DNA of 64,000 bases. It comes from Gemmatimonadota bacterium (GTDB lineage: Bacteria > Gemmatimonadota > Gemmatimonadetes > Longimicrobiales > Gaopeijiaceae). Where the stretch lies: NCBI GenBank assembly GCA_003248075.1, contig QJYK01000237.1:1-64000 (forward strand). Direction: 5' to 3'. Positions 1 to 64,000 of the stretch are shown here, piece by piece (the first letter of the stretch is position 1; each line of letters opens with the position of its first letter). The translations under genes and the position numbers were made by a program. The notes beneath the pieces were generated by a model. That model ran no database searches, was not told where the DNA came from, and saw nothing but the letters and a program-made list of their open reading frames with translations.

Positions 1-2
1 CC

Positions 3-65
3 GAGGAGCTCGACCGATTCGTGGACGCGATGACGGGTGTGGTGAAGAAGGGTCTCCCCGCGTGA
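3..65 (+). CDS. 3' end of an unidentified gene
   Basis: Frame 3 is open from the window edge and encodes the last 20 residues of a protein (ending VVKKGLPA) before a TGA. The stop overlaps the GTG start of the CopC-CopD gene in a GTGA arrangement, which points to translational coupling. The short helix-like tail is too little to identify a family. Confidence 0.55.
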   Translation, partial: EELDRFVDAMTGVVKKGLPA

Positions 66-1438
66 ACGTGCTGCGACGCCTCCTGGGGGCCGTCGCAATA
101 CTCCCGGTCCTGGCGCTGTTCGCCGCGCCGAAGAGAGTGGACGCGGATGCCCGTCCATTGCATACCGAACTGACGGGGGCCTATCCGGCAGCGGACTCGG
201 CCCACACGACGGCGATCCTGGAGGTGCGCCTGCGGTTCTCCACCGCGGTGCAGCCGGCCCTGAGCTCGATCGTGATCCGGACATCGGCGGCCAGGGTCGA
301 GACCGGGGCCGTGGAGGCGGTGCCGGGAACCGACGGTACCGAGATCCGTGTGACGCTCCCCGGCCCCTTGCCGGCCGGCACCTATGGCGTGGAATGGCGC
401 ACGGCCGGACCCGACAGCCACGTGATCCAGGGGAGCTATGGGTTCTCCGTGGCGGAGGCGGCGATCGTTGCCCCGCCTCCGGTCGCCGAACGGATGGAGC
501 CGCAGGAGGCCCCGCCGCCCCCCCGGACCGCGACCACGGGCACCCGGCCTACGCCCCGTGCGGTGGCGGAGGGGTGGCTCTATCTGATCTCCCTGGTGGG
601 CATGATCGGCACGGTGGCGTTCCGACTCGCGGTCGTGGGCCCCTTCGGGCGGGCGGAGGAACGCGCGGAGGTGGCGGCGCGGATCGCGCGCGCCACGCGG
701 GTCCTGGCCATCCTCTCCTTCGTCCTGGCGCTGTGCGTGGCTCCCGTGCGTCTTCTCGCCCAGGCCGGACTGGTGGCGGGACCGGGCGGATCGACGCTCG
801 ACGCGACCGGGCGCGTCCTCGGGAGTGCCTGGGGCTCGGCGTGGATCCTGGGAGCGTCCGGCACGCTGCTGTTCCTGGTGGGCCTCCTCTCGGGACGCGG
901 GAAGGCCGAGGCGCGAGGGCCCTGGCTCGTATGCGGTGTCGCCGCTCTGCTCGTCGCGATGGGCCCCGGGCTCTCGGGACATGCGGCCGCGGCCGGACCC
1001 GCGCTCGTCGCCCTCGACACGGTCCATGTCCTGGCGGCCGGAGTCTGGCTCGGAGGCCTCGCCTGTCTGGTCCTGGTGGGGATTTCCGGCGCCGCGCGCG
1101 CCGGAGAGGCTTCGACGCTGGCACCCCTCACCGCCCGGTTCTCCGGGATGGCGCTCCCCGCGGTGATCGTCCTGGTCGCGTCGGGCCTCGCGAGCGCGTT
1201 GGACCGGATCACGCTCAGCTCGCTCTTCGGCAGCGCGTACGGGCGGACCCTTCTCCTCAAGGTCGTCCTCGCGCTGGGAGCGCTCTCGCTGGGCTTCTAC
1301 AACTGGCGGGTGGTCCGCCCCGCCCTCGAGCAGGACGGCAGACCCGGCCTCCTGCGGATTCCTGCGTCGCTGGAGATGCTCACCGGCCTGGTCGTGCTGG
1401 CGGTCGCGGCGGCGCTCGTCGTCACGGCGCTCCCCTGA
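62..1438 (+). CDS. CopC-CopD fusion, copper resistance/uptake membrane protein
   Basis: 458 residues with a GTG start overlapping the upstream stop. After a signal peptide (about 1-28), residues about 33-130 form a CopC-like cupredoxin-fold domain: a His at the mature N terminus (PLHTEL) and a second conserved His in the DSHVIQGSYGF segment are the usual copper ligands. A Pro-rich linker (about 135-165) joins it to a CopD-type bundle of about eight membrane helices from residue 170 on, with the typical segment DTVHVLAAGVWLGGL. The family moves or buffers copper at the inner membrane with the CopC part in the periplasm. CopC-CopD fusions (YcnJ-like) are common. The downstream S9 peptidase starts 29 bp later. 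Confidence 0.88.
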   Translation: MNVLRRLLGAVAILPVLALFAAPKRVDADARPLHTELTGAYPAADSAHTTAILEVRLRFSTAVQPALSSIVIRTSAARVETGAVEAVPGTDGTEIRVTLPGPLPAGTYGVEWRTAGPDSHVIQGSYGFSVAEAAIVAPPPVAERMEPQEAPPPPRTATTGTRPTPRAVAEGWLYLISLVGMIGTVAFRLAVVGPFGRAEERAEVAARIARATRVLAILSFVLALCVAPVRLLAQAGLVAGPGGSTLDATGRVLGSAWGSAWILGASGTLLFLVGLLSGRGKAEARGPWLVCGVAALLVAMGPGLSGHAAAAGPALVALDTVHVLAAGVWLGGLACLVLVGISGAARAGEASTLAPLTARFSGMALPAVIVLVASGLASALDRITLSSLFGSAYGRTLLLKVVLALGALSLGFYNWRVVRPALEQDGRPGLLRIPASLEMLTGLVVLAVAAALVVTALP

Positions 1439-1467
1439 TCGCGGAGCCAACCCCTCCCGGAGCCACG

Positions 1468-3585
1468 ATGGCCCGTTCCCCCCTGCCCCGACTGGTCCTC
1501 CTTCTCCTCCTCGCCGCCCCGGGCGCCGCCGCCCAGATCAGCGTCGAGGAGGCGCTCTCTTCCTCCTTCGCCTCGGGGCTGGTGGCGTCGCCGCGGCACG
1601 ATGCGATCGCATGGGTCGAAAACAGCGCGGGGGCCCGGAACGTGTGGTACGCCTCGGGCCCGGACTGGTCGGGACGTCGACTCACGCCCTACGGGGCCGA
1701 CGACGGACAGGAGGTGTCCGGGCTCACCCTCACCCCCGACGCGAGGGCCGTGGTCTTCGTCCGGGGCGGGGCTCCCAACCGGGCCGGTGAGGTCCCCGAC
1801 CCTCTCTACACGCCCGACGCCGAGGGCCGGGCCGTGTGGATGGTGCCGGTCACCGGGGGGGAGCCGCGCCGCATCGTGGAGTCGGGCGCGTTCACGATGT
1901 CGCCCGACGGCTCGCGTATCGCGTACGGGAGGGGACGCGAGATCTGGTCCGTGGCGCTCGAGGCCGGCGCCGATCCACGCAAGGTCGCGACGATCCGAGG
2001 CGGCCCGGCCGATCTGACCTGGTCGCCGAACGGCGAACTGCTCGCGTTCACGAGCCGGCGCGGAGACCACTCCTTCATCGGCGTGGTCGACCCCGAGTCG
2101 GGTCGCGTGTCGTACCTGGACCCGAGTGTGGCCAACGACGGCAGCCCGGTATGGAGCCCGGACGGGCGCCAGATCGCGTTCCTGCGGATCCCCAACGAGC
2201 GGGTCGTGCATCTGTTCGCACCGCGCCGTGAAGGTCTCCCCTTCTCCGTGCGCATCGTGGACGTGGCGACCGGGTCGGGACGCGAGCTCTGGGTGGCGCC
2301 GGCCGGGCGCGGCAGCGCGTTCAGCGGGGTGGACGCGGACACCCAGCTCTGGTGGAGCGCGGGGGACCGGCTCGTCTTTCCCTGGGAGGGTGACGGTTGG
2401 AAGCACCTCTACGCGGTGCCCGCCGCGGGCGGCGAGGCGCGGGTGCTGACGCCGGGGCCGTTCGAGGTCCAATACGTGTCGCAGTCCCCGGATCGCCGCT
2501 GGATCGTGTACGACAGCAACCAGGACGATATCGACCGGAAGCACGTCTGGCGCGTCTCCCCGGCCCGCGGAGCACCCGAGCTGCTGACCGCGGGGCGCGG
2601 TCTGGAATGGAGCGGCGTGATCACCGGCGGAGGGACGTTGGCGATCCATGCTTCGACGACGTCGGTACCGGCCCACACCGAGGTCGTGGTCGGGGGAGCG
2701 CGCCGAAGCGTGAGCCCCGCCCTGCCGGACGCGTTTCCCCGCGACCGCATGGTGGAACCGCAGGCGGTGGTCTTCCGAGCCGCGGACGGCATGCGCATCC
2801 ATGGACAGCTCTTCCTGCCCCCGGATCACCGGGATGGGCAACGACATCCCGCGATGCTCTTCTTCCACGGCGGCTCGAGACGGCAGATGCTGCTCGGCTT
2901 CCACCATCGCGACTACTACCACAACGCCTATGCGTTCAATCAGGTCCTGGCCAATGCCGGCTATGTCGTGCTGGCCGTCAACTACCGAAGCGGCATCGGC
3001 TACGGGATGGAGTTCCGCGAGGCCGAGGACTACGGTGCCACAGGCGCCAGCGAGTTCAACGACGTCCTCGGCGCGGGGCTCTACCTGCAGAGCCGGGCAG
3101 ACGTGGACCCGGCGCGAATCGGGCTGTGGGGGGGGTCGTATGGTGGATACCTCACGGCTCTCGGCCTGGCCCGGGCCTCGGACCTGTTCGCCGCGGGAGT
3201 CGATCTGCACGGCGTCCACGACTGGAACGTGGTCATCCACGGTTTCCGCCCGGACTACGAGCCCGAGGATTACCCCGAGTTCAGTAGGCTGGCGTACGCC
3301 TCCTCGCCGATGGCGTTCCTGGATGGATGGCGCTCTCCCGTGTTGCTCATCCACGGAGACGACGACCGCAACGTTCCCTTCAGCGAGTCCGTCGACCTGG
3401 CCGAGTCCCTGGCGAAGCAGGGTGTCGAATTCGAGCAGCTCGTCTTCCCGGACGAGGTGCACGGCTTCCTGTTGCGCAGGAGTTGGGTGGCGGCCTACGA
3501 AGCCGCGCTGGACTTCCTCGGCCGCAAGCTCCAGACTCGGGGCGCCAGCGCCGGGTCCCTACCTGAAGCCGATGCAAGGGAGTAG
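1468..3585 (+). CDS. S9 family prolyl oligopeptidase-like serine peptidase
   Basis: 705 residues. The start is the ATG followed by a clear signal peptide (MARSPLPRLVLLLLLAAPG...), so it is probably periplasmic. Residues about 30-420 contain PD40/TolB-like propeller repeats (SPDGSRIAYG, SPNGELLAFTS, SPDGRQIAFL). The C-terminal alpha/beta hydrolase domain has the full triad: Ser557 in GGSYGGY, Asp633 in HGDDDRNVP and His665 in DEVHGF. The family cleaves dipeptides or acyl-peptides from short peptides, with the propeller limiting substrate size. This organism's window also has an M28 peptidase, consistent with peptide scavenging. The next gene starts 6 bp after the stop, so the two are probably cotranscribed. 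Confidence 0.93.
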   Translation: MARSPLPRLVLLLLLAAPGAAAQISVEEALSSSFASGLVASPRHDAIAWVENSAGARNVWYASGPDWSGRRLTPYGADDGQEVSGLTLTPDARAVVFVRGGAPNRAGEVPDPLYTPDAEGRAVWMVPVTGGEPRRIVESGAFTMSPDGSRIAYGRGREIWSVALEAGADPRKVATIRGGPADLTWSPNGELLAFTSRRGDHSFIGVVDPESGRVSYLDPSVANDGSPVWSPDGRQIAFLRIPNERVVHLFAPRREGLPFSVRIVDVATGSGRELWVAPAGRGSAFSGVDADTQLWWSAGDRLVFPWEGDGWKHLYAVPAAGGEARVLTPGPFEVQYVSQSPDRRWIVYDSNQDDIDRKHVWRVSPARGAPELLTAGRGLEWSGVITGGGTLAIHASTTSVPAHTEVVVGGARRSVSPALPDAFPRDRMVEPQAVVFRAADGMRIHGQLFLPPDHRDGQRHPAMLFFHGGSRRQMLLGFHHRDYYHNAYAFNQVLANAGYVVLAVNYRSGIGYGMEFREAEDYGATGASEFNDVLGAGLYLQSRADVDPARIGLWGGSYGGYLTALGLARASDLFAAGVDLHGVHDWNVVIHGFRPDYEPEDYPEFSRLAYASSPMAFLDGWRSPVLLIHGDDDRNVPFSESVDLAESLAKQGVEFEQLVFPDEVHGFLLRRSWVAAYEAALDFLGRKLQTRGASAGSLPEADARE

Positions 3586-3591
3586 CGCCCC

Positions 3592-4233
3592 ATGATCAGC
3601 GTTTTCGCCATCGTCGCCACGGCCGCGCTGTCGGGTAGCGTATCGGCGCCGCGCTGCGCCCTGCACGTACAGGGGCCGAGCGACGACGGGCTCCGCGTGA
3701 TGTTCGAGGGCGGCGTCACCTACGCCGCCTTCCTGGAGGCGGCACGCCGTCGCCGCGAGCTCTGGCTGTCGAACACGGAGCGCGCGGAGGTGCCGGCCGA
3801 TCTCCTCGCGCGCGCCCGCGCCGTCGGGGGGACCTGGTACCTGCTCGTCGTGGCGGTGGACGGGTGCAGCGACTCGGTGAACACGATCCCCTACGTGGCC
3901 AGGCTCGCCGACCTGGTCGAAGGCCTGGAGCTTCGCATCGTCGATTCCGAGGTCGGGCGGCCCGTGATGATGGGTCACCCGACCCGTGACGATCGCGCCG
4001 CGACGCCGACCGTCCTCCTGCTCGGTGCCGACTGGCGCGAGGCCGGTTGCTTCATCGAGCGCCCGGACCCCCTCCAGACGTGGTATCAGGCGAACAAGAC
4101 GTCCCTGGACGGCGATGAGCTGTTCGAGCGGAAGATGGCGTGGTACGACGAGGACGCCGGAGCGAGCACCGTCCGGGAGGTGGTCGCCATCCTCGAGGCG
4201 GCCGCGGCCGGAACGCCCATCTGTCGAGGCTGA
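3592..4233 (+). CDS. Thioredoxin-fold family protein
   Basis: 213 residues with a short hydrophobic N terminus that may be a signal sequence. The core (residues about 75-155) reads like the bacterial thioredoxin-like family: a WYLLVVAVDGCSDS segment where thioredoxins carry WCxxC, then RIVDSEVGRPVMMGHPTRDDRAATPTVLLL with the cis-Pro region (TPTV). Only one Cys lies at the active-site position (CSDS), so a disulfide reductase role is less likely than a monothiol or BrxC-like role. It lies 6 bp after the S9 peptidase gene. The exact function is unknown. Confidence 0.7.
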   Translation: MISVFAIVATAALSGSVSAPRCALHVQGPSDDGLRVMFEGGVTYAAFLEAARRRRELWLSNTERAEVPADLLARARAVGGTWYLLVVAVDGCSDSVNTIPYVARLADLVEGLELRIVDSEVGRPVMMGHPTRDDRAATPTVLLLGADWREAGCFIERPDPLQTWYQANKTSLDGDELFERKMAWYDEDAGASTVREVVAILEAAAAGTPICRG

Positions 4234-4243
4234 ACGCGCCCGA

Positions 4244-7200
4244 TCAGGGCGCCTCGGACACGATGGGCGGAAGCCCCCGCTCCGCCAGCAACCTGTTGAA
4301 GCGCGAGAGGTCGTTCTCGGCCAGCTCCGCCCAGCGAGCGAGGACCGCGCGCAGCTCTTCGCGATAGAGGTCGCGCACTTCGGTGGCCTGGTCGGTGGGC
4401 CGCGCATCGCTTCCCGAGATGTACCCCGCGAGGCTCGTCAGCTTCGCGAACAGGCGCCGCGGCCATCGTATCGTGTCCTGCCCGGCGAGGCCGCCCGACA
4501 GCCGCAGGTCGAAGAGCCGCATCTCGAGCTCCATGAGCGACGCCTCCAGGGCCTCGCCGGCCTCGACGAGGTCACGCACCCCGGCCGCGTCGCGGAGACG
4601 CGCCCCCAGGTCGTCGAGCGCTTCCCGGGCCCACTCGATCCGCTCCACGAGCGCGGCCGTCGAGTCCGTCATCTCGCGTAGCTCCAGCATCATGGCGAGC
4701 TGTTCCGCCATGTCGTCCCCGGTCCCATCGGACTCCGGGTCCTGGAGCACGGTGAGCCGAGCCGTTCGCTCCTCGGAGCCCACACGCAGGCGGACTCGAT
4801 AGCGCCCGGGAACCGCGAGGGGGCGGACCGTGCCCCCGTCCGGCGCGGGGCGCCATCCCGATTCGCCTGGCCGGACGTGGGCGTGCCGAAGCGCAGGCGT
4901 ACGGAGACGCGGACGAGCGGACGGCGTATGGCTCAGGTCCCACACCACCCGGTTCAGGCCGCGGTGGGCGTCCCGCACCGGAAGCTCCCGGACGACCCCG
5001 CCGCGCTCGTCCTCGATCGAAATCGAGACCGGTCCATCCGGCGCTTGCCCTAGGTGGAAGTTCAGCGTGGCACCGTACTCGGGATTCTGGCCGGCCGTCG
5101 GGTCCCCGGGTTGACTGTTCGCGCCTTCACGACGGAGGAACCGGTACGCGGGCCGGGGCTCGAAGAGGTGGACGCGATCCGCCAGCACCTCGTCCGTGAG
5201 CTGCTGGAGCGGGGTGACATCGTCGAGGATCCAGAAGCCCCTGCCGTACGTGGCCACCACGAGATCGTCGAAGTGAGGCTGGATCGTGAGCCAGTGCGCC
5301 GGAGCGTGCGGAAGGTCACCCTGGATCGAGCTCCAGCGCCGACCCTCGTCGAACGAGGCGTACACGCCGTTCTCGGTCCCCAGGTACAGCAGTCCCTCGC
5401 GTACGGGGTCCTCACGCACGACGTGCACGTATCCGAGCACCGAGCGGGGCAAACCCGCGGCCAGCGAGCGCCAACTCGCGCCGTAGTCATCCGTGCGGTA
5501 GACGTACGGCTCCGGGTCGCCGAGCTGGTGCCGGTCGACCGTGAGATACGCCCTGCCCGGCTGGACGCGTGACGGCTCGATGTTGGAGATCGTCCCCATG
5601 GGAGGCAGGCCGGCGATCCCGCCCGTCACGTTCTCCCAGGTCCGTCCACCATCGCGGGTCACGTGAACGAGGCCGTCGTTGGAGCCGGCCCAGATCACTC
5701 CCGGCTCGAGCGGCGACTCCGCGATCGCGAACAGCACCGAGTAGTAGGTCGGGCTGACGTCCTCGGTGGTCAGGCCCCCGCTGGCTTGCTGACGGGACTT
5801 GTCGTTCGTCGTCAGGTCCGGGGAGATCACCTCCCAGCTCTGGCCCCCGTTCCGCGTCCTATGGACGTGCTGGCTACCCACGTAGACCGTCTCGTGGTCG
5901 TGTGGCGAGATGTGGATCGGAAACGTCCACTGGAACCGGTAGCGCAGCTCGGCCGCACCCCACCCCTCCGGGTTGTCGGGCCAGACGCTCACGGTCCGGG
6001 TGACGCCCGTGGAGAGCTCGTGGCGATCGAGGATCCCCTCGTAGCAGCCCGACCAGGCGACATCGTTGGTGACGGTGTCGGGCACCGCGAATCCCGACTC
6101 ACAGCCCCCCACCGAGCGCCAGGCGCCGATCGGGATCGGGCCACCGGTCAACGTGTTGGACGGCCCCACGCTCGAGGGCCCGTCCTGTCGGTTGCCGTAG
6201 AGGTTGTACGGGACCGCGTTGTCGGTGAAGACGTGGTACATCTGGGCCGCCGGGAGCTGCGGGCGGTACCACGTCTCGCCGCGGTTGGTCGAGATGCTGA
6301 TGCCGCCGTCGTGTCCCACGATCATCCGGTCGGGGAGCATCGGGTCGATCCACATGTCGTGGTTGTCCCCCCCGGCTCCCCCGCGCTCGACCGCGACGCC
6401 TCCGTCGAGCGAGCGCGTGTGCGCCGTGGACATGAAATGCACCTCGTCCCGGTCATCGGGAGCCACGGCCATGCGGGAGTAGTAGAGCGGGCGTTGGGCG
6501 AGGGCGTGGTCCGCGTTCACCATGCGCCACGAGCGTCCCCCGTCGTCGGAGCGCCAGAGCACGCCCTCGTGCTCCTCGAAGGGCTCGAAGGCCTCGTTCG
6601 AGCTCGTCTCGATCAGGGCGTAGATCCGGTCCGGATCGTCGGGCGTCACCCCCAGGCCGATCTTTCCCATCGTCCCGCGCGGCAGCCCGTTGCCCTCCAG
6701 CCGGGTCCACGTGTCACCGCCGTCGTCGGAGCGCCAGAGCCCGCTCTCCGGACCGCCGCTGACCCGGCCCCACGGCCGGATGATCATCTGCCAGGTTGCC
6801 GCGAACAGGATGCGCGGGTTGGAGGGGTTCATCGCGATGTCCACCGCGCCCGCGTTCTCACCGGCGAACAGGATGCGCTCCCAGCTCCGACCGCCGTCCC
6901 GCGTCCGGAAGACCCCCCGCTCCTGCTGGGGCCCGTACAGGTGACCCAGGGCCGCCACGAACACCACCTCCGGGTCCCGGGGATCGATGACGATACGGCC
7001 GACCCGACCGCTCGACTCCAGACCCATGTGACGCCAGGTCCGGCCGGCGTCGGTGGAGCGATAGACGCCATTGCCGATCGAGACGTTGGATCGAATGAAC
7101 GCCTCTCCCGTCCCGGCCCAGAGTACGTTCGGGTCCGACGGGGCCAGCGCGAGGGCACCGATCGACTGGACGGGTTGCCCGTCGAAGATCGGCCGCCACG

Positions 7201-7432
7201 AGTGGCCGGCATCCTCGGACTTGAAGATCCCACCGGAGGCCGCCCCCACATAGTAGACGTTGGCATTGCCTGGCTCGCCGATGACGGCGCTGACCCGATT
7301 GCCGACAGGGCCTACGTACCGGTAGTCGAGGGTGGCGAAGGCATCGGCGGGGAGCGTCGCCAGGGTCTGCCCCGCGGCCGGCGTGGCCGCCAGGGCGAGG
7401 ACGTGGATCAACCGGTCGGGGCGCAGGCGCAT
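4244..7432 (-). CDS. VPS10/sortilin-like Asp-box propeller protein (paralog 1)
   Basis: 1062 residues, secreted: the chosen ATG opens a signal peptide (MRLRPDRLIHVLALAATPAAGQ). A longer in-frame extension upstream has no coding character. Many Asp-box (BNR) motifs of the S-x-D-x-G-x-[TS]-W type are spread through residues 70-750 (SEDAGHSW, STDAGRTW, TRDGGRSW, SDDGGDTW, SDDGGRSW, TRNGGQSW, TRDGGRTW). These define a sortilin-like ten-bladed propeller related to photosystem stability factor Ycf48 and glycosyl hydrolase folds. A C-terminal beta domain and a helical tail (about 930-1060) follow. No catalytic residues can be assigned; a scaffold or carbohydrate/protein-binding role is an inference. 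Two paralogs lie elsewhere in the window. Confidence 0.85.
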   Translation of the reverse strand: MRLRPDRLIHVLALAATPAAGQTLATLPADAFATLDYRYVGPVGNRVSAVIGEPGNANVYYVGAASGGIFKSEDAGHSWRPIFDGQPVQSIGALALAPSDPNVLWAGTGEAFIRSNVSIGNGVYRSTDAGRTWRHMGLESSGRVGRIVIDPRDPEVVFVAALGHLYGPQQERGVFRTRDGGRSWERILFAGENAGAVDIAMNPSNPRILFAATWQMIIRPWGRVSGGPESGLWRSDDGGDTWTRLEGNGLPRGTMGKIGLGVTPDDPDRIYALIETSSNEAFEPFEEHEGVLWRSDDGGRSWRMVNADHALAQRPLYYSRMAVAPDDRDEVHFMSTAHTRSLDGGVAVERGGAGGDNHDMWIDPMLPDRMIVGHDGGISISTNRGETWYRPQLPAAQMYHVFTDNAVPYNLYGNRQDGPSSVGPSNTLTGGPIPIGAWRSVGGCESGFAVPDTVTNDVAWSGCYEGILDRHELSTGVTRTVSVWPDNPEGWGAAELRYRFQWTFPIHISPHDHETVYVGSQHVHRTRNGGQSWEVISPDLTTNDKSRQQASGGLTTEDVSPTYYSVLFAIAESPLEPGVIWAGSNDGLVHVTRDGGRTWENVTGGIAGLPPMGTISNIEPSRVQPGRAYLTVDRHQLGDPEPYVYRTDDYGASWRSLAAGLPRSVLGYVHVVREDPVREGLLYLGTENGVYASFDEGRRWSSIQGDLPHAPAHWLTIQPHFDDLVVATYGRGFWILDDVTPLQQLTDEVLADRVHLFEPRPAYRFLRREGANSQPGDPTAGQNPEYGATLNFHLGQAPDGPVSISIEDERGGVVRELPVRDAHRGLNRVVWDLSHTPSARPRLRTPALRHAHVRPGESGWRPAPDGGTVRPLAVPGRYRVRLRVGSEERTARLTVLQDPESDGTGDDMAEQLAMMLELREMTDSTAALVERIEWAREALDDLGARLRDAAGVRDLVEAGEALEASLMELEMRLFDLRLSGGLAGQDTIRWPRRLFAKLTSLAGYISGSDARPTDQATEVRDLYREELRAVLARWAELAENDLSRFNRLLAERGLPPIVSEAP

Positions 7433-7605
7433 CGAAGCTCCTTGGGGTCGGCGGCGGACCGGGCAAGGTAGAGCGCCGGGTGGCGCACGGGAAAGCACAC
7501 GTTCGCGGGTTTGAAGCATGCCCTTCCCAGCGGTTATGGTTTGCTGCCGACGGCGCCCGCTTCTCTCGCGCCCGAATGGGGCGCAACCGGACGGAGGGAC
7601 CGAAC

Positions 7606-9432
7606 ATGGGTCGAATGGAGGCACGGGTAGACACGAAGGCGGGCCGGTCCGCGGAGCGATTGCCGGGGGCGCTGGTCTCCGCGGGAGCGGTGCTCGGGCT
7701 CCTGGTCGGCGTCCGTGGGGTCGTGGCGTGGGAGCCGGGCCGGCTGAAGGGGCTCCTCGCGCTTCCGGAGATCCCGAGAGAGTCACTCGGGCTCGACTGG
7801 TACGCATCGGTCAGGTGGCCCGCACAGCTCCAGGCCACGGGTGTCGAGAGGATCGCGTGGCTCGTGGCCGGGCTGCTTCTCGCCGGGGCCATGATCGGGC
7901 TGGTCGGCTCGCTCCTGCTCCTGTTCGAGGCCGGTGCCACGCGGCGCCGCGACGTGGCGCTGAGGGCGGCCGTCGGCGCGCCCCCGCACGTCCTGCTCCT
8001 GGTTCTCCTCCGCCGCATCCGCACGCTCGGGCTGGCTGCGTGTGGGCTGGGGCTGCTCCTCGGCCTGGCCCTGGGCGCGCTCATACGGGGCGCGTGGCCG
8101 GGGGCGCTCACGCCGATCCGCTGGGCCGACGCCCTCGGGGCGCTCCTGCCGTCGGTGACCTTCGTGCTCGTCGCCCTGGGGCTCTCGTACCTGTGGGCGG
8201 GGATCAGGATCGCGCGGGGCGCTGTGCTCGCGAACACCCTCATGGACGGGGGCCGGAGCACCGCGGGCCGGGGTGACGTGGCGCGACGCCGGGTCGTGCC
8301 GGCACTCCAGATGGGGATCGCCGGGTCCGTGGTGATCGGCGCCTCGGCGATGGTCGCGCCGCTAGTGACGCGCGGCGCGGTGGCGGCCGCGCCCTCCGAG
8401 CAGACGGTGGTGTTCTCCGTATCCCGGAACGCCCCTGTCCCGGCACGAGTCTGGATCGACACGCTGTCCCGGATCGGCGCACTGCCAGGCGTAGCGGTCG
8501 GGTCGGCGGCGACGCCCGGCGCGCTGGTCGGGCTCGGGCCACGGGCCTCCGCGCTGGCGGAGTGCGGGAACTGCATCCGCGGTCTCATGCTCGCCCCCTT
8601 CTGGGCCGCCCTGGCGGATCACCATGCGGTGGCGCCCGGCTACTTCGCCGCGGCGGGAATCCGCGTCGAGGAAGGACGAGACCTCGCCTCCACGGACGGT
8701 CCCGACGCCCCCCGGGTCGCGCTGGTGAACCGCGCCTTCGCGAATACGGCATTCGAGAGGGGGCAGCCCATCGGGAAGCGGGTGCGCCTGGGCCCGGGGT
8801 TGGACGATTGGTACACCGTGGTGGGGGTAGTCGAGGACTTCCATACCGCGGTGGTGGGCGGGGACGACCTCAGCCGTGCGGCGGTCTACGTGAGCCTGCT
8901 GCAGCGTCCGGCGGGGTCCGCTCAGGTCCTCGTCACCGGCTCGAGCGCCGCGGTCGACGAGGCCCGCGACGTCCTTCAAGCCCACGGGTTCGCGTCCGAG
9001 GAGCCCGTCTCGCTGGACGAGGTACGGGCTCAGGCCGCGGCTCCGCTGGGCTGGGCCGCACGGGTCGCCGCCCTCCTCTGTCTCGTGGCCCTCGCCCTGG
9101 CGGTGATCGGGGCACGGGCGACGGCGCTCCACATCACGAGGCGCCGCATCCGGGAGCTCGCGGTACGGCGCGCGCTCGGAGCCGACAACCGACGCATACT
9201 GGGCCATGTGCTCGGTGGCGCGGCGCGGAGCGCGGCGTGGGGCGCGGCGCTGGCGGCCCTGGGCGGCGCCTCGTTCGTGGCGCTGCTGCGCAAGGCGGTC
9301 GGGGGCGTCCCCGCGCCGGGCCCGGAGGTGTACCTGGCGGTGACGGGCCTCCTGGTCGGCGTCTCGCTCCTGGCGGCGCTGCGCGCCGGACGGGAAGCGC
9401 TCGAGGTGGAGCCCGCGGCCGCGATGGAATGA
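7606..9432 (+). CDS. FtsX-type ABC transporter permease without ATPase (short ADOP-like)
   Basis: 608 residues. The ATG at 7606 is preceded by GGAGGG at 7593-7598; the longer upstream reading has no better start. The order is a membrane helix, FtsX-type membrane segments with the RRRDVALRAAVGA motif (about residues 105-220), a MacB-like periplasmic domain with AAGIRVEEGRDL and VALVNRAFA (about 300-465), and a C-terminal FtsX domain with RRRIRELAVRRALGA and three helices. It resembles the C-terminal two thirds of the orphan permease at 27865-30342 and lacks the first periplasmic domain. No ABC ATPase gene is adjacent. Orphan permeases of this kind are frequent in Acidobacteriota and Gemmatimonadota; the substrate is unknown. 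Confidence 0.82.
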   Translation: MGRMEARVDTKAGRSAERLPGALVSAGAVLGLLVGVRGVVAWEPGRLKGLLALPEIPRESLGLDWYASVRWPAQLQATGVERIAWLVAGLLLAGAMIGLVGSLLLLFEAGATRRRDVALRAAVGAPPHVLLLVLLRRIRTLGLAACGLGLLLGLALGALIRGAWPGALTPIRWADALGALLPSVTFVLVALGLSYLWAGIRIARGAVLANTLMDGGRSTAGRGDVARRRVVPALQMGIAGSVVIGASAMVAPLVTRGAVAAAPSEQTVVFSVSRNAPVPARVWIDTLSRIGALPGVAVGSAATPGALVGLGPRASALAECGNCIRGLMLAPFWAALADHHAVAPGYFAAAGIRVEEGRDLASTDGPDAPRVALVNRAFANTAFERGQPIGKRVRLGPGLDDWYTVVGVVEDFHTAVVGGDDLSRAAVYVSLLQRPAGSAQVLVTGSSAAVDEARDVLQAHGFASEEPVSLDEVRAQAAAPLGWAARVAALLCLVALALAVIGARATALHITRRRIRELAVRRALGADNRRILGHVLGGAARSAAWGAALAALGGASFVALLRKAVGGVPAPGPEVYLAVTGLLVGVSLLAALRAGREALEVEPAAAME

Positions 9433-9656
9433 CGAGGCGAGGGGTCGTTTCCCCTTCCGCCGCCGAAACGGCGTGCCGCGTTTCGTGAAACGAGCGTGCC
9501 GGGGAGGCCGCGCCGGTGGAAGGGGCTTTGCGCCGGCCGAGAACGCCCGGGAGCCGTGGCCTTTCCGGAACCCCTGGCTCCCTTCGCGGGTTTGAGCACG
9601 ACGCTTGCCACAGGTCGTGCGTCGCACCCGCGGACCCATCGCCACAGGAGACCCGC

Positions 9657-10607
9657 ATGATCATCAGGCGCCCTCCCGACATCGCGTCGTCCGAGATCAC
9701 GCCCGAGCAGGTCTATGTCGACCGGCGCTCGTTCATCCGGCTGGCCGCAGCCGGGGCAGCCGGCGCGGCGATGACGCCCGGGTCGTTATCGGCGCTCGGC
9801 CGACCTTCCCGAGGACAACAGGTGCGCTTCGAGGACATGGAGTCCGAGCTGGGCGAACCGGTCAACTCGTACGAAGAGATTACCACGTACAACAACTTCT
9901 ACGAGTTCGGGACCGGGAAGTCCGATCCCGCCCGCAACTCCGGCCCGTTCAAGCCGAAGCCGTGGACCGTGACCGTCGAGGGTCACGTCGCCAAGCCCGG
10001 CGAGTATCATCTCGAGGATTTCCTCGCGCCCTACAAGCTGGAGGACCGCGTATACCGCATGCGGTGCGTCGAGGCGTGGTCGGTGGTCGTGCCCTGGCGT
10101 GGCTTTCCGCTGGCCGACCTGGTGAAGCGCGTCGAGCCTACGGGAAGCGCCAAGTTCCTGGAGCTCACCACGGTCGTTCGACCGGATGAGATGGTCGGCC
10201 AGAGGTACCGCGTCCTCGAGTGGCCCTATCTCGAGGGGCTGCGCATCGACGAGGCCACGAACCCTCTGGCGCTCCTGGTCACAGGCGTCTACGGCCGGGA
10301 TCTGCCCAATCAGAACGGCGCGCCCCTGCGCCTGATCGTGCCCTGGAAGTACGGCTTCAAGGGCGTCAAGTCGATCGTGAAGATCCGCTTCGTCGAGGAG
10401 ATGCCGCGCAACACGTGGTGGGCCATGAACGCGCGGGAGTACGGCTTCTTCGCGAACGTCAACCCGGAGGTCTCCCACCCGCGCTGGAGCCAGGCCCACG
10501 AGCGCCGGCTCGGCGAGCTGAGGCGCCGTGAGACGCTGATGTTCAACGGCTACGGGGAGCAGGTCGCGCACATGTACGCGGGCATGGACCTGCACAAGTG
10601 GTTCTGA
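9657..10607 (+). CDS. msrP: Protein-methionine-sulfoxide reductase catalytic subunit MsrP
   Basis: 316 residues. The ATG at 9657 has an AGGAG at 9646-9650; the longer frame upstream lacks coding signal. A Tat signal (DRRSFIRLAAAG, residues 22-33) exports the folded molybdoenzyme. The molybdopterin-binding domain includes Cys137 in YRMRCVEAWS, the expected Mo ligand, plus VPWRGFPLADLV and PWKYGFKGVKSIVKI. MsrP reduces methionine sulfoxide in oxidised periplasmic proteins with electrons from the MsrQ membrane heme protein, encoded directly downstream. Confidence 0.96.
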   Translation: MIIRRPPDIASSEITPEQVYVDRRSFIRLAAAGAAGAAMTPGSLSALGRPSRGQQVRFEDMESELGEPVNSYEEITTYNNFYEFGTGKSDPARNSGPFKPKPWTVTVEGHVAKPGEYHLEDFLAPYKLEDRVYRMRCVEAWSVVVPWRGFPLADLVKRVEPTGSAKFLELTTVVRPDEMVGQRYRVLEWPYLEGLRIDEATNPLALLVTGVYGRDLPNQNGAPLRLIVPWKYGFKGVKSIVKIRFVEEMPRNTWWAMNAREYGFFANVNPEVSHPRWSQAHERRLGELRRRETLMFNGYGEQVAHMYAGMDLHKWF

Positions 10608-10623
10608 CCGAGGGATTTGCCTG

Positions 10624-11268
10624 GTGGCCGCCTCGAGGAGGATCGTCCTCGGCCTGAAGGTCGTCCTGTGGCTCTCGGCCCTGGCGCCGGCGGCGTGGTG
10701 TGCGGCCGGGTACTTCTTCGATTGGCTGGGTGCCAACCCCATCGAGAAGCTCACGCACGTCACCGGCATGACGGCGCTGGTCCTGCTGCTCGTGACGCTG
10801 GCCGTGACGCCGTTCCGGCGGGTGACGGGCTGGAATCCGGTGATCCAGCTTCGCAGGCCGCTCGGCCTCTTCGCATTCTTCTACGTCTGCCTCCACTTCT
10901 CGATCTGGATGGTGCTGGATCTGGGCTTCCGGCTGGACTGGGTGTGGGACGACATCAAGGAGCGCCCGTACATCACGGTGGGATTCACGGGCTTCCTGAT
11001 CCTGATCCCTCTGGCGGCCACGTCCACCCGAGGATGGATCCGGCGCCTCGGCAAGCGATGGACCAAGCTCCACCGGGGCATCTACCTGGCCGCGTCGCTC
11101 GGGGTGATCCACTACTACTGGCTCGTCAAGGCGGACGTGCGCCTCCCCCTCCGGCTCGGGGCAATTCTCGCGGTCCTGTTGGCCATGCGCGTCGCCTTCT
11201 GGTGGTCGAAGCGACGCGAGAAGGTGCGGCGCGCCGCGGTCCCCGCCGCCTCCGCCGCCGCGCGCTGA
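10624..11268 (+). CDS. msrQ: MsrPQ system heme-binding membrane subunit MsrQ
   Basis: 214 residues from a GTG start 17 bp after msrP, with AGGG at 10611-10614 upstream. It is a ferric-reductase-like six-helix membrane protein. Conserved His residues lie in the helices (IEKLTHVTGMTAL, YVCLHFSIWM, KLHRGIYLAASLGVIHYYWLVKAD) and bind heme b. It passes electrons from the quinone pool or flavin reductase to MsrP. The 4-helix core VTPFRRVTGWNPVIQLRRPLG is typical of the family. Gene order msrP-msrQ is the usual one. Confidence 0.95.
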   Translation: MAASRRIVLGLKVVLWLSALAPAAWCAAGYFFDWLGANPIEKLTHVTGMTALVLLLVTLAVTPFRRVTGWNPVIQLRRPLGLFAFFYVCLHFSIWMVLDLGFRLDWVWDDIKERPYITVGFTGFLILIPLAATSTRGWIRRLGKRWTKLHRGIYLAASLGVIHYYWLVKADVRLPLRLGAILAVLLAMRVAFWWSKRREKVRRAAVPAASAAAR

Positions 11269-11337
11269 GCCGGCGCCTCGCTTGCGTCGGTGGGTGCCGT
11301 CGACCGATCCTCCTCATAGCGCGAGGAGGCGGACAGG

Positions 11338-13242
11338 ATGCGCGATGCTCAGGGGCCGGAGCCCGACGCTGGCGTTGTGAGGCGGCTGATGGCCGAGCTC
11401 AGGCGCCGTCGTGTCGTGCGCACACTGTTCTGGTACGTCGGAGTCAGCGTCGCGGTCGTGGAGGGGGCAGAAGCGTTCACGCAGCCCCTGGGCCTCCCGG
11501 GGGGCGCGGTGAGGGTGCTCGCGATCCTCGCGGTCGCCGGGCTGCCACTCATGCTCGCCCTGGCCTGGGCCTACGAATTGTCCCCGGACGCGGCGGCGTC
11601 CGTCCCGATGCCGACTTCGACGGGTCGCCAGGTTCTGGTCAGCGTGGCCGTGATGATCTCCGTCGCCACCGTCGCGGTCCTCTGGTCCTGGACCAGCTCC
11701 GGCAGGACGCCCTCGTCGGTTCCCGCCGACGCGAGCACCATGCGACTCGCCGTCCTGCCGCTGGACGCCCGAGGCACCGCCGGCGACCTCGGCCCCCTCG
11801 CGGATTATCTGCATGGGCGGCTCATCGAGGGGCTCAGCGCGGTGAGCCGGACCGCCGACCGCGAAGACCACCTGCGGGTGATCTCCCGTGCGGGCGTGCT
11901 TCCCTTCGTGGAGGCGCGCGTGCGCCTGGACAGCCTCGCGCGCGCGCTCGACGTGGGACTGATCGTCGGAGGCTCCATCGAGTCGAGTACGGGAGGCTAT
12001 CGGGTCCATGTCGAGCTGATCGATCCCATGAGTGGCGAGGTGCTGGGGGACACGACCCGGATCGTCGCGGTGGACGAGGAAGCCGGGCTGGTGGACGAGC
12101 TGTCCGACGCGGCGCTCCAGCTGCTGCGCCGCCAGATCGGGAGCCTCATCGAGGAGAGACAGCGGCGCTCGGGGACCCAGAGCCGCGAGGCGTTCCGCCT
12201 GGTCGTCGAAGGCGAGCGGGCCAGCGCCGAGTCGTTTCGGGCGCTGCGAGCCCGGAACCTGGAGGGCGCCAGAAACGCCCTCGAGTTCGCTGACTCGGTG
12301 TATGCCCGGGCGGAGGCTCTCGACCCCCGATGGGTGGAGCCGATCGCACGTCGGGGGTGGTTGGCGGACCATTGGGCCCGACTCGAAGCCGCGGAGGGAA
12401 GGCCGAGATCACGAGCCGTCTACGAGAGCGGGCTCGCACACGCGGAGAGGGCGCTGTCCTTACGCGCCGGTGACTACACGGCGCTCCAGCTGCGCGGGTT
12501 CATCCGCTCGGTCCTGGCCGACCTTACCAGCGATCCCGACTCCCTCGCCCGGCTCCGGACGAACGCGGAAGCGGACCTTCGAGCAGCCGTGCGGCTGAAT
12601 CCCCTGCCCGCGACCGCATTGAGGCGCCTGAGTGAGCTCCTTGCTGGGGAGGGCCGTCTGGAGGAGGCCCTCGAGATCGGCGAGCGATCCTATCTGGAGG
12701 ACCCGTACCAGGAAACAACGCCCCAAAGCGTCTTCCGGCTCTTCGAGTACTCCCTGCGCTTGGGCCGGGACAGCACGTCCGCGAGATGGTGCGGCCAAGG
12801 GGCGACCATCTTTCCCACGGCGATGTTCGAGGACTGCCGTTTGAGCCTGATGGCCTGGACCGATCTGCAGCCACCCTCCCCCGATTCGGCCTGGGCGTCC
12901 GTGGCGCGGGAACTCGACGCGTACCCGCAGCCACTGCACCGCCGACTCGAGCCCCGGCTGCTGGGGATGGTGGCGGCCGTCCTGGCCAGGGCCGGCCGGC
13001 CGGACAGCGCGAGGGCCGTGGTGGTGCGCGCGGAGGCTACCGACCCCGCGACGAGCGGCATGGCCCTCACCGCCGCGGGCGTCCACCTCCTGCTCGGGGA
13101 CACGGCGGCTGCCCTCACGCGGGTGGAGTCACTGCTCGACGCCAACCCGTCCATGCGGGACGTCCTTCCGGGGGCTCCCGAGCTGCGCGGCCTCCGGGGG
13201 AACCCCTCCTTCCTCGCGCTGCTCGGCGAGCGGAATCGCTAG
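11338..13242 (+). CDS. Membrane-anchored TolB/FlgO-like domain and TPR protein
   Basis: 634 residues with an AGGAGG at 11324-11329, 8 bp before the ATG. The N terminus (RRRRVVRTLFWYVGVSVAVVEGAEAF) and a helix at about 100-122 match the membrane anchor seen in adenylate-cyclase-like and kinase-linked TPR proteins. Residues about 135-275 form a TolB/FlgO-type domain (MRLAVLPLDARG ... LIVGGSIESSTGGYRVHVELID). The rest is helical with TPR-like repeats (about 290-620). No enzymatic domain is visible. A role as a signalling or assembly scaffold is an inference. Its TAG stop lies in a CTAG shared with the stop of the convergent small gene. Confidence 0.75.
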   Translation: MRDAQGPEPDAGVVRRLMAELRRRRVVRTLFWYVGVSVAVVEGAEAFTQPLGLPGGAVRVLAILAVAGLPLMLALAWAYELSPDAAASVPMPTSTGRQVLVSVAVMISVATVAVLWSWTSSGRTPSSVPADASTMRLAVLPLDARGTAGDLGPLADYLHGRLIEGLSAVSRTADREDHLRVISRAGVLPFVEARVRLDSLARALDVGLIVGGSIESSTGGYRVHVELIDPMSGEVLGDTTRIVAVDEEAGLVDELSDAALQLLRRQIGSLIEERQRRSGTQSREAFRLVVEGERASAESFRALRARNLEGARNALEFADSVYARAEALDPRWVEPIARRGWLADHWARLEAAEGRPRSRAVYESGLAHAERALSLRAGDYTALQLRGFIRSVLADLTSDPDSLARLRTNAEADLRAAVRLNPLPATALRRLSELLAGEGRLEEALEIGERSYLEDPYQETTPQSVFRLFEYSLRLGRDSTSARWCGQGATIFPTAMFEDCRLSLMAWTDLQPPSPDSAWASVARELDAYPQPLHRRLEPRLLGMVAAVLARAGRPDSARAVVVRAEATDPATSGMALTAAGVHLLLGDTAAALTRVESLLDANPSMRDVLPGAPELRGLRGNPSFLALLGERNR

Positions 13243-13529
13243 GCCTCTCCGCACTGCCAGCCCGACCCCGTCCACCAACACAGATCGTCACCCGGCGCGT
13301 CGTCGACGTCCACCCCGTCGCACGTGGGCGGGCTCGTCGTGGGAGGGGCCTTCGAGCCGTGCTTGTGGGCGGCTTTCTTATCCACCTCCGTGTCCGTCCA
13401 CGACAGGGCGCCGACGAGGTCGATGTCGATCCACTCGATGTGGATTTCATTGCTTCCGCCGACGCAGTAGGCGATGCCCACGCCGACCATCCGGCGCGAG
13501 GTGGCCTTCGGCTTCGGGTGGTTCGTCAT
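13239..13529 (-). CDS. Small Cys/Trp-containing hypothetical protein
   Basis: 96 residues with a good AAGGAG seven bases before the ATG, so it is probably translated. I recognise no family. The middle is acidic (IEWIDIDLVGALSW); the C-terminal third is Pro/Thr-rich and then carries three Cys and several Trp (TCDGVDVDDAPGDDLCWW, then GSGWQCGEA). The N terminus is basic with no signal peptide. A disulfide-rich tail or a modified peptide core is possible but nothing nearby looks like a peptide-modifying enzyme. Its stop overlaps the stop of the convergent TPR gene. Confidence 0.6.
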   Translation of the reverse strand: MTNHPKPKATSRRMVGVGIAYCVGGSNEIHIEWIDIDLVGALSWTDTEVDKKAAHKHGSKAPPTTSPPTCDGVDVDDAPGDDLCWWTGSGWQCGEA

Positions 13530-13717
13530 GGTGGCACTCCTTGAGGCGGTGGACGGTGGCCCGGGGGACCCCTACGGTGGTGGACAGGCCGGGAGTAGGC
13601 CAGGGTTTTCCCTACAGGAGGTCTGGGCTGCGCGGCCTTGAACCGCCGACTCCGTTTCGGTAGGGTCAACGTAGCGGTCGTCCCTCCCCGGCCGGACCCT
13701 CCGGGAGCGGACCTTTC

Positions 13718-15349
13718 GTGCCCTTGCGCACGCTCAGCACGCGCATCGCCGTACCGGCCGGGTTCTTCGCGCTCGTGAGCGCGGGGGCGCTGTCCTTCGT
13801 GCTTATCCGCACGCAGCGTGAAAACGCCCTCGAAGAGGCCGTCCTCGGCTCCGAGCGAATCGGCGAGACCCTGCTGCTGGCGATCGAGCACGAAATGCGC
13901 ATCAACGCGCGCGATGCGGTGCGCGAGATCGTCGAATCGGTGGGGCGCCAGGAGGGCGTCCAGAGGATCCGGCTCTTCAACAAGGACGGCCGGATCTCCT
14001 TCTCGTCCGACTCCGCGGAGGTGGGCGAGTGGGTCGACCCCAAGGCGGAGGCCTGCGTCTCGTGCCACACGGGTGAGACGCCGTCGATGCCCAGCGACGC
14101 CGCCCCGCTCACACGGACCTTCCAGGACCCCGACGGACACACGATCCTCGGCACGATGCGGGTGATCCCGAACGCCCGGGGCTGTCAGGGCGCGCACTGC
14201 CACGCGGGCATCGCGGCGCAGAGCGTCCTGGGGGTGCTCGACGTCACGGTCTCGCTCGAGCCGGCCGAGGCCCGGCTCGAAGCCGCGAGCTGGAACGCGC
14301 TGCTGCTCTCGCTCCTGGCCGTGGCGGCGATCACGGGAACCCTGTATGCGATCATCGCGCGCGCGATCCGCCGGCCCCTGGACACCGTGGTGGCGGCGAC
14401 CCGACGGGTCGTTGCCGGCGGGTCGGGCGTGCCGATTCCCCGGGGATCGGCCCCGGAGATCGGAATCCTGGCGCGCGCCTTCAACGAGATGGTGGAGTCG
14501 CTCAACAGCTCGAAGAGCCGTCTGGAGGAGTGGGCGAGCTCGCTCGAGGACAAGGTCGCCGAAAAGGCGGACGAGCTGCGAGACGCGCGCTTCCAGATCG
14601 TGCAGGCGGAAAAGCTGTCATCGGTCGGCCTGGTGGCGGCCGGCATCGCGCACGAGCTCAACAGCCCCCTGATGGCCATCATCACCTACTCGCATCTGGT
14701 GCGCCGTCATCTCCCGCCGGCGGATCCGGCACAGGAGGACCTTCAGCTCATCGAGGGCGAGGCCAACAGGTGCGCCGCGATCATCCGACAGCTCCTCGAC
14801 TACGCACGAAAGCAACGTCAGGACGCGCCCACCGAGCCCTGCCCGGTGGGGCGGGCTATCCACGGCGCGTTGGACCTCCTCAAGGTCGAGCTCCGCAACG
14901 GTGGGGTGGAGGTCACCACCCATATCCCGGACGGGCTGCCCGTTGTCCAAGCGAACCCCGTGCAGCTGATGCAGGTCTTCGTGAACCTGTTCATGAACGC
15001 ACTGCATGCCATGCCGAAAGGGGGAGCCCTGGACATCGCGGCCGACGTGGTTCGGCGCACCGACGTCGGCGAACTGAACCTCCCGCCCCATGAGTCGACC
15101 CACCTCGTGCGCACGGTCGTGCGGGACGAGGGAACCGGCATCCCCGCGGAAGCGCTTTCACGGGTCTTCGATCCGTTCTTCACCACCAAGCCGGTGGGTA
15201 AGGGATCCGGGCTCGGCCTATCCGTCTCCCTGGGGATCGTGCGCGGGTGTCGCGGGACGATCCTCGCAACGAGCGACGGCGACCACGGGGCGACGTTCAC
15301 GGTTCTGCTTCCCGTATCCGGGTCCGCAACGGACGGTCATGATGGATGA
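13718..15349 (+). CDS. Sensor histidine kinase with periplasmic heme c motif
   Basis: 543 residues from a GTG. Two membrane helices (about 10-31 and 193-214) enclose a periplasmic domain that contains a CVSCH heme c motif at 113-117 and a second CX4CH-like cluster (Cys156, Cys161, His162). A HAMP linker (about 212-265), a coiled coil, a HisKA domain with His312 in AAGIAHELNSPL, and an HATPase domain (DEGTGIPAEALSRVF, GSGLGLSVSLGIV) follow. Heme c or redox state is the likely input; this is inferred from the motifs. The stop overlaps the start of the sigma-54 regulator gene by 11 bp, so the two form a cognate pair. Confidence 0.9.
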   Translation: MPLRTLSTRIAVPAGFFALVSAGALSFVLIRTQRENALEEAVLGSERIGETLLLAIEHEMRINARDAVREIVESVGRQEGVQRIRLFNKDGRISFSSDSAEVGEWVDPKAEACVSCHTGETPSMPSDAAPLTRTFQDPDGHTILGTMRVIPNARGCQGAHCHAGIAAQSVLGVLDVTVSLEPAEARLEAASWNALLLSLLAVAAITGTLYAIIARAIRRPLDTVVAATRRVVAGGSGVPIPRGSAPEIGILARAFNEMVESLNSSKSRLEEWASSLEDKVAEKADELRDARFQIVQAEKLSSVGLVAAGIAHELNSPLMAIITYSHLVRRHLPPADPAQEDLQLIEGEANRCAAIIRQLLDYARKQRQDAPTEPCPVGRAIHGALDLLKVELRNGGVEVTTHIPDGLPVVQANPVQLMQVFVNLFMNALHAMPKGGALDIAADVVRRTDVGELNLPPHESTHLVRTVVRDEGTGIPAEALSRVFDPFFTTKPVGKGSGLGLSVSLGIVRGCRGTILATSDGDHGATFTVLLPVSGSATDGHDG

Positions 15350-16802
15350 ACAAAGGGACTGGGCGACACCGCCCCGGGTGCTCGCCGTCGACGACGAGCC
15401 GGTCGTGTGCGAGAGCATCCGCCGCGTGCTCACCGAGGAGGGGTACGAGGTCGTCACGACGACCGATCCCCGTCAGGCGATCGAGCTTCTCCGTCGCGAC
15501 GGCCTCGACCTGCTGCTCCTGGACATCAAGATGCCCGAGATGGACGGCCTCGAGGTCCTGCGCATCGCTCGAGACGTCTCGCCGGAGACCGAGGTACTGA
15601 TCGTCACGGGATACGCGACGATCGAGACCGCGGTCGAGGCCATCAAGCTCGGTGCCTTCGACTACCTGGAGAAGCCGGTAAGCCCACCTGCCCTGCTCGT
15701 GGCCACGGCGCGGGCGCTCGAGCGGCGGACGCTCGTGAACCTGACCCGTCGGCTCCGTTCGGAGCTGGAGACCCGCCACCGCATCGGCAACGTGGTGTGC
15801 TCGTCGGCCCGCATGCGCGAGGTCATGCGTGCAGTCACCCGCGTGGCCCCGACGAACAGCACGGTGCTACTCGTGGGCGAGACCGGGACGGGAAAGGAGG
15901 TCATCGCCAGGGCCATCCATTACAACAGCTCCCGCAAGGACGGCCCCTTCGTGGTCGCCGACTGCTCCTCCCTGAGCGAGTCGCTCCTCGAGTCGGAGCT
16001 GTTCGGCCACGTCCGCGGGGCCTTCACCGGAGCGGTCAGGGACCGGCGCGGACTCGCGGAGACGGCGCGCGGCGGCACACTCTTCCTGGACGAGATCGCG
16101 ACGATCAGCCCCCAGGTCCAGGGCAGCCTGCTGAGGCTGCTCCAGGAGCACGAGATCCGGCCCGTGGGGTCCGATCGGGCCGTCTCCGTGGATGTGCGGC
16201 TGGTCGCGGCGACCAACCGCGACCTCACCGAGCTCATCCGCGAGGGCGTGTTCCGCGAGGATCTCTACTATCGGCTCAGCGTATTCACGATCCGGCTACC
16301 GCCCCTTCGCGAGCGTCGCGAGGAGATCCCGCTCCTCGCTCACCACTTCGTCGCGTCCTTCTCCGAGGAGTTCGGCAAGCCCATCGAGGCCATCACGCCG
16401 TCCGCGATGGCCTACCTCGAGGGGCGTGACTGGCCGGGGAACGTCCGCGAGCTCCGTCACGCGATCGAACGCGCGGTCCTGCTGGCGGAACGCGCCACGA
16501 TCGACCTGTCGTCGTTGACCACCGACATCGATGGGTCCAACGGCCGGGACGAGGTCCCGGATGACGCCGAGGGGCTGGCCCGGATCAAGCAGGAGCTTCG
16601 GGCCCGGGCGGTCGACGAGGTGGAGCGCAAGTTCGTCCTGAAGGCGCTGGAGCGGGCTGGCTGGAACGTCTCTCAGGCCGCCCGCGACGTGGGGATGGCC
16701 CGCCCGAATCTGCATGCGATGATGCGCAAGCACGGGATCCGGGGCTCATCCGGGGACGGTGGCCCCGACGAGGATGCGGAGCCTGGAGCCGCGGCGACGT
16801 GA
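15339..16802 (+). CDS. NtrC-family sigma-54-dependent response regulator
   Basis: 487 residues; ATG at 15339 (a second in-frame ATG follows at 15342). The receiver domain has Asp62 as phosphoacceptor (LLLDIKMPEMDG) and Lys112. The AAA+ domain has Walker A GETGTGKE (180-187) and the sigma-54 contact loop GAFTGA (227-232), followed by the sensor and arginine finger regions. A Fis-type helix-turn-helix is at the C terminus (GWNVSQAARDVGMARPNLHAMM). All elements needed to activate sigma-54 promoters are intact. It is encoded right after its partner kinase and right before a -24/-12 promoter, so it most likely controls the downstream cytochrome operon. Confidence 0.96.
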   Translation: MMDEQRDWATPPRVLAVDDEPVVCESIRRVLTEEGYEVVTTTDPRQAIELLRRDGLDLLLLDIKMPEMDGLEVLRIARDVSPETEVLIVTGYATIETAVEAIKLGAFDYLEKPVSPPALLVATARALERRTLVNLTRRLRSELETRHRIGNVVCSSARMREVMRAVTRVAPTNSTVLLVGETGTGKEVIARAIHYNSSRKDGPFVVADCSSLSESLLESELFGHVRGAFTGAVRDRRGLAETARGGTLFLDEIATISPQVQGSLLRLLQEHEIRPVGSDRAVSVDVRLVAATNRDLTELIREGVFREDLYYRLSVFTIRLPPLRERREEIPLLAHHFVASFSEEFGKPIEAITPSAMAYLEGRDWPGNVRELRHAIERAVLLAERATIDLSSLTTDIDGSNGRDEVPDDAEGLARIKQELRARAVDEVERKFVLKALERAGWNVSQAARDVGMARPNLHAMMRKHGIRGSSGDGGPDEDAEPGAAAT

Positions 16803-16812
16803 CCTCGGGCCC

Positions 16813-16832
16813 TGTATACCGGACGCATACAC
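16813..16832 (+). promoter_or_regulatory. Candidate upstream activator site 1 for the NtrC-type regulator
   Basis: The 20-bp site has the form TGT-N6-GACGCATACAC with TGTAT/ATACA dyad ends. The same pattern occurs in inverted orientation at 16926-16945. It lies about 240 bp upstream of the expected start of the sigma-54 promoter at 17042, a normal distance for an enhancer. Confidence 0.5.
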
Positions 16833-16925
16833 ACTCCCGGCGAGGCAGCGGAAGGCCCGGAGGCGTTGGGGGACACGGCTTCTGCGGGACCGGAGACCAC
16901 CCCTCCGACGGCGGACCCCTCAAGG

Positions 16926-16945
16926 GTGTATGCGTCGCCATGACA
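16926..16945 (-). promoter_or_regulatory. Candidate upstream activator site 2 for the NtrC-type regulator
   Basis: On the minus strand it reads TGT-N6-GACGCATACAC, identical to site 1 in the 11-bp block and in the TGT. It is centred about 135 bp before the expected transcription start. Two copies in a noncoding gap directly after the regulator gene argue for regulator binding. Confidence 0.5.
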
Positions 16946-17041
16946 CCCGACCCCCCGCTCGGCTCGCAGCGCGGCGAGGTCAGTGAACGTAAGTCGATAC
17001 AATACAAAGCATTACGAGATCAGCCATCGTCGGCGGGCTTC

Positions 17042-17057
17042 GGGCACGCCGATTGCC
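17042..17057 (+). promoter_or_regulatory. Sigma-54 (-24/-12) promoter
   Basis: The sequence GGGCACG-CCGA-TTGCC matches the consensus TGGCACG-N4-TTGCW at 14 of 16 positions with the correct spacing and both invariant GG and GC pairs. Transcription would begin near 17068, leaving a leader of about 59 nt to the GTG at 17127. The rest of the 16803-17126 gap holds the two activator sites and no convincing gene. Confidence 0.75.
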
Positions 17058-17126
17058 TTTCCTCCGATGCGGACGCCGGCGGGCACGTGGCCTCGGCGGC
17101 GGTCCCCGAGGGAAGGAGGAGCGAGG

Positions 17127-17528
17127 GTGAACGCTCGCGACGCAGGGTCGACCGTGCTGCTCTCCGACGAGGAGCGCGGCAAGGCGCTGGCCGATCGGCT
17201 CGCGGGACGCGCCTTGGCGGCCGACCGGTATGGGAGTGTCGGCGATCTCATCCGCCACCGACCGCTGTCGAGCGTCGGTGTGCTCGCGCTCCTCTGTCGA
17301 CCCCGCCCCTCGGGGCTCGTCCTGGTCACGCTGGGGCGCATGAGCGTCGAGTATCCGACGATCCAGAAGATCGTCCTGCTCGACGATCCGCTCCCGCTTC
17401 CGATCGCCGAGTACCTCACCGCATGCGGTGTGGACATCGTGCACGCCGGTGCCCCGGACGAGGATCTGGATCGCCTCGCTTCGGCCATCGAGAACCTACG
17501 CGAGAGAAAGCGCTGGATCGCTTCCTGA
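17127..17528 (+). CDS. Small receiver-like protein of unknown function
   Basis: 133 residues from a GTG with a strong AAGGAGGA at 17113-17120. It is the first gene after the sigma-54 promoter. The alternating strand/helix pattern (STVLLSDEERGKALADRL, VGVLALLCRPRPSG, KIVLLDDPLPLPIAEYL, GVDIVHAGAP) resembles a receiver domain, but the expected phosphoacceptor Asp is not present; a Cys stands near that place (LLCRP). It may be a pseudo-receiver or a stand-alone adaptor. The response regulator follows 46 bp later. The family is not recognised. Confidence 0.7.
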   Translation: MNARDAGSTVLLSDEERGKALADRLAGRALAADRYGSVGDLIRHRPLSSVGVLALLCRPRPSGLVLVTLGRMSVEYPTIQKIVLLDDPLPLPIAEYLTACGVDIVHAGAPDEDLDRLASAIENLRERKRWIAS

Positions 17529-17574
17529 CCCCAGGGCGGGGATCGACCGCATCGGCGCCGAGGGAGGTGTAACC

Positions 17575-18240
17575 ATGGACGCGCACAAGAAGGTGCTGTT
17601 CGTGGATGACGAGGAAGGCGTTCGGAGGAGCTGGGACCGGTACCTGTCGCTGGCCGGCTTCGACGTCACGACCGCCGCGGACGGAGAGACCGCGATCGAC
17701 CGGCTCAGCGAGGAGCCCGTCGACGTGGTGGTTTCCGACCTGAAGATGCCCGGGATGGACGGGGTGAAGCTCCTCGAGTGGATCAACCAGTCCCGGCCGG
17801 ACACGCAGTTCATCCTCCTGACCGGCTACGGCAACGAGGAGGTCGAGCGGAAGGTCCGCGCACTGGGCGCGTTCGACTATCTGAACAAGCCGATCAGCCC
17901 GGAGGCGCTCTCCGGGGTGGTGACCGCCGCCTCGATCCTCGCCGCCCGCAAGCCGGCCCCGGCCGCTCCCGAGGAGACGCCGGAAGTGGATTTCGAGCGC
18001 GCGTTGGAGCCGGCGTCCGTCGAGGCCGGGCAGGCGTCCCTGGCGGCGACCGAAGCACCCCGGGCCAAGGGGCGCGTCCGGAGGTCGATGGAGGTGGTCG
18101 GGGGCCTGGTGTTGGCGCCTCTCGTGGGGCTCGCGTTCGTGGTCTTCCTCCCGATCGTGGGCTTCGGAGCCCTGCTGTGGACCGTGGGCGAGAAGGGGTG
18201 GGAGATGGTCAGGGCGGCTCCGGCACATCGGGAGTCCTAG
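17575..18240 (+). CDS. Membrane-anchored single-domain response regulator
   Basis: 221 residues, GGGAGGTG ahead of the ATG. Residues 5-122 are a complete receiver (DDEE 11-14, Asp55 in VVSDLKMPGMDG, Lys105 in YLNKPISPE). A Pro/Ala/Glu-rich linker (about 123-165) leads to a basic stretch and one long hydrophobic segment (about 174-203, GGLVLAPLVGLAFVVFLPIVGFGALLW written here only in part: GGLVLAPLVGLAFVVF). There is no DNA-binding or enzymatic output domain. A receiver tethered to the membrane, directly before a membrane cytochrome gene (14 bp from stop to start), suggests that it acts on protein partners at the membrane; this is inference. Confidence 0.85.
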   Translation: MDAHKKVLFVDDEEGVRRSWDRYLSLAGFDVTTAADGETAIDRLSEEPVDVVVSDLKMPGMDGVKLLEWINQSRPDTQFILLTGYGNEEVERKVRALGAFDYLNKPISPEALSGVVTAASILAARKPAPAAPEETPEVDFERALEPASVEAGQASLAATEAPRAKGRVRRSMEVVGGLVLAPLVGLAFVVFLPIVGFGALLWTVGEKGWEMVRAAPAHRES

Positions 18241-18253
18241 CAGGGAGACGGAC

Positions 18254-20320
18254 ATGCGCACGTGGCTCATCGCAGGGTTGGCGACCGTCCTGGCTGCGTC
18301 CGCTCCGGAGGGCGCGGCGGGGCAGGACGCCGACCGGGTCCTGGCCGTGTGCCAGGACTGCCATCGAGGCGTCGGGCAGGACCGAGTGCGGGCCCTGAGC
18401 CATGCGGACTCGATCTCGTGCCGGTCCTGCCACCACGTCGGGCTCACGAACGACCCCGTGATCGCCCGCGCGAACCGCCTCGAGGCGTGCGTGTCCTGTC
18501 ACGAGGGCCTCGAGTCCCGGCACCGCGCGGTCGCCGGTGAGGGGGCCCCGGCGTGTACGGTCTGTCACGCGATCCACGGCGATCCGCCGCTGCCCGAGGG
18601 CACCGCGCCCATCGGGGATCGCTGCGCCGGGTGTCACGTGGAGCCCCACCAGCCTCATGCGGCCGGTGCAGCCGACCCCGCCGCGTGCACGGACTGCCAC
18701 GTGGAGCATACGGGCGACGGAGCCGGGGTAGACTCCCTCTCGGGGTCATGTTCCCGCTGTCATGCCGAGGCCCACCCGATCCATGCGTCCGTGGCCGAGC
18801 TCCAGGATTGCACGGTGTGCCACGAGGTGGCGGCCCCGGCCGGGGAGGTCCCGAGGAGCGTTCCTGAATCGGCTTGCCTGCGTTGTCATGTGGGCACGCC
18901 GACGGCGCACGCCGGGATCTCGCCCCCTCCGCGGTGTGTCGAATGTCACGACTTTTCCGTCCCTGCGCGGGGAATCGCGCCTCCCGATCCCGAACCGCCC
19001 GGCTTCCTTTGCGGAGCCTGCCATGAGGCGGAGCTCGGCGCCCTTCTGGCCGGCGGCCACGGGGGCTCGAGCACGGCCGGGGATGCGCCGACCTGCGCCT
19101 CGTGCCACGAGCTCCACGATCCCGGAGACACCCGGGCGGATGTTCGTCGGCGCGCAGTCCAGGAGACCATGCGTTGCATCGGCTGCCACGAGTCGGAAGC
19201 CGTCGTGGGTCCCTATGCGCTCACGCCCTTCGTGGGAGCTTCCTACGCCGACGACTTCCACGGGGCCACGGTGCGCTTCCTGGCCGCCGAGGACGCCGAT
19301 ACCTCCGAGGCGGACGTGCTGCTCTGCTCCGACTGCCACGGCGCGCACGACGTCCGAGTCCTCGAACGCGCCGAGATCGCCCCGGTCTGCGCACGCTGCC
19401 ACGCTGACGCGGGCGACAGGCTGGCCAGCGCGTGGCTGGGTCACAGGCCCGTGGGACCCCGGAACGCCACGCTCGTGTGGCTCGTGCGTGTCTTCTACCT
19501 CTTCCTCATCCCGTTCATGCTGGGCGGGCTCCTCCTCAACATCGCCTTCCACCTCGTGGATCAGAGGAGGAGGGGCGCCAGGGTTCGCGACAGCGAGGGA
19601 CTGCGCAGGCTGTTGGATCGTCTCCGCGGGAGGGCGGTTCCGTCGCTCGAGACGGTCTTGCGCTTCACGCGCCTCGAGCGCGCGGAGCACGCGGGCGCCA
19701 TGGCGACGTTCATCCTCCTCGTGCTGACCGGGCTCCCCCAGACCCGACCCGACCTCCCCCTTGCCCGCGGCATCATCGGGCTCTTCGGGGGCATCTGGAA
19801 CACCAGGCTGATCCACCGCATCGTCGGCTTCACCTTCGTGGCCCTCATGGTGGTCCACGTGACGCGCGCCGTGGTCGCCGCCGTACGACGGCGGAGGCTC
19901 CCCGCGATGGTACCCGTGCGGAAGGACTTCGCGGACGTGCTCCAGACGTTCCGCCACTACCTCTTCCGCGCCCCGCTCCCCCGCGTCGCCAAGTTCGATT
20001 TCTCCCAGAAGTTCGAGTATTGGGGGCTCTTCCTGGGCGGCCTGGTGATGAGCGGCACCGGCATCGCGCTCGTCTTCCCCGAGCTGGTCACGCAGGTCCT
20101 GCCGGGCGTGGTCCTGGCGGCCCTCAGGGTCATGCACGGCCTCGAGGCGACCTTCGCCGTGCTCGTGATCGTGCTCTGGCACTCCTACGGCGTGGTCCTC
20201 AGGCCCGAGATCTTCCCTCTCGACACGTCGATCTTCACAGGAAGGATGGACGTGCGCAGACTCGAGCACGAGCACGAGCTCGAGTACGAGCGGCTCTATC
20301 CCGGAGCGGGCGAGCGTTGA
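18254..20320 (+). CDS. Fifteen-CXXCH multiheme cytochrome c with membrane cytochrome b-like domain
   Basis: 688 residues. A signal peptide (1-23) precedes a periplasmic part with 15 CXXCH motifs from Cys33 (CQDCH) to about residue 383 (CARCH). Many spacer His residues could serve as distal ligands. From residue 405 on there are about five membrane helices with His residues (LIHRIVGFTFVALMVVHVTRA, MHGLEATFAVLVIVLWHSYG), like the di-heme cytochrome b subunits of formate dehydrogenase, hydrogenase or thiosulfate reductase. This arrangement could carry electrons between quinones and the periplasm or outside. It closes the sigma-54-controlled operon, encoded after a membrane-bound receiver. The substrate is unknown. 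Confidence 0.93.
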   Translation: MRTWLIAGLATVLAASAPEGAAGQDADRVLAVCQDCHRGVGQDRVRALSHADSISCRSCHHVGLTNDPVIARANRLEACVSCHEGLESRHRAVAGEGAPACTVCHAIHGDPPLPEGTAPIGDRCAGCHVEPHQPHAAGAADPAACTDCHVEHTGDGAGVDSLSGSCSRCHAEAHPIHASVAELQDCTVCHEVAAPAGEVPRSVPESACLRCHVGTPTAHAGISPPPRCVECHDFSVPARGIAPPDPEPPGFLCGACHEAELGALLAGGHGGSSTAGDAPTCASCHELHDPGDTRADVRRRAVQETMRCIGCHESEAVVGPYALTPFVGASYADDFHGATVRFLAAEDADTSEADVLLCSDCHGAHDVRVLERAEIAPVCARCHADAGDRLASAWLGHRPVGPRNATLVWLVRVFYLFLIPFMLGGLLLNIAFHLVDQRRRGARVRDSEGLRRLLDRLRGRAVPSLETVLRFTRLERAEHAGAMATFILLVLTGLPQTRPDLPLARGIIGLFGGIWNTRLIHRIVGFTFVALMVVHVTRAVVAAVRRRRLPAMVPVRKDFADVLQTFRHYLFRAPLPRVAKFDFSQKFEYWGLFLGGLVMSGTGIALVFPELVTQVLPGVVLAALRVMHGLEATFAVLVIVLWHSYGVVLRPEIFPLDTSIFTGRMDVRRLEHEHELEYERLYPGAGER

Positions 20321-20530
20321 AGCGCGACGCGAGGCCGTGGCGGCCGGGTGGTCCCCGACCCGCCGATTAATCGTCCCGTAAGCGCCCGCCGCCATCCTTT
20401 TCCCGGTCGGCGGTCCCGGCGCATCCGAGATGAAATGCTCGAGGGTCGCGCTCCGGGAGGCGAGCCTCCGGATGCGGGGCTCGCCGAGCCGACGATGAGA
20501 CACCACCTGCTCCGGAAGAGGATTCCTGAA

Positions 20531-21094
20531 ATGCACACATACTCGGCGTCACCTGCGCAGTGGCTGCTCTGGGCGCTTCTCGCTCTCGGGGTCGGGGGAT
20601 CCGCTCCCGCCTCGGCCCAGGAAAGCGTCGTGGCGGGCGATCGCGTACGCTTGACCCTTCCCTGTGACTCCGTCCCAGATGCATCCGTGCGACGGCCCGC
20701 GCCGTGCACCAGGGAGGGGACGGTGGCCCGCCTCACGTCCGAGAGGGTGGAGCTGCTCGTCGACGGGGGCGCCGAAGCCTACGAGCTGGCTGCGCTCAGC
20801 GGCCTGGCCGTCCGCAGGGTACAGGCGCCTGGCTGGAAGGTCCCCGCGGCGTCCGGGGTCATCTTGGGGGGAGTAGGGACCTACGCGCTGCTCCACTCGG
20901 GAGGGTCCACGAGCCGATGCGACCGCTCGAGCAACCAGGACGCGATGAGCAGTCGCGAATGCGCGGGCCTGACGGTGTTGGGCGGCCTGGGTGGCGCCGG
21001 CCTCGGCTTTCTGGTATCCCGGCTCCTTCGGACGGAGCGGTGGATCTCCGTTCCGGTGGGACGGATCGACGTGACCGTGGGGTGGCGTCGATGA
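20531..21094 (+). CDS. Secreted/membrane hypothetical protein with glycine-rich helices
   Basis: 187 residues. The ATG at 20531 follows GGAAGAGG and opens a signal peptide (WLLWALLALGVGGSAPASAQ). An SH3-like beta segment (VVAGDRVRLTLPCD ... VARLTSERVELLVDG) is followed by two Gly-rich hydrophobic helices (SGVILGGVGTYALLHSGG and LGGLGGAGLGFLVSRLL) with a Cys-containing loop between them. No known family. Its stop overlaps the start of the lipoprotein gene (ATGA), so both are translated together. The 210 bp upstream hold no gene that I can support. Confidence 0.7.
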   Translation: MHTYSASPAQWLLWALLALGVGGSAPASAQESVVAGDRVRLTLPCDSVPDASVRRPAPCTREGTVARLTSERVELLVDGGAEAYELAALSGLAVRRVQAPGWKVPAASGVILGGVGTYALLHSGGSTSRCDRSSNQDAMSSRECAGLTVLGGLGGAGLGFLVSRLLRTERWISVPVGRIDVTVGWRR

Positions 21095-22017
21095 TCGCGC
21101 GGCGAGGCATCGCGCCGCGATCGGGCGCGCGAGGGTCCGCGGGTGCGATGATCCTGCTGGCCCTGACCGCGTGTGCCGGAGCGACGCTCGGCAGCGGGGT
21201 CGGAGACGCCTTCCTGGGCCATCCGCCCTATTACGCAGGGTCGACGGCGCGGGCGAGCTCGAGCACGGAGACCGGCCACCTCCCGATCGCGTATCAGCGC
21301 GGTGGGGCGCAGGCCCCGATCTTCGACCCGTCCCTGACGGACGACATGATCGCGCTGCTCGCGGAGATGAACGCCTACCTCGACTCTCTGGGAACGTCGA
21401 AGCGGCTCGTGGAAGGAGGGAAGGTCTCCGCCGTGGCCCATGCCGCGACGACCCGGCCACCCGATGTCCAGTTCGGATGCGTCACCCGTTCGGGGGATGC
21501 GGATGACGACTGCGCGCTGGACGGCGACTCGGTCCTCGGTCGGGATCAGCTGCGGATGCGGCTGGCGGTGGGTCGGCCCTCCGGGGAGTGGACGCTCTGG
21601 ATCGATCAGGTCATGGCCGATCAGGGGGTCGACCGTGTGCTGGTCATCACGCTCGAAGTCGGCTGGTATCTCGTTCGCCAGCGCGGTTTCCTGGGCCACA
21701 AGGAGCTGGAGCTGGGCACCTCCCATGTGGCGCAGCTCCCCTGGCTCACGTCATTGGAGACGCCGGTGGCGGTCCTGCAGCTCACCGGAGCCTTGGTCGG
21801 ACCCGGAGGCAAGGCGCTGCGCATCGGAGCGGAGGGGCTCCTGGCCCGTCGCACCGGCTTGGAGATCAGTGCCCTCGGTGCCCAGGCGTTGATCTCCGAC
21901 GACGACGTGCGGCAGCTCCGGTCGGCCCGGCGGGAGGATCTGGCGGACGAGCCGCTGGTTTGGCGCGCCGGACTCCGGGCCCTGGTCTCGGGGCTCCTCG
22001 AACCGCCGCGTCGATGA
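21091..22017 (+). CDS. Putative lipoprotein of unknown function
   Basis: 308 residues starting at the ATG that overlaps the preceding stop. A lipobox (LLALTACAG) near residue 28 predicts lipid attachment. The rest is soluble, with a short Asp-rich Cys loop (FGCVTRSGDADDDCALDGD) and a beta-rich middle (EWTLWIDQVMADQGVDRVLVITLEVGWYLV). I do not recognise a family. Coupling with the gene before it suggests a joint envelope role. Confidence 0.7.
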   Translation: MIARRGIAPRSGARGSAGAMILLALTACAGATLGSGVGDAFLGHPPYYAGSTARASSSTETGHLPIAYQRGGAQAPIFDPSLTDDMIALLAEMNAYLDSLGTSKRLVEGGKVSAVAHAATTRPPDVQFGCVTRSGDADDDCALDGDSVLGRDQLRMRLAVGRPSGEWTLWIDQVMADQGVDRVLVITLEVGWYLVRQRGFLGHKELELGTSHVAQLPWLTSLETPVAVLQLTGALVGPGGKALRIGAEGLLARRTGLEISALGAQALISDDDVRQLRSARREDLADEPLVWRAGLRALVSGLLEPPRR

Positions 22018-22056
22018 GGATCGTCCCGGGGATCGCAACGGCCGGGGTCCGGCCCC

Positions 22057-22362
22057 TCACTCCAGATCGCCTTCTCCCCATTCCTGGACGTCCTGCAGCG
22101 CCCGCGCGGTCTCCCGGAGCCGGCTGATCGCTTCGCGGTCCTCACCGTCGATGGCGACGAGCAGGGCCGGCACGTCCTCGAGCGGCGCCGTCATGCCGAC
22201 CATGGCGCCCTCCATGAACATGTGGACGGCGTGCAGGTCCGAATGGGCAAACCCCGAGGAACCCCTCACGACACCATTCCTTCGCCGGGCCTGATCGCGC
22301 GCGGCCATCGCCGCCGCCATTCCCAGAAAGCGGAGGTCGGCGCTCCCGTCGTCATTCTGCAT
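22057..22362 (-). CDS. Small hypothetical protein
   Basis: 101 residues from the ATG at 22362 (MQNDDGSADLRF), preceded by GAGG; an upstream in-frame ATG has no better signal. Mostly helical, with Met-rich and acidic parts (FMEGAMVGMTAPLEDVPALLVAIDGEDREAIS). No domain recognised. It lies convergent to the lipoprotein gene and upstream of the divergent Flp pilin. Confidence 0.5.
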   Translation of the reverse strand: MQNDDGSADLRFLGMAAAMAARDQARRRNGVVRGSSGFAHSDLHAVHMFMEGAMVGMTAPLEDVPALLVAIDGEDREAISRLRETARALQDVQEWGEGDLE

Positions 22363-22507
22363 GGCTCCCCACCTCGACGTCCCTAGTGGAACCGCCTCGC
22401 ACACCGTGGCCCGCCTTTCCTGCCAGCCGGCTCAAGACCGCGTCCGGGTCCCGTTTCGGCACCCTCGGACCGTTCTCTGTACACCCCCACGGAGGAAAGT
22501 TGCGTTT

Positions 22508-22532
22508 GTGCAACAGTGTGGCAGTGTTGCAC
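22508..22532. promoter_or_regulatory. Perfect 8-bp inverted repeat upstream of the Flp pilin
   Basis: GTGCAACA and TGTTGCAC are separated by 9 nt, about 90 bp before the pilin start. A repressor or activator site is possible; no promoter with proper spacing could be assigned next to it. Confidence 0.35.
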
Positions 22533-22618
22533 TATTGCGCTGCCGAGACAAGGTCCCACAATGACGTACGAAATCAAGCCAGTCCCCCCAGGCCGGCCAC
22601 CGGCAGAAGGAGCTCACC

Positions 22619-22819
22619 ATGCAGCGGATCCAGGCGTTCTGGTCCGACGAGTCCGGACAGGGTCTCACCGAGTATGCGGCGATCATCGCGCTCGTCTCGA
22701 TCGGTCTGATGCTCGTGCTCATCGCGTTCCGCAACGAGCTGGGCCGGATCTACAACGCGATCACGGCCGAGCTGCGCAGTCAGACCGGCAGCATCAACCA
22801 GTATCAGCCCGGGCCCTGA
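22619..22819 (+). CDS. Flp/Fap-type pilin
   Basis: 66 residues with AAGGAG ahead of the ATG. A short hydrophilic leader (MQRIQAFWSDESGQGLTEYA) is followed by a single hydrophobic helix (IIALVSIGLMLVLIAF) and a short polar tail, the plan of Flp pilins: the GLTEYA/G-x4-E region marks the prepilin peptidase site. Flp pilins build thin adhesive pili with the Tad machinery. No tad genes are in the window, so the assembly genes must be elsewhere or this is an orphan copy. Confidence 0.85.
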   Translation: MQRIQAFWSDESGQGLTEYAAIIALVSIGLMLVLIAFRNELGRIYNAITAELRSQTGSINQYQPGP

Positions 22820-23037
22820 TCGGTGGTCTCAGGGGGCCGACATCGCCGCGTCGGGCCCCCCCAGCGGGAGCACGTGGGCGGGAGGGTCAGGTCAGCCTCC
22901 CCATCCCGACCGGCCTCCTGCGGACCCGTCTGAACCTTGGGCGGAGTCGCGGCGGTCGACGGTCGCTACGATCGCAAGGCGGAGGGCCTCACGAGGCGCC
23001 TCCACCGAATCCATGTAAGTGATTCTGTTACAACCAG

Positions 23038-23089
23038 TGCCGGGGGTGGGATTCGAACCCACACGGGATTGCTCCCAGGGATCTTGAGT
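23038..23089 (-). pseudogene. tRNA-Leu(CAA) 3'-half remnant
   Basis: On the minus strand the sequence from the anticodon loop (CTCAAGA, anticodon CAA) through the variable arm, T arm (GTGGGTTCGAATCCCAC) and acceptor 3' strand CCCCGGC with discriminator A is intact. The 5' half (acceptor, D arm and 5' anticodon stem) is absent and replaced by unrelated sequence. Of its last 43 nt, 41 match the intact tRNA-Leu at 24339-24421. This is what remains when a tRNA is cut at the anticodon loop, the usual crossover site for tyrosine integrases. Confidence 0.8.
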
Positions 23090-23123
23090 TCGGCCAACCC
23101 ACTGCCGTAAGGCGGCACCACGG

Positions 23124-23312
23124 GGCACATACGCGCACGCGTTCGACGCCGCGACCGGCGAAGAGCTGTGGAGCGCGGATCTTCCGGGGCGTGGTTACGC
23201 GAACCCGATGAGCTACGCGACGTCTGACGGGCGGCAGTACGCGGTGATCGCCAACGTGGTGGGCGGGACGGTGGGACGTTGGTCGCGTTCGCGCCTGCCG
23301 AGGCAGCTCTAG
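23124..23312 (+). pseudogene. C-terminal fragment of a PQQ-type quinoprotein dehydrogenase
   Basis: The plus strand encodes GTYAHAFDAATGEELWSADL and a following stretch ending ...QYAVIANVVGG, which is the last propeller blade of PQQ-dependent dehydrogenases. Afterwards the expected GTLVAFALPRQL is readable only across two frame changes. No start or upstream part exists. It is a decayed fragment next to the tRNA remnant. Confidence 0.7.
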
Positions 23313-24265
23313 CGCCCCCTGCTGAGCGCGTTCGTGATCACGAAGCGCTCGGCGCTCGAGACCCCTCCGCCGGTACCTCCTTGCGAGGCGCCACGGACGA
23401 AGACGAAGCGCTCGCCGTCCGGGTGAACGTCCCATACCGTCGCCGAGGCCACTCGCGCGAAGTCACCGTGCGAGAAGAGCTCGGTGAACTCGCCCGGTTC
23501 GACGACGTCTTCGCTGGGGAGCACCTCCACCGCGATGACCATTCCCGACGCGTAGTCCCGAAAGAAGAGCTCCCGCCGTCCCAACTCCAGCGCGGCTCCC
23601 TACCACCTTCGGCGGAGATCTTCACTCGTGGCCCGAGGTCCGGGAACGATTGTACGTACACCTGGTCGTCGCCGTCGTCCTCTCCCACGTACGCCAACCA
23701 GCGCCCGTCCGGCGAGATCGCCGGGCTGAATTCCGGGAAGTTGCTGCCCAGGAGAATCCGCTCTTCCCCACCGTCGACCTCGCGTACCCACAGCTTCGAG
23801 CCTCCGGTCATGCCCGGATTGGTGCCCCAAATGAGCCAATCGCCGGTTCGAGACATCTGGGGGGTCCGTCCCTCGTGTTCGATGATCCGCTCCGGCGTCC
23901 CGGTGCCGTCGCGCCGCACCATGTACCCGTGGAGCTCGCCCCCCTCGTCGCGCTGGAAGAGGATCGACGATCCGTCGGCCGACCAGGACGGGAACATGTT
24001 CTCGCCCTCGAACGTCACCCGTGTCGGCACGCTCCGTTGGAGGTCCCACACCCAGATGTCGGAAGCCTCGTCCGGCGTCGCCACGGTGAACGCGAGATAG
24101 CGCCCGTCGGGCGAAAACCTCGGCACGGTGGCGCTGCGGCCGACGTCGAGCACCTCCGCCCGCCCCGCGCGATCCAGGATGACGAGATGCGCTCCCTCGC
24201 CCACCTTGGAATGCTGTTCGCCGGACACCCTAAGCAAGAACTTCAGGTATTCTTCCCAGTCGGCT
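23309..24265 (-). pseudogene. Truncated, frameshifted PD40/TolB-like propeller gene
   Basis: The minus strand encodes PD40 repeats (VPRFSPDGRYLAFTV, PSWSADGSSILFQRD, SPAISPDGRWLAYVGED) typical of the C-terminal propeller attached to kinase-linked or TolB-like proteins. A one-base loss near 23580 breaks the frame (WSWDG then RELFFRD in the other frame); the remainder is readable to the stop at 23309. The N-terminal part is missing, with the break close to the tRNA-Leu gene. It faces the quinoprotein fragment; both stops share the same CTAG-like bases. Confidence 0.75.
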
Positions 24266-24338
24266 GTACTACGAATCGACTCTGGAGCCCGCTCCAACTT
24301 GCGCCGTGAATCCAGCTGACTCGTTGTCCTGCACCGAG

Positions 24339-24421
24339 TGCCGGGGGTGGGACTCGAACCCACATGGGATTGCTCCCAGGGGATTTTAAGTCCCCTGCGT
24401 CTACCATTCCGCCACCCCGGC
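24339..24421 (-). tRNA. tRNA-Leu(UAA)
   Basis: The minus strand folds as a class II tRNA: acceptor GCCGGGG/CCCCGGC with discriminator A, D arm GCGGAATGGTAGACGC, anticodon stem GGGGA/TCCCC with loop CTTAAAA (anticodon TAA), long variable arm GGGAGCAATCCC, and T arm GTGGG-TTCGAGT-CCCAC. CCA is not encoded. The gene is intact, unlike the half copy 1.3 kb away. Confidence 0.95.
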
Positions 24422-24625
24422 CGGGCGCGGACCCGAGTCGGCCTCGAAAAGCCGCCCGATCCTGAGTGACGGTACGGCCCGCGCGTCGGGGGGTGCAAGC
24501 ACCGCGCGAGGCCGAGCCGCCGTTACCGGCGCCTCGGGGCATCCCTTTCCCTGTCCCCAGCCCCGCCCTAGTCTCCTCGCCGTTCCCGACGCTGTCCCAG
24601 GCCGCCATAGCGCTGAGAGGATTCG

Positions 24626-27600
24626 GTGAGGATCTCCGCACCCCGCTGGCTGATCGCCACTCTGGCCCTGCTCCCGACCCTCGGTGCCCCGGTGTCCGCC
24701 CCGGCCCAGGTCGACTCCACCCTCTTCCAGTCGATGCACTACCGGAACATCGGTCCGTTCCGGGGCGGACGCGTGACGACGGTGACCGGCGTGCGCGGAG
24801 AGCCGTTCACGTTCTACATGGGCGCGACGGGCGGCGGCGTCTGGAAGACCACGGACGCAGGCACGACGTGGCACAACATCTCGGACGGGTACTTCAACAC
24901 GACCGGGATCGGCTCGGTGGTCGTCGCGGCGTCCGATCCCAACATCCTCTACGTGGGCACCGGCGAGTCTCCGGTGCGCGGCGTGAAGACCTCCCACGGA
25001 GACGGCGTCTACAAGTCCACGGACGCGGGCAAGACGTGGACGCACCTCGGCCTCGAGGCGACGCGCCACACGGGGCAGATCCTCGTACATCCGCGCAACC
25101 CGGATCGCGTGTGGGTCGGCGCGCAGGGGAACCCCTACGGACCCAACCCGGAGCGCGGCGTCTACCGCTCCGACGACGGCGGCAAGACGTGGGACATGGT
25201 TCTGTTCGTGAACGACTCGTCCGGCATCGTCGACATGAGCATGGACGCCCACAACCCCAACGTGATCATGGCCACGTCCTGGGAGTTCCGGCGCCGCCCC
25301 TGGGTCGTGAAGAGCGGCGGACCCGGAAGCAAGGTGTGGAAATCCACCGACGGCGGCGACACCTGGAAGGAGATCACCGCGGGCCTCCCCGACCTCAAGG
25401 GGAAGATGGGCGTCGCGATCTCGCCGGCAGACCCGAACGTCGTGTACCTCGCGATCGAGGCGCGCGGAACGCAGGGCGGCGTGTACCGCTCCGACGACGC
25501 CGGCGAGACGTTCCGCCAGACGTCCAACGACCCGACGACGTACGCGCGAGCGTGGTACTACATGCACATCATCGCGGACCCGGTCGACCCCGACGAGGTG
25601 TGGGTCATGAACTCGGGCGCAATGAAGTCGATCGACGGTGGCAAGACGTACAGCCGCATCCCCGACAGCCACGTCGACCATCATGCGCTTTGGATCAACC
25701 CGGACGACACCGACATCATGATCAACGGCAACGACGGCGGGGCGTCGGTGACCGTCAACGGCGGGCAAACGTGGTCGACACTGCTCAACCAGCCCACCGC
25801 ACAGATGTACCGGGTGATGACCGACAACCTGTACCCGTACAAGGTCTACTCCGGGCAGCAGGACGCGAGCGGCATCGTGATCGCGAGCCAGACGCTCGGC
25901 GGCGGCATCGGCGAGCACGATTGGCAAACGATCCGCTCGGGTGAGTCGGCCACCGTCGGCCTCGACCCCGACAACCCGCGCTACGTCTACAGCACCTTCT
26001 TCGCCTCGTACCTGGGCGAGTGGGACGCCGAGACTTGGAACTACCGCATGATCCGCCCCTACCCCGAGCGGGTCACCGGCGAGCAGCCGCAGAACCTCAA
26101 GTACCGGGCCAACTGGAACGGCCCCGTGTTCGTCTCCCCCCACGACCCGTCCGTGATCTACTACGGCTCGCAGTACCTGATGAAGTCCACGGACCGCGGC
26201 CGCCACTGGGAGGTCGTCAGCGAAGACCTCACCCGCAACGACAAGGACCACCAGGGCCCGGGCGGCTATCCGATCTCGAACGAGCAGATCACCGCGGAGA
26301 GCTACAACGACGTTTTCAACATCGAGGAGTCGCCGCTCCAGGAGGGGCTGATCTGGGTCGGATCAGACGATGGGCTCGTGCACGTCACGCGCGACGGCGG
26401 AGCGACGTGGTCGAACGTGACGCCCCCGGGGCTCCCTGAGAGCATCATCAACGTGGTCGAGCCGTCTCCGCACGATCCGGCGAAGGCGTACTTCGCCGCG
26501 GCCGGCTACAAGATGAACGACTTCACGCCCTACCTCTTCAGGACCGAGGACTACGGGCGCACGTGGACGAAGATCGTGAACGGCATCCCGGGGAACACGT
26601 TCGCCCGCTCGATCCGCGAGGACCCCGACCGCGCGGGCCTGCTGTACGCCGGGACGGAGACAGGGATGTTCGTCTCGTTCGACGACGGCCGTGTGTGGCA
26701 GCCGCTCCAGCTCGACCTGCCCGAGGTACCGGTGACCGACCTGCGCGTGCGCCAGAAGGACCTGGTGGTCTCCACGCAGGGCCGCTCCCTGTGGATCCTC
26801 GACGACCTCACCCCCCTGCACCAGATCTCGGACGCGGTGGCCGCCTCCGGCGTGTGGCTGTATACGCCACGCGACCCGGTGCGCAACATCACGGACGGGT
26901 GGTACGCCGAGGGCGGGCCGGGCGAGAACCCGCCGCCCGGCCTCCAGGTGATCTACGTCCTCAAGCAGGACGTCCCCGAGGACACCCCGATGGCTATGGA
27001 GATCCTGGACGCGTCGGGCCGGGTCGTCTTCGCCGAGCGCACCGACGACGCGACGCCCGACTGCGAGCTCCGCCCGCGCGCCCGCACCCTGAAGCGCACC
27101 GCCGGCGCAAATCGGTGGAGCTGGAACATGAAGACCGGCACGTACCCGTGCGTCGAAGAGCTCACGATGACCACGTTCGATCTGAGTGCGTACCTGGTGA
27201 GGCCGGGCCCCTACCGCGTGCGCCTCACCGTGGGCGACGTCGAGCAGACGCGCGACTTCACGATCCGCATCGATCCCCGCCTGGACGGTCAGTCCACGGA
27301 CCCGGGGGCGGAGTACGCCGAGATGGACCGGCTCAACGAGTCGCTCTACCGGGCCGTGGTCGAGATGGGCGAGGGGCTCGCCTCGTTGCGCCGGCTGCAG
27401 GATCAGCTGGACGTGGTCGTCGACCTAACCACCGCGGAGGATGTCGTGCAGGGCGGTGCCGAGCTCAACGGGAAGATGGACGCGTGGCGCGAACAGCTGC
27501 TCCAGAAGGAGCTGCGGACGTTCCAGAACCACTACCAGTACGAGGCGAAGCTGCTGCTCAAGTACAAGGACCTGATGGACGAGATGGGCGGCGCGAACCT

Positions 27601-27766
27601 GCCGCTCAACCAGGGGGTTCGGGACGTCACCGGTGACTACCTGACCCTCTGGACCACCCTGGAGACACAGCTGCGCGTCATCCTCGACGAGGACGTGCCG
27701 GCGTTCAATGAGGTCCTGCGGCGGGCGGGGCTCCCGGAGCTGTACCTGCCGCGGCCGATCAGCTAA
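24626..27766 (+). CDS. VPS10/sortilin-like Asp-box propeller protein (paralog 2)
   Basis: 1046 residues from a GTG with GAGAGG six bases upstream. Signal peptide (MRISAPRWLIATLALLPTLG...). It shares the layout and many segments of paralog 1 (NIGPFRGGRVTTVTG, GATGGGVWKTTDAGTTW, YRSDDGGKTW, KSTDGGDTW, KSTDRGRHW, TRDGGATW, TEDYGRTW) over residues 30-750. A beta domain and helical C-terminal tail follow (about 780-1046). Secreted, probably periplasmic or outer-surface. No catalytic site visible; the biological ligand is unknown. Confidence 0.87.
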   Translation: MRISAPRWLIATLALLPTLGAPVSAPAQVDSTLFQSMHYRNIGPFRGGRVTTVTGVRGEPFTFYMGATGGGVWKTTDAGTTWHNISDGYFNTTGIGSVVVAASDPNILYVGTGESPVRGVKTSHGDGVYKSTDAGKTWTHLGLEATRHTGQILVHPRNPDRVWVGAQGNPYGPNPERGVYRSDDGGKTWDMVLFVNDSSGIVDMSMDAHNPNVIMATSWEFRRRPWVVKSGGPGSKVWKSTDGGDTWKEITAGLPDLKGKMGVAISPADPNVVYLAIEARGTQGGVYRSDDAGETFRQTSNDPTTYARAWYYMHIIADPVDPDEVWVMNSGAMKSIDGGKTYSRIPDSHVDHHALWINPDDTDIMINGNDGGASVTVNGGQTWSTLLNQPTAQMYRVMTDNLYPYKVYSGQQDASGIVIASQTLGGGIGEHDWQTIRSGESATVGLDPDNPRYVYSTFFASYLGEWDAETWNYRMIRPYPERVTGEQPQNLKYRANWNGPVFVSPHDPSVIYYGSQYLMKSTDRGRHWEVVSEDLTRNDKDHQGPGGYPISNEQITAESYNDVFNIEESPLQEGLIWVGSDDGLVHVTRDGGATWSNVTPPGLPESIINVVEPSPHDPAKAYFAAAGYKMNDFTPYLFRTEDYGRTWTKIVNGIPGNTFARSIREDPDRAGLLYAGTETGMFVSFDDGRVWQPLQLDLPEVPVTDLRVRQKDLVVSTQGRSLWILDDLTPLHQISDAVAASGVWLYTPRDPVRNITDGWYAEGGPGENPPPGLQVIYVLKQDVPEDTPMAMEILDASGRVVFAERTDDATPDCELRPRARTLKRTAGANRWSWNMKTGTYPCVEELTMTTFDLSAYLVRPGPYRVRLTVGDVEQTRDFTIRIDPRLDGQSTDPGAEYAEMDRLNESLYRAVVEMGEGLASLRRLQDQLDVVVDLTTAEDVVQGGAELNGKMDAWREQLLQKELRTFQNHYQYEAKLLLKYKDLMDEMGGANLPLNQGVRDVTGDYLTLWTTLETQLRVILDEDVPAFNEVLRRAGLPELYLPRPIS

Positions 27767-27864
27767 CCGGCTGGCGCGCGGCGCCGGAGCCAGACCGCCA
27801 CCTTGTCGTGGGGGGGCGTCGCGGCCCCGGGCGGCTGGTTGTCACGGCGCCGCGTCGACGTTAG

Positions 27865-30342
27865 ATGGTCGGCGTGAGCCCGCGACGTCGCCCCGCTGCA
27901 GCCCACCCGGAGGGAGTTCTCGCGCCCGCCCTGGTGAGTCGCGCCCTGGATGATCTTCGCCTGGACCTGCGCTTCGCGCTCCGGGGGCTTTGCCGGAATC
28001 CGACGTTCACGGTGGTCGCGTCGATCACCATCGCCGTCGGGATGGCCGCGACCACGGCCATGTTCAGCCTGACCAACGCGATCCTCCTCCGACCACCCCC
28101 GATCTCGGCGCCGGGCCGCGTCTTCTCGATCTGGGAGCTGAGGAGCGGCGACGTGCGCGAGAGCATGGAAGGCCGCCTGCTCCCGTGGGAGCGCTACGAG
28201 GCCTACCGGGACCGGACGTCCGAGCTCTTCGAGGGCCTCGCGGGCCACGCGTACGCCACGGTCTCCGTGGTCACCGATGAAGGGCCGGTCGTCTCCAATG
28301 GCTTCTTCACGAGCGGGAACTACTTCGATGTCCTTGGTCTGCTTACCGGGATCGGGCGGCTCTATGCCTCGGACGACGAGGCGGTGGTGGTGCTCAGCGA
28401 CCGGCTCTGGCGCAGCCGGTATGGGGCGGACCCGTCGGTCGTGGGTCGGTCGGTGTCGATCGACAGCCGCACGTTCACGATCTCGGGAGTCGCACCGGCG
28501 GGGTTCGCCGGAACCATGGCCGGGTTCACCGGCGACCTGTGGGTTCCGGCCAAAGCGTACGCCCGTCTCACCGGGCTGAGCCGAGACCCCACCTTCATGG
28601 TTCCGATCGGGCGCCTTCGGGACGGCGTCGGCCGGGCCCTGGCCGAGGAGCGGCTGTCCGCCACTGCGCGGGACATTCCGGTGGCCTCGTCGGGCACCAC
28701 CGTGCGGGGCGCCCGGCTCGACGGGATCCTGTGGCGGGGCGACCTTCGCCAGACGCTCGTGCTGGGGCTGGGCCTCATGGTCGGCGCGGCTCTGATGCTC
28801 CTCCTGGTCGCGTGCGCGAACATCGCCGGGATGATGATCGCGCGGTCCTACGACCGCCGCCGCGAGGTGGCCGTGCGCCTGGCCATCGGCGCCGGTCGCG
28901 GGCGGATGGTGCGCCAGGTCGTGACGGAGAGCGTTCTCATGGCCCTGTTCGGGGGCGTTGGCGGCGTGCTGCTCGCGACGCTCGCCACCGGCGCGCTGTC
29001 GCGGATCGAGTTCCCGATCGCGGCAACCGTGACGCTGGACGCCACACCGGACGTGAGAGTCCTGGTCGTGAGCTTCCTCCTCGCTGCCGGCGCCGGGATC
29101 CTGCTGGGGCTCGGACCCGCGCTGCGGTCCGCGCGCACCGATCTGACGACCTCCCTCAAGGAGGGCTCGCAGGCTCCCCTTCAACGGCGCCAGAAGAACG
29201 CATTCGTCGTCGGACAGCTCGCTATATCGACCCTTCTCCTGGTCGTGGCAGGCCTTTTTGTCCGTTCCTCTGCGGGGGTGATGGACGTCCCGCTCGGCTT
29301 CGACCCCTCGGACGTCATCGTTGCGAACCTGTCCCTGGCTCCCCACGGGTACGGCGAGCAGGAGGCACGGACCTTCTACCGCCGCCTGCTGGAGGAGGTA
29401 CGTGCGCTCCCGGGCGTGGAGTCCGCGGGGGTCGGGCAGTTCGTGCTCCTCGGCGGAGCGAACGCGAGCAACAGCGGCCGGGCCGCCGACGGTGGCGACG
29501 ACGCTCCGGGGATCACGATCGGCTACAACGTGGTCGACCCCGCGTACTTCGAGGTCAACCGGATGGAGCTGGTGGCCGGGCGGGGCTTCACCGAGGCAGA
29601 CGTCGCAGACGGACCGCGGGTGGCCGTGGTCAACGAGGCCCTCGCCGAGCGGCTGTGGCCCGATCTGTCGCCGCTCGGCCGCTCGTTCCTGGTGGGCTCC
29701 ACGCCCCACGAGGTCGTGGGCATCCTACGCGACGGGGTGTACGTGTTCCGTTACGAGAATCGTCCGGCGTTCGCGTACTTCCCGGCCTCCCAGAGGTATC
29801 GCTCGGCCATGTCCCTCCACGTCCGCTCCTCGGCCCCCTCGGGCCCGACCGTGGCGGCGATCCGTCGGATCGTGGCGGATCTCGACCCCAACGTGGGGCT
29901 GGCCGGCCTCAGAACCATGGAAGAGGTGGTCTCCTCCAACAGCTTCATCGTCCGCTTCAGCGCGGGGCTGACGGGCCTCTTCGCAGCCCTCGCCCTCCTC
30001 CTCTCGGCGGTGGGGACCTACGGCCTCCTGGCCATGCAGGTCGCCCAGCGCGGCCGAGAGTTCGGCGTGAGAGTGGCCCTGGGAGCCACGGCTCGCGACG
30101 TCGTCTTGCTCGTGGTGCGTAAGGGCATGGTTCCGGCCGCGCTGGGCTGCGCGTTCGGGATCGCGCTCGCCGTGGGCACCGGCCCCTTGGTCAAGTCTCT
30201 CCTCTTTCGGGTCGATCCTCTCGATCCGCTCGCGCTCACCGTCGCACCGACGCTGATGTTGGGAACCGCGATCGCGGCGAGCCTCGTTCCGGCCCGTCGG
30301 GCCACGCGGGTCAGCCCGACCGTGACGTTACGGGAGGAGTAG
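27865..30342 (+). CDS. Orphan MacB/FtsX-type permease (ADOP family)
   Basis: 825 residues; the ATG at 27865 lacks a strong ribosome site and a GTG at 27934 is an alternative. The order is a cytoplasmic start (LDDLRLDLRFALRGLCRNP), helix, MacB periplasmic domain (about 85-275), FtsX domain with YDRRREVAVRLAIGAGRGRMV (about 290-420), then a helix, a second periplasmic domain (about 470-690) and second FtsX domain with QRGREFGVRVALGATARDVV (about 700-825). This duplicated orphan permease pattern is typical of Acidobacteriota and related groups. No ATPase gene is next to it. Confidence 0.92.
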   Translation: MVGVSPRRRPAAAHPEGVLAPALVSRALDDLRLDLRFALRGLCRNPTFTVVASITIAVGMAATTAMFSLTNAILLRPPPISAPGRVFSIWELRSGDVRESMEGRLLPWERYEAYRDRTSELFEGLAGHAYATVSVVTDEGPVVSNGFFTSGNYFDVLGLLTGIGRLYASDDEAVVVLSDRLWRSRYGADPSVVGRSVSIDSRTFTISGVAPAGFAGTMAGFTGDLWVPAKAYARLTGLSRDPTFMVPIGRLRDGVGRALAEERLSATARDIPVASSGTTVRGARLDGILWRGDLRQTLVLGLGLMVGAALMLLLVACANIAGMMIARSYDRRREVAVRLAIGAGRGRMVRQVVTESVLMALFGGVGGVLLATLATGALSRIEFPIAATVTLDATPDVRVLVVSFLLAAGAGILLGLGPALRSARTDLTTSLKEGSQAPLQRRQKNAFVVGQLAISTLLLVVAGLFVRSSAGVMDVPLGFDPSDVIVANLSLAPHGYGEQEARTFYRRLLEEVRALPGVESAGVGQFVLLGGANASNSGRAADGGDDAPGITIGYNVVDPAYFEVNRMELVAGRGFTEADVADGPRVAVVNEALAERLWPDLSPLGRSFLVGSTPHEVVGILRDGVYVFRYENRPAFAYFPASQRYRSAMSLHVRSSAPSGPTVAAIRRIVADLDPNVGLAGLRTMEEVVSSNSFIVRFSAGLTGLFAALALLLSAVGTYGLLAMQVAQRGREFGVRVALGATARDVVLLVVRKGMVPAALGCAFGIALAVGTGPLVKSLLFRVDPLDPLALTVAPTLMLGTAIAASLVPARRATRVSPTVTLREE

Positions 30343-30478
30343 GGCGCGGGGTCGCCGGGGCGCCTCGCCCGGGTCGCCGGGGCGCTTCCCAAGGAGACAG
30401 TTTGTTCTTGGAGTAGGAAACAGGGCGGGCATAGCTTGGAAGGAGACCCTCGACTCGACGTCGCCTCAGCCCGGTCGG

Positions 30479-32842
30479 ATGCTCAAGAACCGCTTTCCCA
30501 CGCTTCTGGTGTGGTCCTCGGCCCTCGTGTGCCTGCTCGTCCCGATGGCGCTGGCGGAATCCGCCCCGCGCGTCGTGGCCCTGGGCGGCGGCCTGGTGCT
30601 CTACCTGGCGTTGGTTCCCGCCTTCCTGCTCCCGTACCAGTATCAGTGGCGAGGAGCGGCGACGGCCTTCGTGCTCGGGGAGGTGGCCCTGCTTGGCTCG
30701 GCCTTCCTCATGGTGAAGCAGGGCTTCCCGGCCGTGGGGCTGGGTCCGGTCAACGTGGCGCTGGTGCTGATCTCCGTGGGTGCCGGCCAGGTGACGACGC
30801 TCCTCCACCGCTCGCGGATCGAGGCCGAGGAGACGGCGCTGTCCGATCCCGGAACCGGGCTCCCCAATCGCCGCCACGCCCTCCTGCACCTGAACCGGGG
30901 CTTCGCGGCGGCAGTTCGTGGAACGAGCCTGACCGTGGTCGCGTTCGATCTCGACAACTTCAAGCAGGTCAACGACAAGCACGGTCACGCCACCGGCGAC
31001 CACGTCCTGTACACGTTCGCTCGGATCCTGCGGGAGCGCACCCGCGAGATGAACCTGTCCGCCCGCCTAGGCGGGGAGGAGTTCATCTCCATCCTCGAGA
31101 ACTCGGGGTTGGAGGGTGCGGTCACGTTCGCCGAGGAGGTGCGCATGGCCATGGAGGTCACGCCGTTCTCGTTCGGCAACGTGACGGTCAGCGCCGGAAT
31201 CGCGTCCTACGAGAAGGGGATGGCCTCCCCAGACGTGCTTCGTGCCGCTGCAGACCAGGCGCTGTATCAGGCCAAGACCCGGGGACGAAACCAGGTGGCC
31301 GTGGTCGGAGCCGTTCCGTCCCGGGGCAAGTACCATCCGGTGGAGCTCGAGGTACGCGGACCCCCGCCGGGTCGGGGCGAGCGCATCCTGATCGTCGAGG
31401 ACGACCGCGAGATGCGAGCGGAGCTGAGCACCGCCCTACGGCGGGCCGGGTTCGACGTCATCGAGGCACCCTCCGCCGAGCAGGCCATCCGGATCGTGCG
31501 CGGGCTTGGCGCGCCGCCATCCCTGGTCATCACCGACCTGATCATGACCTCGATGACCGGCTTCGGCCTGATGGCGGAGCTGAGGAGCATCCGGCCCCTG
31601 CTGCCGGCGCTCTACCTGGTGGATGGGCTCCCGGAGCACCGTTATCCGGACGAAACAGCCGGCGGTGCCAGCCGATTCCTGCGCAAGCCCATCCTGCTTG
31701 CGGACCTCACCCAGTCCATCCGGCAGCTCGTGGACGCCGACGCGCCCCGGGGAGGCCAGGCGGCCCCGTCGACCCTCGTTCCGACCGCGTCGCGACGGAT
31801 CCACGTGATGGCGTCGCAACGGCGCATGGGGGCGGACCTGTGTGGTCGGCTTCGCGACCTTGGCTATGAGCACGTCATCGAGGTGCGGACCGACGAGCCC
31901 ACCCGCCCCGAGCCGCCCGAGCTGCTCGTGGTCTGGCCCGAGGAGCCGGTGGACCGGACGATCGTCGGGGTCGAGCCCTACCTGGCCCGGTGGCCCTCCG
32001 AGGCGAGGCCGGGCGTGCTCGTTCTGGCGTCGAAGCTCCCGCGGGAGGTCGCGGCCCGATGGCCGGCGCTCTTCCCGGCGCTCCTGATCACGCCGGGCTC
32101 CTCGAGCGAAGAGCTCGAGGTCAGCGTACGCCACCTCCTCGAGGTGCGGTCGCTCAGCGATCGCTACGTGAAGGGGCAACGCGGGATGGCGGCGCAGCTG
32201 GCGGCGCACAGCGCCGAGCTCGAGAGTCAGAAGCACGACCTCCTGTTGCGCCTGGCGAAGGTCGCGGAGCTCAGGGACGACCTCACGGGCAAGCACGCCG
32301 AGCGGGTCGGATGGTTGGCCGCGCAGTTGGGGGCCGAGATCGGCCTGCCCACGGAGACGGTGGACCTGCTGCTGCACGCGGCGCCGCTGCACGACCTGGG
32401 CAAGATCGCGACCCCCGATGCCATCCTGAACAAGCCGGGTGCGCTGACGCTCATCGAGCGCGACCTCATGCGGCAGCACACCGTGATCGGCGCGCAGCTG
32501 CTCTCCGGAAGCAGCCATCGGCTCCTCCAGGAGGCGGAGCGAATCGCTCGGAGCCACCACGAACGCTGGGACGGCAGGGGATATCCCCAATGCTTGCAGG
32601 GCGACGAGATCCCGATCATGGCGCGGATCGTGGCGGTGGCCGACGCCTACGACTGCATTACGCACACCCGCTCCTACCGTGAGGCGTTTTCCCCGGAACG
32701 AGCGGTGCAGATCATCCTGACGGATGCCGGCTCCCACTTCGATCCAGTCGTGGCGAGGGCGCTCTCCGAGCTCGCGCACCGCGGCGAGCTGCCATCGGAC
32801 TGGCCAGCCCCGTCCGTCACCCTGGCGGAGAGGATCGCCTAG
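30479..32842 (+). CDS. GGDEF-REC-(REC-like)-HD-GYP signalling protein
   Basis: 787 residues. About four membrane helices (residues 8-105), then a GGDEF domain with the intact active site GGEEF at 198-202 and DLDNFKQVND, so diguanylate cyclase activity is likely. A receiver follows (ILIVEDDREM about 303; VITDLIMTSMTG) and a divergent receiver-like stretch (RIHVMASQRRMGADLCGRL about 440). The C-terminal HD-GYP domain (about 595-780) has HAAPLHDLGK, HTVIGAQLL, SHHERWDGRGYP and DAYDCITHTRSYR, the full set expected for c-di-GMP phosphodiesterase. One polypeptide may make and break c-di-GMP under receiver control. Confidence 0.93.
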   Translation: MLKNRFPTLLVWSSALVCLLVPMALAESAPRVVALGGGLVLYLALVPAFLLPYQYQWRGAATAFVLGEVALLGSAFLMVKQGFPAVGLGPVNVALVLISVGAGQVTTLLHRSRIEAEETALSDPGTGLPNRRHALLHLNRGFAAAVRGTSLTVVAFDLDNFKQVNDKHGHATGDHVLYTFARILRERTREMNLSARLGGEEFISILENSGLEGAVTFAEEVRMAMEVTPFSFGNVTVSAGIASYEKGMASPDVLRAAADQALYQAKTRGRNQVAVVGAVPSRGKYHPVELEVRGPPPGRGERILIVEDDREMRAELSTALRRAGFDVIEAPSAEQAIRIVRGLGAPPSLVITDLIMTSMTGFGLMAELRSIRPLLPALYLVDGLPEHRYPDETAGGASRFLRKPILLADLTQSIRQLVDADAPRGGQAAPSTLVPTASRRIHVMASQRRMGADLCGRLRDLGYEHVIEVRTDEPTRPEPPELLVVWPEEPVDRTIVGVEPYLARWPSEARPGVLVLASKLPREVAARWPALFPALLITPGSSSEELEVSVRHLLEVRSLSDRYVKGQRGMAAQLAAHSAELESQKHDLLLRLAKVAELRDDLTGKHAERVGWLAAQLGAEIGLPTETVDLLLHAAPLHDLGKIATPDAILNKPGALTLIERDLMRQHTVIGAQLLSGSSHRLLQEAERIARSHHERWDGRGYPQCLQGDEIPIMARIVAVADAYDCITHTRSYREAFSPERAVQIILTDAGSHFDPVVARALSELAHRGELPSDWPAPSVTLAERIA

Positions 32843-32922
32843 GAGATCGTTCGCACAGGACCGCCCCGGGCCGTAGCTTTCGCAGCTCCCACCGCTTCGG
32901 CACTCCGACCCTGGTTCGTGAC

Positions 32923-34521
32923 ATGCGTCGTCTCCCCCAGGTCCAAATGCTCCGCTGGCCGCGGAGGTCGACCCTCATTGTGGGTGGCCTCCTGCTCGCC
33001 TGGTCTCCCTTGGCCGGCCAGAGCTTCCCATCCGACGACCCCATCATCCGCCGGATGTGGCAGATCGGCATCGAGCAGTCGCACACCGCGGACCTCGCGC
33101 ATTCGCTGATGGACTCGATCGGGCCGCGTCTGGCGGGCTCGCCGGAGCTGCTGGCCGCCCAAGACTGGCTCGTGCGCACGTACGAGGGCTGGGGGGTCCG
33201 CGTCCGCAAGGAGCGGTACGGTGAGTGGAACGCATGGCGGCAGGGGACGGTGCACGTGGACCTCATGGCGCCCCGCGTCCAGACGCTGGTGGCCGAGTTG
33301 CTGGCGTGGAGCCCCGCGACGAACGGTCCCGAGCGCGGACCCGTCGTGCTCCCGCCGATCGGCCTGACCCGGGCGACGCTGCCGGGGTGGCTCGCCAGCG
33401 TGCGCGGCTCCTACGTCATGATCTCTCCGCCCGAGCCGATGTGCCGCGCTCGGCAGGAGTTGGCCGCGAACGCTCGCCCCGGCACGGTGGCCGCGATCGC
33501 TGAGCAGCGACGGACCCTAGAGAGGGACTGGGAGGCCCGCGTCGCGCCGCTCGGAGCCAGGCAAGAGGACAGGGAGCGGGTCCTCGATGAGGCAGGAGTC
33601 GCGGGCATCCTCACCTCGAACTGGTCCGAAGGCTGGGGCGTGAACAAGGTTTTCGACACGGTCGCGCGCCGCGCGGTGGCTCTCGACATCTCGTGCGAGG
33701 ACTATGGGCTTCTCTATCGCATGGCCGTCCGGGGAGAGAACCCTGAGCTTCGCGTCGACGCCGACCCGCAAGACCTGGGGATGAACCCGCTCTTCAACGT
33801 CGTCGCCGAGCTTCCCGGTACGGAGCTGCCTCAGGAGTACGTCCTCCTTTCGGCTCACCTCGATTCATGGCACGCCGCGACGGGCGCGACCGACAACGGC
33901 ACCGGAACGATCACGATGCTCGAGGCGATGCGGATCCTGAAAGAGACCTATCCGAGGCCCCGGCGCACGATCCTGGTTGGCCATTGGGGCCCCGAGGAGG
34001 TGGGGCTCACCGGGTCCCGCGCCTTCACCGAGGATCATCCCGACATCCTGGAGGGCATGCAGGTCGTGTTCAACCAGGACAACGGCACGTGGAGGTTCGA
34101 GCGCATCGAGGGTCAGGCCTTCCTCTACTCCGGGCGGAGCATCGGCGCCTGGATCGCCAAGGTGCCCCTGGAGATGAGCGGTCGCGTCACGCTCGAGTTC
34201 CCGGGCCCCCAGAACAACGCCGGAAGTGACCACACCTCGTTCATCTGCCATGGTGTTCCGGCGTTCCGACTCCAGTCCCCCTACGACGAGTACAGGCAGT
34301 ATACCTGGCACACCAACCGGGACACGTACGACAAGATCGTCTTCGACGACCTTCGTGAGAACGCGACCATGACCGCGATGCTGGCGTATGCGGCGTCCGA
34401 GGACCCACAGCGGACCTCGCGCGAGCGTGCGGCCTTGCCCGGGGTCGACAACCGGACCGGTCTGCCCCGCGTATGGCCCGAGTGCCGTCCCGCCCAGCGG
34501 AGCCCGCGCCCCGAGCGTTGA
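32923..34521 (+). CDS. Secreted M28 family metallopeptidase
   Basis: 532 residues with an N-terminal signal or anchor (STLIVGGLLLAWSPLAGQ). The catalytic domain contains the two-zinc ligands of the family: SAHLDSW near residue 312, GATDNGTG, the Glu pair in HWGPEEVGL, Asp in FNQDNGTW and the late His in YTWHTNRDTYDKI. A PA-like insert is possible in the middle part (about 110-260). M28 enzymes are aminopeptidases or carboxypeptidases. The 3' end runs past the start of the trmH frame, whose likely start lies after this stop. Confidence 0.92.
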   Translation: MRRLPQVQMLRWPRRSTLIVGGLLLAWSPLAGQSFPSDDPIIRRMWQIGIEQSHTADLAHSLMDSIGPRLAGSPELLAAQDWLVRTYEGWGVRVRKERYGEWNAWRQGTVHVDLMAPRVQTLVAELLAWSPATNGPERGPVVLPPIGLTRATLPGWLASVRGSYVMISPPEPMCRARQELAANARPGTVAAIAEQRRTLERDWEARVAPLGARQEDRERVLDEAGVAGILTSNWSEGWGVNKVFDTVARRAVALDISCEDYGLLYRMAVRGENPELRVDADPQDLGMNPLFNVVAELPGTELPQEYVLLSAHLDSWHAATGATDNGTGTITMLEAMRILKETYPRPRRTILVGHWGPEEVGLTGSRAFTEDHPDILEGMQVVFNQDNGTWRFERIEGQAFLYSGRSIGAWIAKVPLEMSGRVTLEFPGPQNNAGSDHTSFICHGVPAFRLQSPYDEYRQYTWHTNRDTYDKIVFDDLRENATMTAMLAYAASEDPQRTSRERAALPGVDNRTGLPRVWPECRPAQRSPRPER

Positions 34522-34565
34522 GCGAGGTCGGAGCCGACCCCCCCCTGCCGGACGGGGCTCGCGCC

Positions 34566-35216
34566 ATGAGACCCGAGCGCTTCGCCCGCCTGCGCGAGGT
34601 TCTCGCCCGGCGCCAGCCCGACCTCACCGTCCTGCTGGACCGGGTCGATAAGCCCTGGAACGTCTCGGCGATCCTCAGGGGGTGCGATGCCGTGGGCGTC
34701 ATGGAAGCGCACGTGGTGCTCCCGGGTCGGCGCTTCGAGGTGAACGACGCCGTATCGGGTGGAGCCCGAAAGTGGATCCGCGTGCGCCGACATGCGGACG
34801 TCGCGGGCGCCACGGGCCATCTCCGTGCCGCAGGCTACCGGATCGTCGCGGCCGACCCCTCGCCTGGGGCGGCGGACTATCGAGACGCCGACTACACGCG
34901 GCCGACCGCGTTTCTGCTCGGGGCGGAAAAGCACGGCGTGTCCGACGAGGGGCGTCGCGCCGCCGACCTGATCGTGATGCTACCCATGCGGGGCATGGTA
35001 CGGTCTCTCAACGTCTCCGTCGCGGCCGCGCTGGTGCTCTACGAGGCACAACGGCAGAGGGAGGCCGCGGGTATGTATGCCACCTGCCGCCTCGATCCGG
35101 AGACGATCCGGCGGACCCTCTTCGAGTGGGCCTATCCGCGCCAAGCTGCGCGCCACCGCGCACTGGGCTCGGCCTACCCCGCCCTGGATCCGGAGGGGCG
35201 GGTCGTCGGGGGCTGA
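34566..35216 (+). CDS. trmH: tRNA (guanosine(18)-2'-O)-methyltransferase TrmH
   Basis: 216 residues from the ATG at 34566 (MRPERFARLREVLARRQPD), which matches the usual family N terminus; a longer frame upstream is unlikely. The SPOUT knot motifs are complete: NVSAILRGCDAVGV, FLLGAEKHGVSDEG and IVMLPMRGMVRSLNVSVAAAL. The enzyme methylates the ribose of G18 in the D loop of tRNAs with SAM. C-terminal extension with the basic helix matches bacterial TrmH. Confidence 0.95.
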   Translation: MRPERFARLREVLARRQPDLTVLLDRVDKPWNVSAILRGCDAVGVMEAHVVLPGRRFEVNDAVSGGARKWIRVRRHADVAGATGHLRAAGYRIVAADPSPGAADYRDADYTRPTAFLLGAEKHGVSDEGRRAADLIVMLPMRGMVRSLNVSVAAALVLYEAQRQREAAGMYATCRLDPETIRRTLFEWAYPRQAARHRALGSAYPALDPEGRVVGG

Positions 35217-35306
35217 AGAGCCCGTCCAGGCCCTTACGCCCCTCCCGAGCGGCAGCAGAATCGACCGTGAGTTTATACTTGCACGCTTCTTGTCCCCGAA
35301 GTGCCC

Positions 35307-35334
35307 TTGACTCGGTCATATTTACGCTCATATT
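35307..35334 (+). promoter_or_regulatory. Probable sigma-70-type promoter of the carH-carotenoid operon
   Basis: TTGACT at 35307-35312 and CATATT at 35329-35334 are separated by 16 bp (ATATTC one base later gives 17). They lie about 70 bp before the carH start and overlap the palindrome at 35323-35349. Confidence 0.5.
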
Positions 35335-35349
35335 CCGCATGTGAGCGTA
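35323..35349. promoter_or_regulatory. Palindromic operator over the carH promoter
   Basis: Arms TACGCTCA and TGAGCGTA are perfect inverted repeats; with three more positions 10 of 11 pair. The site covers the -10 region, so a bound repressor would block transcription. CarH itself is the obvious candidate. Confidence 0.55.
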
Positions 35350-35401
35350 TCTGACGCCGGATCGCGGCGCGAGCGCCGGGGAAAGCGTTCAGGGGGAACG
35401 G

Positions 35402-36352
35402 ATGGATCGATTCAATTCGGGCTTGACGCTGACGAGCTCCGAAGTCGCGGAGCTGCTCGAGGTCCACCCATCGACGGTCAAGCGCTGGTGTAACGACGGC
35501 GAGCTCATCTCCGAGAAGACCGCGGGTGGGCACCGCCGGCTCAACCTGGGGGACGTGATGGCGTTCGCCCGGGCCCGTCACATCGCGACCGTGCTGACCC
35601 CTTTTGAACCCTACGAGCCCCACGTCTGGGCGGCGCTTCAGGAGCTGCGGCAGGAGGGATCCTTCGGGAGACTCCATGCCCTGGCCATGTCCTGGGTGAG
35701 TCGGGGCCAGATCCGGCGACTCGGCCTGCTCTACGATGCCCTGGCGCGGGACGCCTCGGTCGGGCTCTGTCGGTTCTGTGACGACGGCGTTCGAGACCTC
35801 ATGGTGCGGGTCGGCGAGGCGTGGGCCCGGGGTCAGCTCCGGGTAGGTGAGGAGCACCTGGTGAGCCAGGCCATGTACGAGGTGCTGGTCAAGCTCCGCT
35901 CCGACCAACGCGAGCAGATGATGCCCGCGCGCGGTGGCCCGGATCGACCCGTGGCAGTGGTGGGAACCATGGAGGGCAACCAGCACCATCTGGGGTCGAT
36001 GTGCGTGCGCATCCTCCTGGAGCGCAGAGGTTGGGAGGTCTTCTACCTCGGACCGGACGTCCCGATCGAAGACTTCGGAGTCGTCCAGCGGGGCCGTTCG
36101 GCAGAGCTCGTGTGCATCTCGCTCGCGCCCCCGACGGCTGCCGGTGACGTGGCGCGCGCCGTGCGCGTACTGGAAGGGCTGTACGATCCGACCCAGCCCT
36201 ATGCGCTGGCACTCGGAGGGGAGCTCCGGGGAGACGTGGATCGGGCGCTCCTGGCAGGTCCGTTTCGCGACCTGGAGATCCACGATTCCCTGATCAGCTT
36301 GTGCGGCCAGTTGGACCGGCTCGATTCGCTCCGCGCGGGTTCTCCCCGATGA
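35402..36352 (+). CDS. carH: CarH/LitR-type B12-dependent (light-responsive) repressor
   Basis: 316 residues. An N-terminal MerR/excisionase-type winged helix (residues 8-60, TSSEVAELLEVHPSTVKRWC ... AGGHRRLN) is followed by a helical bundle and a Rossmann B12-binding domain (about 183-305). The CarH signature W-x9-EH is intact at Trp141, Glu151, His152. The lower cobalt ligand His is His195 in EGNQHHLG, with Asn where the usual ExDxH has Asp. In the dark such proteins bind adenosylcobalamin, form tetramers and block carotenoid genes; light breaks the complex. The residue after Trp141 is Ala, where Thermus CarH has its upper His ligand. Its stop overlaps the next gene's start (ATGA). Confidence 0.93.
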   Translation: MDRFNSGLTLTSSEVAELLEVHPSTVKRWCNDGELISEKTAGGHRRLNLGDVMAFARARHIATVLTPFEPYEPHVWAALQELRQEGSFGRLHALAMSWVSRGQIRRLGLLYDALARDASVGLCRFCDDGVRDLMVRVGEAWARGQLRVGEEHLVSQAMYEVLVKLRSDQREQMMPARGGPDRPVAVVGTMEGNQHHLGSMCVRILLERRGWEVFYLGPDVPIEDFGVVQRGRSAELVCISLAPPTAAGDVARAVRVLEGLYDPTQPYALALGGELRGDVDRALLAGPFRDLEIHDSLISLCGQLDRLDSLRAGSPR

Positions 36353-37227
36353 AGAGCACACCGTCGTTCCGGATACATCCGGCGGAGCGGGTTGGGCTCT
36401 GGGTCCTGGCCCTCCTCACGGTTCTGGCGGTGGCCGGCTACTGGAACTTCGCCCTCCATCCGGAGCGGCTGCCGGCGACGCCGAGCGCGGCCCGATTCTA
36501 CGCGATCTCCTTCCAGTTCTTCGCGCAGGCGCATGTCCTGGTCTCTGCCGCGGTGCTGGCGGTTGTCCTGTTCCGGCGGACAGGCACGCGCTGGGTCCTG
36601 GCCTTCGGCGCCGTGTACCTGCTGAGCTTTGCGGCGGAGCACCTGGGTACCGGCTACGGGGTCCCCTTCGGCGGCTATCGATACACGGGTCTGCTCGGGG
36701 CAAAGGTCGGAGGCCGGGTACCCGTGCTCATCCCGGTGAGCTGGTTCCTCATGGCGCTCCCTTCCTGGGTGATGTCCCGACGGGCCCTTCCGCGAAGGGA
36801 GCAGCGCATGGGGCGCCTGGTGCTCGGGGCGAGCTGGATGGTGGCGTGGGACCTGGCACTCGACCCGGCGATGAGCTTCCTCACGCCATACTGGCTCTGG
36901 GACAACGCCGGTCCCTACTACGGCATGCCCTTGCTGAACCTGCTGGGATGGGCCACGACGGCCTTCGTCCTCATGGCCGCGCTGGACATGATCGGTCCCA
37001 AGGCATCCCTGGACCGGGTGCCCCCCGGTTGGGCCGCCGGCTACTACGGCACCGTTCTCCTTCTGCCCCTGGGGATGGTGGGGGTCGCCGGCCTTTGGCC
37101 CGCGGTGCTGGTGACCGTCGCCGGCGTGGGCGCAGTCGGGGGCCTGACCCTCGGCGTGGGCCGGATGCAAAGCCGAGCGGGCACAACCCTGCCGGACGCC
37201 GCGGCTGCCGCGGTGGCGACCCGGTGA
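36349..37227 (+). CDS. cruF: Carotenoid biosynthesis membrane protein, CruF-like (DUF422)
   Basis: 292 residues starting in the overlap with carH. About seven or eight membrane helices. The family signature is present: AEHLGTGYGVPFGGYRYTG, then LIPVSWFLMALPSWVM and AWDLALDPAMS. Members hydrate or otherwise modify the psi ends of acyclic carotenoids (CruF, 1',2'-hydratase; bacterioruberin-type enzymes). Its place between carH and the phytoene synthase fusion supports that role. The exact reaction cannot be fixed from sequence. Confidence 0.85.
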   Translation: MKSTPSFRIHPAERVGLWVLALLTVLAVAGYWNFALHPERLPATPSAARFYAISFQFFAQAHVLVSAAVLAVVLFRRTGTRWVLAFGAVYLLSFAAEHLGTGYGVPFGGYRYTGLLGAKVGGRVPVLIPVSWFLMALPSWVMSRRALPRREQRMGRLVLGASWMVAWDLALDPAMSFLTPYWLWDNAGPYYGMPLLNLLGWATTAFVLMAALDMIGPKASLDRVPPGWAAGYYGTVLLLPLGMVGVAGLWPAVLVTVAGVGAVGGLTLGVGRMQSRAGTTLPDAAAAAVATR

Positions 37228-39149
37228 GCGGGGCCGTTCTCGCGGCGCCGCGAGTCTCCGCGGCCCCCACCGCATCGACGACGGTGTCGGACGGCCTCCG
37301 AGGCGCGGCCCAGGAGCTGGAGGAGCGGGGGGTTCCGATTCCTCATCTTGCCGGGAAGCTCCTGCGCCCGCTGGTCGCCTACGCGCTCGTGCCACCTGCC
37401 CTCCGCAACGGCCTCGATCGCCGGTTCTGGATGGGCGCCCTGGCCGTCCAGATGATCCACGAGGCGTCTCTCATCCACGACGACATCCTGGACGACGCGC
37501 ACGAGCGTCGGGGAAGACGCACGTTGGTCGCAGAGCACGGACTGGGCCCGGCGCTGGTCCTCGGTGATCACTACCTGACCGGTGCGTATCGGGCGGCGGC
37601 GGCCACGGGCTCGGCCGAGTTCCTGGACGTGTTCATTCACGCGGTCGAGCGCACGGTCGCTGGTGAGGTGGCGCAGGGGCGGAGTACCGGCCGGAGGCTG
37701 GAGCCGGCCACCTACCTCGAGATCGTCGTCGGAAAGTCCGGCGAGCTCTTCGGCGCCGTGGCCGCTCTGGGAGGCGCGCTGCTTGGGCTCGGTCGGATGG
37801 AAGAGCGCGTAGGCCTGGGGCGGGAGCTCGGTGCCCTCTATCAGCGGGTTGACGACCTGTTGGACTACTGTGTGGCGGCCAGCACGGGGAAGCCGCCGCT
37901 ACAGGATTTCCGCCACGCGAAGTGGACCTGGGTGTTGGATCTGGCGGGCGTGGGTTCGTTCGACGAGGTCGACGAGGCGGGCGTGCTCGACCGCCTGTTC
38001 CTGCCCTCGGACGGGGGGGCCTCCGCAGCGCGGCGCGCCCTGGAGGCGCTCCGCGCGATCCGCGACGACCTCGTGGCCCGCGCCGCTGAGCTGGCCCCTT
38101 GCGACACGCTGGTCGCGCGCGTCCTGGACGACTGGCTCGACGCCGCTCGGACCGGCGTCGCGGACCAGGAGCGGGCGCACCGCGTCGTCACCGAAGCGCC
38201 CACCCCGGGACGGCTGGAGCCCGGAGGTGGTCCGTCGTCCGTCGTGGCGCAGGTGGTCCGTCTCGCGCACGAGATCGGGGACCGAGCCAGCTGGCGCGCA
38301 TACCTCGGTCATCACGGTCGAACCTTCCATTTCGCCTCGAAGCTCTTCCCCGCGGATGCCGCCCGTGCCGTCGAAGGTGTATACGCGTTCTGCCGCTTCA
38401 CGGACGACCTGGTCGACGCTCCCCATGACGGCGCGACGCCCCCGGTGCTCCAGCGTCGCCTCGACGCGTGGGAGGGACTGGTCAGGGAAGGCCTGGAGGG
38501 CCGCCGCACGGGGGTACCGCTGGTCGACGAGGTGGTGGGCCGGTCGCGGCGGGCGGGTGTGGACTCGACCTACCCGTTGGCGCTGCTCGACGGAGTCCGC
38601 CTGGATCTGGCCGGAGCGGAGTACCGGGACTTCGACGAGCTCGAGCGCTACACCTACGGCGTGGCCTCGTCGGTGGGTGGTTGGATCACCCAGCTGTTCG
38701 GCATTCACGATCGTGAGCTGCTCGAGCGCGCGCACGCGCTCGGTCACGCCATGCAGCTGACGAACATCATTCGTGACGTGGGAGAGGATCTGGATCGCGG
38801 GCGCCTCTACGTGCCGACGACGCTGCTCGACGCGCATGGGCTCACGCGAGACCGGCTGATCCTCCTCCGCGGGGGTGAAGAGTCCATCCCGGACGCGTAC
38901 GCGTCGCTCATGGAAGAGCTCATGACGGTCGCCGACGCCCGGTACGCGGCAGCCTGGCCCGGCATTCGCGCCCTTCCGTCGTGGTTCCGGCGACCGGTCG
39001 CCGTAGCCGCGGAGGCGTACAGGGCCATTCACGACGCGGTGCGCGAGAACGGCTACGACACGCTGCGCAAGCGGGCGTCCACCCGGCTGTCGACGAAGCT
39101 GGCTCGCGCATCGCGCGGCCTGCTGAAAGCGGCAGGACGCCGCTCGTGA
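37224..39149 (+). CDS. Fused geranylgeranyl diphosphate synthase - phytoene synthase
   Basis: 641 residues from a GTG overlapping the cruF stop. Residues about 25-320 are a trans-prenyltransferase: GKLLRP (44-49), first Asp-rich motif DDILD (86-90) and second motif DDLLD (210-214). Residues about 340-640 are a squalene/phytoene synthase: YAFCRFTDDLVD with Asp394-Asp398, the LDGVRLDLAG/YTYGVASSVGGW region, and NIIRDVGEDLDRGRLYV with Asp518 and Asp522. Both active sites look complete. The protein should turn IPP/allylic diphosphates into GGPP and then phytoene (or a C30 analogue). The reading frame runs unbroken through the linker (about 300-340), so this is a true fusion. Confidence 0.93.
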   Translation: MSGAVLAAPRVSAAPTASTTVSDGLRGAAQELEERGVPIPHLAGKLLRPLVAYALVPPALRNGLDRRFWMGALAVQMIHEASLIHDDILDDAHERRGRRTLVAEHGLGPALVLGDHYLTGAYRAAAATGSAEFLDVFIHAVERTVAGEVAQGRSTGRRLEPATYLEIVVGKSGELFGAVAALGGALLGLGRMEERVGLGRELGALYQRVDDLLDYCVAASTGKPPLQDFRHAKWTWVLDLAGVGSFDEVDEAGVLDRLFLPSDGGASAARRALEALRAIRDDLVARAAELAPCDTLVARVLDDWLDAARTGVADQERAHRVVTEAPTPGRLEPGGGPSSVVAQVVRLAHEIGDRASWRAYLGHHGRTFHFASKLFPADAARAVEGVYAFCRFTDDLVDAPHDGATPPVLQRRLDAWEGLVREGLEGRRTGVPLVDEVVGRSRRAGVDSTYPLALLDGVRLDLAGAEYRDFDELERYTYGVASSVGGWITQLFGIHDRELLERAHALGHAMQLTNIIRDVGEDLDRGRLYVPTTLLDAHGLTRDRLILLRGGEESIPDAYASLMEELMTVADARYAAAWPGIRALPSWFRRPVAVAAEAYRAIHDAVRENGYDTLRKRASTRLSTKLARASRGLLKAAGRRS

Positions 39150-39880
39150 ACCCGGGCTCCCCTTTCTGGTGGCGCCCCTTCGATCAGGGGCGCGCTCGGT
39201 GGATGGGCCGACGGGTGCGGGTGCACATCACCGGCCTGCGCCCCCTTTCGGACGAGTCCCGACCGCTGCTGCTGGTCGCGAACCACGAGAGCTTCTGGGA
39301 CGGTTTCCTCCTTCGCGAGGTACAGCGACGCCTGCGCCCCGCGGCTCCCTTCCGGACGGTGATGCTCGCATCGGAGCTCCGCCGCCACCGGTGGCTCGGT
39401 CTGCTGGGGGCCATGGGCATCGCACCCGGCTCGTTGGCGTCCACCCGGGCGCTCCTCCGCCGCTTGGCCGCCCTGTCGGACGCTCGGCCGAGCTCGGTGA
39501 TCGCCTTCTTTCCGCAGGGTCGCATCCGACCTGACGATCCCCGCCCACTGGGCTTCCGGAAGGGGATCAGGGCGGTGGCGTCCGCGCTGGCCCCGGCGAC
39601 ACTCGTACCGGTCGGCTTGCGCGTCCTCCCCGGGAAAACGGCTCGAGTGGAGGCCTTCCTATCGCTCGGCATCCCGGTGGGGGTGACCTCGGGCGAACCC
39701 GTCTCCGTGGCCACAGCGGAGGCCTGCGTCGCAGCGGAGCTGGACGCGATCCGCCGGTTCGTATCCGAGCACGGGGAGGACGCGGCGGACCGTTGGCCGA
39801 GCGTCCATTCGTCCCTACCCCGGGCTCCACGACGGGCGCAGCCGTCGACGCGACACCGATCCTGGATCTCGAGGAATTAG
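39146..39880 (+). CDS. PlsC-family acyltransferase in the carotenoid operon
   Basis: 244 residues from a GTG overlapping the preceding stop. Acyltransferase motifs: NHESFWDGF (HX4D) near residue 47 and FFPQGRIRPDD near residue 120. The C-terminal part is less conserved and basic. In carotenoid clusters such enzymes acylate glycosylated carotenoids (as in staphyloxanthin) although no glycosyltransferase lies here; phospholipid synthesis is the alternative. Confidence 0.8.
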   Translation: MNPGSPFWWRPFDQGRARWMGRRVRVHITGLRPLSDESRPLLLVANHESFWDGFLLREVQRRLRPAAPFRTVMLASELRRHRWLGLLGAMGIAPGSLASTRALLRRLAALSDARPSSVIAFFPQGRIRPDDPRPLGFRKGIRAVASALAPATLVPVGLRVLPGKTARVEAFLSLGIPVGVTSGEPVSVATAEACVAAELDAIRRFVSEHGEDAADRWPSVHSSLPRAPRRAQPSTRHRSWISRN

Positions 39881-39983
39881 CGGGCCGCGGTTGGGGGGGT
39901 AGTACCCCGCGCACGTCGCTTTCGCGCGGTCAGCCAAGAAGAGACGACGAGTCGTAGCAGCGCTACGGTAAGGAGGAACGACG

Positions 39984-40205
39984 ATGGATCAACCGCGAAA
40001 TCGCCATGCGCCCATCCCGATGGTGCCTCATGACTCGAGTTGTTGTGGGTTGGGGCGGCACGGCCCCTCCCCCCGCGTTGGAGCTCCTGGCCGTAGCTAC
40101 GGCTATGGCATCGTCGCTCCGCCTTGGTTGGAGGGCCGTGGCGCTCCGGGGCACCCGTGCGCAGCATGGGTCGCGGGGTGCTCCCCCCCTACCGCGGACC
40201 GCTAG
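39984..40205 (+). CDS. Candidate small protein or leader peptide before crtI
   Basis: A 73-codon frame whose ATG at 39984 has a near-perfect TAAGGAGGA at 39969-39977. The peptide is rich in Gly, Pro, His and Cys (SSCCGLGRHGPSPRVGAPG; SYGYGIVAPPW) and has no recognised domain. It ends two bases before the crtI start, so translation could be coupled. Codon and residue composition are not clearly those of a normal protein. Without it, the 39881-40207 gap has no other gene. Confidence 0.35.
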   Translation: MDQPRNRHAPIPMVPHDSSCCGLGRHGPSPRVGAPGRSYGYGIVAPPWLEGRGAPGHPCAAWVAGCSPPTADR

Positions 40206-40207
40206 AC

Positions 40208-41782
40208 ATGCGCGATAGAGCGAAGAGTGCGGTGGTGATCGGCAGCGGGTTCGGCGGGCTGGCGATCGCCTGCCGGCTTCAGGCCGCGGGCCTGCAGGTC
40301 ACCCTGCTCGAGAAGCGCCAGCGTATCGGCGGGCGCGCCTACCAGCTCCAGGATCGAGGCTACGTCTTCGACATGGGGCCGAGCCTCATCACGGCCCCGT
40401 ACGTCGTCGACTCGATCTTCCGCGCCGCGGGACGCCGGTTGGAGGACTACGTGGAACTGATCCCACTGGATCCGTACTACCGGGTGTACTTCCACGACGG
40501 CACCCACTTCGATTACGTGGGCGACCCGGAGCGCATGAAGGCGCAGATGGCGCGGTTCTCCGAACAGGACGCCAGCCGCTATGACGCCTTCATGGAGGCG
40601 GTGCGTCCGATCTTCGATGCCGTGGTCGGGGATCGGTTGGGGTCGAAGCCGTTCGACACGGTCGGCTCGATGATGCGCTTCCTCCCGCGCATGGCCCGCA
40701 TGCAGGCCCACCTTCCGGTCACCGCGTTCGTGAATCGGTACTTCGAGGACTTCCGCCATCGCTTCCTGTTCTCGTTCCACCCGCTCTTCGTCGGTGGGAA
40801 TCCGTTCCGCACGCCCTCCGTCTACCTCATGATCCCGTTCCTGGAGCGGGAGGGCGGTGTCTGGTTCGCCAGAGGCGGCATGTATTCGGTGGTCGAGGCG
40901 CTGGGCCGGCTCTTCGTCGAGATGGGCGGAACGATCCGGACCGGCGAGGAGGTCCACGAGATCGTGGTGGAAGCCGGACGCGCCGTGGCGGTGCGAACGG
41001 CGACCGGCGAGGCGCGAGGCGACCTCGTGGTCAGCAACGCCGACCCGGGCCACACGTACGGGGCGCTCGTGCACCCAGCCCATCGACGGCGTTGGACCGA
41101 TCGGAAGCTGGCTCGTACCGAGTGGAGCATGAGCTGTTTCCTCCTCTACCTCGGAACGCGACGTCGCTACCCACAGCTGGAGCATCACACCCTGATCCTG
41201 GCGGAGCGGTACAGGGGCCTCCTCCGGGACATCTTCGGGAAGAAGATCCTGCCTGAGGACTTCTCCATGTACCTCCACGCCCCCACCCGGACGGACCCAT
41301 CGATGGCTCCCGAGGGCGGGGAGAGCATGTACGTCCTCGTCCCGGTGGCCAACCAGCGCTCCGGGCTGGACTGGTCCCATCTCAAGGAGCCGTTCACGGA
41401 ACGGATCCTCGCGTTCCTGGAGGAGTGGGGGCTCGAGGACCTCCGACGCGAGCTGGAGGTCCTGCACGTGTTCACCCCGGACGACTTCGAGACGGAGCTC
41501 AACGCGACGCTGGGCAACGCGTTCGCCATCGAGCCGCGGTTCACGCAGACCGCGTGGTTCCGACCCCAGAACCGCAGCGAGGACGTCGAGGGACTCTACC
41601 TCGTGGGGGCGGGCACGCACCCGGGAGCGGGGGTCCCCGGCGTGCTCATGAGCGCCGAGGCGACCTACGCCTGTATCGCGGAGGACGTCGGGCTTCCGGA
41701 CCAGTGGGACTGGGGGGAGCCCGGCCGGGTCGCTCTCATCACCGAGGTGAGCGGGCCGGGTGCCGCGGCGCTGGAGCGCTAG
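40208..41782 (+). CDS. crtI: Phytoene desaturase CrtI family
   Basis: 524 residues from the ATG at 40208 (MRDRAKSAVVIGSGFGGL); longer in-frame starts add no homologous sequence. N-terminal FAD-binding motif VIGSGFGGLAIACRLQAAG with EKRQRIGGRA, then DMGPSLITAP and FHPLFVGGNPF. The C-terminal dinucleotide motif is GLYLVGAGTHPGAGVPGVLMS. CrtI uses FAD and oxygen or quinone to introduce conjugated double bases into phytoene, giving neurosporene or lycopene. It lies 327 bp after the acyltransferase gene with the same orientation. Confidence 0.94.
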   Translation: MRDRAKSAVVIGSGFGGLAIACRLQAAGLQVTLLEKRQRIGGRAYQLQDRGYVFDMGPSLITAPYVVDSIFRAAGRRLEDYVELIPLDPYYRVYFHDGTHFDYVGDPERMKAQMARFSEQDASRYDAFMEAVRPIFDAVVGDRLGSKPFDTVGSMMRFLPRMARMQAHLPVTAFVNRYFEDFRHRFLFSFHPLFVGGNPFRTPSVYLMIPFLEREGGVWFARGGMYSVVEALGRLFVEMGGTIRTGEEVHEIVVEAGRAVAVRTATGEARGDLVVSNADPGHTYGALVHPAHRRRWTDRKLARTEWSMSCFLLYLGTRRRYPQLEHHTLILAERYRGLLRDIFGKKILPEDFSMYLHAPTRTDPSMAPEGGESMYVLVPVANQRSGLDWSHLKEPFTERILAFLEEWGLEDLRRELEVLHVFTPDDFETELNATLGNAFAIEPRFTQTAWFRPQNRSEDVEGLYLVGAGTHPGAGVPGVLMSAEATYACIAEDVGLPDQWDWGEPGRVALITEVSGPGAAALER

Positions 41783-41791
41783 GCCGGGAGC

Positions 41792-43192
41792 TCAGGAGCC
41801 GGGATCCGGGTCCGCCTCATGGCCGAGGGGCCTGCCGAGCTGATGGCGGAGGGAGTCTTCCACCCCCTCGTAGCGGAAGCGGAACCCGGCGCTCGCCAGC
41901 TTCGTGGGCACCACACGTTGGCCCCAGAGCAGCGCCTCCTCGCCGAGCTGCCCGAATGCCGCCTTCACGGCGATCCCCGGGAGCGGTATCAGGGTCGGTC
42001 GACCCAGGACGCGGCCCAGCGCCGAGGTGAACGTCGCGTTCGTCACGGGGTTCGGGGCGGTCGCATTCACCGGCCCGCTGATGGACGTGTCGTAGAGGAC
42101 GTGGAGGTGGATGCCCACGAGGTCGTCGAGATCGATCCAGGAGAAGTACTGACGGCCGCTTCCCAGACGCCCCCCGATGCCCATCTTGAAGGGTAGGAGC
42201 ATCTGGCCGAGCGCGCCCCCCGCCGGCGTGATCGCCACCCCCTGCCGCAACGACACGACCCGAATGCCCGCGCTCTGAGCGGGACGGCTCGCGGCCTCCC
42301 ACTCCCGGGTGAGCTGCGCGAGGAAGCCCTTGCCGGGCGACGACGACTCGTCGAGCCGCTCGTCGCCCCTGTTACCGTAGAAGCCCACCGCCGATGCGCA
42401 TACGAGGGTCCGTGGACCCCGCGCCATGCGCGCGAGGGTTCGAGCGATCAGATCCGTGCTCCGCACGCGACTCTCGACCAGGACCTTCTTGCGAGCCTCG
42501 GTCCAGCGACCGCTCGCGAGCGACAGCCCCGACAGATGGACGACCGCGTCCACGCCCGCGAGGCCGTCCTTGTCGATTTCGCCCGTGTCCGGATTCCAGA
42601 AGATCCCGTCCTGCCCAAGCCGCCTCCGATCTCTCAAAAGGCGCACGACCCGGTGGCCGCCGGTGCTGAGGAAGGACCGCAAGTTGCTGCCGATGAGGCC
42701 CGTCGAGCCCGTGATCGCGACCGTCAGGCGCGGCTTTACCGCGTGGGTGGCGTGGCGATCGAGATCCCCGGCCAGACGCTCGTAGCGGAACGCGAACAGG
42801 CGGTCGAGCTCGCGCCGGACGAAGACAGGGCCCACCGGAAGGCCGAGGGGCGCCTCGAGATCGATGGTGTCCTCGAGGCCACAGCCACCCCCGCCCAGGG
42901 GATGAAAGCGGTGCGCGTGGACCCACGACTTCAGAGGACCCGAGATCTGCTCATCGCAAAACCGTCGATTGGCTTCGTAGTCTCGATGACGGAGCTCCCA
43001 ACGGAAGGACGCGGGGCCCTGTCGCACGCGGAGGACGACCCGCGCTCCGTCGCGGATGCCCGGGTCCTGGTGCAAGATCTCGACGTCGGCCCACGGCGGT
43101 GTAAGCCGCTCGAGCGCGCCGGGCCGCTCGTGCCAGGCGAAGACATCATCCACCGTGTGCTGCGGTAGCTCGGTCCGGTAGGTCAGGCGCAT
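41792..43192 (-). CDS. SRPBCC-TIGR01777 epimerase fusion
   Basis: 466 residues from the ATG at 43192 (MRLTYRTELPQHT). Residues 1-155 are an SRPBCC/cyclase-like ligand-binding domain (VDDVFAWHERPGALERLTPPW, SWVHAHRFHPL). Residues 160-460 are the TIGR01777 short-chain epimerase family: ITGSTGLIGSNLRSFL, VVHLSGLSL, RTLVCASAVGFYGNRGDE, LRQGVAITPAGGAL, YFSWIDLDDLVGI and GPVNATAPNPVTN. The family often sits with LitR/CarH and photolyase genes in light-response clusters, as here. The substrate is unknown. Convergent with crtI; their ends are 9 bp apart. Confidence 0.9.
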   Translation of the reverse strand: MRLTYRTELPQHTVDDVFAWHERPGALERLTPPWADVEILHQDPGIRDGARVVLRVRQGPASFRWELRHRDYEANRRFCDEQISGPLKSWVHAHRFHPLGGGGCGLEDTIDLEAPLGLPVGPVFVRRELDRLFAFRYERLAGDLDRHATHAVKPRLTVAITGSTGLIGSNLRSFLSTGGHRVVRLLRDRRRLGQDGIFWNPDTGEIDKDGLAGVDAVVHLSGLSLASGRWTEARKKVLVESRVRSTDLIARTLARMARGPRTLVCASAVGFYGNRGDERLDESSSPGKGFLAQLTREWEAASRPAQSAGIRVVSLRQGVAITPAGGALGQMLLPFKMGIGGRLGSGRQYFSWIDLDDLVGIHLHVLYDTSISGPVNATAPNPVTNATFTSALGRVLGRPTLIPLPGIAVKAAFGQLGEEALLWGQRVVPTKLASAGFRFRYEGVEDSLRHQLGRPLGHEADPDPGS

Positions 43193-43295
43193 CGATCGAG
43201 GAATCGGACGGGGTGAGGGAAAGACCCGCGAGACAGGCCCGCGCTTCTCGCAGCGCATACCCCGCAAGGCGCTCGCGGTCCCCGACGTGGAAGCC

Positions 43296-43979
43296 TCAGA
43301 GCTTCAGTCGGTACCCCACCTTGCGGACGGTGAGCAGGTGGCTCGGGCGGGTGGGATCTCGCTCGAGCTTGGCCCGCAGCGTGTGCACATGCGTGTCGAC
43401 GGTCCGCGTTCCCACGGGTCGCTGGTATCCCCACACCTCCTTGAGGAGCTCGTGACGGGACACCACCGCTCCGTCCGCCCGGAGCAGGTGGAGCAGGAGG
43501 TCGAACTCGAGCCGGCTCAGATCGACGGGACTCCCCTCCCGATGAACGGTTCGGGCCTCGGGGTCGACGACGACCCCGCCGAAAGTCCAGGGAGCTCCGG
43601 GCCGGGCCGTTCCTCCCCCGCTCCGTCGGAGCAGCGCTCCCACGCGGGCCTGGAGCTCCAGCACGCCGATCGGCTTGACCGCGTATCCGTCGGCCCCCAG
43701 ACGGAAGCCCTGCACCTTGTCCACCTCCTGCGCACGCGCCGACAGGATGAGCACGGGCATCTCCCGTCCTTCGGACCGAAGCGTGCGCAGGACCTGGAAG
43801 CCGCTTTGCCCCGGGAGCATGAGGTCGAGAACCACCACATCGGCCCCCCTGACACGTATCTCCGCGAGGCCCGACTCGCCGTCGAGCGCCACGGAGACCC
43901 GATGACCCTCGAGCTCCAGGCTGGCGCGCAGGCCCTCTGCGAGCGACTCGTTGTCTTCGATGACGACGATGCGGCTCAA
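43296..43979 (-). CDS. OmpR-family response regulator
   Basis: 227 residues from a TTG start that overlaps the kinase stop (TTGA). Receiver with Asp51 region VVVLDLMLPGQSG and KPIG lysine near 103. C-terminal winged helix: RTVHREGSPVDLSRLEFDLL, VSRHELLKEVW, VDTHVHTLRAKL, VRKVGYRL. Its partner kinase is encoded directly upstream. Target genes are unknown. Confidence 0.93.
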   Translation of the reverse strand: MSRIVVIEDNESLAEGLRASLELEGHRVSVALDGESGLAEIRVRGADVVVLDLMLPGQSGFQVLRTLRSEGREMPVLILSARAQEVDKVQGFRLGADGYAVKPIGVLELQARVGALLRRSGGGTARPGAPWTFGGVVVDPEARTVHREGSPVDLSRLEFDLLLHLLRADGAVVSRHELLKEVWGYQRPVGTRTVDTHVHTLRAKLERDPTRPSHLLTVRKVGYRLKL

Positions 43980-45652
43980 CGTCCCTCCTGGTTGCTCTGT
44001 GCCAGCGCGGGAACCTTGACGAGCACGCTCGCACCGCCCGACCCGGCGCGTCCGATCCGCACCCGCCCTCCCGCGGCGCGGACGAGATCCCGAACGATGG
44101 CCAGCCCGATCCCGGTGCCTCCCGTCTCCCCCTCTGCGTGCAGGGTCCCACGTACGTAGGGCTCGAAGACCCGCTCCGCCTCGCGGTCGGGCACGCCGCT
44201 TCCCTCGTCGTCCACCTCGAGACAGAGCGCCCCCTCGTGGGCGCGGGTGCGGACCGTTACGGTGCCGCGGGCCGGGCCGTACTTGACCGCGTTGTCCAGT
44301 AGGTTGAGGAGCACCCGTCGGACCGAGTCCCGACGCCAGTCCGTGTCCAACCGTGAGCCTGGGTCCAGGGACAGCGTGACCCGCCGGCTTTCCGCCAGCG
44401 GGCGGAACTCCTCCACCACCGAGGCAACGAAGGGGTCAAACGGGTAGGGGTCCTCCGCGCGGGCCGGCTCGGCCCGGTGCACGCCGGGACGGAACCGCAG
44501 CACATTCTCGACGAGGTGAATGAGCCTATGTGTTTCCCGTACAACGACTTCAACTGCGCGTTCGCGCTCCTCTGCCGAGCGCAAACCGCCCATCTGGAGC
44601 AGGTCTCCGTACAACAGCATCTGCTGGAGCGGTGTTCGTAGCTCATGGGAGACGGCGCTCAAGAAGCCCTCCCGAAGACGCACGAGCTGGCGCTCCCGCC
44701 TCATCTGGACCAAGGCCGCCAGCAGGAGGATCCCGTTGAGGGCGAAGAGCGTGAACGTGAGGCCCAGTCGGCCGCCTCCGGCTTCCGGGACCAGGATCGG
44801 CCGCATCACCGGTCGTAGCGCGATGCGCAGCGTCATCGCTTCGAAGGGCGGCCACAAGGCGAGCGACGCCGTGTCCTCGGGGTGCTCGGCCCCGGCGACG
44901 GGCCCACTCCACAGGGTCGCTCCTCCGTCGAGCTCGACGAGCGCCGTATGCACGGAATCGGGCGCGAGGCCTCCCGTCAGGGCGGGCGGGAGAGCCGGGC
45001 GCCCGAGCATCGCCACGCGGAAGAGGCTTTCGCCCCCTCGATCCAGGCAGCTGCGGAACCCGTACACCGACGTGTTTTCGGGCGGGGGACGCCACCGGAT
45101 CGCGTACGCGACCACCACGGCGTCGCCACCCCCATCCGATACGAGGATACCGTAGGCGCCGCCATCCCGCCCGAGTCCTTCGAGCCGACCCCGCACTGCG
45201 CTCAGGACACGGGCTCGCTCGGTCTCGCTCGGGGGACTCCCTCCCCAGTGTGCGCTGTCTGCCCGCACCCCCTCGTCCCAGCCGGATCCCCCTTCGGGGA
45301 CCGGAAACCGGAAGCTCCATCGCTCACGGAGCGAAGCGCCGCATCGGTCGGCCTCTCCCTCGTGGCTGAGGAGGGCGTCGACGCCGTCCTGGCCCGCGGG
45401 CGCCCGGTCGAGGGCGCTGAACGCCGCCGGCACGTCCCGATTCAGCAGCTGGAACGCCTCCGCACCGTGCTGGAAGGCGACAACCCGCGCGTACCCCAGC
45501 AGCGTCTGCCGGGCCCCGGCCTCTCGAGCGTGCTCGGCCCGGTAGGCCTGGAGCGTCAACAGGCCCATCAGCACGAGACTGCCGGCGAGCAGGAGGGTCG
45601 GGAGCGCGGCCGACCCCGGGCTCAACGTCGACGAGGTCCTTGCGGGCGACAT
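43976..45652 (-). CDS. Membrane sensor histidine kinase
   Basis: 558 residues. N-terminal helix (about 17-35) and a second helix near 305-325 enclose a large periplasmic sensor of about 270 residues with two Cys (RCGASLRERW, FRSCLDRGG) and no recognised domain. HisKA with FLSAVSHELRTPLQQMLLYGDLL, then HATPase motifs LLDNAVKYGPA, DDEGSGVP and GGTGIGLAIVRDLV. It is the partner of the OmpR-type regulator with which it overlaps. Confidence 0.92.
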   Translation of the reverse strand: MSPARTSSTLSPGSAALPTLLLAGSLVLMGLLTLQAYRAEHAREAGARQTLLGYARVVAFQHGAEAFQLLNRDVPAAFSALDRAPAGQDGVDALLSHEGEADRCGASLRERWSFRFPVPEGGSGWDEGVRADSAHWGGSPPSETERARVLSAVRGRLEGLGRDGGAYGILVSDGGGDAVVVAYAIRWRPPPENTSVYGFRSCLDRGGESLFRVAMLGRPALPPALTGGLAPDSVHTALVELDGGATLWSGPVAGAEHPEDTASLALWPPFEAMTLRIALRPVMRPILVPEAGGGRLGLTFTLFALNGILLLAALVQMRRERQLVRLREGFLSAVSHELRTPLQQMLLYGDLLQMGGLRSAEERERAVEVVVRETHRLIHLVENVLRFRPGVHRAEPARAEDPYPFDPFVASVVEEFRPLAESRRVTLSLDPGSRLDTDWRRDSVRRVLLNLLDNAVKYGPARGTVTVRTRAHEGALCLEVDDEGSGVPDREAERVFEPYVRGTLHAEGETGGTGIGLAIVRDLVRAAGGRVRIGRAGSGGASVLVKVPALAQSNQEGR

Positions 45653-45832
45653 GGGCGTCCTTTCCGGGGAAGCCGGATTCTAAGGCAACGGCCCGGTTCC
45701 GCGCAGGCGCTTGACCGTTTCTTGACGGGTGCCTCCCCCCGTCTTGACCGCGACGCGATCCGGTTGACGGCGCTCACGATATCATCCCGGGGGAACGCTC
45801 GAACGCACGGAGATCGGGAACAGGGGGCGGAA

Positions 45833-46978
45833 ATGAGGCAGCGTGGGCGGTGGAAGCTCGTCGGCACCTGTGTCGCTGCGATCGGCCTGGCCGGAGTCCC
45901 GTTGCCGGCGACGGCGCAGCGGGGGGAAGCGGTCAGGATTCCGGGCAGCACCGGCACCTGGCTGCTGCCGCAGAACGCGCGGACCGGGGATGTCGGCGGC
46001 CGGGCCACGCTCCAGATCGGTCGCGGCGAGCTGGTGCTGTCCAGAGGAATCGACTTCGAGAACGGGACGATCGAGTTCGACGCGCGCACCGACGACCAGA
46101 CCCTCTTCGTGGGCGTGCTCTTCAGGCGCGACGCACAGGGTGACGCGGAACGCGTCTACCTCAGGCCCTTCAATACCGACGACTGGAACGCGGTCCAGTA
46201 CGACACAGACATCGGCGGGAGCGCCACGTGGCAACTCTATCCGGAGTTCAACGCCTCCGCGTCACTCCCCCGGAACACCTGGTTGCACGTCCGCCTCGAA
46301 GTGGACGGCTCCAGGCTGGAGGTGTACGTCGGCGACGCCGCAGAGCCCACGATGGTGGTTCCCCGGCTTCGCGGGACGACCTCGCGCGGGGGCCTGGCCT
46401 TCTGGGCAACCAACGGTCTGGACGAGCGACCCACCGCCGCGATCTCGGGGATCCAGGTCCACCATGCAGGGACGACCCGGGCCGCCGGCACGCGCCCTCC
46501 CGAGGCCCGTCCCGGAACGCTGTCGAGATGGGAGATCGCCGGACCGGTTTCCGCCCCTCCCGAGGGCCCGGTCCGCGAGGTCGCCCAGACCCTGACGTGG
46601 CGGGCCGTGGAGGCCGAGGAGGACGGGTTGGTCAGCTTCACCCGTCATCTGGGCAGGCCCGATCCCGGCGGGCGAAGCACGGGTTGGGCGAGGACAACGC
46701 TCCGGGCCGACTCGGAAGGATCCGTGCCCCTGGACCTGGCGTACTCGGACGACGTCACCGTCTTTCTCAACGGTCGCCCCCTGTACTCCGGTCACGGGGG
46801 TTGGAGCACACGCTACCCCGGGTTCTTCGGGGCGCTGCGGCGCGGCTTCGAGACCGTTTGGCTGCCCCTGCGCCGAGGAGACAACGAGCTCCTCCTGGCG
46901 GTGTCGGACGCACAGGTGTTCGGGTGGGGCTTCGCGGTGAGTCTCCCGGCGGGCACCGGGGTGCGCGCGGTTCCATGA
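45833..46978 (+). CDS. Secreted concanavalin-like (LamG/DUF1080-type) domain protein
   Basis: 381 residues. The ATG at 45833 opens a signal peptide (MRQRGRWKLVGTCVAAIGLAGVPLPATA). Residues about 55-215 form a jelly-roll sandwich with FENGTIEFDARTDDQ, YLRPFNTDDWNAVQYD, NTWLHVRLEVDGSRLEVYV and GGLAFWA, typical of laminin-G/3-keto-disaccharide hydrolase type folds. A second beta domain (about 260-375) includes SDDVTVFLNGRPLYSG. Probably binds carbohydrates; catalysis cannot be shown. Divergent from the kinase gene across a 180-bp gap. Confidence 0.7.
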   Translation: MRQRGRWKLVGTCVAAIGLAGVPLPATAQRGEAVRIPGSTGTWLLPQNARTGDVGGRATLQIGRGELVLSRGIDFENGTIEFDARTDDQTLFVGVLFRRDAQGDAERVYLRPFNTDDWNAVQYDTDIGGSATWQLYPEFNASASLPRNTWLHVRLEVDGSRLEVYVGDAAEPTMVVPRLRGTTSRGGLAFWATNGLDERPTAAISGIQVHHAGTTRAAGTRPPEARPGTLSRWEIAGPVSAPPEGPVREVAQTLTWRAVEAEEDGLVSFTRHLGRPDPGGRSTGWARTTLRADSEGSVPLDLAYSDDVTVFLNGRPLYSGHGGWSTRYPGFFGALRRGFETVWLPLRRGDNELLLAVSDAQVFGWGFAVSLPAGTGVRAVP

Positions 46979-47018
46979 GGGCGACACGGACGGGTGCGCG
47001 CGAATCTCGTCAACGCGA

Positions 47019-48504
47019 TCAGGGCCCGTGGCCGCTTCCCCAGCGCGAGAGGTACGCGTCCAGGCGAACCTTCCGGCGCGTGGCCTCGCTGCTCATGGAC
47101 CGGACCTTCCCGTACACCGGGCGCTCGGGCCATCCCCGATCGAAGCGTCCCAGGATCCACATGATGCCCGTGTAGGAGTTGGGGTCGCGTCCGTCCAGGG
47201 CGTAGCGGTTGTTGAGCTCGATCATCACCTCGAGCGCGGCCCGGGGGTGCTCGCACCACTCCAGGATCTTCTTGCCCCACAGCATGCGCAGGTAATTGTG
47301 GACGACGCCCTCGGAGCGGAGCTGCGTTTGGGCCGCGTTCCACACCGGGTCGTGCGTTGCGGCCGCATCGAGCTCCTCCGGAATGTACGTCCACGGGCGT
47401 GGGTCCGGCGCATGGCGCTCCAGGGTGTCGCGCGCCCAGGCGGGAAGCGTGTCCCAACGGTCGTGATTCGGAACGTGATGGCAATATACGAAGCCGAGCT
47501 CACGCCACGTGACCAGCTCGTCGAGGAACGACTCGGCCGAGGGCGACATCCCCCACCATCCGTGGCGTCCGCCGTCCGCCACCGTGGCGAGGCGCGCGGG
47601 CGACCAACCCTGGTGCTCGGCGACGCGGTGGAAGACCTCGTGAACCGAAATGTGTCCCCAGTGGAGCCACGGAGAGATGCGGCTCGATGCGTCCGAGTCC
47701 GGGTCGTTGCGCTCCTGCCCGTAGCGCTCCAGGCCGTCCTCGACGAACGCGTCGAGGCGGGCCCGGGCAGCCGCGGTCCCTCCGCGGGTGGGTGCTCTCC
47801 CCACGGTGTGGTCGATCGGCAGCCCGGCCAGCACGGCGTCCGAGGCCGCGAGGAGCTCGGCGGACGCGGCGGGCCAGCGCTCGCGGATCTCCCGCCCGAG
47901 GTCGCCCGCGTCGGCCAGGTCGGCGGCCGACAGCGGATCCGGATGCGGCATCTCCACGAGGTGCGCACCCAGGTTCCTCTGCAGGAAGCGCCGAAACGGA
48001 TACGCCGCTGAAAACGGAGCGGACGTTTCGGTCAGCGGGAGGAGCCCGTTGGAGTCCACGGCCTCGACCCGGATCCCCACCCGAGCCGCGGCCACGCGTT
48101 GCATCCGAGGGATGAAGAACGCGGGATAGAGGTCGGTGACCACCACCGCGGCGACCGCGGCCCAGGCCTCGAAAAGTCCCCTTCCCTCCCCGGGCTCCAG
48201 CTCGACGTAGGGGTGGTAGAGGACGGCTCCTGATTCCAGCGCCCGCGCGTGCTCGCTCATGCCGTCGAGCGCGAACGCGTGATGACGCTCGCTGGCCCAG
48301 GGGTAGCCGGCGCGGAGCGCCTCGAGGATCACGAGCGGCCGCGACAGCCTCGTCGCATGCTGCACGGCACGGTCCAGGGCGTGATTCCACCCGAGACGCC
48401 GATGGGCCACCATCCAATAGAGCACGCAGGCACCGTCGGCGCGGACGGGAGCCGCGTTCAGCGCAACGACTCGTGAAGCACGGGGGCCCCCCTGCCATCC
48501 CGCG

Positions 48505-48524
<20 letters not shown>
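47019..48524 (-). CDS. phr: Class II CPD photolyase
   Basis: 501 residues. The C-terminal catalytic half is diagnostic for class II: LRMLWGKKILEWCEHPRAAL, MIELNNRYALDGRDPNSYTG and WILGRFDRGWPERPVYGKVR. N-terminal alpha/beta domain with VLYWMVAHRRLGWNHALDRA. It uses light and FAD to split cyclobutane pyrimidine dimers. Its start lies 20 bp inside the 3' end of the hybrid kinase gene, so it is translated with the phosphorelay genes. Confidence 0.94.
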
Positions 48525-51443
<2,919 letters not shown>

Positions 51444-51465
<22 letters not shown>

Positions 51466-51818
51466 TGTCGGATGGCCTCCAGGAGCACCTCTTCGTCCAC
51501 GATCGGCTTGGTCACGTAATCGTCGAAGCCGGCCGCCAGGTACTTCTCCCGGTCACCCGCCATGGCGTGGGCCGTGAGCGCGATCACCGGCAGGCGCTCG
51601 AACTGGGCCTGGCGACGCAGCCACCCGAGAACCTCGGTTCCATCCATCTGCGGGAGGGAGATGTCGAGTAGGACCAGGTCCGGAGGGTCTTGGGGGAGTC
51701 CGGCCATCGCCTCGACGCCACTTTCGTACTCGGTGATCTCGTAGTGATCTTCGAGGATGGCGTTGACCAGGAGCCGGTTGTCCGGGTTGTCCTCGACCAC
51801 GGCGATCTTGGCGCTCAC
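51444..51818 (-). CDS. Single-domain response regulator
   Basis: 124 residues from a GTG that overlaps the HPt stop (GTGA). Complete receiver: VVEDNPDN, Asp52 in LVLLDISLPQMDG, ALTAHAM and YVTKPIVDEE. No output domain. Sits between the HPt gene and hybrid kinase gene and overlaps both, so it is probably the end or branch of that relay. Confidence 0.92.
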
Positions 51819-52174
51819 GTCGGCAGTCCTTTCTCTATGTCCTCGAGCGCGGCGACGACCCGCTCCCAGACCGTCTCGAGCTCGCGCAGCTTGTCGCGCG
51901 TCGCGTCCAGGTCGGCGATGGAGGCGGCACGCTCGACGTCCGAAGCAAGGGACCTCAGGCCCTCGGCGCCCAGCGTGGCGGCGCTCGACTTGAGCGAATG
52001 GGCCGCGCGCTCGGCGTCCTTGATGTCGCCACCATCGACCGCCTTGCGCATCTGACCGACCCGAAGGGGCGAATTGTCCAGGAAGATCCGTACGAGCTCC
52101 CTGAGGAGTTTGTCGCCGCCCCATTCCTTGAGGCGTGCCAACGCTCGGGGATCCAGAACCTCCTGGTCGTTCAT
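51815..52174 (-). CDS. Histidine phosphotransfer (HPt) protein
   Basis: 119 residues, all helical. The HPt motif is AHSLKSSAATLGA with His59. It is the first gene of the operon that continues with the receiver, hybrid kinase and photolyase. It would carry phosphate between the kinase's receiver and the single-domain receiver. Confidence 0.92.
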   Translation of the reverse strand: MNDQEVLDPRALARLKEWGGDKLLRELVRIFLDNSPLRVGQMRKAVDGGDIKDAERAAHSLKSSAATLGAEGLRSLASDVERAASIADLDATRDKLRELETVWERVVAALEDIEKGLPT

Positions 52175-52300
52175 CCTGCTTTCGGCCGAAGGTGGACGAC
52201 GCCCGGCCGGGCCGGCCGGGGCATTGGGGACCTACTGCCAGTGTAGTCAAGCGCCCATCCCCCAGCAATCGAAGCGTCGGGACCTCGTGGACGAGACGCC

Positions 52301-52957
52301 TCAGGTGCCGAGGTGTCGACGAAGCTCCGCCAGCCCCGCGCGGGCCCCCTCGGCGTGGCCGAACACCGCGGAGCCCGCCACGGCGACCGAGACGCCGGCC
52401 GCGTGGAGCGCGGCGATGTTGTCCGGCCCGATCCCACCGTCCACCTCCAGCTCGGCCGCCGACGCGATGGCGTCCAACATGGCCCGGGCGCGTCGGATCT
52501 TGGCCGTCATGGTTTGAATGTAGCTCTGTCCTCCAAAGCCGGGATTCACCGACATCACCAGCACGAGGTCCACGAACGGCAGGATCTCCACCAGGGAGTC
52601 GCACGACGTGGCGGGGTTCAGCGCGACCCCGGCGAGCGCCCCGAGCTCCTTGATACGCTCGACCGTTCGATGCAGGTGCACGCACGCCTCCTGGTGGACG
52701 GTGACCAGGTCCGCTCCTGCATCCACGAACGCCTCGAGGTAGGCGTCGGGACCTTCGACCATGAGATGCACGTCGAGGGGAAGCGACGTGGCCTTCCGAG
52801 CCGCCCGTGCGACGAGCGGGCCGAACGTGATCTGCGGCACGAAGCGGCCATCCATCACGTCCACGTGGATCCAGTCCGCCCCGCCCCCCTCGGCCTCGGA
52901 AATCTCCTCGGCGATACGCCCGAAGTCGCACGCCAGGATCGACGCCGCGATCTTCAT
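52301..52957 (-). CDS. rpe: Ribulose-phosphate 3-epimerase
   Basis: 218 residues from ATG at 52957 (MKIAASILACDFGRI). TIM barrel with the family signatures ADWIHVDVMDGRFVPQITFGP, LPLDVHLMVEGPD, VLVMSVNPGFGGQSYI and LEVDGGIGPDNI, including the metal-binding His and Asp residues. It interconverts ribulose 5-phosphate and xylulose 5-phosphate. Overlaps rpiA by 4 bp. Confidence 0.96.
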   Translation of the reverse strand: MKIAASILACDFGRIAEEISEAEGGGADWIHVDVMDGRFVPQITFGPLVARAARKATSLPLDVHLMVEGPDAYLEAFVDAGADLVTVHQEACVHLHRTVERIKELGALAGVALNPATSCDSLVEILPFVDLVLVMSVNPGFGGQSYIQTMTAKIRRARAMLDAIASAAELEVDGGIGPDNIAALHAAGVSVAVAGSAVFGHAEGARAGLAELRRHLGT

Positions 52958-53652
52958 CGGGGCCGCTCCAGCACACGGACACCGTCCACGCCGGCCACGA
53001 TCGCCTGGCTGGCCATGCCCAGGAAGAGCCCGGTCTCGACGACCCCGGCCCGGGCCTTGATCCCCGCGTGGAGCTCGCCGGGGTCGGCGATACCGCCGGC
53101 GAAGCGGCAGTGGAGCATCAGGTGCCCGTTGTCGCTGCGGAAGGGCACCCCGTCGGACTCCTTCCTCAGTGAAACCGTCGCGCCCTGCTCCTCCAGGTAG
53201 GTCGCATGGCCCTCCCATCCCCAGTCCACGACCTCGACCGGCAGAGGCGAGACGGTCCCCAACCTGTCGACGGTCTTGGATTCGTCGGCGATCACCACGA
53301 ACCGCTTCGAGGCCTGAACGAGCATCTTTTCGCGCAACAGCGCTCCACCCATGCCCTTGATCAGATCCAGCCGCGGCGACACCTCGTCAGCCCCGTCCAC
53401 CGTGAGATCCAGCCTCGGGTACTGGGCGAGGGTGCCCAGGGGGATCCCGTGGGCACCGGACTCCCGCACGGTCCGGTTCGAGGAGGGCACGCCGACCAGA
53501 TCGGTCAGGGCACCCTGTCGGAGCGCAACCCCGAGCAGGTCCAGGAAATGGGCGACCGTGCTGCCCGTGCCCAGGCCGACGACCATCCCGCTCTCCACAT
53601 AGGTCAGCGCGCGCTTGGCGGCTTCGCGCTTTCGGGCTTCCTGCTCGGTCAC
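52954..53652 (-). CDS. rpiA: Ribose-5-phosphate isomerase A
   Basis: 232 residues. Motifs GLGTGSTVAHFL, VPSSNRT, DLTVDGADEVSPRLDLIKGMGGALLREK and FVVIADESK match RpiA, with the catalytic Asp and Lys in place. It converts ribose 5-phosphate and ribulose 5-phosphate and acts just before or after the overlapping rpe product in the pentose phosphate route. It diverges from the DAHP synthase gene across a 350-bp gap that contains the attenuator. Confidence 0.96.
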   Translation of the reverse strand: MTEQEARKREAAKRALTYVESGMVVGLGTGSTVAHFLDLLGVALRQGALTDLVGVPSSNRTVRESGAHGIPLGTLAQYPRLDLTVDGADEVSPRLDLIKGMGGALLREKMLVQASKRFVVIADESKTVDRLGTVSPLPVEVVDWGWEGHATYLEEQGATVSLRKESDGVPFRSDNGHLMLHCRFAGGIADPGELHAGIKARAGVVETGLFLGMASQAIVAGVDGVRVLERPR

Positions 53653-53818
53653 GTCGCGACTCGCCTTCCGTGCGGGAGGGGCCCCGCGGGTGGAGCCCGG
53701 GCCGGAAGGTATTTGCGGCGCCCTCCACTTTCCAGGGGCGGCGCGGGCGCGAGGCCGGTCACGGCGAGACGAGGTTGTCGCCTTGACTTAGGGGCGCCCG
53801 GAGCGGAACGTTGGCCCC

Positions 53819-53902
53819 ATGAGCAACGCAGCCGCTCGTTGGTTCCGGTTCTACCGATACGCTCCCCGCAAGGGAGCCCGGGGTCCGCGCGCGCCGAGTT
53901 GA
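53819..53902 (+). CDS. Aromatic leader peptide of the DAHP synthase attenuator
   Basis: A 27-codon frame with GGAGCGGA upstream. Codons 8-14 (53840-53860) read Trp-Phe-Arg-Phe-Tyr-Arg-Tyr, five aromatic residues in seven codons. It is followed 28 bp later by an intrinsic terminator and then by the DAHP synthase gene. This is the classic layout of attenuation by aromatic tRNA supply. Confidence 0.8.
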
Positions 53903-53957
53903 GTCCCAGCGCCGAGAGACATCACCGAAGGCTCCCGACCCGTCGGGGGCTTTTTTT
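53872..53957 (+). promoter_or_regulatory. Attenuator: antiterminator arm and alternative terminator
   Basis: GGGAGCC at 53872-53878, inside the leader frame after the aromatic codons, is a perfect complement to GGCTCCC at 53930-53936, the 5' arm of the terminator. A ribosome stalled at 53840-53860 leaves this arm free to pair and prevents the terminator; one that reaches the stop at 53902 covers it and allows termination. Confidence 0.65.
53931..53957 (+). terminator. Intrinsic terminator of the DAHP synthase leader
   Basis: An 8-bp GC-rich stem (one G-T pair) with a CCCG tetraloop at 53931-53950 is followed by seven T residues at 53951-53957. It ends 45 bp before the aroF start. Confidence 0.9.
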
Positions 53958-54002
53958 GTGGCCCGGAAAGCGGGAGCGGAGGCCCAGCCCCAGGAGACCC
54001 GC

Positions 54003-55049
54003 ATGATCATCATCACCCGGAAAGGCGTCACCGACGAGGAACTCGACCACATCCGCGAGCGAGTCGAGACGCTGGGCCTCCGCACGCATGTGTCGCGTGG
54101 CGAGCACCGAACCGTGATCGGATGCGTCGGAGACGAGGAGCGCCTGCGCACGATCCCCCTCTTGTCGATCCCGGGCGTGGAAGCGGTCCATACGGTTCTG
54201 AAGCCCTACAAGCTCGCTTCACGGGAGTTCGTGGCGGGACAGGGCTCCCGTATCCGGTTGGGCTCGTGCGATGTGGGGGGGGAGGAGCTCGCCGTGATCG
54301 CTGGCCCGTGCTCCGTGGAAGGACTCGACATGCTGCGAGAGACAGGGCACCGCGTTAGGAGCGCTGGAGCCAAGGCGCTGCGCGGTGGTGCCTTCAAGCC
54401 CCGCACCTCACCCTACTCCTTCAGAGGGATGGGAGAGGAAGGGCTCGAGATCCTCGCTCGCGTGCGCGAGGAGACAGGGCTGCCCGTCGTCACCGAGGTC
54501 ATGGACACGCGGCAGGTCGACCTCGTCGCCTCGTATGCGGACGTCCTCCAGGTGGGCGCACGGAACATGCAGAACTTCGCCCTGCTCAGCGAGGTGGGGA
54601 GGATCCGGAGACCGGTGCTGCTCAAGCGGGGGATGTCCGCGACGGTGAAGGACCTTCTGCTGGCGGCGGAATACGTGATGAGCCAGGGCAACCCCAACGT
54701 GATCCTGTGCGAGCGGGGGATCCGCACGTTCGAGACCGCGACGCGAAATACCTTCGACCTGGCGGCGATCCCGGTCCTCAAGCAGGAGACACACCTGCCC
54801 GTGGTGGCCGACCCCTCGCACGCCGGGGGCCGCCGAGACCTGGTGGCCCCCTTGTCCTACGCGGCGGTCGCCGCCGGAGCGGACGGCCTGCTGGTCGAGG
54901 TTCACCCCGACCCCGAGACGGCGACGTCGGACGGCGATCAGTCTCTGGATTTCGGTGAGTTCGAGGGACTCATGTCGGGGCTCAAGGCGTTCGCCGCCGC
55001 GGCGGGACGCACGTTGAACCCGCTCGCGGCCGCGTCCGTCAGCGGTTGA
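54003..55049 (+). CDS. aroF: 3-deoxy-7-phosphoheptulonate (DAHP) synthase, type I-beta
   Basis: 348 residues from ATG at 54003 with AGGAG upstream. An N-terminal ferredoxin-like (ACT-type) regulatory domain (1-70, [17 protein letters not shown] ... YKLASRE) precedes the barrel (about 85-345). Active-site motifs: [53 protein letters not shown] and [10 protein letters not shown]. It condenses phosphoenolpyruvate and erythrose 4-phosphate at the entry to aromatic amino acid synthesis. Transcription is probably attenuated by the leader upstream, with allosteric control through the N-terminal domain. Its 3' end overlaps that of argH by 11 bp. Confidence 0.96.
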
Positions 55050-56448
55050 GGAGCGCCGACAGGCTGGAGCGGGCCGCCTCGAGCTGGACGAGCACGGCGC
55101 GACGCGACGTGCCGCCCACCCCGTCGCGTGCGTCGACCGCCCCTTCCCAATCGAAGACCCGGAGCACATCGTCGCCGAAGGCTTCGTGGGCTTGGCTGAA
55201 CGCCTCTGGCTCGAGGGCGGACAGGCCCACGCCGGACTCCTCGGCACGGCGAACCAGGCGCCCGATCACCTCGTGGCTCTCGCGGAACGGAACGCCACGA
55301 CGCACGAGGTAGTCGGCGAGGTCGGTCGCGAGCAGCTGGGTATCCATCACCGCCCGCATGCGCTCGGGCCGGAACCGGGCGGTGGCGACCGCGCCCGTGG
55401 TCGCCGGGAGCGTCACGCTCAGCGTGTCCACCGTATCGAACAGCGCCTCCTTGTCCTCCTGCAGGTCCCGGTTGTATCCCGTGGGGAGTCCCTTCAGCAG
55501 GGTCAGGAGCGCGGTCAGGTTCCCCACGAGCCGACCCGCTTTTCCCCGGGCCAGCTCGGCCGCGTCCGGGTTGCGCTTCTGCGGCATGAGACTCGAGCCG
55601 GTGCTGAAGCCGTCCGAGAGGCGAATGAACCCGAACTCGGTGGACGAGAAAAGGACGAGATCTTCGCCAAGTCGCGACAGGTGCACCCCGATCATCGCGC
55701 CGGCATACGCCAGGTCGCAGATCCAGTCGCGGTCCGAGACCGTGTCGACGCTGTTCTCCGAGATGCCCTCGAACCCCAGTTCGACCCGGAGCGCCTCGCG
55801 ATCGACCGGGAACGGGCACCCCGCGATCGCGCCGGAGCCCAACGGGAGCACTGCGGCCGTCGCTCGGGCCGTCCGCATGCGCTCGGCGTCGCGCAGGAAG
55901 GCCCACGCGTGGGCCAGCGCCCACTGCGACGCCCGGATCGGCTGCGCCTGCTGCAGGTGGGTGTAGCCCGGCATGATGTCGTCGAGGCCCGACTCGGCCA
56001 GGCCGATCAACGCCTCGACGAGTCGACCCAGATCGAGGAGCACCGCCTCGGCCGCGGCCATGCCCCAGAGGCGGACGTCGGTGGCCGCCTGGTCGTTCCG
56101 GGAGCGGCCGGTATGGAGCTTCCCCGCGACCTCTCCCACCGCTTCCCTGAGCATGCGTTCGACGGCGGAGTGGATATCCTCCTCGGGGGCGTCGACGAGC
56201 CCCTCGCGGCCGATGCGCTCCGCCACGGCATCCAGTCCCTCGTGGAGCTGCTTCACCTCGGCTTCGGTGAGCACACCGGCGCCCCACAGGGCCCGGGCCC
56301 AAGCCACGCTGCCTCGAATGTCCTCGCGCCAGAGCCGGCCATCGACGGGGAGGCAGAGGTTCAGCGGCACCATCTCCGGCGCCATACCCGCGACGAAGCG
56401 ACCCCCCCAGAGCCCCTTTGCCGGCTGCCTCCCCGCGGGCTCCGTCAC
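55039..56448 (-). CDS. argH: Argininosuccinate lyase
   Basis: 469 residues from a GTG overlapping the argD stop (GTGA). Fumarase-superfamily signatures: [32 protein letters not shown], and [16 protein letters not shown]. It splits argininosuccinate to arginine and fumarate, the last step of arginine synthesis. Last gene of the trx-argR-argC-argD-argH run. Confidence 0.96.
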
Positions 56449-57632
56449 GAGGCCGTCAGGGCCCGCTCGAGGATGTCGAGCCCCTCGTCGATCTCGGCCT
56501 CGGTGATCGTAAGCGGCGGAACGATGCGCACGACGTCCGGTCCGGCCGGTACCACGAGGAGCCCTCCTTCGCGGGCCGCCGTGACCACCGGCGCGGCCGG
56601 GCCATCCAGCACCAGGCCCCGCATCAGGCCCAGTCCGCGCACCGTGCGGACGCGGGCCGACCGACCCGCGAGGGATTCGAGCCCCGAGACCAGGTGGCGC
56701 CCGAGCTCCTGGACACGCTCGAGGAAGGCGGGGTCGGCGATCGTGCGCGTCACCGCTGCGCCCACGGAGGCCACCAGCGGCCCGCCGCCGAACGTGGTGG
56801 CGTGATCCCCTGGCTTGAGCGTTTCCGCGACCCGGTCCGACGCGACCACGGCACCCATCGGAAGGCCACCTGCGAGGGGCTTGGCCAGCGTCATCAAGTC
56901 GGGAACCACCCCGGCGTGCTGCCACGCGAACAGCCGACCCGTGCGTCCGAGCCCACACTGGATCTCGTCGAAGATCAGCAGCGCTTCGTGCTGGTCGCAC
57001 AGTCCGCGGAGCGCCGACAGGAAGTCCGGCGGGATCGGGCGGACTCCGCCCTCACCCTGCACCACCTCGATGATCACCGCTGCGACGGTACCGCCCGACA
57101 GCGACGCCTCGACGCCCCGGACGTCTCCCACGTCGGCGAACCGGACGCCTGGCATCACGGGAAGGAAGGGCTCCCGGTAGGCGGGCCGGTCGGTCGCTGC
57201 GAGGGTCCCGAACAGTCGGCCGTGGAACGACCCACGGAACGCCACGAACTCGTGTTTTCCGGGACCCGCGGTGGTACCCGCCCAGCGACGCGCGAACTTG
57301 AAGGCCGCTTCGTTCGCTTCCGCGCCGGAGTTGCAGAAGAAGACGCCGCCGGGGAAGCTCCCCTCCACCAGCAGCTCGGCCAGCTCCACCGCCGGCCGCG
57401 TCCGGTACAGGTTCGACGTGTGCACGAGCCCTCGAGAGAGCGCTGACTCGATCGCCCCCCGCACGACCGGCGACGCGTGACCCAGCGCGGTGACGGCGAT
57501 GCCTGCCGTGAAATCCAGGTACCGCCGACCACCGGTGTCCCACACGTGACAACGTTCGCCGCGCTCCAGCTCGAGGTCCGGCTGGGCGTACAGTGGCAAC
57601 AGCGCCCCCCGGGAGACGGCGGGCGCGCTCAT
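56445..57632 (-). CDS. argD: Acetylornithine aminotransferase
   Basis: 395 residues. Class III PLP aminotransferase: YLDFTAGIAVTALGH, FFCNSGAEANEAAFKFARRW, FRGSFHGR, LLIFDEIQCGLGRTGRLF and the Schiff-base Lys in MTLAKPLAGGLPMGA. It makes N-acetylornithine from its semialdehyde, the product of the ArgC reaction encoded just upstream. Confidence 0.95.
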   Translation of the reverse strand: MSAPAVSRGALLPLYAQPDLELERGERCHVWDTGGRRYLDFTAGIAVTALGHASPVVRGAIESALSRGLVHTSNLYRTRPAVELAELLVEGSFPGGVFFCNSGAEANEAAFKFARRWAGTTAGPGKHEFVAFRGSFHGRLFGTLAATDRPAYREPFLPVMPGVRFADVGDVRGVEASLSGGTVAAVIIEVVQGEGGVRPIPPDFLSALRGLCDQHEALLIFDEIQCGLGRTGRLFAWQHAGVVPDLMTLAKPLAGGLPMGAVVASDRVAETLKPGDHATTFGGGPLVASVGAAVTRTIADPAFLERVQELGRHLVSGLESLAGRSARVRTVRGLGLMRGLVLDGPAAPVVTAAREGGLLVVPAGPDVVRIVPPLTITEAEIDEGLDILERALTAS

Positions 57633-57651
57633 GGCAACAACTCGACGTGGT

Positions 57652-58614
57652 TCAGCAACGGAGTCCTCGCTCGGGCTCGAAGCCCAGCATGAGGTTCATG
57701 TTCTGGACCGCCTGACCGGCGGCTCCTTTCCCCAGGTTGTCGAACGCCACCATCAGGGTGACGACCTCGCCGGCGAGGCCAGCGTTGTCCGAGGCGCCCA
57801 GTACCAGGGCGTCGGAGTCCACGACGTCGACCAGTCGAGGTACGCCGTCCGTCACGCGAATCGTCGCGGCGCCCGCGTATGCGTCGACCCAGGCCGTGCG
57901 GATCCTCGCGGCATCCACGCCCTCGGCGACCGGAAGGTAGATCGTCTCCAGGATCCCTCGGGCGAGCGGAAGGAGATGGGGTTGGAAAAGGAGCGGAACG
58001 CCGGGAAGCCGCGCCCGCATCTCGAGCAGGTGCCGGTGTCCGTTCCCGGTCGCGTACGCGCGATAGTCCCCCGCCACCTCGGCGAAGAGCAGCTCGCGCT
58101 TGGGCGTGCGCCCCGCGCCGGTCACGCCCGACGCGGCGTTCACGACCACCGGCGCTCCGGGTTTCAGCATCCCGTGCTTCACGAGCGGTTGGAGCGCGAG
58201 CTGCACACCCGTCGGGTAGCAGCCCGGGTTCGCCACCAGCCGGGCACAACGCACCTTTTCGCCCTCCAGGTCCGCCATGCCGTAGACCGCGTCCGCGTCG
58301 CGGCCGGAGCCGGGACGGTGGTCCGCAGTCAGATCCACCACGCGCTTTCCGGCCGCCAGGGCACGCTCGGCCCACGGGACGGCGGCACCGTGGGGCAGGC
58401 ACAGGAAGACCAGCTCGACGCCGTCCAGCGGCGCCGAGCGCGCATCCACCAGGTCGAGACCCACCACGCCCGAGGGCTCCCCGGCCTGACTCTCCGACGT
58501 GGCGAACGCCACGTGCACGCCATCGTGGCCCGAGAGGACGCGCAGGACCTCCAGCCCGGTGTACCCGGTGGCGCCCACGACGCCAAGAGGAATAGAGGAA
58601 GTATGCATCTTCAT
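57652..58614 (-). CDS. argC: N-acetyl-gamma-glutamyl-phosphate reductase
   Basis: 320 residues from ATG at 58614; ATGs at 58629 and 58608 are in frame and the family homology begins at PLGVVGATGYTGLEVL, so the true start is uncertain by a few codons. Catalytic Cys in VANPGCYPTGVQLAL; NASGVTGAGR and HRHLLEM motifs. It reduces N-acetylglutamyl phosphate with NADPH. An ARG box overlaps the start, so repression by ArgR is expected. Confidence 0.95.
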   Translation of the reverse strand: MKMHTSSIPLGVVGATGYTGLEVLRVLSGHDGVHVAFATSESQAGEPSGVVGLDLVDARSAPLDGVELVFLCLPHGAAVPWAERALAAGKRVVDLTADHRPGSGRDADAVYGMADLEGEKVRCARLVANPGCYPTGVQLALQPLVKHGMLKPGAPVVVNAASGVTGAGRTPKRELLFAEVAGDYRAYATGNGHRHLLEMRARLPGVPLLFQPHLLPLARGILETIYLPVAEGVDAARIRTAWVDAYAGAATIRVTDGVPRLVDVVDSDALVLGASDNAGLAGEVVTLMVAFDNLGKGAAGQAVQNMNLMLGFEPERGLRC

Positions 58615-58630
58615 GGCATGATTATGCATT
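58613..58630 (-). promoter_or_regulatory. ARG box (ArgR operator) at argC
   Basis: On the minus strand the 18 bp AATGCATAATCATGCCAT matches the ArgR consensus WNTGAATWWWWATTCANW at most positions, with TGCAT/ATGC half sites. A weaker copy overlaps it toward argC. It lies between the argR stop and argC. Confidence 0.7.
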
Positions 58631-58645
58631 TACTCGAGGGCGCCG

Positions 58646-59104
58646 TCAATCCTCGCCCGCACCGGCCATCGACTCCAGACGCGTCTGCACGTCCTGGAGC
58701 GCCGAGGCGTCGCGGAGGATCAGCAGGATCGTGTCGTCTCCGGCGATGGTTCCGAGGACCTCGGGCCAGCTCTCCCAGTCGATGCCCGCCGCTACCGTCT
58801 GGGCTCCCCCCTTGAGCGTGTGGACGACCAGCAGGTTCCCCACCCCCTCCGCGCCCGCGAAGAGCGTGGGCAGCAGCGCGGCCAGGGCGGGCGTGCTGTC
58901 CCACTCCTCCGGGACGGCGTAGTGGGAGGTGCCGCTCGCGTCCGGGACCTTCACGAGTCGCAGCTCGCGTATGTCCCGGGAAAGCGTCGCCTGGGCGACC
59001 TCGGCGCCCAGGGCAAGAAGCTGCTCGCGCAGGGCCTCCTGGCTCGAAAGACGATGCTGGCGGACGATCTCGAGGATCCGGGCGTGGCGCTCCCGCTTGT
59101 TCAA
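58646..59104 (-). CDS. argR: Arginine repressor ArgR
   Basis: 152 residues from a TTG overlapping the thioredoxin gene stop (TTGA). N-terminal winged helix (RHARILEIVRQHRLSSQEAL ... VAQATLSRDIRELRLVKV) and C-terminal hexamer/arginine-binding domain (GNLLVVHTLKGGAQTVAAGIDWE, LGTIAGDDTILLI). It represses arginine genes when arginine is plentiful, with an ARG box immediately downstream at argC. Confidence 0.95.
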   Translation of the reverse strand: MNKRERHARILEIVRQHRLSSQEALREQLLALGAEVAQATLSRDIRELRLVKVPDASGTSHYAVPEEWDSTPALAALLPTLFAGAEGVGNLLVVHTLKGGAQTVAAGIDWESWPEVLGTIAGDDTILLILRDASALQDVQTRLESMAGAGED

Positions 59105-59568
59105 GCCACGGCCCCGTCCGCCAGGGACCGGATGCCCTCGGGGTCGAAGCCCACGCTTCGGCCCACCTCGGCGCCGCCCCGGAAGAGGATGAGCGTGGGA
59201 ATGCCCCGTATCCTGTAGCGCTGGGCGATCCGCGGCGCCCGGTCCGTGTCCACCTTGGCCACCAGCAGCCGGCCCGCCAGCCGGCCGGCGATCTCGTCGA
59301 CCACCGGAGCTACCAGCCGGCAAGGGGCGCACCAATCGGCGTGGAAGTCGACGAGCACGGGGGCCGCGGAGCCCAGGACGGTGGCGTCGAAGTCCTCCTC
59401 GGTCACCTTCACCGGACGATCCAGGAGGATCGGCCTTCCGCACGAGCCGCACGTCGGCCGGTCGCCGGCCCGCGCGAGGTCGACGCGGTTCATCTTGAGG
59501 CAGAATGCGCAACGGACGGTCAGCGGTTGCCGACCGTCCTGCGCCTCCGCTCCGGTCTCTACCTCCAC
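59101..59568 (-). CDS. trxC: Thioredoxin 2 (TrxC) with N-terminal zinc ribbon
   Basis: 155 residues from GTG at 59568. Two CxxC pairs (RCAFC, TCGSC) form the zinc ribbon (residues 19-45). The thioredoxin fold follows with the active site WCAPC and cis-Pro in IRGIPTLILF. It reduces protein disulfides and is often linked to oxidative stress. Its coupling to argR is unusual and may be only transcriptional. Confidence 0.94.
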   Translation of the reverse strand: MEVETGAEAQDGRQPLTVRCAFCLKMNRVDLARAGDRPTCGSCGRPILLDRPVKVTEEDFDATVLGSAAPVLVDFHADWCAPCRLVAPVVDEIAGRLAGRLLVAKVDTDRAPRIAQRYRIRGIPTLILFRGGAEVGRSVGFDPEGIRSLADGAVA

Positions 59569-59624
59569 GCGGCCCTGCCCTTTCGTTGCCGGTCAGGTCG
59601 GTGCGCGTCGCGCCCCGACGTGAG

Positions 59625-62444
59625 TCAGTTCATCTCGTACCGCATCCGGATCATGGCCAGACGACCGATGCTCGGCACGCCCACGAAGCTCTGGTTGTGG
59701 GCGTTGAACACGTTGTTCACGCTGAGCTGGACCGTGGCGCGGCTGCCCGGAATCTGATATCCGACCGCTGCATCGAACACCTTCGTGTCGGGGACGTCGC
59801 CCTCGAACCCCGCCGACACCGCCGGGAACCCGTTGTTGAAGCGGAAGCGGCCTTCCGCGTTGAAGCCCGCCCGGGCGTCCCGGTACCCCAGCGACACCGA
59901 GCCCTTGTGCGTGGGCGCGTTGAGCGAGATGGGGGACCCGTCCTCGATGGTGAACGTGTCGTCCGAGACCCACGAGTACGAGCCGCCGAGGGTCCAGCGA
60001 TCATCGAGGAGCCACTGGAGTGCCAGGTCGGCGCCCCAAAGCGTCAGGTCACCCACATTCCGGTAGCTCACGATCAGGTCCGATCCACCCGAGAAGAGCG
60101 GCGAGGACACCACTCCGATGGGGACCTGCGCGATCCCGGCGGCCAGGGCCGGGATGACCGATTGAGCGAGCTGTTGCGCCTGCTGCTGCGCCACGTCCAG
60201 TGGGAGCCCCGCGCCGACGAGCATCTGCGTGATCGCGGTGACCACCGGCACCGTGATGAACGCGCCCACGTCCTGCCCGTTGAAGAGGACGAGTGGCGTC
60301 TGCACGAGCAGGGGTGACACGAAGTCGTTCTGGGTCGAGCGGTAGACGTCCGCCGAGATCTTGACGCGGTCGTTCAGGATCGCGGTCCAGCCCACCTCGT
60401 AGGTCTCGGTATTGCTCTCCTTGATGCTGGGCACGCCCGGCAGGTTCGCCTGTGACAACGGGATCAGCGTCTCGTCCACGGGGTGGTAGAGCATCGTCCC
60501 GATGGACCCCGGCTGTGGGCTGAGCGCCGCAAGACCCTGGAGGAGCTGGAGCACCTGCTGTTGCGTGACGCCCCCCGGGAGCGGAACGCCGCCTCCCTGG
60601 ACCTGGGCCATGAGCACGCCGATCGCCGCCGGCCAGAACCCGGTCGTCGCGCCCATGGGGAGCGTCTGGCCGGCGCCCCCCGGGTTGAAGGGCGAGCGGA
60701 AGCCCATGAGCGAACCGTCGTCGTTCTGCAGGGACCATCCGTCACGGCCGGTCCCGAAGGCCCTCAGCCCGTAGCCAAGGGCGGCCAGCCCCGGCGCGAA
60801 GCCGTTCGAGATGTCCAGGAAGTAGTTCAGGCTCGACGGAGAGGAGTAGGCCTGGTTGTACGAGAGCCGGAAGGTGTTCTCGTCGTCCGGCCGAAGGACC
60901 AACGCCGCCCGCGGTGAGAAAACGTTGTGGTCGAGGATCGAATGGTGGTCGATCCGGCCGGCCCCGACGAGATCCACACGCTCGGTGAGGGAGGCCCTCC
61001 CCTGCAGGTAGACGCCCCACTCGTCCATCGAATCGTCGTCCTCGTACTGCCCGTTGATGTTGCCCTCGGTCCGTGGGCGGGTCCCGATGTAGTCGAAGCC
61101 GTACGTGAAGTCCAACCGGCCGTCCGCGGCGTCGAATCCGTGCTGGAGCTGACCGACCACGAGCCGCGACCGGTCGACCAGCGGCACGCCGTTGTTCAGC
61201 AGATAGCTCTCCCCGGCGTCGCTCGTGTTCAGATAGGCCTGGGCGAAGAAGCGCTGGAAGTTCACCCTGGCCTGATAGAACGCGTAGACCCAATCCACGG
61301 TCTGCCCGGTGCCCAGGCCGGTGAGCTCGACCCCCGAGGAGTTGTTGCGGCCATAGGTGGCGATGAATGTGCCGTCCTCCGCGAAACGCCAGTCGGCGCG
61401 GGCCTCGAACCCGAACCGCTCGGTGCTGTAGTCACGGTTGCCGATGCGCCCGCACGCCGCCGTCGCCTCGGCCTGCGTGAGGCCTCTCAGCATCTTGTCC
61501 GCCAAGCACTGCTGCGGGTTCTGATTCGCGGACAGGCGGTTGGCGATCTCCGTGGGATCGTCGAAATGCCACTCGTCCCCCCGGAGGTACTGCCCGGAGA
61601 CCTTGACGCCCAGGTCGCTCCCCAGGAGGAACGCGGTGCGGAAGGAACCCTGGAAGATGCTGCGCTCGCCCCCGCCGACCGTAACGGAGGTGCCCTGGGA
61701 CGCGAGCGGCGACTTGGTAATGATGTGCACCACCCCGTTTGCGGTGTTCGGCCCGTACAGCGCCGACCCGGGTCCGAGCACCACCTCCATGCGGTCGATG
61801 TCGTCATCGTTCGCGGGGATGAAGTGCATCAGGTTCACACGCAGCGACGGGATCCCGGCCAACCGGTGATCCGTCAGCATGTGCAGGGACCCCGAGAAGA
61901 TGTTGTTGAAGCCCCGTACGACCACGTTGGAGCCCTGGATCCCGTACGTGATGATGTCGACGCCCGGAGACAGTCGGAGATGATCCACAGGCGTCGTCGT
62001 CGGGCGGTCTCGGATGTCGTTCGCATGCACGGTGAAGACCGTGGCCGGGGCGTCCGTCTCCTTCTCCTCGTTCCGGGACGCGGTCACCACGACCTGGTCG
62101 AGCTCGAACGCGTCGGACGTGAGCCGGATGTCGTACGTCGTGGTCTGGCCGGCGCTCACACCGACGCCGTCGAAGCGCTGGTCACGGTATCCCACGAGTT
62201 GGACGAACAGCGAGTAGGTCCCCGGGGGGAGCTGCAGCCGGTAGCGACCCGCGTCGTCGGTCAGCATGGAGCGCTGGGCACCGCCCAGGACCTGGATCTG
62301 CGCACCGCTCAACGCTCGGCCGTTTTCCGCATCCGTCACGGTCCCGACCAGCTGCCCCTGCTGGGCGGCTGCGAGACCGGGAAGCGCGAGGGTCAGAGCT
62401 GCGAGGGTGAGCGCGCGGGTCGTACGGGAGAGTGACGGAAGCAT
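59625..62444 (-). CDS. TonB-dependent receptor with carboxypeptidase-like N-terminal domain
   Basis: 939 residues from ATG at 62444 with GAGGG upstream; an 18-codon longer version starts without a good ribosome site. Signal peptide (MLPSLSRTTRALTLAALTLALPGLAAA), a carboxypeptidase-regulatory-like domain (residues 30-115, LVGTVTDAENGRALSGAQIQV), plug domain (about 120-245, VVVTASRNEEKETDAPATVF ... GPGSALYGPNTANGVVHI) and the beta barrel to the end. A Gln/Gly-rich loop near residues 600-640 is long. Substrate unknown; the plan is usual for uptake of peptides or glycans. Confidence 0.93.
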   Translation of the reverse strand: MLPSLSRTTRALTLAALTLALPGLAAAQQGQLVGTVTDAENGRALSGAQIQVLGGAQRSMLTDDAGRYRLQLPPGTYSLFVQLVGYRDQRFDGVGVSAGQTTTYDIRLTSDAFELDQVVVTASRNEEKETDAPATVFTVHANDIRDRPTTTPVDHLRLSPGVDIITYGIQGSNVVVRGFNNIFSGSLHMLTDHRLAGIPSLRVNLMHFIPANDDDIDRMEVVLGPGSALYGPNTANGVVHIITKSPLASQGTSVTVGGGERSIFQGSFRTAFLLGSDLGVKVSGQYLRGDEWHFDDPTEIANRLSANQNPQQCLADKMLRGLTQAEATAACGRIGNRDYSTERFGFEARADWRFAEDGTFIATYGRNNSSGVELTGLGTGQTVDWVYAFYQARVNFQRFFAQAYLNTSDAGESYLLNNGVPLVDRSRLVVGQLQHGFDAADGRLDFTYGFDYIGTRPRTEGNINGQYEDDDSMDEWGVYLQGRASLTERVDLVGAGRIDHHSILDHNVFSPRAALVLRPDDENTFRLSYNQAYSSPSSLNYFLDISNGFAPGLAALGYGLRAFGTGRDGWSLQNDDGSLMGFRSPFNPGGAGQTLPMGATTGFWPAAIGVLMAQVQGGGVPLPGGVTQQQVLQLLQGLAALSPQPGSIGTMLYHPVDETLIPLSQANLPGVPSIKESNTETYEVGWTAILNDRVKISADVYRSTQNDFVSPLLVQTPLVLFNGQDVGAFITVPVVTAITQMLVGAGLPLDVAQQQAQQLAQSVIPALAAGIAQVPIGVVSSPLFSGGSDLIVSYRNVGDLTLWGADLALQWLLDDRWTLGGSYSWVSDDTFTIEDGSPISLNAPTHKGSVSLGYRDARAGFNAEGRFRFNNGFPAVSAGFEGDVPDTKVFDAAVGYQIPGSRATVQLSVNNVFNAHNQSFVGVPSIGRLAMIRMRYEMN

Positions 62445-62594
62445 GTCGAACCCTCGACTGAGAGGTGTTTTCGTAGCCGGCGGGAAGGGCTCGTGCACGA
62501 AGGTACTGCCCCAAGCGTTTGTCCCGCAAACGATTTGGGAGCCCCCGCGGCGTCGGCTGTCAGCGCCCCGGCCGCCCGGTCAGCGGCTCCTGCG

Positions 62595-64000
62595 TCAGCG
62601 TCCCGGCGGGGGGGCGTCGTCGGTGATCGGCCGGCGTCGTGGAACCGTCCGGGAGATCACCACGTGGGGCACTCCGAGCTCTTCCAGCAGCCGCTCGAAG
62701 GCGCGCACATCGTCGTCCAGGATCGCGTCACGTGCGCGCGCGTGTCCGTCCCATTCGGCTGCGAGGTCTCGTAGCCGCTCCTTCGCCCCCTCGGTCACCG
62801 GGGGCTCGGTTCCGTCGACCGATTCGACCAGCGCGAGGATCTGCGCGTCGAGGCGGTTCAAGAAGTTGATGACGTCCTGGAACGTGCGTTGGTCCGGCTG
62901 CACGAGCGCGCCCTCCCAACCGTCGATCTTCTCGGCGAGCGCCTTGGCCACCGCGGCGATGGTATCCGCGGAGGCGTTCTCTGCCGTGCTCTCCACAACC
63001 GCGTCCACCTGGGCCCCCACGGAGCGTAGCGCATTCACCGACTCATAGAGCTCCCGTGCGAGGCCCTGGGCGTCGGCCACCAGCCGATCCTGCTCGGCGT
63101 ATTGCGTCGCATTCGCCGTCCGGCGGGGATCGGGGAGCACGCGGAGGGATACGGTCGCGGTGTCGGGGCCGTGCCGGAGACGCACGCCGTAGTCCCCGGG
63201 GGGGAGCTGACGCCCCTGCAGGGATCCATACGTCTGCAGGCCCTCGACCGAGGGAAGACCCTCGGCCCGAAAGTTCCAGGCCAACCGGTTCAGACCCTTC
63301 GTCAGCGAGTCCAGCTTGGTGAACCGCTCGTTCCCGGCCGCCTTCGGATCCGTGGCGTAGGTACGCACCGCCGTGCCGGACCCGTCCAGGATCTCCAGCG
63401 TCACCAATCCCGCCGGCGGGGCCGAGAAGGAGAAGAAGAGCTGGGCCCCGGCCGGAGGGTTGGCACCCGTCCGTGGTCCTCCGCTCCCCCCGAACGACGC
63501 CTGGATCGTGGGGCGCGGCTGGAAGAGGTGCATCGCCGAGGCCACGGTCTCGGCGCCGACCTGACGGAGTGGGGACAGGTCGTCCAGCACCCAGAACGCT
63601 CGGCCCTGGGTGGCCGCCACCAGGTCTCCGTTCCGGATCGTCAGGTCGGTGATCGGGACGATGGGGAGCTCGAGCTGGAAGGGCTTCCAGGCAGCCCCCC
63701 CGTCCAACGACACGTAGAGGCCCGTCTCCGTACCTGCGAAGAGCAACCCCGGACGGACCGGGTCCTCGCGCACCACGCGCACCCAGGCACCATCCGGGAT
63801 GCCTGCAACGATGTGCCGCCAGCTCCTGCCGTAGTCCGTGGTCTTGAAGATGTGCGGCGCGAAGTCGTTGTACTTGTAGCGGGTGATCACCACGTACGCC
63901 GAGGCCGGATCGTGCGGGGACACCTCGATCGAGTTGACCAGAGCCTCGCCCAGGTCACCGGGTGTCACGGCAGCCCAACTGGCGCCGTCGTCCCGTGTCA
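62595..64000 (-). CDS. VPS10/sortilin-like Asp-box propeller protein (paralog 3), N-terminus outside window
   Basis: At least 468 residues; the frame is open to the window end, so the N-terminal part is missing and the internal ATG-like start is not the true start. Asp-box motifs TRDDGASW and TTDYGRSW, then the conserved SIEVSPHDPASAYVV, TETGLYVSLDGG and GRAFWVLDDLSPLRQV, as in the two paralogs. The C-terminal beta domain and helical tail (PDQRTFQDVINFLNRLDAQI) follow. Downstream of it lies the TonB receptor gene in the same direction. Confidence 0.87.
   Translation of the reverse strand, partial: TRDDGASWAAVTPGDLGEALVNSIEVSPHDPASAYVVITRYKYNDFAPHIFKTTDYGRSWRHIVAGIPDGAWVRVVREDPVRPGLLFAGTETGLYVSLDGGAAWKPFQLELPIVPITDLTIRNGDLVAATQGRAFWVLDDLSPLRQVGAETVASAMHLFQPRPTIQASFGGSGGPRTGANPPAGAQLFFSFSAPPAGLVTLEILDGSGTAVRTYATDPKAAGNERFTKLDSLTKGLNRLAWNFRAEGLPSVEGLQTYGSLQGRQLPPGDYGVRLRHGPDTATVSLRVLPDPRRTANATQYAEQDRLVADAQGLARELYESVNALRSVGAQVDAVVESTAENASADTIAAVAKALAEKIDGWEGALVQPDQRTFQDVINFLNRLDAQILALVESVDGTEPPVTEGAKERLRDLAAEWDGHARARDAILDDDVRAFERLLEELGVPHVVISRTVPRRRPITDDAPPPGR

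Follow-up and report, generated by a model that had tools for sequence, protein, structure and literature searches.

GGPP is a branch-point intermediate. An engineered fusion of phytoene synthase (PSY) and GGPP synthase (GGPPS) converts IPP to phytoene nearly completely, compared with ~60% when the enzymes are separate (Camagna et al. 2019, as summarized in PMC9399743). In the fungal enzyme PaFS, most GGPP stays on the protein, by proximity and not by way of a tunnel (PMC8190136), and the natural phytoene synthase fusions that we met in the literature involve later pathway steps. For Gemmatimonadota, the accessible part of a survey reports crtB and crtI and does not mention a fusion there (PMC10581226). 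Our literature search, which left most subscription journals and all preprints outside its scope, returned no paper describing GGPPS naturally fused to phytoene synthase, in keeping with the view of a first-pass annotation of the present locus that this order is not a commonly known bacterial fusion. The natural arrangement is apparently undescribed, while both enzymes and their chemistry are known and ordinary.

The fused gene examined here lies in a window of 64,000 nucleotides (the whole stretch of DNA that was analyzed), where it forms a single stop-free frame of 641 residues with a GTG start codon. Its parts are:

37224..39149, + strand: fused gene, N-terminal trans-prenyl diphosphate synthase and C-terminal phytoene synthase (open frame, two Pfam domains over cut-off, 39 fused homologues)
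37224..38195, + strand: prenyl diphosphate synthase domain, residues 1–324 (PF00348 at 42–238; fold match over model residues 7–311)
37479..37493, + strand: first Asp-rich motif DDILD, residues 86–90 (Asp invariant in 40/40)
37851..37865, + strand: second Asp-rich motif DDLLD, residues 210–214 (Asp invariant in 40/40)
38196..38234, + strand: disordered linker, residues 325–337 (pLDDT <50; lengths vary among homologues)
38268..39137, + strand: phytoene synthase domain, residues 349–638 (PF00494 at 363–621; fold match over 349–639)
38403..38417, + strand: phytoene synthase motif DDLVD, residues 394–398 (Asp invariant in 40/40)
38775..38789, + strand: phytoene synthase motif DVGED, residues 518–522 (D518 and D522 invariant in 40/40)

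The N-terminal half belongs to the polyprenyl_synt family (PF00348) both by profile score (residues 42–238, E = 1.5e-33, 116.5 bits versus a curated cut-off of 27) and by its two DDxxD motifs (86–90 and 210–214). Likewise, the C-terminal half belongs to the SQS_PSY family (PF00494) by score (residues 363–621, E = 4.2e-62, 210.7 bits versus a cut-off of 26) and by two DxxxD-type motifs (394–398 and 518–522). Scores against narrower equivalog models fell below their cut-offs: the prenyl domain reached 33 bits of the 460 set for CrtE-type GGPP synthase (NF045685), and the second domain reached at best 160 of 500 bits among the NCBIfam models of 15-cis-phytoene synthase CrtB (NF045921) and 170 of 278.6 bits for the presqualene diphosphate synthase HpnD (TIGR03465).

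To assess conservation, we aligned the window protein with 39 fused homologues (40 sequences), which are 38–54% identical to it and share its domain order and a linker without stops. Residues invariant in all 40 include D86/D87/D90, R95/R96, K171, Q207, D210/D211/D214, K223, and D228 in the prenyl half and D394/D395/D398, D518/D522, R391, and R527 in the phytoene synthase half, whereas K45 is kept by 30 of the 40 sequences and K233 by 20. The claims of the first-pass annotation that both prenyl synthase motifs and both phytoene synthase motifs are intact in one frame, and that two successive enzymes of the pathway are genuinely fused, are both borne out by this alignment. The interval from W304 to F368, both ends of which are conserved, spans 40 to 93 residues among homologues, which fits a flexible linker. 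A search of 59 relatives and a subsequent one of 298 genomes from the phylum found full-length, stop-free fused matches in many of them, including the single-contig genomes G005 and G123; in G043 and G055 the fused gene is cut by contig ends. An AlphaFold2 model built from the 40-sequence alignment (mean pLDDT 89.9, pTM 0.56) shows both domains confidently, residues 325–337 disordered, and the relative placement of the domains uncertain. Model residues 7–311 match prenyl synthases (Z up to 28.7) and residues 349–639 match dehydrosqualene/phytoene synthases (Z up to 33.4). Because both domains model as full folds matching known structures, both enzymes are complete, with neither truncated.

The fusion sits among genes that point to carotenoid synthesis:

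35402..36352, + strand: CarH-like regulator with helix-turn-helix and B12-binding domains (Pfam HTH_17, B12-binding_2, B12-binding)
36349..37227, + strand: CruF-type carotenoid hydratase (Caroten_synth, E = 8e-44; CruF models below cut-off; adjacent to and upstream of the fusion in the fused loci that we examined)
39146..39880, + strand: PlsC-type acyltransferase (Acyltransferase, E = 9e-7; GTGA overlap with the fusion)
40202..41782, + strand: CrtI-family phytoene desaturase (TIGR02734, 577 bits versus a cut-off of 238)

The regulator, CruF, the fusion, and the acyltransferase are joined successively by ATGA, GTGA, and GTGA overlaps, the fusion start overlapping the CruF stop and its end the acyltransferase start; this arrangement suggests that the four genes make up a single translationally coupled operon. 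Here the CruF start is taken as the ATG of the ATGA overlap with the CarH-like gene, in a frame that opens at 36301. CrtI follows ~320 bases downstream of this unit. The best NCBIfam match of the regulator is CarH, with a score far below cut-off. It contains W-x9-EH (WARGQLRVGEEH), a signature of light-sensing, B12-dependent CarH; because of this signature, the carotenoid operon may be under light control. The acyltransferase, which may acylate the carotenoid end product, is also found near the fusion in three other loci (L063, L067, and L069) and is missing from many related clusters. In the fused loci examined, CruF immediately precedes the fusion, usually with a CarH-like gene and CrtI in the vicinity; in several, a SpoU gene and a TIGR01777-type gene flank the cluster. 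In the window, a TIGR01777-type oxidoreductase with an N-terminal polyketide-cyclase-like domain lies at 41792–43267 (− strand), and several relatives also keep it just downstream of CrtI.

The range of the fusion was assessed in four phyla and a plasmid set. Among 34 relatives belonging to the same genus or family, 16 encode both domains in a single frame, and the fusion is concentrated in the source genome's own family, with copies scattered elsewhere in the class, including families f7 and f3 and one f5 genome. Other f5 genomes mostly carry phytoene synthase, CruF, and CrtI with no adjacent prenyl synthase. Among the matches listed from ~500 genomes of other phyla (151 Chloroflexota, 149 Spirochaetota, and 198 Actinomycetota), we saw single-domain proteins only, at thresholds (E = 1e-30, 1e-28, and 1e-60, respectively) that a fusion of distant domains could escape. 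None of 72,556 plasmids gave a match covering 80% of the fusion protein, and a contig scan with short peptides specific to it returned single-domain relatives only. Family f3, like its genus g36, is divided between genomes with the fusion cluster (L061 and L063) and genomes with an unrelated cluster (L078, L079, L080, and L081) of separate CrtB-, CrtI-, and CrtE-like genes. This pattern suggests replacement by horizontal transfer.

In phylogenetic trees, the prenyl domains of the fusions group in a deep clade of their own, distinct from the two housekeeping lineages and from the CrtE-like enzymes, and we could not place them in a named subfamily. The only standalone members of this clade among the matches listed come from Spirochaetota (L023 and L106), in loci without carotenoid genes. 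Standalone Spirochaetota members lie at 4527–5477 of L023, after a membrane protein that by eye resembles a VKOR-type protein, and at 9057–10454 of L142 (genome G492). Pairwise distances within one domain correlate with those within the other at r = 0.87, a value that none of 2000 permutations approached (best 0.22), and most subclades recur in both domain trees. Because the two domains diverged in step, the simplest reading is that the fusion is old and has been inherited as a unit. In the phytoene synthase tree, the fused proteins cluster with unfused ones of genomes G119 and G128:

L075 (G128), 7560–9442: CruF-phytoene synthase arrangement without a prenyl domain
L077 (G119), 6486–8587: CruF-phytoene synthase arrangement without a prenyl domain

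The best tree nests these two within the fused set, equivalent to two losses of the prenyl domain, while a single clade of fused phytoene synthases was not rejected by the AU test (p = 0.097). Their unfused state may reflect either domain loss or the state before fusion.

We counted prenyl synthases per genome in 23 genomes. Family members in which no phytoene synthase passed the search threshold have two each, whereas fusion genomes carry the fused one on top of two housekeeping-type synthases, for a total of three (four in G018). Hence, the fused domain is an extra synthase that travels with carotenoid synthesis. Where the phytoene synthase is unfused, f5 genomes mostly have two prenyl synthases (four in G145); the f3 genome G036 has three. 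Some relatives manage with the housekeeping pair. In G119 and G128, the unfused phytoene synthase lies right behind CruF and there is no third prenyl synthase, so fused prenyl supply is dispensable.

With considerable confidence, we predict that the protein is a bifunctional GGPP synthase/phytoene synthase that takes C40 carotenoid synthesis through its first two committed steps. Its N-terminal domain would extend an allylic diphosphate with IPP to give GGPP (C20), and its C-terminal domain would join two GGPP head to head to form phytoene, which CrtI would desaturate and CruF hydrate; the prenyl half would presumably also mediate dimerization. This reading draws on the fusion itself, the intact catalytic residues of both domains, their conservation, the operon context, and the joint divergence of the domains. 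Points against it are the position of the prenyl domain outside the CrtE clade, an octaprenyl-type chain-length gate at A81/S82, the variability of K45 and K233, and the lack of the prenyl domain in G119 and G128.

We also weighed several alternatives. The source genome is a draft of 344 contigs, in which a sequencing or assembly artefact could have joined two genes; however, the identical joint recurs in 39 homologues from separate genomes, single-contig ones included. According to the first-pass annotation, relatives whose linker is interrupted by a stop or frameshift would speak against a genuine fusion; we found no such interruption, and with the frame maintained across homologues we reject the artefact, whose probability is negligible. 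A different proposal is that the prenyl half is catalytically idle or of low output and acts as a dimerization or docking module, with GGPP coming from a housekeeping synthase. This would suit both the variation at K45 and K233 and the retention of phytoene synthase without a prenyl half in G119 and G128, but 40 proteins, down to 38% identity to that of the window, all retain both DDxxD motifs, the RR pair, K171, K223, and D228. An idle domain would not be expected to keep these residues, and we consider this proposal quite unlikely.

Other alternatives concern chain length. The nearest solved relatives of the prenyl domain by sequence are octaprenyl synthases, and A81-S82, just before the first Asp motif, align with the AS of the T. 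maritima octaprenyl synthase, so that this gate reads as open, as in long-chain enzymes. Both observations would accord with a prenyl product longer than C20 (C25 or more) that the second half uses to build a longer carotenoid backbone. Against this, F133 and F137, each present in 39 of 40 homologues, should shorten the pocket; long-chain synthases have V/L/A and M/I/F at these positions (V and M in the E. coli octaprenyl synthase, L and F in the T. maritima enzyme). We therefore hold a longer product to be very improbable. The same low probability attaches to the specific case of a prenyl half that ends elongation at C25, with two such units then joined by the attached synthase into a natural head-to-head C50 carotenoid backbone; to our knowledge, no natural C25+C25 carotenoid has been described. 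At the shorter end, the first domain could make FPP and the second dehydrosqualene or presqualene diphosphate, a C15/C30 route in line with HpnD as the top, sub-threshold NCBIfam match of the second domain and with CrtM-type enzymes as its closest solved structures. However, at the position aligned with F26 of S. aureus CrtM the protein has S372, and all 40 sequences have S, A, or T there. Replacing F26 opens CrtM to C40 synthesis, and Ala occupies this position in CrtM entry 3ae0, whose structure was determined with a geranylgeranyl substrate analogue. The C15/C30 route is also disfavored by the adjoining CruF and strong CrtI-family desaturase genes and by the C40 carotenoids of cultured relatives from the probable class (PMC8342508); we rate it as unlikely. 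Because of the small residue at the CrtM F26 position and the CrtI and CruF neighbors, a C40 product of the predicted phytoene synthase half is likely, and from context, F133/F137, and the C40-type residue S372 we infer a C20 product of the prenyl half.

If the protein is indeed a GGPP synthase/phytoene synthase, proximity of the two sites would bring less loss of GGPP to other users and a fixed 1:1 supply, with no closed tunnel. By analogy, substrate channeling of this kind, which the first-pass annotation had raised as something the fusion could do, is plausible because the engineered plant fusion and fungal PaFS show such an effect; whether the fusion protein would channel measurably we regard as an even bet. 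The dozens of fused homologues, together with the unfused G119 and G128 arrangements, make the value of proximity channeling in carotenoid synthesis testable. The fusion also offers one-gene parts, and it exposes a prenyl synthase clade in which chain-length control could be studied.

Separate bacterial CrtE and CrtB (e.g., on a Sulfitobacter alexandrii plasmid) catalyze the same two reactions from carotenoid clusters, but they are encoded by two genes, and the window prenyl synthase falls in a different clade from the CrtE-like enzymes sampled. Fungal lycopene cyclase-phytoene synthases (carRA, al-2) and the thraustochytrid CrtIBY are, like the window protein, natural phytoene synthase fusions; unlike it, they join phytoene synthase to later steps rather than to GGPP supply (PMC3153474, PMC10016063). 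Fusicoccadiene synthase PaFS and other fungal bifunctional terpene synthases likewise chain a GGPP synthase to a GGPP-using enzyme, yet their partner is an N-terminal cyclase instead of a phytoene synthase, the linker is ~70 residues, and they are fungal (PMC8190136). The engineered PSY-GGPPS fusion shares with the window fusion the presence of both activities, here predicted, in one chain, but it is man-made from plant enzymes with GGPPS at the C-terminus, whereas the window fusion is natural with GGPPS at the N-terminus (PMC9399743). Engineers fused these enzymes to stop GGPP loss; here, what would be the same two steps are joined naturally, family-wide, in the opposite order, and in what appears to be an old fusion.
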